From: a virus
Length of the DNA stretch: 40,283 nucleotides
Virus record (IMG/VR): IMGVR_UViG_3300018876_000033
Coordinates: 1 to 40,283 of that record
Reading direction: 5' to 3' (one strand)
The notes below the pieces were generated by a model. That model was not told the DNA's origin and made no database searches. It worked only from the letters and a program-made list of their open reading frames with translations. Positions within the stretch are counted from its first letter, which is position 1, and each line of letters begins with the position of its first letter. Both the position numbers and the translations under genes were made by a program. This document shows, one piece after another, positions 1 to 40,283 of the stretch.

Positions 1-2
1 CA

Positions 3-314
3 AATTACTCCGGTAGCAAAAACTCTTTATTGAATTTTAGAAACTACGGAGCTGTAACATTAACTACATTCCATTTAACCGTGAATACACCAAAAAGTAC
101 TTTTGCTTGTTATGGTACAGCTAATAATGTTGCTTACCACGATGGAGACCCTAATACTATAGCGGCTGTAGGCGACACAGTATATAGTGATTCAGCAGGT
201 ACAACAACGTATGCCGCGGGAACCTACGGTCAAACTTTCTATTCAGGAGGATATGTAGGATCTAGAATTGTAGTAGACTCTTCAGGTGTTGTAACTGCTT
301 ATTACTTGTGTTAA
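3..314 (+). CDS. C-terminal end of a tail-fibre-like protein (partial)
   Basis: The reading frame is open to the left window edge, so this is the end of a longer gene and the TTG at 30 is not its start. The visible 103 residues are rich in Gly, Ser, Thr and Tyr with alternating polar and hydrophobic residues, as in beta-structured receptor-binding proteins. Two Cys occur, one near the middle (FACYGTANN) and one as the last residue (AYYLC), which could pair. The motif GTYGQTFYSGG near the end resembles the small C-terminal domains found on tail fibres of Bacteroidota phages. It lies directly upstream of other virion-region genes on the same strand. The fibre role is inferred from composition and position; no catalytic motif is visible. 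Confidence 0.5.
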   Translation, partial: NYSGSKNSLLNFRNYGAVTLTTFHLTVNTPKSTFACYGTANNVAYHDGDPNTIAAVGDTVYSDSAGTTTYAAGTYGQTFYSGGYVGSRIVVDSSGVVTAYYLC

Positions 315-330
315 TTTTAAATAAAACAAT

Positions 331-870
331 ATGAAAATAATAGATACAGACTTGAAAGATTATTCAGGTAGCGAATTTAATGTTTATAAAGACTCAGAAG
401 GTATTACATTTATAAAGTTTTCTAATGGACAATGGATAGATAACAGAGACACGTATGCTTCTGTGTTTTTAGGTAAATGTGATTCTTGTACCGGGTTTTT
501 TAAAGATTCTTTTAAAGATTTTACCTATGATTCAGTATTAGTAGCAGGGTTAGGCTTTGGATTAATACCCCACGAATTATCTGAAGTTAATAAATGTAGT
601 AAAATTGATGTTTTAGAAATTAGTCAAGAAGTTATTGACTATAACATTTATTCAGGTCATTTAAACCCTATTATAAATATTATAAAAGGTGATATATTTA
701 CATACACTACAACAGAAAAATATGATTTAATTATTATAGATACAATCTGGGAAAAAGAAGAAATGACAGAAGAGCAATATCAACTACTTGTTTCTAAGTT
801 CTACAATACAAATTTAAACGAAGCAGGGGCGTTATATGTACCTGTGCTTCACAAATGGTTAATAAAATAA
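331..870 (+). CDS. SAM-dependent methyltransferase-like protein (spermidine synthase fold)
   Basis: This 179-residue protein has a Rossmann methyltransferase core. A glycine-rich SAM-binding loop, VLVAGLGFGLIP, lies at residues 69-80. An acidic end of strand 2 (IDVLEIS, E96), GDIF with D121, and the strand-4 motif YDLIIIDT at 131-138 follow. The order and spacing match the spermidine synthase-like branch. About 65 residues precede the core and little follows it, so the usual C-terminal substrate part is short. It starts 16 bases after the fibre-like gene and precedes small virion-region genes. The substrate cannot be read from the sequence; modification of a virion protein or a small molecule are both possible. 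The fold is fairly certain and the activity is inferred. Confidence 0.6.
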   Translation: MKIIDTDLKDYSGSEFNVYKDSEGITFIKFSNGQWIDNRDTYASVFLGKCDSCTGFFKDSFKDFTYDSVLVAGLGFGLIPHELSEVNKCSKIDVLEISQEVIDYNIYSGHLNPIINIIKGDIFTYTTTEKYDLIIIDTIWEKEEMTEEQYQLLVSKFYNTNLNEAGALYVPVLHKWLIK

Positions 871-889
871 ATAAATAAAAACAGAAATT

Positions 890-1255
890 ATGATTACTTA
901 CGATTGGAAAATCACGGCTTTAAAGAAAGCACCAACACTAGACGGACTGTCTAATGTGATTACACATATTAAATTTGATTACACAGGTACTGATGAAGAA
1001 TCCGGAGAGTCGCACACATTTAATGGAGCTTGTCCAGTTTCACCACCATCTGCTGAAAACTTTGCAAGTATTGAAACATTAACTGAAGCTATGGTTATCG
1101 AGTGGGCAAAAGCAAATCACCCTGTAGCTCATATGAATGAAGTTATTGAAAAAGGTATTAAATCTAAAATTACACCTACTAACGAAGACGTAACAGAATT
1201 AGATTGGTTAGCAACAGAAGAAACAGTAGAAACAAAAGAAGATGATAACATATAA
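890..1255 (+). CDS. Small phage protein, first of a tandem paralogous pair (DUF7936-like)
   Basis: This 121-residue protein begins MITYDWKI and shares its layout with the next gene: MITY(D/N)W at the start, P-T-x-x-G-x-S about residue 15, TGT near residue 33, an (E/G)WxK or WVK segment two thirds along, and I-x-x-x-I-TP near residue 95. The C-terminal 20 residues are very acidic. It resembles a family of short proteins found in the tail-gene region of marine and flavobacterial phages (DUF7936 type, from memory). Its end overlaps the next start by 14 bases, which suggests translational coupling. No enzymatic motif is seen; a minor virion or tail-associated role is only an inference from position. 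Confidence 0.55.
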   Translation: MITYDWKITALKKAPTLDGLSNVITHIKFDYTGTDEESGESHTFNGACPVSPPSAENFASIETLTEAMVIEWAKANHPVAHMNEVIEKGIKSKITPTNEDVTELDWLATEETVETKEDDNI

Positions 1256-1595
1256 TTGGAATTGCAAAACGGTTGACACATACCCAACACACGCAGGAGA
1301 GTCTGACGTAGTGTATAATGTGCACTGGAGAGTAACAGGAACATCTGACCAAGTAGACGCTAACGGAAGTCCTTATTCTGTTACTAATATAGGGACACAG
1401 TCTTTAAATACAGAGGACCTATCTAACTTTACAGCTTTTGATACTGTAGTACACAGCGATGTTGTAGGATGGGTTAAAGAAGCTCTGGGTGAGGAGCAGG
1501 TTGCTAGTATAGAAGAAAATATCGAGAATAACATTAACGCTTTGATTACACCTGTATCAGTTACATTAACCGTGGCGGATGACCCTGTAGAGTAA
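1242..1595 (+). CDS. Small phage protein, second of a tandem paralogous pair (DUF7936-like)
   Basis: This 117-residue protein is a diverged copy of the preceding gene: both open with MITY, then an acidic or amide residue, then W. Both carry a P-T-x-x-G-x-S motif, TGT, a conserved V-x-x-W segment (VVGWVKEAL here), and end in a helix followed by ITP. Identity is low outside these positions, so the duplication is old. It starts inside the last codons of its neighbour. After its stop an A-rich stretch leads into a promoter-like box at 1609-1616, so it probably ends a transcription unit. The function is unknown; a structural role is suggested only by the surrounding virion genes. Confidence 0.55.
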   Translation: MITYNWNCKTVDTYPTHAGESDVVYNVHWRVTGTSDQVDANGSPYSVTNIGTQSLNTEDLSNFTAFDTVVHSDVVGWVKEALGEEQVASIEENIENNINALITPVSVTLTVADDPVE

Positions 1596-1608
1596 AAAAA
1601 ATAATTTG

Positions 1609-1616
1609 TATATTTG
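1609..1616 (+). promoter_or_regulatory. Bacteroidota-type promoter -7 box
   Basis: TATATTTG matches the Bacteroidota -7 consensus TAnnTTTG and is followed by CTATATAAAA, with the ATG of the coiled-coil gene at 1638. A clear TTTG -33 box is not visible at the expected spacing, so only the -7 part is supported. It would drive the terminase-portal-capsid unit. Confidence 0.5.
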
Positions 1617-1637
1617 CTATATAAAAATTTAATTAAA

Positions 1638-1871
1638 ATGAGTAAAATAAAAGAAGAGCAACTAAAGAAGTTGCAAGAATTAGTTGGTAAATCAAACAAC
1701 CTTCAAGCTCAGATTGGAGGACTAGAGGTTCAAAAGGCTGCAATAGTAGGTGAGATTTTTAAGAACCAATCAGAGCTGCAAGAGTTTCAGAAGGAACTAG
1801 AAGAGGAGTACGGACCTATTTCTGTAAATTTAACTGACGGAGAAATCTCAGAGGTAGAAGAAAAGGTATAG
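1638..1871 (+). CDS. Small coiled-coil protein
   Basis: This 77-residue protein is almost entirely helical: residues 4-60 show heptad-like spacing of Leu and Ile (EEQLKKLQELV, LQAQIGGLEVQ, SELQEFQKELEEE), followed by a short acidic tail ending EVEEKV. The ATG at 1638 was chosen over an in-frame TTG at 1614 because the TTG lies inside the promoter box and the ATG falls at the expected leader distance. Similar short coiled-coil proteins sit upstream of terminase genes in other phages of Bacteroidota. It could be an assembly factor or a small virion component; nothing in it identifies a partner. Confidence 0.6.
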   Translation: MSKIKEEQLKKLQELVGKSNNLQAQIGGLEVQKAAIVGEIFKNQSELQEFQKELEEEYGPISVNLTDGEISEVEEKV

Positions 1872-1874
1872 GTT

Positions 1875-2099
1875 TTGCATATAAGAAAAATTTCCATAGG
1901 ATCAGACTATAAGTCTAGCTCCATGCACTATATACACGGACAAGATGTTCTTAACGGTGAATACAAGATTCACTTAATTCAATATGTTCAAGAGTCAGAT
2001 TCTTTTTGTATATGGATAGAGCGTAGGGGCGAGGTTATCCTATGGAAACAATTCAACAAGAATATGCCTATATCAATAGAGTATAACATAAACTTCTAA
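1875..2099 (+). CDS. Conserved small phage protein, TTG start
   Basis: This 74-residue protein starts at a TTG three bases after the previous stop; the only later Met is at residue 17. The earlier start is preferred because the segment HIRKISIGSDYKSS before that Met has the look of a conserved N-terminus and the frame opens immediately after an in-frame TAG. The protein has a run of predicted beta strands (YKIHLIQYV, SFCIWIERRGEVILWK) and no known catalytic motif. Its stop overlaps the ATG of the GroES-like gene by one base (TAATG), so the two are probably coupled. The function is unknown. Confidence 0.55.
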   Translation: MHIRKISIGSDYKSSSMHYIHGQDVLNGEYKIHLIQYVQESDSFCIWIERRGEVILWKQFNKNMPISIEYNINF

Positions 2100-2668
2100 T
2101 GAAATCTCCTACAAACTTTATTGTGCGTCCACTGAACGGTCGCAGGTACGATAATATAAAAAAGATTGGTGATATAGACCTGATAACGAGTACCTCTCAA
2201 GAAGATCACAAGGTATCAAACAGATACGCTGAGGTTGTTTCTACTCCTGTAAATTATTCTGGAGATATACAGCCTGGCGACACTCTTATTGTTCATCATA
2301 ACGTGTTTAAGTACTACTATGACATGAAGGGAAGACAGAAGAGTGGTAAGAGTTTTTTAATGGGTGATCTATTCCTTGTTGATGACTATCAGTACTATAT
2401 GTATAAGCACGATGGTGTGTGGAAGTCTAAGGAAGAGTTTTGCTTTATAAAGCCAATACCTAAGGAGGAATTTTATGTTCATAGCCCTGGAACAAATCAA
2501 CCCTTGATTGGTGAGGTTAAGTACACGAACAATACGTTAACATCTTACGGTGTTAATGTTGGTGACAGGGTTTCATTTAAACCCGAATCAGAGTATGAGT
2601 TTGATATTGACGGAGAGAAGTTGTATAGAGTAAGAACAGACTGGATAACATGGATGCAACAGAAATAA
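2099..2668 (+). CDS. GroES (Cpn10)-like protein, possible capsid-folding co-chaperonin
   Basis: This 189-residue protein has features of the Cpn10 beta-barrel. RYAEVVSTP at 42-50 leads to QPGDTLIVHHNVF (58-70), and IGEVKY (137-142) is followed by VNVGDRVSFK (152-161), then IDGEKLYRVRTDWI (170-183). The last block matches the GroES pattern V-G-D-x-V-x-F, G-x-x-Y-x-V-x-x-x-x-I. It is about twice the length of bacterial GroES, like T4 gp31-type phage co-chaperonins with inserts. The segment between residues 70 and 120 (YYYDMKGRQKSGKSFLMGD) could hold a mobile loop. It sits just upstream of terminase, portal and capsid genes, which fits a role with host GroEL in capsid protein folding. The fold call is moderate and the role is inferred. 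Confidence 0.5.
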   Translation: MKSPTNFIVRPLNGRRYDNIKKIGDIDLITSTSQEDHKVSNRYAEVVSTPVNYSGDIQPGDTLIVHHNVFKYYYDMKGRQKSGKSFLMGDLFLVDDYQYYMYKHDGVWKSKEEFCFIKPIPKEEFYVHSPGTNQPLIGEVKYTNNTLTSYGVNVGDRVSFKPESEYEFDIDGEKLYRVRTDWITWMQQK

Positions 2669-2931
2669 AGAAGGATATAATAAGGGCAGCTGAGGTTGCT
2701 GTTAGGGAACTTATAAAGGTTGCTAAGGAGGGTATTATTAAGAATGATTATGACGACCTATCTCCAGACATAGCTGCTGACAGGCTAAAGAATGCTGCTG
2801 CATCAAAGAAGCTTGCTATATTCGATGCTTTTGAGATTCTAAACAGAATAGAATCTGAGAGGTCTATGCTAGAAAGCAGTGTTGAGAACTCTAAAGATAT
2901 GAACAGTTTTGCTGAAAGAAGAGCTAAATAA
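2650..2931 (+). CDS. Possible small terminase subunit
   Basis: This 93-residue protein is alpha-helical with a basic N-terminal half (KKDIIRAAEVAVRELIKVAK) and a central segment AADRLKNAAASKKLAIFDAF that looks like an oligomerising helix. It overlaps the upstream gene by 19 bases and the large terminase by 23 bases. Small terminase subunits are usually encoded immediately before the large subunit and are short and helical, so position and size fit. No helix-turn-helix is clear. The assignment is inference from context; it may equally be another packaging or scaffold accessory protein. Confidence 0.4.
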   Translation: MDATEIKKDIIRAAEVAVRELIKVAKEGIIKNDYDDLSPDIAADRLKNAAASKKLAIFDAFEILNRIESERSMLESSVENSKDMNSFAERRAK

Positions 2932-5131
2932 TGTTATACCTAGTGGTGTAATAAAAAAAAAGAATAAGGCAAGATCATTCTCCTATGGTTATGACGAAAA
3001 GTATGACGTTGTAGTTATATCTAAGGATGGTACGATAGGTGATATTTGGAATATTAATGGTGTTAACATAGCACTTCCATCTAAGCCTAACAGTGTACAC
3101 AAAAGGAGTAGCAAGAATTCAGATCAGTATTGGGAGCCATTCGAGTATCCTAAAACACTACAAAAAATAAAATCAATATTTCAATGGAATCAGTCTCCTA
3201 AAGAATTTAAGAGCAACTGGGTTGATTATATTGAGGAGGAGTTCGATAGAAGAGATCACGGGTTTTGGTTCTATAATAACGGAGTTCCTACATACATTAC
3301 TGGTACACATTATATGTATCTGCAGTGGACAAAGATAGATGTAGGTCATCCAGACTTTCGTGAGGCAAACAGAATATTCTTTATATTCTGGGAGGCTTGT
3401 AAGGCTGACCCTAGATGCTTTGGTATGATATACCTAAAAATAAGGCGTTCAGGTTTTTCTTTTATGTCCTCTGCTGAAACAGTTAATACAGCAACACTTG
3501 CAAAAAATTCTAGGGTTGGAATACTTTCTAAAACAGGTTCTGATGCAAAGAAGATGTTTACAGATAAGGTTGTACCTATATCTAGCAATTACCCTTTCTT
3601 CTTTAAGCCTATACAGGATGGTATGGATAAACCTAAGACTGAGTTAGCTTATCGTGTTCCTGCTTCTAAGATTACTAAGAAGAACATGTATGACGATGCA
3701 GATGATATGGCTGGTCTTGACACAACAATAGACTGGAAGAATACTGATGACAACTCATACGATGGTGAGAAGCTACAGTTACTTGTTCATGACGAATCAG
3801 GAAAATGGATCAAGCCTAATAATATACTAAATAACTGGCGTGTAACAAAGACTTGTTTGCGATTAGGTAGTAGGATTATAGGTAAGTGTTTGATGGGATC
3901 AACGTCAAATGCTTTAGATAAGGGTGGTGAAAATTTTAAGAAACTTTACTACGACTCAGATCCGAGAACAAGAAACGCAAATGGTCAAACTAAAAGCGGA
4001 CTATATTCACTTTTCGTACCTATGGAGTACAACCTAGAAGGTTTTATAGATAGGTACGGTAACCCTGTGTTAGATAATCCTTCAAAACCAATAGAAGGAG
4101 TGAACGGTGATTACATAAAGAGAGGAGCTATAGACTACTGGGATAATGAGGTTGCTAGTTTAAAGAATGACCCAGACGCACTTAACGAGTTCTATAGACA
4201 GTTCCCTAGGACAGAGTCACATGCGTTTAGGGATGAAAGTAAGTCATCTATATTTAACTTAACGAAGATATACCAGCAGATGGACTATAACGATAACCTT
4301 ATAAGAGACAGGGTCTTAGTTAAGGGTTCGTTCCACTGGAAGGATGGTAAGAAGGACACAGAGGTTGTTTGGGTTCCTGACGATAGGGGTAGATTCCTAG
4401 TGTCTTGGATACCAAACCAAAAGCTTCAGAATAACATAATAACTAGCAATGGTATGAAATTCCCTGGTAACGAGCATATTGGAGCGTTTGGTTGTGACTC
4501 TTACGATATATCAGGAACGGTAGGTGGAGGAGGATCTAACGGTGCTCTACATGGACTTACTAAGTTTCATATGGACGATGCTCCTGTGAATCAATTCTTT
4601 TTAGAGTATGTAGCAAGACCTCAGACCGCTGAAATATTCTTTGAGGATGTTTTGATGGCTTGTGTGTTTTATGGTATGCCTATACTTGCTGAGAATAACA
4701 AACCAAGGCTACTGTATCATTTTAAGAACAGGGGTTATAGGAAGTATTCAATGAATAGACCTGACAAACCATTAAGGAACCTTTCTAAGACAGAGAAAGA
4801 GTTGGGAGGTATGCCAAACACGTCTGAGGCTGTTAAGCAGGCACACGCATCTGCTATTGAAACATATATAGAGAAGTATGTTGGACTAGACACAGAGGGT
4901 AACTATAGGTCTAGTGATGAGATGGGTTCTATGTACTTTAGTAGGACACTTCAAGACTGGGCAAGGTTTGATATAAACAATAGAACAAAGTTTGATGCCT
5001 CTATTAGTTCAGGTTTAGCTATTATGGCTACGCAAAAACATACATATCAAGACATTAAAAAAGATTCAAAAATAAGCATTAACTTTGCAAGATATAATAA
5101 TAAAGGAAGATTTAGCGAAATAATTAGATGA
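2909..5131 (+). CDS. terL: Terminase large subunit (DNA packaging ATPase/nuclease)
   Basis: The 740-residue protein pumps phage DNA into the prohead and cuts it. The N-terminal ATPase shows a degenerate Walker A (IRRSGFSFMSS, 178-188), Walker B LLVHDE with D295 and E296, and a coupling motif GSTSN (330-334). The C-terminal nuclease shows GCDSYDISG with D530 and D533, and acidic residues around 579-595. The usual Gly-Lys-Ser/Thr loop is replaced by Arg-Ser-Gly-x-Ser, as in terminases of crAss-like phages. The start is a TTG at 2909, because an in-frame TGA lies at 2900-2902 and no ATG follows nearby. A run of nine A at 2953-2961 lies close to the start. It overlaps the portal gene by four bases (ATGA). 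Confidence 0.92.
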   Translation: MLKEELNNVIPSGVIKKKNKARSFSYGYDEKYDVVVISKDGTIGDIWNINGVNIALPSKPNSVHKRSSKNSDQYWEPFEYPKTLQKIKSIFQWNQSPKEFKSNWVDYIEEEFDRRDHGFWFYNNGVPTYITGTHYMYLQWTKIDVGHPDFREANRIFFIFWEACKADPRCFGMIYLKIRRSGFSFMSSAETVNTATLAKNSRVGILSKTGSDAKKMFTDKVVPISSNYPFFFKPIQDGMDKPKTELAYRVPASKITKKNMYDDADDMAGLDTTIDWKNTDDNSYDGEKLQLLVHDESGKWIKPNNILNNWRVTKTCLRLGSRIIGKCLMGSTSNALDKGGENFKKLYYDSDPRTRNANGQTKSGLYSLFVPMEYNLEGFIDRYGNPVLDNPSKPIEGVNGDYIKRGAIDYWDNEVASLKNDPDALNEFYRQFPRTESHAFRDESKSSIFNLTKIYQQMDYNDNLIRDRVLVKGSFHWKDGKKDTEVVWVPDDRGRFLVSWIPNQKLQNNIITSNGMKFPGNEHIGAFGCDSYDISGTVGGGGSNGALHGLTKFHMDDAPVNQFFLEYVARPQTAEIFFEDVLMACVFYGMPILAENNKPRLLYHFKNRGYRKYSMNRPDKPLRNLSKTEKELGGMPNTSEAVKQAHASAIETYIEKYVGLDTEGNYRSSDEMGSMYFSRTLQDWARFDINNRTKFDASISSGLAIMATQKHTYQDIKKDSKISINFARYNNKGRFSEIIR

Positions 5132-7548
5132 AAGAAGTAAAAATATCTATCAACCCGTCTACTTTCCCAAGTCAATACGTACCTGACTCTACGAAAAATA
5201 CAAAGGAATTTGGATTAAGAATAGGTCAAGCTATTCAGTATGAATGGTTTAAACGTGACAATGGTGGGTCTAAGTTTTATAATCAATGGGATGCTTTCCA
5301 TAAGTTAAGGTTATACGCTAGAGCTGAGCAGTCTGTTGCGAAATATAAAAACGAGATTGCTGTAGATGGAGATCTGTCATACATGAACTTAGATTGGACG
5401 CCAGTTCCTATCATACCTAAGTTTGTTGATATAGTAGTTAACGGTATGTCAGACAGGATGTTTGAGGTAAAGGCTTACGCTCAGGATGCTATGTCTGCCG
5501 AAAAAAGAAACTCATATCAAGATAACCTAGAGGCTGATATGGTCTCTAAGGATTTGTTGACTAAAATAAAGAATGACTTTGGAGTGGATGCGTTTAGTAC
5601 AGCTCCAGAAGAGATACCTGAGAATGATGAAGAACTTCAACTGCATATGCAGCTTAACTACAAGTCTTCAATAGAGCTAGCCGAGGAGGCTGCTATCAAT
5701 ACAGTTTTAGCTGAAAATAAGTACGAGGACACTAGGAAGAGAATTCTTTATGACTTAACTACACTAGGTATAGGTGTAGCAAAGCACGAGTTCCAACCAG
5801 GTGCTGGTATTGTTGCGAAGTATGTAGATCCAGCTAATGTTGTTTACAGTTACACAGAGGATCCAAACTTTTCTGATTGTTTTTATTGGGGAGAGGTAAA
5901 GAGTGTACCAATTACAGAGGTTGTAAAGATAGACCCAAGTATAACAAACGAAGAGTTAAAGACAATAGGTAAGTACAGTCAAGACTGGCATAGTTACTTT
6001 CATTCTACTCAGTACTACGATAACTCATTATTTAACAACGATAGTGTAACACTACTATACTTCAACTATAAGACCACAAAGAATATGGTCTATAAGAAGA
6101 AGGGTGAAAAGGTTATAGAGAAGGATGACGAGTTCAATCCACCACAAGAAATGATGGAGGAGAGAGGATTTGAAAAGATTGAGAAGAAGATAGAGGTTTG
6201 GTACGAGGGAGTGATGGTTATGGGTACTAATATAGTGCTAGACTGGAAGCTTGCTAAGAATATGGTAAGACCTAAGTCTTCATCTCAGAATGCTTTACCA
6301 AACTACGTTGCTTGTGCTCCAAGAATGTATAAGGGTAACATAGAGTCACTGTTAAGACGTATGATTCCTTTCGCTGACCTTATTCAAATGACTCACTTAA
6401 AGCTACAACAGGTAATACAAAAAGTTGTACCAGATGGTGTATTTATTGATGCTGACGGATTAAACGAGGTTGACCTTGGTAACGGAGCTACATACTCTCC
6501 TGAGGATGCATTAAAGCTTTACTTCCAAACAGGTTCTGTTGTAGGTAGAAGCTACACACAGGATGGTGAGTTCAATAACGCTCGTGTTCCAATACAAGAG
6601 CTATCTAAGAATTCAGGACAGGCTAAGATAGCAAGTCTTATTGGTAGCTACAATCACTACCTACAGATGTTACGTGACGTTACAGGGCTTAATGAAGCGA
6701 GAGATGGTTCAATGCCTGATCCAAACTCATTAGTAGGTTTACAAAAGTTAGCGGCACTAAACAGCAACACAGCAACAAGACACATAATAGATGGGTCTTT
6801 AGATATAAGCAGAGACTTAGCTGTAGCATTATCCTGTAGAGTATCAGATGCATTAGAGTATTATCCATACAAGGAAGAGTTCATAATGCAGATAGGAAAG
6901 TATAACGTAAACCTTTTAAACGATATAAAGGGATTACATATATATGACTTTGGTATATTTATAGAGATGGCTCCTGATGAAGAAGAGAAACAACAGCTAG
7001 AACAGAATATACAGATTGCTTTATCTAGAGATGCTATTGATCTTGATGACGCTATAGATATTAGAGAGGTTAAGAACGTTAAGTTAGCTAATCAGTTACT
7101 TAAGGTAAAAAGAAAAAGAAAAGAGAAGGATAGGAGAGAATACGAGATGCAAAAGGTTCAGCAGCAACAGGAGGCTAATATGCAGTCACAACAGATGGCT
7201 GCTCAAATATCAGCTCAAAAAATGCAGATGGAGACTCAGTCTAAGATGCAGGTAGCACAGGCTGAAGCAGGGTTTGCTTTAGAGAAGTTAAGGGGTGAAG
7301 CTGAATTAAAAACTCAGTTAATGAATATTGAGTTCCAAATGAATATGCAGCTTAGAGGCGCTGAAGCAAATATAATTAAATACAGAGAGGACATGAAGGA
7401 GAAGGCTAAGGACGATAGGATTAGTAAACAGAATACTCAGCAGTCTAAATTAATAGAGCAGCGTAAGAAGGATTTACCTCCTATAAACTTTGAATCAAAC
7501 GAGGATACACTAGATGGGTTTGACCTTTCTGAGTTTGAACCTCGTTAA
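5128..7548 (+). CDS. Portal protein
   Basis: The 806-residue protein should form the dodecameric ring through which DNA enters and leaves the head. Recognisable segments are DWTPVPIIPKFVDIVVNGM near residue 90, which resembles the portal of crAss-like and P22-like podophages, and VTGLNEARDGSMPDP near residue 525, a typical portal crown-wing region. The last 150 residues form a long helix rich in Gln and Met (MQKVQQQQEANMQSQQMAAQ), expected for the portal barrel inside the head, ending in an acidic tail. The start overlaps the terminase stop. Length and position between terminase and scaffold fit the family. Confidence 0.88.
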   Translation: MKEVKISINPSTFPSQYVPDSTKNTKEFGLRIGQAIQYEWFKRDNGGSKFYNQWDAFHKLRLYARAEQSVAKYKNEIAVDGDLSYMNLDWTPVPIIPKFVDIVVNGMSDRMFEVKAYAQDAMSAEKRNSYQDNLEADMVSKDLLTKIKNDFGVDAFSTAPEEIPENDEELQLHMQLNYKSSIELAEEAAINTVLAENKYEDTRKRILYDLTTLGIGVAKHEFQPGAGIVAKYVDPANVVYSYTEDPNFSDCFYWGEVKSVPITEVVKIDPSITNEELKTIGKYSQDWHSYFHSTQYYDNSLFNNDSVTLLYFNYKTTKNMVYKKKGEKVIEKDDEFNPPQEMMEERGFEKIEKKIEVWYEGVMVMGTNIVLDWKLAKNMVRPKSSSQNALPNYVACAPRMYKGNIESLLRRMIPFADLIQMTHLKLQQVIQKVVPDGVFIDADGLNEVDLGNGATYSPEDALKLYFQTGSVVGRSYTQDGEFNNARVPIQELSKNSGQAKIASLIGSYNHYLQMLRDVTGLNEARDGSMPDPNSLVGLQKLAALNSNTATRHIIDGSLDISRDLAVALSCRVSDALEYYPYKEEFIMQIGKYNVNLLNDIKGLHIYDFGIFIEMAPDEEEKQQLEQNIQIALSRDAIDLDDAIDIREVKNVKLANQLLKVKRKRKEKDRREYEMQKVQQQQEANMQSQQMAAQISAQKMQMETQSKMQVAQAEAGFALEKLRGEAELKTQLMNIEFQMNMQLRGAEANIIKYREDMKEKAKDDRISKQNTQQSKLIEQRKKDLPPINFESNEDTLDGFDLSEFEPR

Positions 7549-7567
7549 ATAAATAAATAATATTAAT

Positions 7568-7581
7568 GCGTATTTTTACGC
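7568..7581 (+). other. Short hairpin between portal and scaffold genes
   Basis: GCGTA and TACGC pair perfectly around a TTTT loop in the 50-base gap before the scaffold gene. No T-run follows, so it is unlikely to terminate transcription; it may be a processing or stability element, or chance. Confidence 0.3.
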
Positions 7582-7598
7582 TGTAAATCAAATTAAAT

Positions 7599-8690
7599 AT
7601 GGAATTAAAAGTAAAAGAGGTTTCTGGACCAGACCAAAAGTCTGTTCAACAGGTAGAAACAGAATTAGTAGAGAAACAAGAGGCTGCTGTTGAACAAAAA
7701 GAGGAAACAGTAGTTGAAGAAAAACAGGATGTTGTTGAAGAGCAACAAGCTGAAGTAGAAGCTCCTCAGTTCGGTGAGGAGGAAGTTCTTTCATTTATTA
7801 AGGATAGATATAAAAAAGAAATAAACTCTGTAGATGAACTATTTGCTCAAAGAGAGGCTGATGTTGATTTACCTGAGGATGTTTCTGCTTTCTTAAAGTA
7901 TAAGAAAGAAACAGGTCGTGGTATCAATGATTTTATGAAACTTCAAGAGGATTTTGATCAGAAGAATCCAGACCAATTATTGCGTGACTATTATTCCGTT
8001 ACTGAGAATGACTTAGACTCTGAAGATATTGAGTATCTTATGAGTGAAAAGTTTTCTTATGATGAGGAGTTGGATGAAGACTCTGAGGTAAAGGCTAAGA
8101 AGATCGCAAAGAAAAGAGAACTTGCTAAAGCAAAGAAATACTTTAACGAATTAAAGGAGACTTATAAGGTACCTATCGAGTCGAAGGTTCCTGTCAACGA
8201 GGATGAGTTAGAGCAATACAATGCTTACAAGGAATATATATCACAGTCAAGTAATATTCAAGAGGAAAACGCTAAGAAGTCAGATTACTTCTCAAAGAAG
8301 ACAGAAGAGCTATTCAATGATGAATTCAAAGGTTTTGAGTTCAATGTCGGAGATAAAAGTTTGGTTTTCAAACCAGGGGAAGCGTCTGAATTAAAAAGTG
8401 TTCAATCTGATATCACAAACTTTGTTTCTAAGTATTTAGATGACAATGGCATGATAAAAGATCCTGCTGGATATCACAAGGCTTTAAGCGCTGCTATTAA
8501 CCCAGATAAGTTGGCATCATACTTTTATGAAAAAGGTAGAGCTGATGCTGTTGATAGTTCTGTTCGATCATCTAAAAATATAGATATGGATGTTAGATCA
8601 GCACCTCAACAAAACGTAAACTCATCTGGAATTAAGATTAGAGCTGTAGAGTCTGACAGTGGTAGAGGATTAAAAATAAAAAAACGTTAA
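7599..8690 (+). CDS. Probable scaffold / capsid assembly protein
   Basis: The 363-residue protein is highly charged. Residues 1-60 are a Glu-, Gln- and Val-rich repeat-like segment (EEKQDVVEEQQAEVE). The middle is mostly helical with Lys and Glu, and the C-terminus is basic (GRGLKIKKR), as scaffold proteins often use a basic tail to bind the capsid protein. It lies between portal and major capsid genes, the normal scaffold position in podophages. A segment near residue 260 (NFVSKYLDDNGMIKDPAGYH) resembles the helical region of other phage scaffold proteins. No protease motif was seen, so removal of the scaffold probably does not depend on this protein. The role is inferred from composition and position. 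Confidence 0.7.
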   Translation: MELKVKEVSGPDQKSVQQVETELVEKQEAAVEQKEETVVEEKQDVVEEQQAEVEAPQFGEEEVLSFIKDRYKKEINSVDELFAQREADVDLPEDVSAFLKYKKETGRGINDFMKLQEDFDQKNPDQLLRDYYSVTENDLDSEDIEYLMSEKFSYDEELDEDSEVKAKKIAKKRELAKAKKYFNELKETYKVPIESKVPVNEDELEQYNAYKEYISQSSNIQEENAKKSDYFSKKTEELFNDEFKGFEFNVGDKSLVFKPGEASELKSVQSDITNFVSKYLDDNGMIKDPAGYHKALSAAINPDKLASYFYEKGRADAVDSSVRSSKNIDMDVRSAPQQNVNSSGIKIRAVESDSGRGLKIKKR

Positions 8691-8710
8691 ACAATTAAAA
8701 AACAAAAAAA

Positions 8711-10111
8711 ATGGCTTATACAATAGGCGGAAACGTGAGTTTAACTCCGACTCCAAGCCAGGTAGCAACACCTGGTTCGTACATTACAAACTTTGATTTC
8801 TTAAATCAATATTTACCTGACACTTATGAAAAAGAATTTGAGCGTTATGGTAACAGATCAGTTAGTTCTTTCTTAAGACTAGTTGGTGCTGAGATGCCTT
8901 TCAACTCTGACTTAATTAAATGGTCTGAGCAAGGAAGATTACACATTAAATATGAAGGTGTTACTTTAGATGACGCTGTAGTTGCTACAGATGATTCTGT
9001 TGTAATTAACATCACTGGACACGCTATCCGTAAAGGACAGACTATTATGGTATCTGATGGTTCTAACGGAGCTACTGCTTCTTTTAAAGGAATCGTTACT
9101 GCTGTTACAGCTAACACTATTACTGTAGCTATCTATGACGCTGCTGGATTACCTGCTGTAGCTGGTTTATCAAGTGGAGATAACAGTGCAACTGACTTAG
9201 ACGTATTCGTATACGGATCTGAATTCAAAAAAGGATCTAACGGAATGGAAGGTGCTTTAGAAGCTCCTTTTGACGATAAGGAGAACACTCCAATCATCAT
9301 CAAAGATAAGTATAGCGTATCAGGTTCTGATATGGCACAAATCGGATGGGTTGAAGTAGAAGGTGATAATGGTTCAGGATACTTATGGTACTTGAAATCA
9401 GAGCACGAAACTAGATTACGTTTCGAGGACTACTTAGAGACTGCTATGATTGAAGCTGTACCTGCTGAGGCTAACTCAGGAGCTATTGCTGCTGCTGGAG
9501 ACTTAGGTAACAAAGGATCTGAAGGTTTATTCTACGTTGTAGAGAACGAAGGAAACACTACTACTGGTTCTTTAGAGACTTTAGCTGATATCGATGCTGT
9601 TGTAACTCGTTTAGATAAGCAAGGTGCTATCGAAGAGAATGTTTTATTTGTTAACCGTGCTTTATCTTTCGAGATTGATGACGTGTTAGCTAAGCAAAAC
9701 AACTTTGGTTCTTCAGGTGCTTCTTTCGGTTTATTCGATAATGACACTGATATGGCATTAAACTTAGGTTTCTCAGGATTCCGTAGAGGTTATGACTTCT
9801 ATAAGTCTGACTGGAAGTACTTAAACGATGCTACCATGAGAGGTGGTTTAGTTGGTGGTGCTATTGACGGTGTTTTAGTTCCTGCTGGATCTACATCTGT
9901 TTATGACCAAGTTATGGGTAAAAACGCTAAGAGACCATTCTTACACGTAAGATATAGAGCTTCTGAAACTGAGGATAGAAAGATGAAATCTTGGATCGTT
10001 GGTTCTGCTGGAGGTGCTTCAAATAGCGACTTAGACGCTATGGAGGTTCACTTCTTATCAGAAAGAGCTTTATGTACTTTAGGTGCAAACAACTTCTTCT
10101 TATTCAAATAA
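8711..10111 (+). CDS. Major capsid protein
   Basis: The 466-residue protein lies where the HK97-fold capsid protein is expected, after the scaffold. Its N-terminus contains YITNFDFLNQYLPDTYEKEF and a long helix, then a beta-rich inserted domain at about residues 80-165 (GHAIRKGQTIMVSDGSNGA, VTANTITVAIYDAAG) that could be a surface domain. The segment SEHETRLRFEDYLETAM near residue 240 looks like the long spine helix. Codon choice is noticeably more uniform than in its neighbours (mostly TTA for Leu and GGT or GGA for Gly), as expected for the most abundant phage protein. A hairpin terminator follows at 10132-10158. Resemblance is to capsid proteins of crAss-like and Cellulophaga podophages. 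Confidence 0.85.
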   Translation: MAYTIGGNVSLTPTPSQVATPGSYITNFDFLNQYLPDTYEKEFERYGNRSVSSFLRLVGAEMPFNSDLIKWSEQGRLHIKYEGVTLDDAVVATDDSVVINITGHAIRKGQTIMVSDGSNGATASFKGIVTAVTANTITVAIYDAAGLPAVAGLSSGDNSATDLDVFVYGSEFKKGSNGMEGALEAPFDDKENTPIIIKDKYSVSGSDMAQIGWVEVEGDNGSGYLWYLKSEHETRLRFEDYLETAMIEAVPAEANSGAIAAAGDLGNKGSEGLFYVVENEGNTTTGSLETLADIDAVVTRLDKQGAIEENVLFVNRALSFEIDDVLAKQNNFGSSGASFGLFDNDTDMALNLGFSGFRRGYDFYKSDWKYLNDATMRGGLVGGAIDGVLVPAGSTSVYDQVMGKNAKRPFLHVRYRASETEDRKMKSWIVGSAGGASNSDLDAMEVHFLSERALCTLGANNFFLFK

Positions 10112-10131
10112 GAAGTAAAAATAAGTAATTC

Positions 10132-10158
10132 TTACCCTCGTTATTATGACGGGGGTAA
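10132..10158 (+). terminator. Hairpin after the capsid gene, partial terminator
   Basis: TTACCCTCG pairs with CGGGGGTAA (nine pairs, one G-U) around a nine-base loop, followed by a T- and A-rich stretch rather than a clean T-run. It sits in the only sizeable gap after the capsid gene and would reduce, not stop, read-through, raising capsid mRNA relative to downstream genes. Confidence 0.5.
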
Positions 10159-10191
10159 TTATTACTCTTATAAATTTTAAATTAAATAAAA

Positions 10192-10935
10192 ATGAAAAAA
10201 CAAACAGTCCTTAAGGACAAAACCTACAGATTAAAAGGAAATACATCTCCTATTGTATTTATCCTTAACTCACGTAACTCACGTAGAAAACCTTTACTAT
10301 ACTTTGATGGAGAGCGTAACAGAGCTCTTAGATATTCATCAAATCAAAGAACACCGTTTGAAGATGAACAGGATGATAACGCTATAATCCAGCCTGTTGT
10401 TTTTGAAGATGGTATGTTATTTGTTCCAAGGACAAACCCTGTTTTACAGGAGTTCTTATCTTACCATCCTGGTAACGGAACAGTATTTGAAGAGGTTGAC
10501 AATGAAAAGAATGCTGCTGAGGATGTTGAAGTTTTAGACGCTCAACTTGAGGCTCAGGTTGCTGCAAGGGATTTACCTATTGAAATGTTAGAGACAATCG
10601 GAAGGATTGCTTTATCATTGAATGTAGATAAAATGTCAACAGCAGAATTAAAAAGAGATATTCGTTTATATGCTAGAAACAGTCCAGTTGACTTCTTAAA
10701 CACATTAAACGACCCTATGTTAAAGCTACAGAACTTAGCATCTAAATGTTTTTCTGAAGGCTTATTGACATTGAAGAATAAAGGTAAGGATATATACTTT
10801 AACTTGCCATCAAATAAAAAGAAACTTGTAAGCATACCTTTTGGAGACTCACCAATATTTACATTGGCATCATTCTTCCAAACTAATGATGGTATAGAGC
10901 TTATGGCTATGTTAGAGAATAAGTTAGAAGAATAG
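10192..10935 (+). CDS. Conserved virion-region protein downstream of the capsid gene
   Basis: The 247-residue protein is of a type I recognise as commonly following the capsid gene in phages of Bacteroidota, but I cannot name it. Its first 100 residues are beta-rich and basic (YRLKGNTSPIVFILNSRNSR, PLLYFDGERNRALRY, NQRTPFEDEQ, DGMLFVPRTNPVLQEF). The second half is helical with an acidic linker (NEKNAAEDVEVLDAQLEAQ). It lies between two hairpin terminators, so it is expressed as a single-gene tail of the capsid unit. Roles such as head decoration or head completion are possible; no motif decides. Transcription should end at the strong terminator at 10957-10990. Confidence 0.6.
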   Translation: MKKQTVLKDKTYRLKGNTSPIVFILNSRNSRRKPLLYFDGERNRALRYSSNQRTPFEDEQDDNAIIQPVVFEDGMLFVPRTNPVLQEFLSYHPGNGTVFEEVDNEKNAAEDVEVLDAQLEAQVAARDLPIEMLETIGRIALSLNVDKMSTAELKRDIRLYARNSPVDFLNTLNDPMLKLQNLASKCFSEGLLTLKNKGKDIYFNLPSNKKKLVSIPFGDSPIFTLASFFQTNDGIELMAMLENKLEE

Positions 10936-10956
10936 ATACACTAACATAAATATATG

Positions 10957-10990
10957 AACCCCTTCAGTAATGAGGGGGTTTCTTTTTTTT
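10957..10990 (+). terminator. Intrinsic terminator closing the capsid unit
   Basis: AACCCCTTCA pairs with TGAGGGGGTT (ten pairs, one G-U) around a GTAA tetraloop and is followed by TCTTTTTTTT. This is the clearest intrinsic terminator in the window and lies immediately in front of a promoter box. Confidence 0.85.
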
Positions 10991-10993
10991 GTT

Positions 10994-11001
10994 TATCTTT
11001 G
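10994..11001 (+). promoter_or_regulatory. Bacteroidota-type promoter -7 box
   Basis: TATCTTTG fits TAnnTTTG and continues GCATAAAATA, like the boxes at 1609 and 18931. The predicted transcript would begin about ten bases before the ATG at 11018. The -33 position falls within the preceding terminator stem and is not a good match to TTTG. Confidence 0.5.
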
Positions 11002-11017
11002 CATAAAATATAGTCAG

Positions 11018-11971
11018 ATGATAAATAGTGTTAGAAATACAGTTTTAGCTGTAGCTAATAAACATAACTTTGGATACATATCTCCAGCTGATTTTAACTT
11101 ATACGCAAAGCAAGCTCAATTAGATATATTTGAGAATTACTTTTATAGATACAACGAGTGGATAGCTAAACAAAACGCTAGGGTATCTGGAAGTGGATAT
11201 GCTGATATAGTTAAAAACCTAGAGGAGGTTATAGATACATTTTCAGTAGAAGATTACCTATACAATGTTATAGATAATAAGTATAAAATGCCTAATGAGG
11301 ATAATAACAGTAGCACTTACTACCTATTAAATAAGGTTCTAGTGTACACCTCTTTACTACATCAAGGAGTAACAGATGGTTTTGATGCAGGTAACGATAT
11401 TATAGAGGACAGTACTAAAGATTTTTCTACGGTAGGAGTTGGAAACTATGTTTCTTTTCAAATAGGTGATAACATAAAATTTGTTGAGGTTTTAGAAAGG
11501 GTTTCTACAACAGAATTGAGAGTTGACTCTGATCTGTTGAATGCTTCAGGTGTTAGGTACACCGTTTACGCAAATCAGCTTACACAGAAAGAATCTGAAA
11601 GGGTGTCTCACTCTAAGATAACAATGCTAAACTCTTCAAACCTAACCTCACCTAGTACAACAACTCCTGCGTTCACTCAAAGTGAATTAACTATAAAACT
11701 ATACCCTGAAAGTATAAGGAATGTAGGTCGTGTAATGGCACAGTATATTAGGAAACCAAAAGATCCTAAATGGACGTATACAAGCTTCACTAACGGTGAG
11801 CCTTTATTTAACCAAGGAGCTTCTGACTATCAAGACTTTGAACTTCCAGCAACTGATGAGCCTCTTATTACATCTAAAATACTTCAGTATGCAGGTATAT
11901 CTATAAGAGAGGCAGATATATATCAGGCTGGCTCTGCAGAAGAGATGAAAGATAAACAAAAACAAGGATAA
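11018..11971 (+). CDS. Head-tail connector / ring protein
   Basis: The 317-residue protein starts at the ATG at 11018; an upstream in-frame start near 10970 would lie inside the terminator and promoter. The N-terminal segment ISPADFNLYAKQAQLDIFEN and the later segment VMAQYIRKPKDPKWTY are of a kind found in connector proteins of crAss-like, pelagic and flavobacterial podophages. A small beta domain around residues 130-180 (GNYVSFQIGDNIKFVEVLER) is inserted between helical parts. It precedes and just abuts another connector gene (TAATGG junction). It most likely forms a ring between portal and tail hub. The family call rests on recognition and gene order. Confidence 0.65.
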   Translation: MINSVRNTVLAVANKHNFGYISPADFNLYAKQAQLDIFENYFYRYNEWIAKQNARVSGSGYADIVKNLEEVIDTFSVEDYLYNVIDNKYKMPNEDNNSSTYYLLNKVLVYTSLLHQGVTDGFDAGNDIIEDSTKDFSTVGVGNYVSFQIGDNIKFVEVLERVSTTELRVDSDLLNASGVRYTVYANQLTQKESERVSHSKITMLNSSNLTSPSTTTPAFTQSELTIKLYPESIRNVGRVMAQYIRKPKDPKWTYTSFTNGEPLFNQGASDYQDFELPATDEPLITSKILQYAGISIREADIYQAGSAEEMKDKQKQG

Positions 11972-12888
11972 TGGCATACTTAACAGGATACGAATATTAC
12001 GAAAATAATGGTAACTCTCCGGATGATAAAAACTGGGGTTCATACCAGTACATATCGTTAGATGATATAGTTAACAACTTTATGCTTATGTACGTAGGTA
12101 ATGACAAGTTGGTAAACAATGTTGAAAGATATAATGTTTTATTTCATGCAAAAAGAGGTATACAGGAATTAAACTATGATGCCTTAAAGGAAACTAAAAT
12201 AGTGGAGCTTACTGTTTGTGATAATGCAACAGTTGTATTGCCTCCAGACTTTGTAAACTGGGTTAGAATATCCTTATACAAGGAAGGAGTGCTTATGCCT
12301 CTGACAGAAAATATACAAACAAACTTTGCTAAGAGTTACCTACAGGATAATAATTGTAAGGTGTTGTTTGATGAGGATGGTGATGTACTTATAGGTACGT
12401 CATTGCTTGATGGAGATAGGATTGATGGTATTCAAAAAACACAGTACTTAGGAGATGGAAAATTAAACGGAGCTTTAGGTTACAACATAGAAGGTAAGTG
12501 GGTTTTTGATTATGCTATAGGTGCTAGGTATGGTCTTAATACTGAGACTGCTAACATAAACCCTACATTTAAAATAAACAAGTCTGGTGGAGTGATTAAT
12601 TTCAGTTCCTCTATGGCTGATCAGATTGTTGTTATAGAGTACGTGTCTGATGGTATGGAAGGTGGAGATGATGCAAGTGTTAGCGTTAACAAATTATTTG
12701 AAGGTTATATATACGCATACATTAAGTATGCAATACTAAACGCTAAGTTTGGTGTTCAAGAGTATGTTGTTAGAAGGGCTCAGAAAGAAAAATCTTCATT
12801 GCTTAGAAATGCTAGAATAAGACTTAGTAACATACATCCAGGGCGTTTACTTATGAATATGAGGGGTGCTCAAAAATGGTTAAAGTAG
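11971..12888 (+). CDS. Tail ring / head-tail adaptor protein (P22 gp4 position)
   Basis: The 305-residue protein has the N-terminal pattern YISLDDIVNNFMLMYVGNDK, then FHAKRGIQELNYDALKE and VVLPPDFVNWVRISLY. This combination of a helical start and a P-P-D-F-V-N-W strand is characteristic of adaptor proteins in crAss-like and marine podophages. The C-terminal part is helical and basic (RRAQKEKSSLLRNARIRL), suiting contact with portal or DNA. Its ATG overlaps the last base of the previous stop, and the tail hub gene begins one base after its own stop, so the three are a tight translational unit. The position matches the tail-stabilisation protein gp4 of P22. Confidence 0.7.
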   Translation: MAYLTGYEYYENNGNSPDDKNWGSYQYISLDDIVNNFMLMYVGNDKLVNNVERYNVLFHAKRGIQELNYDALKETKIVELTVCDNATVVLPPDFVNWVRISLYKEGVLMPLTENIQTNFAKSYLQDNNCKVLFDEDGDVLIGTSLLDGDRIDGIQKTQYLGDGKLNGALGYNIEGKWVFDYAIGARYGLNTETANINPTFKINKSGGVINFSSSMADQIVVIEYVSDGMEGGDDASVSVNKLFEGYIYAYIKYAILNAKFGVQEYVVRRAQKEKSSLLRNARIRLSNIHPGRLLMNMRGAQKWLK

Positions 12889-12889
12889 A

Positions 12890-15800
12890 ATGAATATAAA
12901 TAAGAATTTTATTGGATCCAGAATGAATAAAAGTCTGGATGAAAGATTAATACCTAAGGGTGAATATATTGATGCTCAAAACATTCGTATTAGTTCAGAT
13001 GAGGACGGTGAGGCTGGATCGGTTGAGAACGCAAAGGGCAACAAGTTACTATTTAACCCTGCATACGATGGTGCGGCTGTAAACGGAAAATGTATAGGAG
13101 CAATAGAGGATAGTAGAAGGGAGACTATATATTGGTTTGTTACAAGCGACACTGTTGATATGATACTTTCATACAACACAAACACTAATTCGGTTATATA
13201 TCACGTTGTTTCAGAAACCGTATTAAACTTTAACGAAAAGTACACTATAAATGGTGTAAACATAATAGATGATTTCTTATTCTTTACAGACAACTACAAC
13301 CCTCCGAGAAGGATAAATGTAAATGATTCATATCCTAAGCCAATTTCAGGAGTTGATCAGATTACAGAGGAAGATATATCTGTTATAGTAAAGCCACCTA
13401 TAGAATCTCCTAAAATAGAGTTACTAAAGAAGGGAGTAAAGACAAACTACATTGAAGATAAGTTTATAAGATTCGCTTATAGATATAAGTACAAGAACGG
13501 AGAGTACTCTGCGCTATCAGAGTTTTCAGACCTAGCGTTTGACCCAGGACCATTTAGGATAGACTATGGAAGCTATAATATGGTAGGTATGAGAAACACT
13601 GCAAACTCTGCACTGGTTACCTTTAACACTGGCTCAAAAAATGTAGTTGAGGTTGATTTATGTTTTAAGTTATCTAACACAAACATTATAAATGTTGTAG
13701 AGAGGTACAGCAAAGAAGATAATGGATGGAGTGATAACGATGATGTATCTATAAATTTTTCAAACCAAAAGATCTACACAACACTTCCTGAAAGTGAACT
13801 TCTTAGGTTGTATGATAACGTTCCTAGATATGCAAAATCACAAACAACTATAGGCAACAGAATAATGTATGGTAACTACGTAGATGGTTACAATATAGAC
13901 ACTGTGTTGAATTACGACTTATATTTGAATAGTTTAGATATCGGATCTGAATCATTAACTGTTGAGTCATCTAACGGTGTATCTTATACAGCTACTGAGA
14001 ATAACACTGTAACAGACTCTGCTATAGAAATAGACCTAACAGGATTTGAACTAGTTGAAGGAGCAAGTATAATTGTAGATTTAAATATTCAGAACAACTC
14101 TTTTGGAGGTGATGCCTCATATGTAGATGGCAATGAATCTACTAACTCTTATGAATATATATATGAGTTTGTTCTACCTAGAGACTATACGTCAGTAAAT
14201 GACCTAGTTTCAGATGCAGATTTTATTAGCTCTATAGAGATTACAGACACCGCTGACTTCCCTGATACAGTAAGTGATGGATATAGCCTAAGTGACCTTT
14301 TCTATTCAAACATAACATTACATGGAAGTGGAAACTGGGAACTTTCAGGTGGGGGTGTTACTACATCTCCAGAAGGTTTTAAGGTTAGTGCAGATGGTTC
14401 TAAACTTGTAATTCAAGTACCAGCTGTAATATATGAGGATACTACAAATCCTGGAACATTTGCTTATGAGTACTTTTCAATGTCAAGTACTGATGGTGAG
14501 TTTTACAAGATATCTAACACTAAAAGTTTACATAGTAACAGGGATTATGAGGTTGGTATTGTTTACTTGGATGAGTACAACAGAGCTTCAACAGCTTTGG
14601 TGTCTAAAGATAACACAGTTTTTGTAGAACCAGAACTATCTGTAAATAAAAATTATATAACAGCAACTGTAAAACACTTAGCTCCTAGTTGGGCTAAAAG
14701 ATATAGGTTTGTTGTTAAGCAAAGCAAAGGTCCTTATGAGACCATATATGTAAACCAATACTACTATGATCCAGCAGATTCTGCTTGGTGGTTAAAGCTT
14801 GATGGTGATAATCAGACATCATTCAAGGTTGGAGATGACTTGATAGTAAAGAGATCTTCTACAGGTCCTGTATTTGATTTGGTAAAGACTAAGGTTTTAG
14901 AATTGACTACTCATGAAAAGTTCTTTATAGAGGACACAGATGCTAAAAAAGTACCTCCAACTAGTGGTGTGTTTATGAAAATAAGACCTACAAACTTTTC
15001 AATGTCTAGCTCAAGAAAGGAGGATGTAGATTATGGGTTTAAAGGGTTAGCTGTTTCTAAAGAATATCTTTATATATCTGGTATAGCTTACCCCACTTTT
15101 ATAGAAGACCCTGAGAATGAAGGTCAATATATCGACTATGACATTCCTGCTGGTAGTGAGATTCGTATATTCTTTCAAATAAATCAATTCGAGGGTTCTT
15201 ACTTTGGGACTGAAAAATTTGTTTTTGACAGAACGTTCATAGCTACGCAGGACTATGACAACTTTTATGACTTCATCATAGGAGAAAGCATAGACTTTAA
15301 CAACCCAACAAACAACCCTGAGTTAGAAAGTTCTGAAACACCAACCCCTAGTGCTGATTTCGACAGAACTATAGGAACGTTCAGTGTTCCAAATATTCCA
15401 GAATTTGTATTATCCCCATATATAGAAGAGGATGGTACTACTTATTTGTTCTCAGGTGGTAGGGACTATGAAGAGAATGTTATAGGAGTTAGGTATGCTA
15501 CAACAGGGACACCTGGTACTTCTAACTATAAGTCTTACCTAACATTCAGAGCTGGTGGTAGAAGAAGAAATAGTAAGAACTACTATATGAATGCTCACAT
15601 TCAATCATTCAGGGCTGGTGGTACACTTGTATTTGAAACAATACCTGCGGAAAATACTAACGAGATATACTACGAGAGTCACGAGAGTTTTCCTATAACT
15701 GTTAATGGTTACCATGGTGGTAATGTACAAGAACAAACATCTACGCTTCCAGCTATTATAGACTTAAACGTATACAACTGTTTTTCATTTGGTAATGGTG

Positions 15801-18169
15801 TTGAGAGTTTTAAAATAGACGATGGTCTTGCAAAGCCTAACTTTAATATGGGTGCTAGAATTACAGCTGTTTCAGAGCAAGATTATAAGGAGGCTCATAG
15901 GTATGCTGATATAACTTATAGTGGTGTATACAACCAAGAGAGTAACTTAAATAAGCTTAATGAGTTTAATTTAGGTTTAGTTAACTTTAAGACGTTAGAA
16001 CAGAACTATGGTCCTATAGAGGTTATGCATTCAAGGGAGAGTAATATACTTGTCTTGCAGGAGGATAAGGTGTCTTACGTGTTAGCTAACGGTAAGAATT
16101 TATTTTCAGATGCACAGGCTGGAGGTTCTATAATAAATACTCCAGAGGTCTTAGGAAAACAGATTCCTAGGTCAGAGGAGTATGGTATTAGTAACAACCC
16201 AGAAAGCTTTGCTTTTTATGGGTACGATGTTTTTTTTACCGATGTTAAGAGGGGTTCTGTAATAAATATTAAAGGAGAGTCAGGCAGCAGTGACCAATTA
16301 AATGTTATATCAAACTTAGGTATGGGATCTTGGTTTAGGGATCAGTTCTTAGAATCTAAGAATAAAATAAACTTAGGAGGTTTTGACCCGTACACAAAGG
16401 AGTATGTAGTTTCTGTAACTGATGATGAGTTAGACGAAACTGTGACGCAGATAGAATGTGGTTTTAGTTTATCACAAGAATTATCTAGCTCTGAAATAGT
16501 TAGAAATGTTTCTCTTAGTAAATACAATGGAACTGTTGATATAGACTACAACGTTTCTTCTGGTAGCATAAATGTTACTGTTGTATACAACAACTCTGAG
16601 GTTATAAACCAAACAGTCACTGGAAGTGGAACATTAAGCTTTAATAGTGATGCTTACGAAGTACACGATTGCTTGTTCACATTGACACCTATAAATGCAA
16701 CATACAACTTAAACTTTGGATGCGTTCAATCTCAAGAGCTAACGGTTGTTAGAATAGTTAAGAACAGTTCGTTAATGAAAGGTAAGTTAATCCACCACGA
16801 CTACTTTTGGAATAATAATACACCTATTCAGTCCATTGTTACAGACTTAGTTACATTTGGAGACGGACCTGTGTCATTGTATAAGACATTTACAGGACCA
16901 GAATCTTCTGGTAATGTACCTGCTGAAGGAGGGGTTGTAACTATGAGATATAGGAAAGAACTAACAGATGATGCTGAATGGGACTTTGATAAGTTCAAGT
17001 ATTTAGTATCGGATACACTGTATACGGATAGTGATATAAGCACATTAACACCTTTATTACAAGAAGCTACTCCGATATTAAATCCAAACATTGGAGTTTA
17101 TGAAGCGTCCTTTACTTATACAAATCCATCAAACTATAGTTACCTATACCTAGTTTGGGATTATGTAGAACCTCTCCTAGAGTGTAATAATACGCTATCA
17201 ACCTCTGGATCAGAAGGTATTTATGAACTAGAATTAGAGCTTGGTACTAATATAGGAGATACTACTGTTACATTTGATTCTGTAGACATTCCGGATAGAT
17301 TCCAAATTGAGTGGGATGGCAATATAGTTGCAGACTCTCTATTTGTTGGAGATAGTTTACCTAATGCTACATATGAATCTGAAATAATAAACGCAACATC
17401 GTTGCCTTTATTTAGGTACTCAGGATCAGGATTTATTTCTAATGGAACTCAAGTAGTAGACTACGATAGTGCAGATATAGCTAATAGCTCTACACCTAGA
17501 CCTGTGTCTGGGGACGGATCTGTAGGTAATCAGGTGGGTGTTGTTGGAGGATATCCTTCAGGAACTCCGTTAGCTTCTGATGGTAGCGTAAAACTTAGGT
17601 TTAATAAGCAATACCCTTACCCTACTAAGGCTAAGGTTATTGTTACAGGGGTTAATACTGGTACAGCTTGGAGCATTAATGGTATAGAGTGTCCTACAGG
17701 AACATCAAACCTTCCTGTTACTGCTACGTTTGATACAAATGGAGGTAATGAGACGTATACTAGTCAGAGTGGAAATGCACCGTTAAGCGTAACAAACCCT
17801 GGTACACCAACTAGGAGTGGATACACATTTATAGGATGGTCACCTTCCTTACCTACAACTATAAATTCAAATACTACGTTTGTAGCTCAGTGGGAATTAG
17901 AAACATTTTTTAATAGTGTGATTTCTGTTGACGACTGTAGCGATTTAGATGGGGTTGCTACTATTATATTTAGAGTAAATTCAGATGACGTTGTTCCTGG
18001 TTTACAACTCTTATCCAAAGCTACAGATGACCCTTTAAGTGCTGGAACTTATAGGATGTCAAACAACTTAATAGATGGAAACACTTATCTCATTGAAAAT
18101 ATAACCGTATCTCTTTATTCAATTCAAGTGGATAGTAATGGAACTATAAGTGAAGTAACAAATTGTTAA
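12890..18169 (+). CDS. Giant tail hub / stabilisation protein with C-terminal Listeria-Bacteroides repeat
   Basis: The 1759-residue protein begins NKNFIGSRMNKSLDERLIPK followed by GEYIDAQNIRIS, the N-terminus typical of the tail nozzle or stabilisation protein of crAss-like podophages (P22 gp10 position). Further typical segments are WAKRYRFVVKQSKGPYETI near residue 600 and the stretch around residues 1040-1150 (LVLQEDKVSYVLANGKN, GISNNPESFAFYGYDVFFTD). Beyond residue 1180 the protein is a string of beta-rich domains. A Listeria-Bacteroides (InlB B-type) repeat occupies about residues 1611-1668: TATFDTNGG, then PTRSGYTFIGW, ending VAQW. Such repeats occur on bacterial surface proteins, so this end may face the host. 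Length is far above P22 gp10 (about 470 residues). Confidence 0.75.
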   Translation: MNINKNFIGSRMNKSLDERLIPKGEYIDAQNIRISSDEDGEAGSVENAKGNKLLFNPAYDGAAVNGKCIGAIEDSRRETIYWFVTSDTVDMILSYNTNTNSVIYHVVSETVLNFNEKYTINGVNIIDDFLFFTDNYNPPRRINVNDSYPKPISGVDQITEEDISVIVKPPIESPKIELLKKGVKTNYIEDKFIRFAYRYKYKNGEYSALSEFSDLAFDPGPFRIDYGSYNMVGMRNTANSALVTFNTGSKNVVEVDLCFKLSNTNIINVVERYSKEDNGWSDNDDVSINFSNQKIYTTLPESELLRLYDNVPRYAKSQTTIGNRIMYGNYVDGYNIDTVLNYDLYLNSLDIGSESLTVESSNGVSYTATENNTVTDSAIEIDLTGFELVEGASIIVDLNIQNNSFGGDASYVDGNESTNSYEYIYEFVLPRDYTSVNDLVSDADFISSIEITDTADFPDTVSDGYSLSDLFYSNITLHGSGNWELSGGGVTTSPEGFKVSADGSKLVIQVPAVIYEDTTNPGTFAYEYFSMSSTDGEFYKISNTKSLHSNRDYEVGIVYLDEYNRASTALVSKDNTVFVEPELSVNKNYITATVKHLAPSWAKRYRFVVKQSKGPYETIYVNQYYYDPADSAWWLKLDGDNQTSFKVGDDLIVKRSSTGPVFDLVKTKVLELTTHEKFFIEDTDAKKVPPTSGVFMKIRPTNFSMSSSRKEDVDYGFKGLAVSKEYLYISGIAYPTFIEDPENEGQYIDYDIPAGSEIRIFFQINQFEGSYFGTEKFVFDRTFIATQDYDNFYDFIIGESIDFNNPTNNPELESSETPTPSADFDRTIGTFSVPNIPEFVLSPYIEEDGTTYLFSGGRDYEENVIGVRYATTGTPGTSNYKSYLTFRAGGRRRNSKNYYMNAHIQSFRAGGTLVFETIPAENTNEIYYESHESFPITVNGYHGGNVQEQTSTLPAIIDLNVYNCFSFGNGVESFKIDDGLAKPNFNMGARITAVSEQDYKEAHRYADITYSGVYNQESNLNKLNEFNLGLVNFKTLEQNYGPIEVMHSRESNILVLQEDKVSYVLANGKNLFSDAQAGGSIINTPEVLGKQIPRSEEYGISNNPESFAFYGYDVFFTDVKRGSVINIKGESGSSDQLNVISNLGMGSWFRDQFLESKNKINLGGFDPYTKEYVVSVTDDELDETVTQIECGFSLSQELSSSEIVRNVSLSKYNGTVDIDYNVSSGSINVTVVYNNSEVINQTVTGSGTLSFNSDAYEVHDCLFTLTPINATYNLNFGCVQSQELTVVRIVKNSSLMKGKLIHHDYFWNNNTPIQSIVTDLVTFGDGPVSLYKTFTGPESSGNVPAEGGVVTMRYRKELTDDAEWDFDKFKYLVSDTLYTDSDISTLTPLLQEATPILNPNIGVYEASFTYTNPSNYSYLYLVWDYVEPLLECNNTLSTSGSEGIYELELELGTNIGDTTVTFDSVDIPDRFQIEWDGNIVADSLFVGDSLPNATYESEIINATSLPLFRYSGSGFISNGTQVVDYDSADIANSSTPRPVSGDGSVGNQVGVVGGYPSGTPLASDGSVKLRFNKQYPYPTKAKVIVTGVNTGTAWSINGIECPTGTSNLPVTATFDTNGGNETYTSQSGNAPLSVTNPGTPTRSGYTFIGWSPSLPTTINSNTTFVAQWELETFFNSVISVDDCSDLDGVATIIFRVNSDDVVPGLQLLSKATDDPLSAGTYRMSNNLIDGNTYLIENITVSLYSIQVDSNGTISEVTNC

Positions 18170-18172
18170 ATT

Positions 18173-18922
18173 ATGAATTATACAATAACATATAGCGATT
18201 CAGCTAAAGGTTGGCAATCGTTTTACTCCTACAAACCTGAAAGGATGATAGGTATGAATAATGTCTTTTATTCATTTCATAATGGTCGTTTATACCAACA
18301 TAATTCAGATGATGTGGGTAGGAATCAGTTTTACGGAATTAATAATTCGTCTAGTATAACTGGAGTTATAAATGAGGATCCTTATTCGGTTAAGACGTTC
18401 AAAACATTTTCGTTAGATAGTACTGCTCCTTGGGATTGTACGTTTACAACAGACTTAGGTTCTGGATATATAGATAACACATGGTTTGAGTTTAAGGAGG
18501 GAGATTACTTCTCTCACATTAGAAGGAACGAAAACGACACTACTCTTGAACTTAGGTCTGCTCAGGGTATAGGTAATCCTGTATCTGTGGATGGTTCAAA
18601 CACATCAGCTGTTGTGATTACGTTCTCGTTTAATGTTGACTCTATCATATCTGCAGGTGACAAGCTTTATAGCAGGAATGGATCTAACAACGACTTCTCT
18701 GGGGTTGTGGTTTCTGTAAATAAAAAGAAAATAACTGTTAACACAACGGTTGCAGGAGCGTCTGTACCTTTGGATTCAAACTACCTTTTCTATGTAAAAG
18801 ACCCAGTAGCAGAGTCTTATGGAACTACAGGCTACTTTATGAAGTATAAGTTAGTTAACAGCTCATTAAACTTTGTTGAGTTGTTTAGTATTGGATCAAA
18901 CTTGTTTAAGAGTTATCCGTAA
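18173..18922 (+). CDS. Tail-tip (muzzle-type) structural protein
   Basis: The 249-residue protein starts three bases after the tail hub stop. Its opening (SAKGWQSFYSYKPERMIGMN, then FYSFHNGRLYQHNSD and FYGINNSSS) is a pattern that in related phages lies at the end of the hub protein or in a separate tail-tip protein. PWDCTFTTDLGSGYI and FKEGDYFSHIRR follow, then a small beta domain (GDKLYSRNGSNNDFSGVVVS). It looks as if one ancestral long gene is here split in two, or the parts were always separate subunits. It ends just before the promoter box at 18931. A structural tail role is likely; the exact place in the tail is inferred. Confidence 0.6.
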   Translation: MNYTITYSDSAKGWQSFYSYKPERMIGMNNVFYSFHNGRLYQHNSDDVGRNQFYGINNSSSITGVINEDPYSVKTFKTFSLDSTAPWDCTFTTDLGSGYIDNTWFEFKEGDYFSHIRRNENDTTLELRSAQGIGNPVSVDGSNTSAVVITFSFNVDSIISAGDKLYSRNGSNNDFSGVVVSVNKKKITVNTTVAGASVPLDSNYLFYVKDPVAESYGTTGYFMKYKLVNSSLNFVELFSIGSNLFKSYP

Positions 18923-18930
18923 AAAAATAG

Positions 18931-18938
18931 TATATTTG
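18931..18938 (+). promoter_or_regulatory. Bacteroidota-type promoter -7 box
   Basis: TATATTTG fits TAnnTTTG and continues CATTAATAAAA, nearly the same as at 1609; the ATG of the internal virion gene follows at 18957. A weak TTTA or CTTG upstream might serve as -33. It would start a unit made only of the three internal virion genes. Confidence 0.5.
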
Positions 18939-18956
18939 CATTAATAAAAATTAAGT

Positions 18957-19799
18957 ATGGCAATAGCAGCAATATCATTAGGTTTACAGGTTTTAGGGAT
19001 GGGAGCCGACATTATAGGAGGTATATCAGCAAGTAGGGCACAAAGAGAGGCTGAAAGACAAGCTGAGGTAGCTCTAAACCAAGCAAAAAAAAGGATAGAA
19101 GTAAACAGACAGGAGGGTGTTCAGATACCCTTAGACTCTTACGAGTTGGCAATGAGACAGAATACTGCACAACAGATGCAAGCTTTAGAAGGTTTGAGAG
19201 AGGCTGATCAAAGAACTTTGGCTGCAGGAGTTGGAAAGTTAGGTGCTATTGGAACCTCTGCAACAGAGGCTGATAGACAGAGGATGCAGGCTGATATATA
19301 CAAGAGGGATCAAATGATTGCTTCAGAAGAGGCAAATATAGACAGGATGTTAGCTCAGATAAGTTTACAGGAGGCTGCTGGTGCTCAACAGGCTGCTGCA
19401 GATAGAGAACAGATGGCTGCAAGACAATTCTCAGGTGCTGTTAAAGGAGCTGGAAACATAGCTACAGGTATTTATAAAATGAAAGACCTGTATGATAGTA
19501 GACAGACTGAATTGAAAGCTGCAAAGGCTTTACAGGGTGAAGGAATGTTTGAAGGGATGAACACCAGGCAAGCTAGAAGAGCTATGTTAAAAAGTGGTGA
19601 CTACAATCCTCAACAAATATCTAACTTAGCATCATTCGGAAATTATTATGGAAAGGATGGATCAACTTTTGCTAACATTCCTCAGTTTTTTTCATTTAAA
19701 TACCCAACTATTGAATATATCGAAAGATCGAACTATTTAAATCCTTCATTAAACTTCATAGATCCTTCATTACAGTTTCCAATACAAGAACAAGAATAA
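18957..19799 (+). CDS. Internal virion protein (T7 gp14-like position)
   Basis: The 280-residue protein has a hydrophobic, glycine-rich N-terminus (AISLGLQVLGMGADIIGGIS) followed by about 150 residues of Ala-, Gln- and Arg-rich helix (RAQREAERQAEVALNQAKK, EAAGAQQAAADREQMAAR). This resembles the smallest ejection protein of podophages, which is released from the head to form a channel through the outer membrane. A second small hydrophobic Gly-rich stretch, GAVKGAGNIATGIYK, lies near residue 165. The C-terminus has repeated aromatic and Pro motifs (SFKYPTIEYIERSNYLNPS). It is the first gene of a promoter-led unit with two larger internal proteins, the same size order as T7 gp14, gp15 and gp16. 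Confidence 0.65.
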   Translation: MAIAAISLGLQVLGMGADIIGGISASRAQREAERQAEVALNQAKKRIEVNRQEGVQIPLDSYELAMRQNTAQQMQALEGLREADQRTLAAGVGKLGAIGTSATEADRQRMQADIYKRDQMIASEEANIDRMLAQISLQEAAGAQQAAADREQMAARQFSGAVKGAGNIATGIYKMKDLYDSRQTELKAAKALQGEGMFEGMNTRQARRAMLKSGDYNPQQISNLASFGNYYGKDGSTFANIPQFFSFKYPTIEYIERSNYLNPSLNFIDPSLQFPIQEQE

Positions 19800-19805
19800 A
19801 AACAA

Positions 19806-21449
19806 ATGGCTACATTTTATAAGTACAAGGATAGGGATGATATAACTAAGTCTATGATAGACTGGTCTGGGATTACTAAAGATATCTCAGACAACCTGAT
19901 GAAGGAGAAGGATCGTAGAGACACCCTAAAAGCTAAGATTGAGGAAGACCAACTAGAGAAGTTAAAAGCTATAGATGCGTACGCTAAGGGTTTAGACCCT
20001 ACTATGAATCAATCGATGCTTAAGGTAGCTCAGAACTATAAGGATTATTTGCTCAACAGCCATAAGCTTATGAAGCAAGGTTTGGTTTCTGTTTCAGACA
20101 CAAAGATAAAGAAGCAAGGTGCTATGGACACCTTCAATGGAATCAATGATGCAGTAAAGGGTTACAACGAGAAGATAGGAGCTATTGCTGAGGCAGGAGG
20201 TACACTTAACGACTACCTTGCATCTAACATAGCTAGGGCGTTAGACATATCAAAGTCTCAACTAGTTATAGATGAAATGGGTAGAGGGTCTTTTGTTACC
20301 ATGGATGAAGATGGGAATGAGATTATTGTACCAGCGACCTCTTTAGGAACTATACTTAATAAGAAGTTTAACAAGTTTGATACAACTGGAGAGGTTGTTA
20401 ATGTTGTTAAAGGACTAGGTGACTGGGTAAAAACTAGTGATGCAGGTTATAAGAGTGTGTCTGACCTTAGACAGCGAAAGGAGTATACAACAATATTAAA
20501 CGCTAAGGTAGATGAAATTCTTAATAGCGAAGATAGGGTTGTAGAGGCTGCTGCTGATATGATGAAAATGAAGATAACTCAGGACAGGAAGCTTTATGAG
20601 AGTGAACCTGATAAGTATATCCTATCCGAGATGAAGGGTGGTAAGATTAAGCTATCAGCAAACAGGAAAGCGGTCAGTAAGAGACTATATGATCATATAG
20701 ACGCAGCTATAAGTAGAACTGAAAAGGAACAACCTAGACCTGTTGAAAGAAAAAGTTATGGAGAAGAAAAAGGTAATCGAGAAGCTAGTTCCTTATACGA
20801 TTTGTCAAATAGAGTTGCTGCTGGAGATAAGGTAGCCTTTGATCAAATTGAAGGTAGACTATATTCTATTACTGATGAGAAGGGAGCTAAAAAACAAGTG
20901 AAACTAAGTAGACCTGTGTTAACTAATGATAACAGTATAATTATAAGAGATGTTAACGGTAAGGACGTTGTTAACTTACCAGCTGGTCGTGAGTCAGCTT
21001 TAGCAATAGCTAATGTAATAAGATCTGGAGATAGTGCTGATAGAGTCCAATCACTTTTTGAACAAGGAGAGAGACTCTCTGGAGGCAAGTCACCTTCATT
21101 AAGAGGTAAAAAAGAAGAGGGTGTTACGTTAGTTTCAGCATTAGACGAAATGCCTAAGAATGAGTCTAAAGCTGTAAATTGGATAAAAGATAAATTGCCA
21201 GGCGACATCGAAGTAGCAGAAGCTGATATTTTTAGTAATACCTCTATTAGGTTGACTAAAGGTAACGACAGTAAGGTTTTTGAAACAAGTGATACAGCAG
21301 GAATAAAGGCTTGGTTGGATAAGTACGATGCTACACCAATGGTTGTAGGTAACAAAAAACCTAAAGAAGTAAAAAGAACAATTCCTCAGATAATGAAAGA
21401 AGATGGTGTCAGTAGAGTTAAAGCAATAAAAATATTTAACAATCAATAA
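19806..21449 (+). CDS. Internal virion protein (T7 gp15-like position)
   Basis: The 547-residue protein is mostly helical and charged, begins MATFYKYKDRDDITKSMIDW, and has long Lys/Glu-rich segments through residue 130. Around residues 160-190 a beta patch (GRGSFVTMDEDGNEIIVPA) interrupts the helices, and the C-terminus ends in a basic helix that looks like a small DNA-binding or packing motif (IPQIMKEDGVSRVKAIKIF). It lies between the small internal protein and the giant ejection protein with gaps of six and three bases, so the three are co-translated. No enzyme motif is present. By position it should be the middle ejection or head cargo protein; this is an inference. Confidence 0.6.
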   Translation: MATFYKYKDRDDITKSMIDWSGITKDISDNLMKEKDRRDTLKAKIEEDQLEKLKAIDAYAKGLDPTMNQSMLKVAQNYKDYLLNSHKLMKQGLVSVSDTKIKKQGAMDTFNGINDAVKGYNEKIGAIAEAGGTLNDYLASNIARALDISKSQLVIDEMGRGSFVTMDEDGNEIIVPATSLGTILNKKFNKFDTTGEVVNVVKGLGDWVKTSDAGYKSVSDLRQRKEYTTILNAKVDEILNSEDRVVEAAADMMKMKITQDRKLYESEPDKYILSEMKGGKIKLSANRKAVSKRLYDHIDAAISRTEKEQPRPVERKSYGEEKGNREASSLYDLSNRVAAGDKVAFDQIEGRLYSITDEKGAKKQVKLSRPVLTNDNSIIIRDVNGKDVVNLPAGRESALAIANVIRSGDSADRVQSLFEQGERLSGGKSPSLRGKKEEGVTLVSALDEMPKNESKAVNWIKDKLPGDIEVAEADIFSNTSIRLTKGNDSKVFETSDTAGIKAWLDKYDATPMVVGNKKPKEVKRTIPQIMKEDGVSRVKAIKIFNNQ

Positions 21450-21452
21450 GAT

Positions 21453-24400
21453 ATGTTTGAAGAGTTATTTGAATTAACTATAGATGGAGCATTTGCTTCT
21501 AAAGATGAATTTAATGAGTTTGCAAAAGAAGCTTCTAATGAAGAAATTTTTTCTATAATAAAAGAAGGTGCTTTTACTGATTTTAATGAGTTTAATTCTA
21601 TATACAATTTAAAAAAAAAAGACGAATTGCAGTCTACTTCTCCAAAGGTCGTTATGGAATCTATTACAGAGGACGAAAATCAGTCTTTTTTATCGGACTT
21701 CATAGAAAAAAACGAGGAGGAAGCTAAACCTTTATTAGAGAAAAAATTAACAGAAAAAGGATTTTCAGTACAACAAACTGGAATTGGAAATGCTTTATTG
21801 GTTACTGATAATGTTACTGGAGAAGAAACAGAGGTTGATCTAAAACCAATAAAACTATTTGGAGCAAACAAGGAGGAAGAAATTAGTAAAGTAAAAAAAC
21901 TAATAGAGACACCTATAGATAACAGAAGAAAATTACTTTCCACAAATAATAAAAGCTTTTTCGATAGAGATGTAGACTCATATATTGAAAGCTTAAAGAA
22001 TAAGTTTCCAAACTTCTCAATACAAAATTTTGATGATGAGAATATAGTTATATCTAAAGGAGATAAATCTCAAGTAATAAAGATAAAGGACATTAAAAGA
22101 GGAGGAATTAGTATTAGAGAAGGATTATCAACTCCTGATGTAGTTTCATCAAACAGCAAAGCATTTAAAGAAATAAACAAGTTTATCTACAATAATATAA
22201 CAGATGATGAATCTTCAAGTATTATTGGTAATTTTAATGTAGATACATTAAAAAATATTGATGAAAATTTAAAAAATATTGAAAGTAAAGTAGATGTTTC
22301 TATAGAATCTGCAGAAGCTAATGTTTACAATAAAGACTACTTTAAAGGTTTATTTCAATTCCTTGATAGTAGTAATGTTGATATTCCTCAAGACGTAAGG
22401 AATGAATTAGAGAAAGGTACAAAATTAAAAGTATTTACTACACGTAACGGAATAACTTCAAGAGAGATTCCTCTTAGTAGAGAAGAAATAGACTCTGCAC
22501 TAAACCAATACTTCTATAACGACTTAGATACTAAAAAGAAAATAGAAGCATACAATCTGTCAAAGACAGTATCGTCTAGGAAAGAAAAGATAGACAGAGC
22601 AAAAAAATTAAAGATTGAAGTGTTGTACGACTCTCTTCCAAACAAGGAAGAAGTGAAGGAGGTTATAAGACAAAAAAACAAGGAAATAACTGAAGAGGAA
22701 TTAGATATTCAGGCTAACTTAAAGATGGCTTCAAGTGACATATCTAATATGGTCAAGTCACTAGATTTAGAAGTAAAGTCAATGCTAAAAGAAAATCCTG
22801 ATGTTACATTTAAAACAATACTTGATGATAAAGGAAATGTTGTTGACATAGTTTCAGATAAGCCATCAGAAGATTTAGAAAAATTAAAAAAGAGAGTATC
22901 ATCTGCAATACTAAATTATGAAGCTTTAGTTAAACAATCAAAGTATAAGCTAGATAAAATAGCAGCTAATAAAAAGACCACTGAAGAGTTTTTAGAAGCT
23001 GCTAACAAGAACTATGATTTATTTGATACTGCAATGGCTGACTTAAAGAACGCACTAGTTCAGATGGGTGGTGGTGCAGCAATAATGAAAACTCTTGTAG
23101 AGGGGGTTGTAGAAGACGCCGTAGGTATACCTATAAATCTTGGAATTACACAACCATTAGGAGCATTACCTGCCGATGTAAGAACTGACTTAATTAGAGG
23201 TACTATGAATGAATCTAGAGAAAATCTAGATAAGTTCTACAAGACAAAAAGAATGTACGATGAATCTATAAAGGAAGGATCTTTAGGTGAGTTTAGTATA
23301 AGAACTTTTTTCGAGCAATCACCGAACATTGCTTTAGCTATCGGTACATCTGGAGTAGCACCATCTCTTGGTTTAGGAAAATTAGGAACTCAACTATTAA
23401 TTGGGACTGAGTTTGGTTTAACTTCAGCTGGTCAAAAGTATGATGAGATTACTACAAGACAAGAGTTTGGTAAAATTGCTAAAAAAGGATTAGAGGAATT
23501 AGAGTCTATAAAGGGAGCAATATCTGATGAGGAATACCTTGTTCAAAAGTATGAACTTGAAAGAGCCTTAAAAGACTCTGAGATTAGTTCTAAAGATAAG
23601 ACACTTTCAGTTTTAGGTACAGGTATAGTAGAGGGAGGTATAACAGCGTTTTTAGGTACTGCACCAAACTCTATAAAAATATTAAGAGACTTAAAAAAAC
23701 CAACTAAATTCTTGGATGACATACTTGTGTCAAACTATAAAGCTGCTAGTAAAACATTAAAAGAATTAGGTAAGAGAACTGGAGGAGAAATTATTGAAGA
23801 AACATCTATAGATGTTTTAACTCAAGTAAACGACTATATGTTCTTGAATGATCAAATAGACTTATCTTCACTAGATGATGTTGCTGTAACTTCAATAATA
23901 ACAAGTGGAGCTATGAATACTCCTAGTACCGCTTACAGCACAATACTAACACAAGTAAATGTAAACAGGTATAAAAATAAGATAAAAGGTATAACAGATC
24001 AGGTACAATCATTAAAGAATATGTTAATGAATCCTGACCTTACCGACATACAAAGGAATAGTATACACGACTCTATTAATAGTTCTATATCTCAAATAGC
24101 AGGACAAACTACAGAGATGGAAGGTGACGCTATGCTACTTGGTTCTGAAAACATTAAAGAAATGCTAACACTTTCTAGTGTTAGAAATTCTATGCTAAAA
24201 AAAGCTGGTGTTGAAAATGATGACAGCTACGACATTGCAAACACAAAAATAGATAATTACTTATCTACATTAAGCGAGTCAGAGTCTAAAAATTTCGTTG
24301 ACCAAATGAAGTTCATAGATTCAAAAAGAAATGATATATTAAGTAAAATAAATTATGAAGGTGCTATAGAAAGAGTTTTTGGAGATAAAGGAAGTGAAAT

Positions 24401-27400
24401 AGCAAAAACCTTAGACAAAACCCTTACACCACAACAAAAATATGTTGAGGTTTATAAGCAAGTAAGACAAGAAATAAACGATAACGCTAAAAAAGAATTC
24501 GATGCCATTCAAGAGCAAGAAACAAGAGATATACCTGATGCTAAACGAGCCGAAGGTGTACAAGAAATGGAAACAGAAGTACGGGAGCCTGCTGTCGAAG
24601 AGACGGAAAAAGTAAAAATCGATGATACTCAAAAAGAACAAATAGAGAAATTTAGACAGCAAGAAATTGAAGAGGTTGAGTTGGCTATTGCACGCTCTAA
24701 TGAGACTGGAGAGATTCCAACTGTTAAGGGTCAACCTGTAAATGAAACTACAATTGAGGATATAAACAAAAAATATGATAAAGAATTAGAGACTGACAAA
24801 GAAACAGCACAGTATTTAATTAATTTAAAATCTACAAAAAAATCTGACCCTACCACATACTGGTCTGTTAGTGACGTTGAAGTAGAGGTTGCAGATGATA
24901 GTACTATAATAGATACAGAGGATGGTTCAACTGTAGTAAAACCTGATGGAGATATAGCTGGACTATTCAAGAAAGTAACATCTAAAGCAAAGGGTGTTGC
25001 TCAAAACCTACTTAAGAGAGCTGTAGAGGCAGGAGGAAGAAAGCTTGATAATTTTGATGGCTACCTTACTAAGCAATATGAAAAGGCTGGATTTAGGGTT
25101 GTTGCTAGAACTCCATTTAATAAAGAATATGCTCCTTTTGGATGGAACCAAGAAACACACGGTACCCCAGATGTTGTTGCAATGATTTATGACCCTAACA
25201 ATGAGTTAGACATAGAGGAAAGAATGTTTGATGATCCTGAGAATGGATATGATCAAATGATTGAGTACAGAGACAGTTTATTACCTGAAACTAAAATCAC
25301 TGAAAAAGAAGCGGAAAGGGTTACTCCAGAAGTAACAGAAGGTATATCTAAGCTAAGAGATACTTTTAATAAAAAAGGATTAGGTTCAAAGAAACCTAAC
25401 ACTCCGGCTCAGAAGGTAAATATAGAGGATCAGGCTATCAAAGCCAAGCAGTCTATATCTAAGTTGTTTCCAAATGTAGACATAGAGGTGTACTACAACG
25501 AGAATGATTATCATAAAGCTATAGGAGAGGTGGATCAATCAGGGGGTACATACTTCAACAATAAGGTTTACATAAACCTAACTAGAGCTACAGACACCAC
25601 AGTGGCACACGAGGTATTTCACGCAGTATTATCACAGTCTTTAAAGTCTGATACTGAGATTCAAAACCTAACTAAAAAATTTATAGACTCATTAATTAAT
25701 GGTAACGACAAGGATGTTATTCAAGCGTTGGTAGATAAGGTAGACACTATAGAGCAGTACAAGGATGTTGCCAATGAGGAAGTTATGGCAGAGCTTTTTG
25801 GTGTATTAGCTGGTTTTGGTAAGAAATTAAAACCTAAAACTAGGAGCCTAGTAAAAAGGTTTTTAGATAGAGTTGCTAAGATACTAGGTCTTAAAAAGTT
25901 CACAGATAACGAATTGATAGATGTTCTTAATACACTATCTAAAAAGGTTGCATTAGGAGAAAGTATTGAAGCTGGTGATATAGGTATATTTAAAGGTGGA
26001 AAAGTAGTAGATAATCCTTCTCAAGCAATATCTAAAAAGTCAGTAGGGTTGTTTGATGTACAATATACTGAAGATAACAGACGAAATGAATTAATAGATA
26101 AAAAACTTTTAGTAGAAATAAATGATGTTAGTGGTTTTTCAGGTTTACAAGCAACTATAACATCTCCTGATGATATGCTTGCCGGAACTATATCTATAGA
26201 TGGTGAGCAGATATTTGAAGGCGGAGGAGGTATATTCTTTGTAACGAAGTATGGAGATGTTTGGGCTTCTGGTAAAAAAGGAACTGCAAATACTTTAGCT
26301 AAAATGATTAACGATTCACTTAAAAATAATGGTGATAGAGGATTATTAGTATTAGCTAAAGGTGATAATCAAAAGTTAATAAGCAGTGTATCTGGTGTTA
26401 ATTCAAGTTTAGCTATATTAGATGTTATGCTAAACAAAGATCTTATAAGTCCTTCTGACTTTAAGTCATCAGTGTCTAAAGCAGTAAAAAGAGAGGTTTA
26501 TAATATTGACCTTAAGTCAAGAAAAAATAAATACAAGAAAGAAAATAATTTAGAAAAAGATAGTCAAATACCTAAAGATCAACTATCTATAATGAAACTC
26601 AAGGCAAAAAAAGTGTCTGAATCAAGGAAGGGTTTTATTAAATTAGGTTCCAACGCAAAGGAACTCAAGAATGACATAAAAGAATATTTTTCAGATCCTT
26701 CTACATCAACTTTTGAAACTAGAGGTAATGTTGTAAAAGATATTTTAGGTATATTGTCTCAATCAAAAAGTGTTAAAGAAAATTCTAAAGAAATAATAGA
26801 GCTTATAGGTGGAGATGTTACTAAGAATTTAGCAAAAGGAAATACTAAATTATCTCAGTCACTTGGAGATTTAGTAGCTGGAGTTGCAGCAGAGCAATTA
26901 ACTAAAGGTTTATCTGTTGGAGATGTTTACGGAATAATAGAGGTTAACAGCGAGGTTGAAGTTATTGAAGATTCTCATCCCAGCTATCCATTCCATATAA
27001 GATTAAAGGATGGCTCAAGTCCTAAACTTATATTACCTAAAAACAGACAGAACGGATCTGAAGTATTAAAAACATCTACAGGAAAAGTATATAGAGTAGG
27101 TAATGTATCTGTTCTATCAGGATCATTTAATCCAAATATTAAACCTAAAAAACAAGTATCTGGAAGACCGTCTATAGATGAGGTTAGAAAGTTTGCTAAA
27201 GAAAATAACATATCTGATACAGACGTTAGAGCCTATCTTAAGGAGACAGGTTACTCTGAATCAGAGATTAAGTTAGCGATGAAGAAGGCTCCTAGTGCCA
27301 AAAAGATTTTAGGTAAGAAGCCTATCAAAAAAACTGTAGATACATACTCCGCACTAAAGAACCAAATAAGACTTGAAGCTCGTGCAGCTAGAGATGCTCA

Positions 27401-30400
27401 AAAAGACCTTAATGCTAAACGAAAGGATTTAGCAGAAATGATAAAAGACTTAGCTAAAAAGGGTAAGATAACAGTAAACCAATCCACGGTACTAATAAAC
27501 AGATTATCTTCGGTTAATCTAAACAATGATACAGCTGTAGATAAGCTTGTTGAGTACATGGATAAAGTATACAAGAATGCTGAATACGCTGACAATATTT
27601 TAAGGTCTAATAAAAGTAGAAAAAAGGCAAAGAATAACATCAGAAGCAAGATTGGTTCTGCTAAAGTAGTATTTAACACACTTAACAAGCTATTTTCAAT
27701 AGACGCTAAGATTATACCTCAGAGTGTTCTTGACACATACAACGATATTGTTAATCAGTTTGGAGAGTCTAGAGCTGTATTGAATCTTGAGGATATATCT
27801 GTTGTAAACGAAAAAGCCAACTCAATACTTGAAGCTATAGACAACGAGGTTTCTGAGATCCCTAAACTACAATTATTGTTTGAAGGATTAAACAAGGTTA
27901 TTGTAAAAGGTAAAGAAGATTTTGCTGCAACCATAGGACAAGCTTTGTCAAAAGAAGAAATAACTCAAGAGGATTTTGATTTGATGAAGAAATACAAGAA
28001 GGATATTGTAACACCTGTTGAAAAAGTTGAGGTTGAAGCTGAGCCTATAGTATTTGAATTCAAGAATAACAATGTTGAAGATAAAATGGAGAATGAGGGT
28101 GCTGAAAGACTTATTGATTTACTAAAGAATAAAAAAGCTGTTGATCAACTTAGCGACTCTTTAAAGAAAAACATACAATCTGTTATAGATAACATAGATG
28201 CTGGTTTCTTCCCAAGCTATGCAAATAATATTGCTAATGAGATAGATTCTATAATATCTAAAGACAACGTTGTACCAAGAATAAAGAAAGGAAAGTATGT
28301 ATTCGACAGGGTTGTTGCTGGATTAAAAAACTTGTTATCATCTAACAAATCTACAACAGAGTATCAGATAAGACAAAACCCATTATCAGATATAGACAAC
28401 GTTCTTGGTAATATGAATAGAACTGATATTTATGACAATATATTCGGAAAGGCAGCTAAGTCATACGCAACTCTTGATGCTCAGATAGATATAGTTCATG
28501 AAAAAATATTAGAGGCAGACGCTCTACTATTTAAACAGTTTAAAAATAATGGTAATAAAGTAACTGAGTCTAAGTATAGAATTATGTCTTATATGTTAGA
28601 AAGAGAATTTCAATCTAACAAAGATAGTAATAAAGTTTTTAGCGCAAGTGAAGCTATAAAGGCAGCCATAGAATCTCAAAGGACAGAAGAAACAACAATA
28701 TACTCCAAAAGGGATGTTGAAATACTTAAATCAATATTAAATGATTTTGAAGGTGACGTAAACATTAATAGTGTGTTTGATAAGTTCTCTAAAAGAGAGA
28801 AAAAAGCTATATCGATTATAGATGAGGTAAACAAATCTATATCAGATAAAGCACTATATACTGCATCTGTAATTAGAGGGTCTAGACCTAATATGATAGA
28901 CAACTACGTTCACCATTCTGTAGCGAGCTCAAATGAAAATAGCGTAGAGTCAATAACAAGTAAGTATAATCAATTTAAAACATTCAGCACAAAGGCAGGA
29001 ACACTTGTTGAGCGTACACCTGGTGTTAAGGCACTTGACTTTGATGTTTTGAAGTCAACAATAAAAGGTGCAAAAGAGACTCTTACTGATTATCATATAA
29101 CTGATACTGCTAGGGTTATATTCAAAACTCTCAATAAGATACAAAAAGACATAATTTCAGATAAAAACTCTACTGATCGTCAAATAGAAACAGCTAATGC
29201 TCTTAAAAAAGCTTTCGACACAGCAATGAGACAAGTATTTGAAATGAATTATGTAAACAATGGTATGAACCTGCTAGGTAAAGCTAAAGCATTAGGATAC
29301 AAAGCTCTTCTTGCTTCTGTTCCTAGAGCTGCCGCTGAAATGGGTAGTAACCTTGCTTATGTGTTATCCACAAGTCCTAAGAGTTTTGCTACAGGAATAA
29401 AATACAAAGAATATGTGTTAGATCAAAGAGGTAGAGACATAATGATAAACCTTAATAGTGAGCAGACTGGAAAACTATACAGCAAGAAGGTCACTGGTAA
29501 GACTGCTGATATTGGTTTATTTGTTGATTCAAAAGGAGCTACTCCAACTGGAGCTGTCAATGGACTTCAAAATAAAGCAAACCAAGTTTCATCTTATCTA
29601 TCTAAGATAACTACAAAACCAACAGAAAAAATTGCAGAGGCACTTATTTCAACACCTGATAAAGCTATATCTAGACCCCTTTGGTTTGGTTCACTTGATA
29701 CAAAATTCAAGGAGATTACAGGAAGTAACATAGATATGGAAGCTATCAGAAATAAAGATAGTAAATACTTAACAGATAATAAGGACGCACTTGATCAAGC
29801 TACTAGATTTGCAGACAAGGAAGTTACTAGAGCAGCAACCTCAATAAACGTGTTTAACGGAGTGTTAAAAAATAAAATAGACCCTAATGATTCAACTACA
29901 TTAAAAATAGTAAAGGAGATTAATGGGTTTATGACAAACTTCGTTATATACGAATACACCACAGCTAGATCTGCTATATCAGCACTAATAAATAGTGGTG
30001 AAATCAGTAGAAAAAAAGGTGCAGCACTCTTATTAGGAACAACAACCAGAATGAGTTTATATATGGTATTGTATCAAGCTTTTTCACATATATTTGATTC
30101 TGCTGTTGCAGCATTAACTGATGCAGATGTTGGAGATGAAGAACTTCCTGAAGAAGATTTATTAGTAAGACAGTTGGTAGGATCTATAACAAGTATGATT
30201 TTAGGAAGGAATCTAGGTAATTTTGCTAAGATAGTACCTAACATTTCTTTAGAAACAATAAATGAAAAGTATCTTGAAGACCTTAGGAAAGGAGAGGATT
30301 ATGACCCTTACAAACATTCAATATCATTTTCTATGCTTTCAAAAGAAGATTTAAAGAAGATACAAACTGGAAGAGCAGGAATTGGTGATATTTTATTAAA

Positions 30401-30680
30401 ATCACTTTCTGGACCATACTCACCTGTAGTAAAAACACTAATTAGAGCCGTAGATTTAGGTGCCAAAGCTACAAGTGAAAAATCAAAAGATTCTACAAAA
30501 CAAAAAGCTATAGAAGAGCTTACTACTAGAATTGTTATAGAAATGATGGGTAATGTGGGTATGATTCCATTCTACAAAGATGTAAGAAGAATTTTAATAA
30601 AAGATCTATTTAGCGAGGATAAAAATAAAAGATCACCTTCAATTAATTTAAGAAGGACTAATATATATATAAGGAAATAA
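21453..30680 (+). CDS. Giant internal ejection (polyvalent) protein with GNAT-like and zincin domains
   Basis: The 3075-residue protein is the last late gene. Residues 1-500 are mostly charged helices. Glycine-rich hydrophobic segments near residues 535, 632 and 722 (for example SGVAPSLGLGKLGTQ) could insert into membranes. About residues 1165-1250 hold a GNAT-like region (KLDNFDGYLTKQYEKAGFRV, then APFGWN and HGTPDVVAMIYDP) as in phage polyvalent proteins. A zinc metallopeptidase motif HEVFH lies at 1386-1390, with a possible third ligand in NEEVMAELFG (1441-1449). Residues 1530-1910 form an unidentified mixed domain. The C-terminal third is helical, with a hydrophobic segment near 2860-2890. 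It is probably carried in the head and injected, where it may modify host proteins or open the envelope. A run of ten A lies at 21611-21620. Confidence 0.72.
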   Translation: MFEELFELTIDGAFASKDEFNEFAKEASNEEIFSIIKEGAFTDFNEFNSIYNLKKKDELQSTSPKVVMESITEDENQSFLSDFIEKNEEEAKPLLEKKLTEKGFSVQQTGIGNALLVTDNVTGEETEVDLKPIKLFGANKEEEISKVKKLIETPIDNRRKLLSTNNKSFFDRDVDSYIESLKNKFPNFSIQNFDDENIVISKGDKSQVIKIKDIKRGGISIREGLSTPDVVSSNSKAFKEINKFIYNNITDDESSSIIGNFNVDTLKNIDENLKNIESKVDVSIESAEANVYNKDYFKGLFQFLDSSNVDIPQDVRNELEKGTKLKVFTTRNGITSREIPLSREEIDSALNQYFYNDLDTKKKIEAYNLSKTVSSRKEKIDRAKKLKIEVLYDSLPNKEEVKEVIRQKNKEITEEELDIQANLKMASSDISNMVKSLDLEVKSMLKENPDVTFKTILDDKGNVVDIVSDKPSEDLEKLKKRVSSAILNYEALVKQSKYKLDKIAANKKTTEEFLEAANKNYDLFDTAMADLKNALVQMGGGAAIMKTLVEGVVEDAVGIPINLGITQPLGALPADVRTDLIRGTMNESRENLDKFYKTKRMYDESIKEGSLGEFSIRTFFEQSPNIALAIGTSGVAPSLGLGKLGTQLLIGTEFGLTSAGQKYDEITTRQEFGKIAKKGLEELESIKGAISDEEYLVQKYELERALKDSEISSKDKTLSVLGTGIVEGGITAFLGTAPNSIKILRDLKKPTKFLDDILVSNYKAASKTLKELGKRTGGEIIEETSIDVLTQVNDYMFLNDQIDLSSLDDVAVTSIITSGAMNTPSTAYSTILTQVNVNRYKNKIKGITDQVQSLKNMLMNPDLTDIQRNSIHDSINSSISQIAGQTTEMEGDAMLLGSENIKEMLTLSSVRNSMLKKAGVENDDSYDIANTKIDNYLSTLSESESKNFVDQMKFIDSKRNDILSKINYEGAIERVFGDKGSEIAKTLDKTLTPQQKYVEVYKQVRQEINDNAKKEFDAIQEQETRDIPDAKRAEGVQEMETEVREPAVEETEKVKIDDTQKEQIEKFRQQEIEEVELAIARSNETGEIPTVKGQPVNETTIEDINKKYDKELETDKETAQYLINLKSTKKSDPTTYWSVSDVEVEVADDSTIIDTEDGSTVVKPDGDIAGLFKKVTSKAKGVAQNLLKRAVEAGGRKLDNFDGYLTKQYEKAGFRVVARTPFNKEYAPFGWNQETHGTPDVVAMIYDPNNELDIEERMFDDPENGYDQMIEYRDSLLPETKITEKEAERVTPEVTEGISKLRDTFNKKGLGSKKPNTPAQKVNIEDQAIKAKQSISKLFPNVDIEVYYNENDYHKAIGEVDQSGGTYFNNKVYINLTRATDTTVAHEVFHAVLSQSLKSDTEIQNLTKKFIDSLINGNDKDVIQALVDKVDTIEQYKDVANEEVMAELFGVLAGFGKKLKPKTRSLVKRFLDRVAKILGLKKFTDNELIDVLNTLSKKVALGESIEAGDIGIFKGGKVVDNPSQAISKKSVGLFDVQYTEDNRRNELIDKKLLVEINDVSGFSGLQATITSPDDMLAGTISIDGEQIFEGGGGIFFVTKYGDVWASGKKGTANTLAKMINDSLKNNGDRGLLVLAKGDNQKLISSVSGVNSSLAILDVMLNKDLISPSDFKSSVSKAVKREVYNIDLKSRKNKYKKENNLEKDSQIPKDQLSIMKLKAKKVSESRKGFIKLGSNAKELKNDIKEYFSDPSTSTFETRGNVVKDILGILSQSKSVKENSKEIIELIGGDVTKNLAKGNTKLSQSLGDLVAGVAAEQLTKGLSVGDVYGIIEVNSEVEVIEDSHPSYPFHIRLKDGSSPKLILPKNRQNGSEVLKTSTGKVYRVGNVSVLSGSFNPNIKPKKQVSGRPSIDEVRKFAKENNISDTDVRAYLKETGYSESEIKLAMKKAPSAKKILGKKPIKKTVDTYSALKNQIRLEARAARDAQKDLNAKRKDLAEMIKDLAKKGKITVNQSTVLINRLSSVNLNNDTAVDKLVEYMDKVYKNAEYADNILRSNKSRKKAKNNIRSKIGSAKVVFNTLNKLFSIDAKIIPQSVLDTYNDIVNQFGESRAVLNLEDISVVNEKANSILEAIDNEVSEIPKLQLLFEGLNKVIVKGKEDFAATIGQALSKEEITQEDFDLMKKYKKDIVTPVEKVEVEAEPIVFEFKNNNVEDKMENEGAERLIDLLKNKKAVDQLSDSLKKNIQSVIDNIDAGFFPSYANNIANEIDSIISKDNVVPRIKKGKYVFDRVVAGLKNLLSSNKSTTEYQIRQNPLSDIDNVLGNMNRTDIYDNIFGKAAKSYATLDAQIDIVHEKILEADALLFKQFKNNGNKVTESKYRIMSYMLEREFQSNKDSNKVFSASEAIKAAIESQRTEETTIYSKRDVEILKSILNDFEGDVNINSVFDKFSKREKKAISIIDEVNKSISDKALYTASVIRGSRPNMIDNYVHHSVASSNENSVESITSKYNQFKTFSTKAGTLVERTPGVKALDFDVLKSTIKGAKETLTDYHITDTARVIFKTLNKIQKDIISDKNSTDRQIETANALKKAFDTAMRQVFEMNYVNNGMNLLGKAKALGYKALLASVPRAAAEMGSNLAYVLSTSPKSFATGIKYKEYVLDQRGRDIMINLNSEQTGKLYSKKVTGKTADIGLFVDSKGATPTGAVNGLQNKANQVSSYLSKITTKPTEKIAEALISTPDKAISRPLWFGSLDTKFKEITGSNIDMEAIRNKDSKYLTDNKDALDQATRFADKEVTRAATSINVFNGVLKNKIDPNDSTTLKIVKEINGFMTNFVIYEYTTARSAISALINSGEISRKKGAALLLGTTTRMSLYMVLYQAFSHIFDSAVAALTDADVGDEELPEEDLLVRQLVGSITSMILGRNLGNFAKIVPNISLETINEKYLEDLRKGEDYDPYKHSISFSMLSKEDLKKIQTGRAGIGDILLKSLSGPYSPVVKTLIRAVDLGAKATSEKSKDSTKQKAIEELTTRIVIEMMGNVGMIPFYKDVRRILIKDLFSEDKNKRSPSINLRRTNIYIRK

Positions 30681-30713
30681 AAAAAAGCCTGTACTTAGTA
30701 CGGGCTTTATAGT
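30681..30713. terminator. Two-way terminator between convergent blocks
   Basis: AAAGCCTGTAC (30684-30694) pairs with GTACGGGCTTT (30698-30708), eleven pairs with one wobble, around a TTA loop. A-runs on the left and T-rich sequence on the right give U-tracts to both transcripts. It separates the rightward virion block from the leftward block. Confidence 0.8.
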
Positions 30714-30857
30714 TTAATAAATGTATTCAATTTCATCTGGGTTAATACCTTTATCTTTCATGTATCTCTCCATATGTTCCTTCCCAAAAAAAGTTTTCTT
30801 TAACTCTTCTTTTTTACCGTCACTGTTGGTGTATGTAATTTTTACTTTAGTTGCCAT
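30714..30857 (-). CDS. Small hypothetical protein (47 aa)
   Basis: A 47-residue protein begins MATKVKITYTNSDGKKEELK and ends INPDEIEYIY. It has a short beta hairpin (KVKITYTNSDGKK) and then a helix (FGKEHMERYMKDKG), a compact alpha/beta plan. It is the last leftward gene, its stop only six bases from the terminator stem, and its ATG is two bases after the stop of the next small gene upstream. The start and stop, the tight packing and the codon pattern support a real gene. Nothing identifies its role; small proteins at the end of early units are often host-takeover factors, but that is only a general expectation. Confidence 0.6.
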   Translation of the reverse strand: MATKVKITYTNSDGKKEELKKTFFGKEHMERYMKDKGINPDEIEYIY

Positions 30858-30859
30858 AA

Positions 30860-31012
30860 TTATTGTTGTTTAGATTCATCTTTAAGCTTCTCTATAGCCT
30901 TGTTGTAGTCAGGCATTCTTTTTATGGTCTCCATAATACCTATAACCATAGTTGTTAATCTATCAATCCTCTTTTCTAGGTTATCAACCCTACTTTGTTT
31001 CTTCCCCTTCAT
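30860..31012 (-). CDS. Small helical hypothetical protein (50 aa)
   Basis: A 50-residue protein has a basic N-terminus (MKGKKQSRVDNLEKRIDRLT), then a Met/Ile-rich stretch (TMVIGIMETI) and a charged tail. The Leu/Ile spacing (VDNLEKRIDRLTTMVIGI) suggests a short amphipathic or coiled-coil helix. Its start overlaps the last 23 bases of the 36-residue gene upstream in another frame, and it is followed closely by the 47-residue gene. The tight overlaps are typical of this early block. No function can be assigned. Confidence 0.5.
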   Translation of the reverse strand: MKGKKQSRVDNLEKRIDRLTTMVIGIMETIKRMPDYNKAIEKLKDESKQQ

Positions 31013-31100
31013 CTAATTGTTGTTGTAGTTTTCTTATTAATTTATAGTCAGGATTATCCTTCAGTTTTTCTTCTATTATTTTATTTATTATCTTTTCCAT
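30990..31100 (-). CDS. Small charged hypothetical protein (36 aa)
   Basis: A 36-residue protein starts MEKIINKIIEEKLKDNPDYK and ends QQLDEGEETK. It starts inside the end of the dATP/dGTP diphosphohydrolase-like gene (20-base overlap) and ends inside the start of the 50-residue gene. It contains the words D-N-P-D-Y-K where the next protein has M-P-D-Y-N-K, a faint similarity that may be chance. The amphipathic helix at the start is the only visible feature. It is accepted because it fills the gap between two overlapping genes on the same strand, but it is short and the call is weak. Confidence 0.4.
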   Translation of the reverse strand: MEKIINKIIEEKLKDNPDYKLIRKLQQQLDEGEETK

Positions 31101-31398
31101 CTAAATAAGTTTCTAGTGCAGCCAATGCTCTCCAAGCTACCTTACCTAAGTGTAGAATTCCGTCATCGTCTACCGGTTGATGAGAGTGATCAATAAGGTG
31201 TCTAACAAGAGCATCCTTATGATCAAAACTTTTACTTTTATCCCAATGCAATGGTTTGTCTGGGTGGTGTTGACTATTTCCAGCGTTACTAACCATAGAC
31301 ACGTACTTAAGTGCGTTAGGAAAATACTTAAGAACACCTGTGTATACAGGCATTCCCTTTCTTTGTTCTGTTTTATATGTTGTGTCTGTTGTCCACAT
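31081..31398 (-). CDS. dATP/dGTP diphosphohydrolase N-terminal-like protein (DUF5664)
   Basis: This 105-residue protein matches the pattern of the phage domain once called DUF5664 and named in Pfam as dATP/dGTP diphosphohydrolase N-terminal domain. It has KGMPVYTGVLKYFPNALKYV (14-33), then LHWDK (50-54), DALVRHLIDH (62-71) and DDDGILHLGKVAWRALAALE (77-96). Conserved His and Asp residues (H67, H71, D77-D79, H83) are those expected for metal and nucleotide binding in this all-helical group. It would hydrolyse a purine dNTP to the monophosphate and so shape the nucleotide pool. It neighbours replication genes. The family call is fairly confident; the substrate is unproven, and no purZ-like gene is in the window. 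Confidence 0.7.
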   Translation of the reverse strand: MWTTDTTYKTEQRKGMPVYTGVLKYFPNALKYVSMVSNAGNSQHHPDKPLHWDKSKSFDHKDALVRHLIDHSHQPVDDDGILHLGKVAWRALAALETYLDGKDNK

Positions 31399-31400
31399 AA

Positions 31401-31511
31401 TTAATAATTTGATATAAAATTAGAAAATGAATATGTTAGAATTAAAATAAATAAAGCTAAAACAAAACTAACACCTACAAACAATAAAATGTTTTTTAAT
31501 AATTTTTTCAT
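31401..31511 (-). CDS. Small single-span membrane protein (36 aa)
   Basis: A 36-residue protein opens with MKKLLKN, followed by an unbroken hydrophobic stretch of about 20 residues (ILLFVGVSFVLALFILIL) and a short polar end. That is one membrane-spanning helix with a positive N-terminus, so the N-terminus should be cytoplasmic. It lies between the phosphoesterase gene (three-base gap) and the diphosphohydrolase-like gene (two-base gap) on the same strand, which supports a real gene. A holin-like, superinfection-exclusion or membrane-stress role is conceivable, but nothing in the sequence chooses among them. Confidence 0.55.
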   Translation of the reverse strand: MKKLLKNILLFVGVSFVLALFILILTYSFSNFISNY

Positions 31512-31514
31512 AAT

Positions 31515-32606
31515 TTAAAATATGTGAGTTAATCGTGCGATCTGACCGTGATTAGGATGATGAACATATCCCTCAACAGCCTTAGGGTTGTGCTGGTATC
31601 CGTTCCTATGATGCCAAGAGTCAGTACCACTAGGACTTCTTAAACTCTCAACCGTTACTCCAACAAAATCCTTTGCGTTCTTGTGATGAACGTGGTGTGT
31701 GTACACATACCTATGCTTTGTGTCTGACCAATGTTTACTAGCCTCCTGAGCCATTAACAATGGTAGGTCTTGAAACTTTGCTCCATCACCATGTGTTGTT
31801 CCTATTAAATTTAACCCATACTTCAAATACTTTCTATGAGAAATTGACGTATCAAATGTAACATTCTTAGAGTTCTTGAACCAGGTTTTTATAACGTCAG
31901 CTAAAAAGAATCCATTCGTATAGTCGTGATTAGACGGGTTATACATAACGTGAACATCTGCCTGTGTCATTAACCTCTCTATAACCTCAACGTAAATATT
32001 TTTAGCCTTTAAGAAGTTCTCATACCACATCCCATCAGTGTCTTGAGGTGTTCCAGAGGTGGTCTGTCTCTTAGGTGTATCTATGTGTAGTATATCGTTA
32101 CCTATGACAAGCACAAACTTCTCTATGTTAAATCCGCTAGCCTTATTAAGTATACCATCAACTCCCTCTCTAACTCTCTGTACAGCTATCTCTGAGTTGT
32201 ATTCCTCTCCAGTTTCAAAAGCTGTAGATAGTTTACCTATATGAACATCAGCCGGATCTATAACAAGCATATGAGGTTCTCTAACACTAGATCTCTTTAT
32301 GCTAGGGTACTTAGGTGCGTAGTCCTTCATCTCATCAATCAACTCGCTGCATATGTCTCTCATCTGAACAACCTCTGGTCTAATCTTTACAGAGTATTCC
32401 TTAGTCTTATCCCAGTACTCAATAACTGAAGAGAAGTCTATACCTCTGTTCTTACAGTGATTAAGAAGTCCATTATTTTTTATTTCCTTTAGTTGCATCT
32501 GCTGCTCTGGAGTTAGAGCATACTTAGGATTACCTAAGTCTTTCTTTGACTTTATTTCTAAGCCTAAGGCTATAGCTACATCGTCAGATAGTCTATTATA
32601 TTTCAT
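31515..32606 (-). CDS. Calcineurin-like metallophosphoesterase
   Basis: The 363-residue protein carries all five metal-binding motifs of the calcineurin-like superfamily: DVH (D120, H122), GND (168-171, a variant of GDxxD), NHD (N226, H227), THGD (H272) and HHVHH (304-308). The catalytic part spans about residues 112-320. The first 100 residues form a helical domain with LTPEQQMQLKEIKNN that could bind nucleic acid. Phage members of this superfamily act as DNA or RNA nucleases or phosphatases. It sits in the replication block near a VRR-NUC nuclease and a SNF2-like helicase, which fits DNA processing or recombination. The superfamily is certain; the substrate is inferred. Confidence 0.8.
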   Translation of the reverse strand: MKYNRLSDDVAIALGLEIKSKKDLGNPKYALTPEQQMQLKEIKNNGLLNHCKNRGIDFSSVIEYWDKTKEYSVKIRPEVVQMRDICSELIDEMKDYAPKYPSIKRSSVREPHMLVIDPADVHIGKLSTAFETGEEYNSEIAVQRVREGVDGILNKASGFNIEKFVLVIGNDILHIDTPKRQTTSGTPQDTDGMWYENFLKAKNIYVEVIERLMTQADVHVMYNPSNHDYTNGFFLADVIKTWFKNSKNVTFDTSISHRKYLKYGLNLIGTTHGDGAKFQDLPLLMAQEASKHWSDTKHRYVYTHHVHHKNAKDFVGVTVESLRSPSGTDSWHHRNGYQHNPKAVEGYVHHPNHGQIARLTHIF

Positions 32607-32775
32607 TGTGAAATGTTTGATTTAAGTCTCTTAATATTTCAATTATATCCCTAGTTATGTAATCAACTCTATTATAATCCTCATCAGCTAAAACCTCGTA
32701 AAGTTCGTCACATAAGTCATATATGGTATTCATACTTAAGTTTATAAATTTAATTTTTTGCTCTTCTATTGTCAT
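32596..32775 (-). CDS. Small acidic hypothetical protein (59 aa)
   Basis: The 59-residue protein starts MTIEEQKIKFINLSMNTIYD and ends LNQTFHNEI. It is helical and acidic (LCDELYEVLADEDYNRVDY). Its stop lies 11 bases inside the phosphoesterase gene, giving likely translational coupling. It is the first gene after a promoter with an overlapping dyad at 32800-32835, so it leads a transcription unit that includes the phosphoesterase and the downstream small genes. A leading small acidic protein behind a dyad-controlled promoter could be a regulator, but no DNA-binding motif is visible. The function is unknown. Confidence 0.55.
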   Translation of the reverse strand: MTIEEQKIKFINLSMNTIYDLCDELYEVLADEDYNRVDYITRDIIEILRDLNQTFHNEI

Positions 32776-32799
32776 TTCTGTTTTAAAAAATAATCAAAT

Positions 32800-32830
32800 C
32801 AAATTTATATCATTAATGTATGTGTACACA
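32800..32830 (-). promoter_or_regulatory. Bacteroidota-type promoter, leftward
   Basis: On the minus strand TAAATTTG (32807-32800) fits the -7 box TAnnTTTG. A TGTG at 32830-32827, a three-of-four match to TTTG, lies 19 bases upstream as the -33 box. It would transcribe the 59-residue gene starting at 32775 and the phosphoesterase. Confidence 0.5.
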
Positions 32831-32835
32831 TTAAT
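32812..32835. promoter_or_regulatory. Inverted repeat overlapping the promoter, possible operator
   Basis: ATTAATGT and ACATTAAT form a perfect eight-base inverted repeat with an eight-base spacer; the right half also contains the self-complementary TGTGTACACA. It covers the -33 box and part of the spacer of the leftward promoter, the normal place for a repressor site. Confidence 0.45.
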
Positions 32836-32857
32836 AACACCTATACATATTAACATC

Positions 32858-33094
32858 TTATTCACTATCTATGTTATGCATCAGCTCTTTTCCTAAAAAA
32901 TTGTCTATTTTATTTATAGCCCTGTATATGTACCTTGACTTTTTACGAACATCATTCCTCTCTTTTTTTGTTGAATCTATACCTAGGTTTGTATACATAT
33001 AGCAGTCTATCCTAAATAGTTCGTCTATCTTTTTTTTATCACTCCATGTTGAAAAGTTTACAATCTTATCAATGTCTTCATAATTATATTCCAT
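32858..33094 (-). CDS. Small helical hypothetical protein (78 aa)
   Basis: The 78-residue protein begins MEYNYEDIDKIVNF and is rich in Lys, Asp and Ile with one Trp and several Tyr. Segments such as DKKKIDELFRIDCYMYTNLG and KSRYIYRAINKIDNFLGKE look like amphipathic helices. Its start overlaps the end of the VRR-NUC gene by 11 bases, so it is co-translated with that nuclease. After its stop comes an 82-base gap with a dyad and a new promoter, so it probably ends its unit. No known motif is seen. Confidence 0.55.
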   Translation of the reverse strand: MEYNYEDIDKIVNFSTWSDKKKIDELFRIDCYMYTNLGIDSTKKERNDVRKKSRYIYRAINKIDNFLGKELMHNIDSE

Positions 33095-33326
33095 TGTATA
33101 TTTCTGTTTTAAATCCGTATTTTTTTAATTCCTTTAGTCTGTACTCTTGAATCTTAGAGGTCTTTCCTTTAGGTGTTTTAACTTCTGAGAAAAGTACTGG
33201 CGTATTTGGAGGTATAGCAATAATATCAGGTATCCCATTCTTATTAGTTTTAATTAATTTAATTACGTAGTATCCATCAGCCTCAAGCTGATCTATACGT
33301 TTCTTTTGTATCTGTTGCTCTGTCAT
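33084..33326 (-). CDS. VRR-NUC domain nuclease
   Basis: The 80-residue protein is a stand-alone VRR-NUC domain of the PD-(D/E)XK superfamily. Visible motifs are KTNKNGIPDIIAI with the catalytic D34, FSEVKTPKGKTS with E48 and K50, and the following Q60 in KIQEYRLKEL. Members act as Holliday-junction or flap nucleases; in phages they are often single-domain and paired with a SNF2-type helicase, which is present here three genes upstream at 34462-35691. The size is normal for a phage VRR-NUC protein. It overlaps the next small gene. The nuclease call is confident; the exact DNA structure cut is not visible. Confidence 0.85.
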   Translation of the reverse strand: MTEQQIQKKRIDQLEADGYYVIKLIKTNKNGIPDIIAIPPNTPVLFSEVKTPKGKTSKIQEYRLKELKKYGFKTEIYNGI

Positions 33327-33440
33327 TTATTCGTAAGGATTAAAAAACATCCAAGACCAGCTTCCATTTACTTTAAAGTATAGAACACCATTTTCATAGT
33401 ATGCTTCCTCTACGTTCTGATTATTAAAAATTTCTATCAA
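33327..33440 (-). CDS. Small hypothetical protein, non-ATG start (37 aa)
   Basis: An open frame between the 43-residue gene and the VRR-NUC gene encodes a peptide with NQNVEEAYYENGVLYFKVNG, then SWSWMFFNPYE at its end. The sequence is rich in Trp, Tyr and Phe and is not obviously random. No ATG is available before the end of the frame: TTG at 33440 is the best start, and an ATT at 33452, just after the previous stop, is the alternative. The stop lies next to the VRR-NUC start codon. It is accepted weakly, from protein-like composition and neat packing. Confidence 0.4.
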   Translation of the reverse strand: MIEIFNNQNVEEAYYENGVLYFKVNGSWSWMFFNPYE

Positions 33441-33453
33441 TGTTTCTTTAATT

Positions 33454-33585
33454 TTAAGGCTCTATAACATCCCATAGGTCCATCTCTGTTAGATATTCAG
33501 GATTCATTAACGGAAGGAAATACATATAAATATTTCCACCTATAAAAACACTATACTTCTGAGTACCTAAATGCTTGTTATTCAT
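33454..33585 (-). CDS. Small hypothetical protein (43 aa)
   Basis: A 43-residue protein begins MNNKHLGTQKYSVFIGGNIY and ends TEMDLWDVIEP. It has a beta hairpin (YSVFIGGNIYMYFLP) followed by an acidic helix-like end. A TAAATTTG box seven bases before the start codon may be a promoter. It follows the 122-residue gene by 25 bases. The next small frame begins just after its stop. Function unknown; the assignment rests on a clean ATG, protein-like composition and same-strand packing. Confidence 0.5.
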   Translation of the reverse strand: MNNKHLGTQKYSVFIGGNIYMYFLPLMNPEYLTEMDLWDVIEP

Positions 33586-33592
33586 AATACTA

Positions 33593-33600
33593 CAAATTTA
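33593..33600 (-). promoter_or_regulatory. Possible promoter -7 box, leftward
   Basis: On the minus strand TAAATTTG matches TAnnTTTG, but it lies only seven bases before the ATG at 33585 and the -33 region is poor. It may be a weak internal promoter or chance in AT-rich DNA. Confidence 0.3.
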
Positions 33601-33610
33601 ATATTTTTTT

Positions 33611-33979
33611 TTAAATATTTGCACCATTTTTAAATAAAATTTTATCTGAAACCTTGGTAACGGCATCAGGATCCAACCCATAAGCCATAGCAACTTCCTG
33701 CATCTTTGAGAAGTCATTAAACTTAAACTTATTTAATAACATAGATATAAACTCCATGTAGTTAGCAACAAGCTTATCACCGAACTCAAACTCATCAACC
33801 TCATCAATCTTAGAGAAGTATTTGTACTCTATATCCATTAAGTCATCAATAGTCCTCTTTATATTGTTCTTAACCCTTTGTTTAAATAATCCAGATACCT
33901 TAGCTTCTTCAAGGAAATGTAGGTTTATAAAAGAAGTTATAATAGCTCCACTTATCTGTTCTAATTGTTTTTCATTCAT
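33611..33979 (-). CDS. Helical hypothetical protein (122 aa)
   Basis: The 122-residue protein is almost all helix. Residues 1-55 are amphipathic (ISGAIITSFINLHFLEEAK, then FKQRVKNNIKRTIDDLMDIE). A middle acidic part and a C-terminal segment SKMQEVAMAYGLDPDAVTK follow, the last resembling a small helix-turn-helix-like unit. It overlaps the PD-(D/E)XK-like gene by eight bases. Proteins of this sort occur in the replication blocks of other phages of Bacteroidota, but I cannot name the family. A replication accessory or DNA-binding role is only a guess from the neighbours. Confidence 0.55.
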   Translation of the reverse strand: MNEKQLEQISGAIITSFINLHFLEEAKVSGLFKQRVKNNIKRTIDDLMDIEYKYFSKIDEVDEFEFGDKLVANYMEFISMLLNKFKFNDFSKMQEVAMAYGLDPDAVTKVSDKILFKNGANI

Positions 33980-34475
33980 ATTTTAAATTTTTTTCATATA
34001 AGCAAACCTTCGTGCGTCTAAGTGACTTCTTTACTGGTTCGCTAAACTCTACTTCAGATACTTTTCTTATATACATATAACTACCGTCAACTACCAGACA
34101 TAGGTAATCTTCTTCGGGCAATGGATCATTCTTTTGAAACATCCAAGAAACAGGAAATATATTATTACTAATATGACTCTTTACGTGAATGTTTACATCA
34201 CCTATAACAAGATCAGCATCAAATGACTTCATTTTTTTTGAGTAAATGTTAAGATCTGGTGATAATAAAGACCTTCCTTTTTTTATAAAGAAATTATAGA
34301 CCATAAACTCTGCAACTTTACCATTGTAAATATCGCTTATAATCTTATCCTTATCAGCCTGACCTCTTCTTTTATACTCGTCCAATGATGAAAATACACT
34401 GAACCTAGAAAACAACTCACACTGTAACCTTTGGTATTCTGTTATAGGATCTAATTTTATTTTATCTTTCATCAC
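33972..34475 (-). CDS. PD-(D/E)XK-superfamily-like nuclease candidate
   Basis: The 167-residue protein has the outline of a restriction-endonuclease-like core: a helix with a conserved acidic residue (NGKVAEFMVYNFFIKKG, E55), then FDADLVIGDVNIHVKSH (85-101), where D86 or D88 precedes two strands and VKS gives the catalytic Lys. The usual Asp/Glu two residues before the Lys is a His here (H-V-K), so activity is uncertain. It lies between the SNF2-like helicase (14-base overlap) and a helical protein in the DNA-processing part of the early block. A nuclease or an inactive DNA-binding derivative are both possible. Confidence 0.45.
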   Translation of the reverse strand: MMKDKIKLDPITEYQRLQCELFSRFSVFSSLDEYKRRGQADKDKIISDIYNGKVAEFMVYNFFIKKGRSLLSPDLNIYSKKMKSFDADLVIGDVNIHVKSHISNNIFPVSWMFQKNDPLPEEDYLCLVVDGSYMYIRKVSEVEFSEPVKKSLRRTKVCLYEKNLKYE

Positions 34476-35691
34476 TTCTAAAATGTTTTAATGTGTAATC
34501 CTTCTTGTTTATTACAGACCTGTATACCTTGCTCTCGATACCTCCCTCAGAGAATATCCAGAACACTTTGTTATACTTCCTGTCCTTCGTTGTCATCCTA
34601 TCCCTAGCCTGCCAGTAACTTGTAGCACTAAAGTCTATGTTATAGAAAACAATATAGTCAGCGTTCCTAAGTGATATACCCTCTCGACCTGATACTATCT
34701 GCAATGCGATGTGCTTTTCTGACGTGTTAAACTCTTCAAGGTCTGTACATATCATATCTCCAAAAACTTGCTTTAGAGCTTCTAATTCTGCCTTAAACTT
34801 ATAGAATATACCTATCTTATTACTACTGAATCTCCACTTAATATACTCAGCCTTGCTTGTATCTAGAACCGCACTGTTTCCTGACTCAAACTTAACGGTT
34901 CCGCTATACATTTGGTGAAGCTTAGACATAAGCTTTACACCAGTGTCTGCAAGTATCACCTCATCGTCATCAGTCTCAATAACTAAATCCTTCTTTAGTC
35001 TACTACACATCTCGTAAGTGTTCACTCTCATAGGTACCTTAACAATCTCCTCCTCAATCTCAGACTCAAATCCAGCCTGGACCTGTGTGTACGATATCAT
35101 ATAAGGATCCATAAGTTCATTAATACTTTGCTTACCACCTGAGTAGTCGTTTATCATAAACCCATTAATCCTTTTCTGAGTTTTATTAACGTGATCGTCA
35201 CAGAACCTGTAGAAGTTCTTATACTTACTGAAAGGGTTTGTAGGAATACCATACACCTGATGATACATCTGACTATAACTCTCAGGTGTAGGTGTTCCAG
35301 ATAACAAACAAACATACGGGTTACTACCAGCTATAAGTTCCTTTACTTGCTTGGCTCTTTTACTTGGTTTTGGGAACGCTCCCATTCCGTGAGCCTCATC
35401 AAGTATAATCATATCCCACTTTAAATTAGGAATCTTATGTATTGATTCATAGTTTATAACAAACAAGGAAACGTTTGAAGGACACATCATCTCATTGTCA
35501 GAAACAATGGATGAAATTGCCTTCTTCTTTGTCAGGAACAAAACGTTCTCACACCCCATCTTATCCGCAACACCTAAGCTAGTAAGAGTCTTTCCAGTTC
35601 TAACCTCCATAGCTAAGTATACGAACCTATGCTCCTTCAGTACGCTACAAGCCTTATTTATTATTTCCTTTTGATAGTCTCTAAAATCCAT
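34462..35691 (-). CDS. SNF2-like superfamily 2 helicase/ATPase
   Basis: The 409-residue protein has the full motif set of a compact DNA-dependent ATPase: Walker A MEVRTGKTLTS (28-38), motif II LDEAH (97-101), motif III SGTPTPE (131-137), motif V SGREGIS (334-340) and motif VI QARDRM (361-366), giving two RecA-like lobes. Its size and the Q-x-R-D-R motif are those of the short SNF2-like helicases of phages, often paired with a VRR-NUC nuclease as here. It likely translocates on duplex DNA in replication restart, repair or recombination. It overlaps its neighbours by 11 and 14 bases. The family is confident. Confidence 0.85.
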   Translation of the reverse strand: MDFRDYQKEIINKACSVLKEHRFVYLAMEVRTGKTLTSLGVADKMGCENVLFLTKKKAISSIVSDNEMMCPSNVSLFVINYESIHKIPNLKWDMIILDEAHGMGAFPKPSKRAKQVKELIAGSNPYVCLLSGTPTPESYSQMYHQVYGIPTNPFSKYKNFYRFCDDHVNKTQKRINGFMINDYSGGKQSINELMDPYMISYTQVQAGFESEIEEEIVKVPMRVNTYEMCSRLKKDLVIETDDDEVILADTGVKLMSKLHQMYSGTVKFESGNSAVLDTSKAEYIKWRFSSNKIGIFYKFKAELEALKQVFGDMICTDLEEFNTSEKHIALQIVSGREGISLRNADYIVFYNIDFSATSYWQARDRMTTKDRKYNKVFWIFSEGGIESKVYRSVINKKDYTLKHFRSDER

Positions 35692-35923
35692 ACTTTAATC
35701 TTTCTTTATATTCAATTAAGTCTGCACACTTTTCATAGTGCTCGTGCTCTTCAAATATAGATATACATATGTCAGCTACAGCCTCCTTGTGGGTAGACTC
35801 TATATTGTTAATATCAAATACATCTATATAGAACGCAACAACATCTTCATTTATAATATCATAAGGATCCTCCTCTAAAACAAGTACCCTATAGGTGCTC
35901 ATAGCAATATCTAATTCATCCAT
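35681..35923 (-). CDS. Small acidic hypothetical protein (80 aa)
   Basis: The 80-residue protein is strongly acidic (VLVLEEDPYDIINEDVVAF, then ICISIFEEHEHYEKCADLIE) and mostly helical, with two Cys. It overlaps the helicase gene by 11 bases and the 109-residue gene by eight. High acidity and small size recall DNA-mimic or inhibitor proteins of phages, but this is only a resemblance in composition. It could also be an adaptor for the helicase or primase encoded on either side. Confidence 0.5.
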   Translation of the reverse strand: MDELDIAMSTYRVLVLEEDPYDIINEDVVAFYIDVFDINNIESTHKEAVADICISIFEEHEHYEKCADLIEYKERLKYGF

Positions 35924-36245
35924 ATTTTTCTTTTAAGTATTCATAAACACTATTTATATTATCAAATGCAGCGTGTTGACTATTAAAGACAGCCTCACTT
36001 AGAGTCTCCTTACTTTTTATAGTCTTGCCGTTAGATTTAAGGTAGTCCTTTCCTTCAGTACTTATACCCTTCCTCCTAACAGCAATATTATATCTACCAG
36101 TTTGTTGGTAATAATTAATACCATTTATCTTACTAACATTAACAACAGGCTTAACGTAAACCTGAAAGTCATTCTGTATACACCACTTAAATGCATCAAA
36201 ATTCAAGCCCTGGTATAGCAGCTTGTACGTCTTTTTTTTCTTCAT
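35916..36245 (-). CDS. Hypothetical protein between primase-helicase and helicase (109 aa)
   Basis: The 109-residue protein begins MKKKKTYKLLYQGLNFDAFK, inside the last 50 bases of the primase-helicase gene. An in-frame TTG 13 codons later would shorten the overlap, but the ATG is kept because the basic segment reads naturally into the protein. Beta strands (FQVYVKPVVNVSKI, RYNIAVRRKGIS) are followed by a helical C-terminus (AAFDNINSVYEYLKEKYG). It is basic and could contact nucleic acid. The family was not recognised. Confidence 0.5.
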   Translation of the reverse strand: MKKKKTYKLLYQGLNFDAFKWCIQNDFQVYVKPVVNVSKINGINYYQQTGRYNIAVRRKGISTEGKDYLKSNGKTIKSKETLSEAVFNSQHAAFDNINSVYEYLKEKYG

Positions 36246-38619
36246 TATCTTTAGTTTTAAATATTATCCATCTACCTTGAGAAGCTCTACCATCACACCA
36301 CTCAATGTCGTCATTAAAGTCTGCATAGTACTTCAACCACTTGTAGAATGATGTTCTAGATATTGTACGCTTACCATTTGTCGCAAAGTCTGGGTTAACC
36401 TCAATAAAATCTGCAAAGAGATCATCCTTAAACACCTTCTTGTTAAAATCTATAGTATAATTAGCTTCAGAACCCTCTAACAAACCTAACCACTCAACAA
36501 ACTCATGACAGGTATCAGCTGCAAGCTTCTTTATCTTTGTGTTAGATGATGATGACTCCACTAAACCAGTCACTAAGTATCCCTGAAGATTCATTAACAT
36601 ATAGTTGTCAAATGAACACCACTCATCAATATCCCACTCATCAAAAAACCTTCTACCAAACTCATCAACAGGTGTAAAGTTTTTAGTATAGTGCTGCGTA
36701 AGTTCCACCTCAAACTTCCTCCTATTAAATGAATTACCCCTACCTCTAATTGTGTAGTTCGTTGTTATAACAATCTTTGGAGAAAAACTAAACGGTATAC
36801 GTATAGCATCCTTGTTCTTCTTCTCTATGGTTATACCCTCAGTGATGGCAGAGAATAACTTCTCAAAGTTAAAACCCTTGTCAACATCATCAAATGAAAT
36901 AACCTGAGTGTCTGTTGTTATGGTTTGGTATGCGAATGACTTATCAAACGAAAAAGACTTACCATCAATCATAGCAATCTTTTTCATCATACTAATCCCT
37001 TGCACAAGAAGACCTTTACCAGTTCCTCCTTCAGGGTCGTCAGCAATAACCTCATCGTTAAATATAACAGACGGACAGAATCCTGGATCTTTATACCCAC
37101 TCATCAAAAAACCTATAGCAGACTCAAGGGACTCTACTCTATCCTTCTTTCCTCCAGACACATTTGTTATAAACCTACTAAAGTCACAGTCTTTCACATT
37201 ACAAAAATCAAAGTCCCTGTCTATAACCTGATCCTTCCATACATACCCCTCCAAGTCAAGGTAGTCAACCTTAACCAGCTTATCAGCAGTAACCTTCACA
37301 GCGCAGTTCCTGAAGTATATGAATGATAACGTTTTATCGTCCTGAACAAAGTGCACATCAACCGTGTCTAACAAGGACAAGAAATCTTCCTTGAAGTATC
37401 TAGTCTTGTCAGCGAAAAAATTATATATAGATAGATCATCAAACCCCTCTAAGTAACCCAACACAAAGTCCTTTACCTCCTCCTCAGATGCTTTACTTAT
37501 TAGGTTGTTAGTAACCTTAACAAACATATACTTCTGAGAGTCGTGAGGTGCATACTTATAGAAACCATTGTGCTGTAAGAACTCCTTATAAAGGAAGTGA
37601 ACAATACTTATTGATCCCCTATCAGATTTAGTCCAGAACCTCTTAACCGATGAATCATTCTCCAGATTCTTAACAACCTCAGTAGCTATCTCATTATCAA
37701 CACCATCTAAAGAACTAAGTATAGACTCACCAGACTCTCCGTTGTTCAGCCTCTTTCTTATGTTAGACATCTTAACATCGTCCTCGTAATACTTTGTTCC
37801 GTGAGCCATAACGTTCCTATAGGCAGAGTCTATAGTTGTTTTAACCTCAGCCTCAGAAAAACCGCTTGATACATACCTCATTAAAACATACTCAGCTAAG
37901 GACTTGTTTATACCATAGTCATTTAACGCAGAGGCTAATATAAACGCATTGTTGTTTCTCTGACCCTCAATCATTGGGTACTTATTAGTCCACCACTTTG
38001 TTAGTATTTCAATTATCTTACTACTGTCAGTGATAGGCATCTTAGCTTTGTCCTTTGTCTTATCAAACGGCTTGTATTCAGATACCGTTATCTTATCCCA
38101 AACTAATGAGTCTTCATTTATGTATATGTCCTTATCGAACGACTCATAACAAACCCTGCTAATGTTCTTTGTAGACACATCAAACTTATCAGAGCTGTAG
38201 TAATCACCTAAGGAATTGAAGTAGTGTTTATGATTCTCATACTCACAAGGTATCTTAACTATAACCTTTAAACCATTCCCACTCGGACTAATAAATACTG
38301 AGAAAACATAGTCATCACTCATCAGCATTTCCTTTTCTAATAGTACCTCCTTCTTTGTACTATAACCGTCAAAATCTAAACAAATTAAACCACTATGCTT
38401 TATCAATGCGTCATCAGACCTCTTGCTAAATGTTCCCGAGAAACATACCGCCGGAAGATTTTTCTTCAACTCATTCCTTCTAGACTTATCATTCTCTGCT
38501 CTAATTGATTTTATAAGATCCTTGCTATCACCATTCTTTATTCTTGTTAAAACAAACATAACGTCCCTATGGAATGGAGTGTAAGTTTCTTTTATGTTTT
38601 TAAATATTGTTACCTGCAT
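36196..38619 (-). CDS. Primase-helicase: VirE_N (BT4734-like) primase domain fused to SF3 helicase
   Basis: The 807-residue protein joins two replication activities. Residues about 50-170 match the VirE_N/BT4734-like primase-type domain: GLICLDFDG with D82 and D84, SPSGNGLKVIVKI (111-123), and FDVSTKNISRVCYES (146-160). A helical PriCT-like linker follows (RNNNAFILASALNDYG). The C-terminal superfamily 3 helicase shows Walker A PEGGTGKGLL (529-538), Walker B VISFDDVD (573-580), sensor 1 KIVITTN (615-621) and an arginine finger region RGRGNSFNRR (625-634). A winged-helix-like end (ISRTSFYKWLKYYAD) lies near residue 770. It should unwind the fork and make primers. Its ATG overlaps the DnaA-like gene by ten bases. 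Confidence 0.87.
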   Translation of the reverse strand: MQVTIFKNIKETYTPFHRDVMFVLTRIKNGDSKDLIKSIRAENDKSRRNELKKNLPAVCFSGTFSKRSDDALIKHSGLICLDFDGYSTKKEVLLEKEMLMSDDYVFSVFISPSGNGLKVIVKIPCEYENHKHYFNSLGDYYSSDKFDVSTKNISRVCYESFDKDIYINEDSLVWDKITVSEYKPFDKTKDKAKMPITDSSKIIEILTKWWTNKYPMIEGQRNNNAFILASALNDYGINKSLAEYVLMRYVSSGFSEAEVKTTIDSAYRNVMAHGTKYYEDDVKMSNIRKRLNNGESGESILSSLDGVDNEIATEVVKNLENDSSVKRFWTKSDRGSISIVHFLYKEFLQHNGFYKYAPHDSQKYMFVKVTNNLISKASEEEVKDFVLGYLEGFDDLSIYNFFADKTRYFKEDFLSLLDTVDVHFVQDDKTLSFIYFRNCAVKVTADKLVKVDYLDLEGYVWKDQVIDRDFDFCNVKDCDFSRFITNVSGGKKDRVESLESAIGFLMSGYKDPGFCPSVIFNDEVIADDPEGGTGKGLLVQGISMMKKIAMIDGKSFSFDKSFAYQTITTDTQVISFDDVDKGFNFEKLFSAITEGITIEKKNKDAIRIPFSFSPKIVITTNYTIRGRGNSFNRRKFEVELTQHYTKNFTPVDEFGRRFFDEWDIDEWCSFDNYMLMNLQGYLVTGLVESSSSNTKIKKLAADTCHEFVEWLGLLEGSEANYTIDFNKKVFKDDLFADFIEVNPDFATNGKRTISRTSFYKWLKYYADFNDDIEWCDGRASQGRWIIFKTKDNEEKKDVQAAIPGLEF

Positions 38620-39089
38620 AGCATATAAATTATTGGTTCAAGCCTTTCTTTTAGTATCGAAGTCTTATTATCAGGCACGCTCTTTATCATTTTAAACATT
38701 TCGTTAACGTCATCGTTGTGATTAAAGATATAGTTATCCCTATCATTTTTTGCCTTAATAATTTCATTTTTAAGAAAGTTAATATCATGCTTCATGTCGT
38801 AGTAGTCATCACCGTACTCAATGTAACCTATTATGTCCTCTCTTACCTTATGCATCCTAGGAAAGTATGATTCTAATGAAGGAACTAAATTCTTTAATGA
38901 GTGAACTGTTGTTGCGTGATTCCTTCCTATATAACTACTTATGTAAGTAAGTGTCCCTAATGAAAAGTAGTTGTACGCTAGATCATAATAAACACACCTA
39001 GCTCCAACATAGTCTAAAGTCCTTTTTCTATCTCTTAGATCAAGGTTAGCTTTATTATTTATTGATTCTATTATATCGTCTAAACTCAT
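38610..39089 (-). CDS. DnaA domain IV-like DNA-binding protein
   Basis: The 159-residue protein has near residues 20-70 the DnaA C-terminal (domain IV) pattern: RKRTLDYVGARCVYYDLAYN as the basic helix pair, then YIGRNHATTVHSLKNL, close to the DnaA signature GRDHTTVLHA that contacts DnaA boxes. No AAA+ ATPase domain is present. Residues 75-159 form a helical, possibly coiled-coil tail (NFLKNEIIKAKNDRDNY). It lies between the probable single-strand binding protein and the primase-helicase, so it may recognise the phage origin and recruit the primase-helicase, or imitate and disturb host DnaA. The helix-turn-helix call is confident; the role is inferred. Confidence 0.75.
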   Translation of the reverse strand: MSLDDIIESINNKANLDLRDRKRTLDYVGARCVYYDLAYNYFSLGTLTYISSYIGRNHATTVHSLKNLVPSLESYFPRMHKVREDIIGYIEYGDDYYDMKHDINFLKNEIIKAKNDRDNYIFNHNDDVNEMFKMIKSVPDNKTSILKERLEPIIYMLCR

Positions 39090-39112
39090 TTCAATGTTTG
39101 TTTTAAAAATGT

Positions 39113-39134
39113 AGCCCCCACTTTTGTGAGGGCT
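39113..39134 (-). terminator. Hairpin after the single-strand-binding gene, partial terminator
   Basis: AGCCCTCAC pairs with GTGGGGGCT (nine positions, one mismatch) around an AAAA loop on the leftward transcript, followed by ACATTTTTAAAAC. The T-run is short, so it probably attenuates transcription between the single-strand-binding gene and the DnaA-like gene. Confidence 0.55.
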
Positions 39135-39147
39135 AATTTTAGTTAAT

Positions 39148-39804
39148 CTAAATATTTAACTCAAAGTTCTCAGCCTCTATGACCTCTTCCTTACGGAAGT
39201 ACTCATCCAAGTAAACCTTAAGTTCTAAAGCAGTTTCGTCTGCCATACTTGACTCCTTAGCAGTTAGGTTCTTACCTAAGGTAAATTCTGGTGTAGAATA
39301 CTTGATACTACCCTTCTTCTGTTCCTTAGCTGTGTTAACCTCAATCCATTGGTTATCCAATAACGATTGATTGTCTCCAAAGAAGTCAGACCACTCTCTA
39401 ACTACTGCACCCTTAAATGAAAGGTTAGCAATCGTTCCGTCCTCTAACATCACGTACACAGATCGGTGGTACTTACCTCCAGCGTTAGTAATATCCTGCT
39501 TAATGTCCTTGTAAAGACCTGTAGCAATTTCACCTGCCTTAAAGGCTCTAACCGTCATAGGTTCACTACCAATGTAGTATACCTCGTTAGACCAAATTCC
39601 ACTCTGACTTGCATCGTTCCATCCCTTCACGGTGTGGTAGTGCTGTAAGAAAACAAACTTTAAAGGTAACTCTACCTTCACTTTATCCCCAGCCTCCTTG
39701 TCGTAAAACTCGAAAGATTTGTCATTTGACTTCCAATCTAAGTACTTCTTAGTTGGGTTGTTTGAGCTGTTGCTCTTCTCTGATGTGTGGCTAATTCTTG
39801 CCAT
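39148..39804 (-). CDS. Probable single-stranded DNA-binding protein
   Basis: The 218-residue protein begins MARISHTSEKSN and has a beta-rich core: SFEFYDKEAGDKVKVELPLK, FVFLQHYHTVKGW, SGIWSNEVYYIG, GGKYHRSVYVMLEDGTIANL, and an acidic C-terminal tail (RKEEVIEAENFELNI). This is the plan of phage single-strand binding proteins seen in Bacteroidota phages, with a body able to form an OB-type barrel and an acidic tail for partner proteins. It precedes the DnaA-like and primase-helicase genes and has a pseudoknot-like leader in front and an attenuating hairpin behind, fitting a highly expressed, separately controlled gene. The call is from resemblance and context; no strict motif exists for this family. 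Confidence 0.5.
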   Translation of the reverse strand: MARISHTSEKSNSSNNPTKKYLDWKSNDKSFEFYDKEAGDKVKVELPLKFVFLQHYHTVKGWNDASQSGIWSNEVYYIGSEPMTVRAFKAGEIATGLYKDIKQDITNAGGKYHRSVYVMLEDGTIANLSFKGAVVREWSDFFGDNQSLLDNQWIEVNTAKEQKKGSIKYSTPEFTLGKNLTAKESSMADETALELKVYLDEYFRKEEVIEAENFELNI

Positions 39805-39824
39805 AATAAAAAAATATTTAAAAT

Positions 39825-39853
39825 ACGGTCATCTTGCCCTGACCGCTTGGGCT
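39825..39853 (-). promoter_or_regulatory. Predicted H-type pseudoknot in the leader of the SSB-like gene
   Basis: On the leftward transcript the order is GCCC (39852-39849), AA, GCGGTCA (39846-39840), GGGC (39839-39836), AAGA, TGACCGT (39831-39825). The first and third blocks pair (four G-C pairs) and the second and fourth pair (seven, one G-U), interleaved as in an H-type pseudoknot. Loops of two and four bases suit the groove spans. It ends 20 bases before the ATG at 39804 and begins a few bases after the stop of the 79-residue gene. A near copy lies at 40115-40143. Confidence 0.6.
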
Positions 39854-39858
39854 ATATT

Positions 39859-40098
39859 TTAATCGTTATATCTTAAGACAGGATCTAGGTAATAAGTCCA
39901 TATGTTTTCACTTAAGTGATACGACCTTCGATAAATACAATACGTCAAATCGTCTACATGTATGTAGTCACCTTTTTCTAGTTGATAATCGCTCTCCATT
40001 TCACATTCACACCACCAATCCCCATTACCTTCATCTTGATCCCATTTTACAAACGATATCTCTGGCTTTTGTTTCACAATAAATTGAATTGTTTTCAT
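39859..40098 (-). CDS. Small hypothetical protein with pseudoknot leader (79 aa)
   Basis: The 79-residue protein starts MKTIQFIVKQKPEISFVKWD and is rich in aromatic and acidic residues (EGNGDWWCECEMESDYQLEK, YCIYRRSYHLSENIWTYY). Alternating strands suggest a small beta-barrel or SH3-like fold. A turn at EKGDYIHVDDLTYCI resembles loops of small beta proteins. It carries the same leader as the single-strand-binding gene that follows it, separated by 54 bases, and its own promoter is at 40149-40181. Shared control suggests that both products are needed together or bind the same regulator. The family is unknown. Confidence 0.6.
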   Translation of the reverse strand: MKTIQFIVKQKPEISFVKWDQDEGNGDWWCECEMESDYQLEKGDYIHVDDLTYCIYRRSYHLSENIWTYYLDPVLRYND

Positions 40099-40114
40099 AA
40101 TAAATATTTAAATT

Positions 40115-40143
40115 ACGATCATCTTGCCCTGACCGCTTGGGCT
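40115..40143 (-). promoter_or_regulatory. Predicted H-type pseudoknot in the leader of the 79-residue gene
   Basis: This is the second copy of the leader at 39825-39853. The only change within the paired blocks is C to T in the last block (TGATCGT), which turns a G-C pair into G-U and keeps the stem. It ends 16 bases before the ATG at 40098. It starts within a few bases of the predicted transcript start, so it would lie at the very 5' end of the mRNA. Confidence 0.6.
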
Positions 40144-40148
40144 GTTTA

Positions 40149-40181
40149 CAAATATATTGCTTTATTTTAAATAAAATCAAT
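40149..40181 (-). promoter_or_regulatory. Bacteroidota-type promoter, leftward
   Basis: On the minus strand TATATTTG (40156-40149) fits TAnnTTTG, with ATTG (40181-40178) 21 bases upstream as a -33 match. The predicted transcript would begin near 40143-40147 with AACAGCCC, directly at the pseudoknot. It would drive the 79-residue gene, the single-strand-binding gene and probably the replication genes beyond. Confidence 0.6.
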
Positions 40182-40187
40182 TTTTTT

Positions 40188-40283
40188 TTATAAAATTTCA
40201 TTAATTACGTACTGAGTTACATCATCTGTAGCGTCTGGTCCGAAGAACCTCTTCCACACATTTACAGCCATCTCTACCTTCTC
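40188..40283 (-). CDS. C-terminal end of an unknown leftward gene (partial)
   Basis: The minus-strand frame is open to the right window edge and encodes 31 visible residues, including EMAVNVWKRFFGPDATDDVT and the end QYVINEIL, before a TAA. The segment is helical with a W-K-R-F-F patch. It lies upstream of the promoter at 40149-40181 on the same strand, so it belongs to the preceding unit of the same early block. Too little is visible to name it; the gene continues outside the window. Confidence 0.5.
   Translation of the reverse strand, partial: EKVEMAVNVWKRFFGPDATDDVTQYVINEIL

What the first reader, a model, noticed from the sequence alone, without database searches (positions are those of the whole stretch)
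39825..40143. Duplicated leader that folds as a compact H-type pseudoknot before two early genes
Two leaders (39825-39853 and 40115-40143) on the leftward strand share the order GCCC, AA, GCGGTCA, GGGC, AAGA, TGA(C/T)CGT. Blocks 1 and 3 and blocks 2 and 4 pair in an interleaved way, with loop lengths that suit an H-type pseudoknot (two bases over a 7-pair stem, four A-rich bases over a 4-pair stem). The one difference in the paired blocks changes G-C to G-U and keeps pairing. T4 gene 32 mRNA uses a 5' pseudoknot to nucleate binding of its own single-strand-binding protein; here one of the two genes is a probable single-strand-binding protein. This may be a parallel autoregulation system in a Bacteroidota phage, extended to a second gene, or a small-molecule or stability element. 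Similarity continues up to both start codons, so recent duplication alone could explain the conservation.
Basis: partly seen in the sequence, partly recalled or inferred. Interest (0 to 1): 0.85.

Follow-up and report, generated by a model that had tools for sequence, protein, structure and literature searches.

The report
Pseudoknot leader of phage SSB genes
A small RNA knot sits just before the gene for a single-strand DNA-binding protein in many viruses of Bacteroidota, and its shape is preserved while nearly all its letters change, which points to a self-control switch built like the classic one in phage T4 but in an unrelated protein family.

Summary
Two 28-nt leaders (39825-39852 and 40115-40142, minus strand) have the stated order and can form an H-type pseudoknot. 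The same pseudoknot precedes the start codon of homologues of the 218-aa gene in 80 of 88 distinct leaders (78 by script, 2 by eye). Strict matches were 72/88, against 9/17,600 shuffles and 2/534 other ORF leaders. Over 52 distinct pseudoknots, 99.5% of pairs are standard while 10 of 11 pairs change on both sides. Geometry is nearly fixed: S1 4-6 bp, L1 2 nt, S2 7 bp, no junction, L2 3-8 nt, then a 16-22 nt AU-rich spacer. The T2 gene 32 operator, parsed the same way, is 5/1/7/0/7. The protein is very probably an SSB: OB-fold-like model plus an acidic tail ending in Phe. Autogenous translational repression by the SSB is the best explanation, but it is inferred and no binding was tested. Duplication alone does not explain the structure; it explains only the second copy, before a 79-aa accessory gene, in this genome and one relative. 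No Rfam family matches. Novelty: new variant of a known kind.

The parts
39825..39852 (-). Pseudoknot copy of the SSB gene: S1 39849-39852/39836-39839 (GCCC/GGGC), L1 39847-39848 (AA), S2 39840-39846/39825-39831 (GCGGTCA/TGACCGT), L2 39832-39835 (AAGA)
39805..39824 (-). 20-nt AU-rich spacer with UAAA between the pseudoknot and the SSB start codon; proposed spreading site and ribosome site
   Evidence: role inferred
39148..39804 (-). 218-aa probable single-strand DNA-binding protein (phrog_6706), proposed repressor of its own mRNA
40115..40142 (-). Second pseudoknot copy: S1 40139-40142/40126-40129, L1 40137-40138, S2 40130-40136/40115-40121, L2 40122-40125
40099..40114 (-). 16-nt AU-rich spacer before the 79-aa gene
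39859..40098 (-). 79-aa accessory gene of unknown function placed between the exonuclease-like upstream gene and the SSB gene, with its own copy of the leader
40149..40156 (-). TATATTTG, candidate Bacteroidota -7 box (TAnnTTTG) 6 nt 5' of the first pseudoknot; a TTG at 40178-40180 could be the -33 element
   Evidence: promoter role inferred

Best explanation
The leader is the translational operator of a phage single-strand DNA-binding protein. The mRNA 5' end folds into a compact H-type pseudoknot ending 16-22 nt before the start codon. While single-stranded phage DNA is plentiful, the SSB is occupied and its mRNA is translated. When SSB exceeds the free ssDNA, a molecule docks on the pseudoknot (or at its junction with the single strand) and further molecules line the adjacent AU-rich, unstructured spacer, covering the start codon and blocking initiation. 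In this phage and one relative, an accessory 79-aa gene carries a second copy of the leader and would fall under the same control. Shown here: a structure conserved by covariation, fixed position and spacing, strand, AU-rich spacer, and SSB-like protein features. Inferred: SSB binding, repression, and co-regulation of the 79-aa gene.
For: Pseudoknot in 72/88 distinct leaders (strict) and 78/88 (at most one mismatch), plus L038 and L073 by eye once their starts are corrected, against 9/17,600 shuffles and 2/534 other ORF leaders. 99.5% standard pairs against 55% when shuffled and 30-43% when slid; 10 of 11 pairs changed on both sides. 6-26 changes per pair on the SSB tree. Non-Watson-Crick pairs are G-U with no C-A cells, so the sense RNA strand (partly biased by the search rule). 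Just 5' of this gene; spacer 16-22 nt, 92% A+T, UAAA in 72 of 78. Protein: acidic C-terminus with Phe in the last two residues in 71 of 74 complete homologues; AF2 model pLDDT 86.5 whose closest solved folds after the phiC31 RDF are RB69 and T4 gp32 cores (Z 5.5, 5.3) and BRCA2/RPA OB folds. T2 gene 32 operator 5/1/7/0/7 with a 34-nt AU-rich spacer. T4 operator mechanism from PMC535899 and PMC3014915.
Against: No binding or expression data. Fold scores are in the range that common arrangements can reach; the second model finds OB folds but not gp32 itself, and profile comparison with T2 gp32 gives no sequence match. The window's own tail ends NFELNI, not in Phe. The spacer is about half as long as in T2. 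Four homologues whose gene abuts the upstream ORF, one with a broken stem 2 (L059), two mycobacteriophages and one Nitrosotalea contig lack the pseudoknot, so it is not universal.
Confidence: 0.66

Rival explanations
1. The pseudoknot is a 5' stabiliser or translation enhancer: it blocks ribonuclease entry at the 5' end, or holds the AU-rich start region open for the ribosome, and SSB does not bind it.
For: It lies at or near the predicted mRNA 5' end in several genomes (TAnnTTTG within 45 nt upstream in 14 of 64 leaders against about 4% expected), its 3' edge is at a nearly fixed distance from the start codon, and an SSB must be made in large amounts (general knowledge).
Against: A generic stabiliser should appear before other highly expressed phage genes; only 2 of 534 other ORF leaders match, with unconvincing stems.
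Confidence: 0.16
2. It is a small-molecule or host-protein-responsive element (riboswitch-like).
For: Several riboswitches are H-type pseudoknots (general knowledge).
Against: Unpaired positions are not conserved beyond the mostly AA loop 1; L2 varies in length and sequence; no Rfam riboswitch matches; essentially one gene family only.
Confidence: 0.07
3. It is a single-stranded DNA structure (for example at a replication or recombination site, as suggested for STAXI) rather than an RNA element.
For: It sits in the replication region, and STAXI pseudoknots also lie near ssb genes (PMC2864571).
Against: 77 G-U cells and no C-A cells on the sense strand; fixed orientation and fixed distance to the start codon.
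Confidence: 0.04
4. About the second copy only: the two copies in this genome are a by-product of insertion of the 79-aa gene by recombination at the leader, and the copy before the 79-aa gene has no regulatory role. This is compatible with the best explanation for the SSB copy.
For: Relatives such as L001/L042 lack the 79-aa gene and have one leader. Within-genome copies differ by 1 or 2 of 28 nt but between genomes by 5-6, as recombination would give.
Against: The extra copy keeps pairing in both genomes, and both copies in L041 carry the same change in stem 2, which shared control by one protein would also give.
Confidence: 0.45

Closest known systems
T4/T2 gene 32 translational operator (autogenous repression by gp32)
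   Same: Same apparent gene function, same H-type topology, zero junction, 7-bp stem 2 beginning with G, stem 1 of about 5 bp, about 28-32 nt in all, followed by an AU-rich UAAA-containing spacer up to the start codon.
   Different: No detectable sequence relation of the proteins and none seen in the RNA; L1 2 nt not 1; spacer 16-22 nt, not 34 as in T2; hosts are Bacteroidota, whose ribosomes make little use of Shine-Dalgarno pairing (general knowledge); much wider sequence variation of the knot; a duplicate before a second gene.
STAXI motif (RF01728, number from memory)
   Same: Pseudoknots near ssb and other DNA-handling genes.
   Different: STAXI is two or three tandem pseudoknots near varied genes, often with UUCG loops (PMC2864571); this is single, sense, at a fixed distance from one gene family, and no Rfam match was found.
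E. coli rpsO (S15) autogenous pseudoknot operator
   Same: Repressor protein binds a pseudoknot in the translational operator of its own mRNA (PMC3014915).
   Different: The repressor is a ribosomal protein, not an SSB; cited, not compared here.

Membership tests
Phage SSB autoregulatory pseudoknot operator (T4 gene 32 kind) | H-type pseudoknot upstream of the ssb start codon | tested here: met
   80 of 88 distinct leaders; covariation
Phage SSB autoregulatory pseudoknot operator (T4 gene 32 kind) | Unstructured AU-rich UUAAA/UAAA-containing stretch between knot and start codon | tested here: met
   16-22 nt, 92% A+T, UAAA in 72/78; other ORF leaders in the same loci are also AT-rich, with UAAA in 64% of 20-nt leaders against 93%
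Phage SSB autoregulatory pseudoknot operator (T4 gene 32 kind) | Downstream gene encodes a single-strand DNA-binding protein | tested here: inconclusive
   Strong indirect support: acidic tail ending in Phe (71/74), OB-fold-like model, replication-gene context; no named sequence family and no binding data
Phage SSB autoregulatory pseudoknot operator (T4 gene 32 kind) | The SSB binds the operator and represses translation | not testable with these tools
   needs binding and reporter assays
T4 gp32 protein family | Sequence homology to gp32 | tested here: not met
   hhalign probability 0.5% against T2 gp32; no Pfam match
T4 gp32 protein family | gp32 core fold | tested here: inconclusive
   Z 5.5 and 5.3 over 119-134 residues in one model, not listed for the second
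STAXI and other Rfam families | Score above the gathering threshold | tested here: not met
   permissive search of the leaders

The most novel reading that the evidence does not exclude
A widespread, undescribed RNA family in Bacteroidota phages reached the T4 gene 32 operator design independently (or kept it from a very old common SSB operon), and has been copied to put an accessory 79-aa gene under the control of the same SSB, making a two-gene regulon that senses free single-stranded DNA.
Probability: 0.35. Interest if true: 0.85.

Novelty: new variant of a known kind. Interest (0 to 1): 0.72.

Why it matters
Autogenous control of an SSB by an mRNA pseudoknot is a textbook system, but in the material read here it is described only for T4-like phages, and even some of those lack the knot (PMC535899). 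[quoted passage not shown] The same geometry in a second system with no detectable sequence relation suggests that the knot's shape is what matters.

Tried and rejected
Rfam at gathering and at permissive thresholds: no relevant match in the window, in 19 homologous loci, or to the T2 gene 32 leader. Exact DNA pattern search of viral contigs gave one relative. P0002 homologues: one contig only, none in four related phages. PDB sequence search with the SSB profile: nothing credible. Pfam and PHROG: only an unnamed phrog. Mycobacteriophage and Nitrosotalea homologues lack the knot. A suspected tRNA before the leader in L044 is not called by ARAGORN. A crude energy estimate favours the knot over the best nested fold in 54 of 54, but its penalty terms are rough, so it carries little weight. 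A covariance model was not built because Infernal cannot represent the pseudoknot.

Full report
Observation. Each is a 28-nt block on the minus strand (39825-39852 and 40115-40142) with S1 GCCC/GGGC, L1 AA, S2 GCGGTCA/TGA(C|T)CGT and L2 AAGA, ending 20 and 16 nt before the ATG of a 218-aa and a 79-aa gene. No other match with up to three mismatches is in the window, and none is expected. The window is the whole virus record held.

Conservation. Homologues of the 218-aa protein were fetched from viral contigs and bacterial and archaeal genome contigs (eight of nine from Bacteroidota bins, several of Flavobacteriia). Their leaders carry the same architecture with other letters, for example GCCC AA GCGCTTC GGGC AAGA GAAGCGT, GTTGG AA GCGTTAA CCAAC TTTAATT TTAACGC, and GATGC AA GGCTTGG GCATC ACAATT CCAAGTC. 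Of 88 distinct leaders (the window's two, two mycobacteriophages and one archaeal-bin contig counted), 72 pass a strict descriptor tied to the start codon, against 9 of 17,600 dinucleotide shuffles and 2 of 534 other ORF leaders from the same loci. 78 pass with at most one mismatch. L038 and L073 have it once the start codon is corrected (read by eye). The eight without it are four whose gene abuts the upstream ORF, one with a disrupted stem 2 (L059), two mycobacteriophages and one Nitrosotalea contig.

Covariation. Loop 2 was left out to keep the alignment anchored. 52 distinct knots then give 99.5% standard pairs (shuffled 55%, slid by one to three columns 30-43%), 246 cells changed on both sides (shuffled 76), and a covariation score of 1.15 (shuffled 0.28). 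This alignment was built on the structure, so it leans towards it; the shuffle test and the comparison with other genes do not share that bias to the same degree, because shuffled and other leaders were given the same freedom. On the protein tree each pair changed at least 6 to 26 times. All exceptions to Watson-Crick pairing are G-U on the sense strand apart from three mismatches, and none is C-A, which points to RNA.

Geometry. S2 is 7 bp, L1 is 2 nt (first base A in most) and there is no junction. That is the range in which one or two bases can cross the deep groove (established pseudoknot geometry, from general knowledge). S1/L2 combinations are mainly 4/4-5, 5/6 and 6/5. The spacer to the ATG is 16-22 nt, 92% A+T, and contains UAAA in 72 of 78. 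The last 20 nt before the ATG are somewhat more AT-rich and UAAA-rich than in other leaders of the same loci (87% and 93% against 79% and 64%), but Bacteroidota leaders are AT-rich in general, so this is weak evidence by itself.

The protein. The family is phrog_6706, without a name; Pfam has nothing. It lies in a replication cluster with a DnaA-C-like protein, a primase/helicase and a helicase. 71 of 74 complete homologues have Phe in the last two residues of a strongly acidic tail such as DDLDF, DDLPF or DEIPF, the pattern of the SSB C-terminal tip (general knowledge). The window's own protein ends NFELNI. The AF2 model (pLDDT 86.5) has an OB-like strand order; its best solved neighbours are the phiC31 RDF (Z 7.3), RB69 gp32 core (5.5), T4 gp32 core (5.3) and BRCA2 OB folds. 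A second model from the other branch of the family again gives the phiC31 RDF, BRCA2 and RPA but not gp32. These Z values can arise from common arrangements, so the fold supports an ssDNA-binding OB protein and only suggests gp32. Sequence profiles show no link to gp32.

Comparison with T4. In T4, gp32 represses its own mRNA by binding a ~28-nt pseudoknot and then spreading over a >40-nt UUAAA/UAAA stretch with the ribosome site (PMC535899, PMC3014915). The T2 leader, read from NC_054931, parses as TGACC A GCTATGA GGTCA TACATCG TCATAGC, i.e. 5/1/7/0/7, 34 nt before gene 32. The family described here is 4-6/2/7/0/3-8 with 16-22 nt. The match of topology, stem 2 length, gene function and spacer type is the main reason to propose the same mechanism. 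Because no binding was tested, the mechanism is stated at 0.66.

The second copy. The 79-aa gene sits between an exonuclease-like gene (named from appearance only) and the SSB gene. It was not found in four related phages searched (a search without a positive control); L001/L042 go from the same upstream gene directly to one leader and the SSB gene. One other contig (L039/L041) has the same arrangement, and there both leaders carry the same altered stem 2 (GCGGTTC/GAACCGT). Copies differ by 1 and 2 bases within genomes but by 5-6 between genomes. Gene conversion or insertion by recombination at the leader explains this, and so would shared control by one protein; two genomes cannot decide. The first copy has a candidate Bacteroidota promoter (TATATTTG, 40149-40156) 6 nt upstream, so the transcript may begin at the knot; similar boxes occur upstream of 14 of 64 leaders against about 4% expected.

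Novelty. No Rfam family covers it, and the papers searched hold no description of an SSB-gene pseudoknot outside T4-like phages apart from the different STAXI motif. The paper library is partial, so absence there is not proof. It is a new RNA family that works, most likely, like a known operator.

Noticed in passing
window 39148-39804 and model m126bac99af04: The closest solved fold to this SSB-like family is the phiC31 recombination directionality factor gp3 (Z 7.3 in both models), which suggests that this RDF may derive from a phage ssDNA-binding OB protein.
   Followed up: partly
L129, L130 (Mycobacterium phages Baka and Gaia): Homologues of the SSB-like protein (about 31-33% identity) occur next to a polymerase/primase gene, annotated only as hypothetical protein; no pseudoknot in front of them.
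   Followed up: partly
L044:2330-2510 (same contig as L007): A tRNA-3'-half-like segment (T-arm and acceptor-like sequence) lies directly upstream of the pseudoknot, though ARAGORN calls no tRNA.
   Followed up: partly
L075, L089, L091: The upstream ORF appears to end inside the pseudoknot, so coding and structure overlap, as reported for segG and the T4 operator.
   Followed up: no
window about 39110-39135, minus strand: A GCCCTCACAAAAGTGGGGGC hairpin followed by TACATTTTT, right after the SSB gene, looks like an intrinsic terminator or 3' stabiliser.
   Followed up: no
L128 (Nitrosotalea bin contig): An SSB-family homologue (36% identity) on a contig binned with an archaeon; binning error or archaeal virus not resolved.
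   Followed up: no
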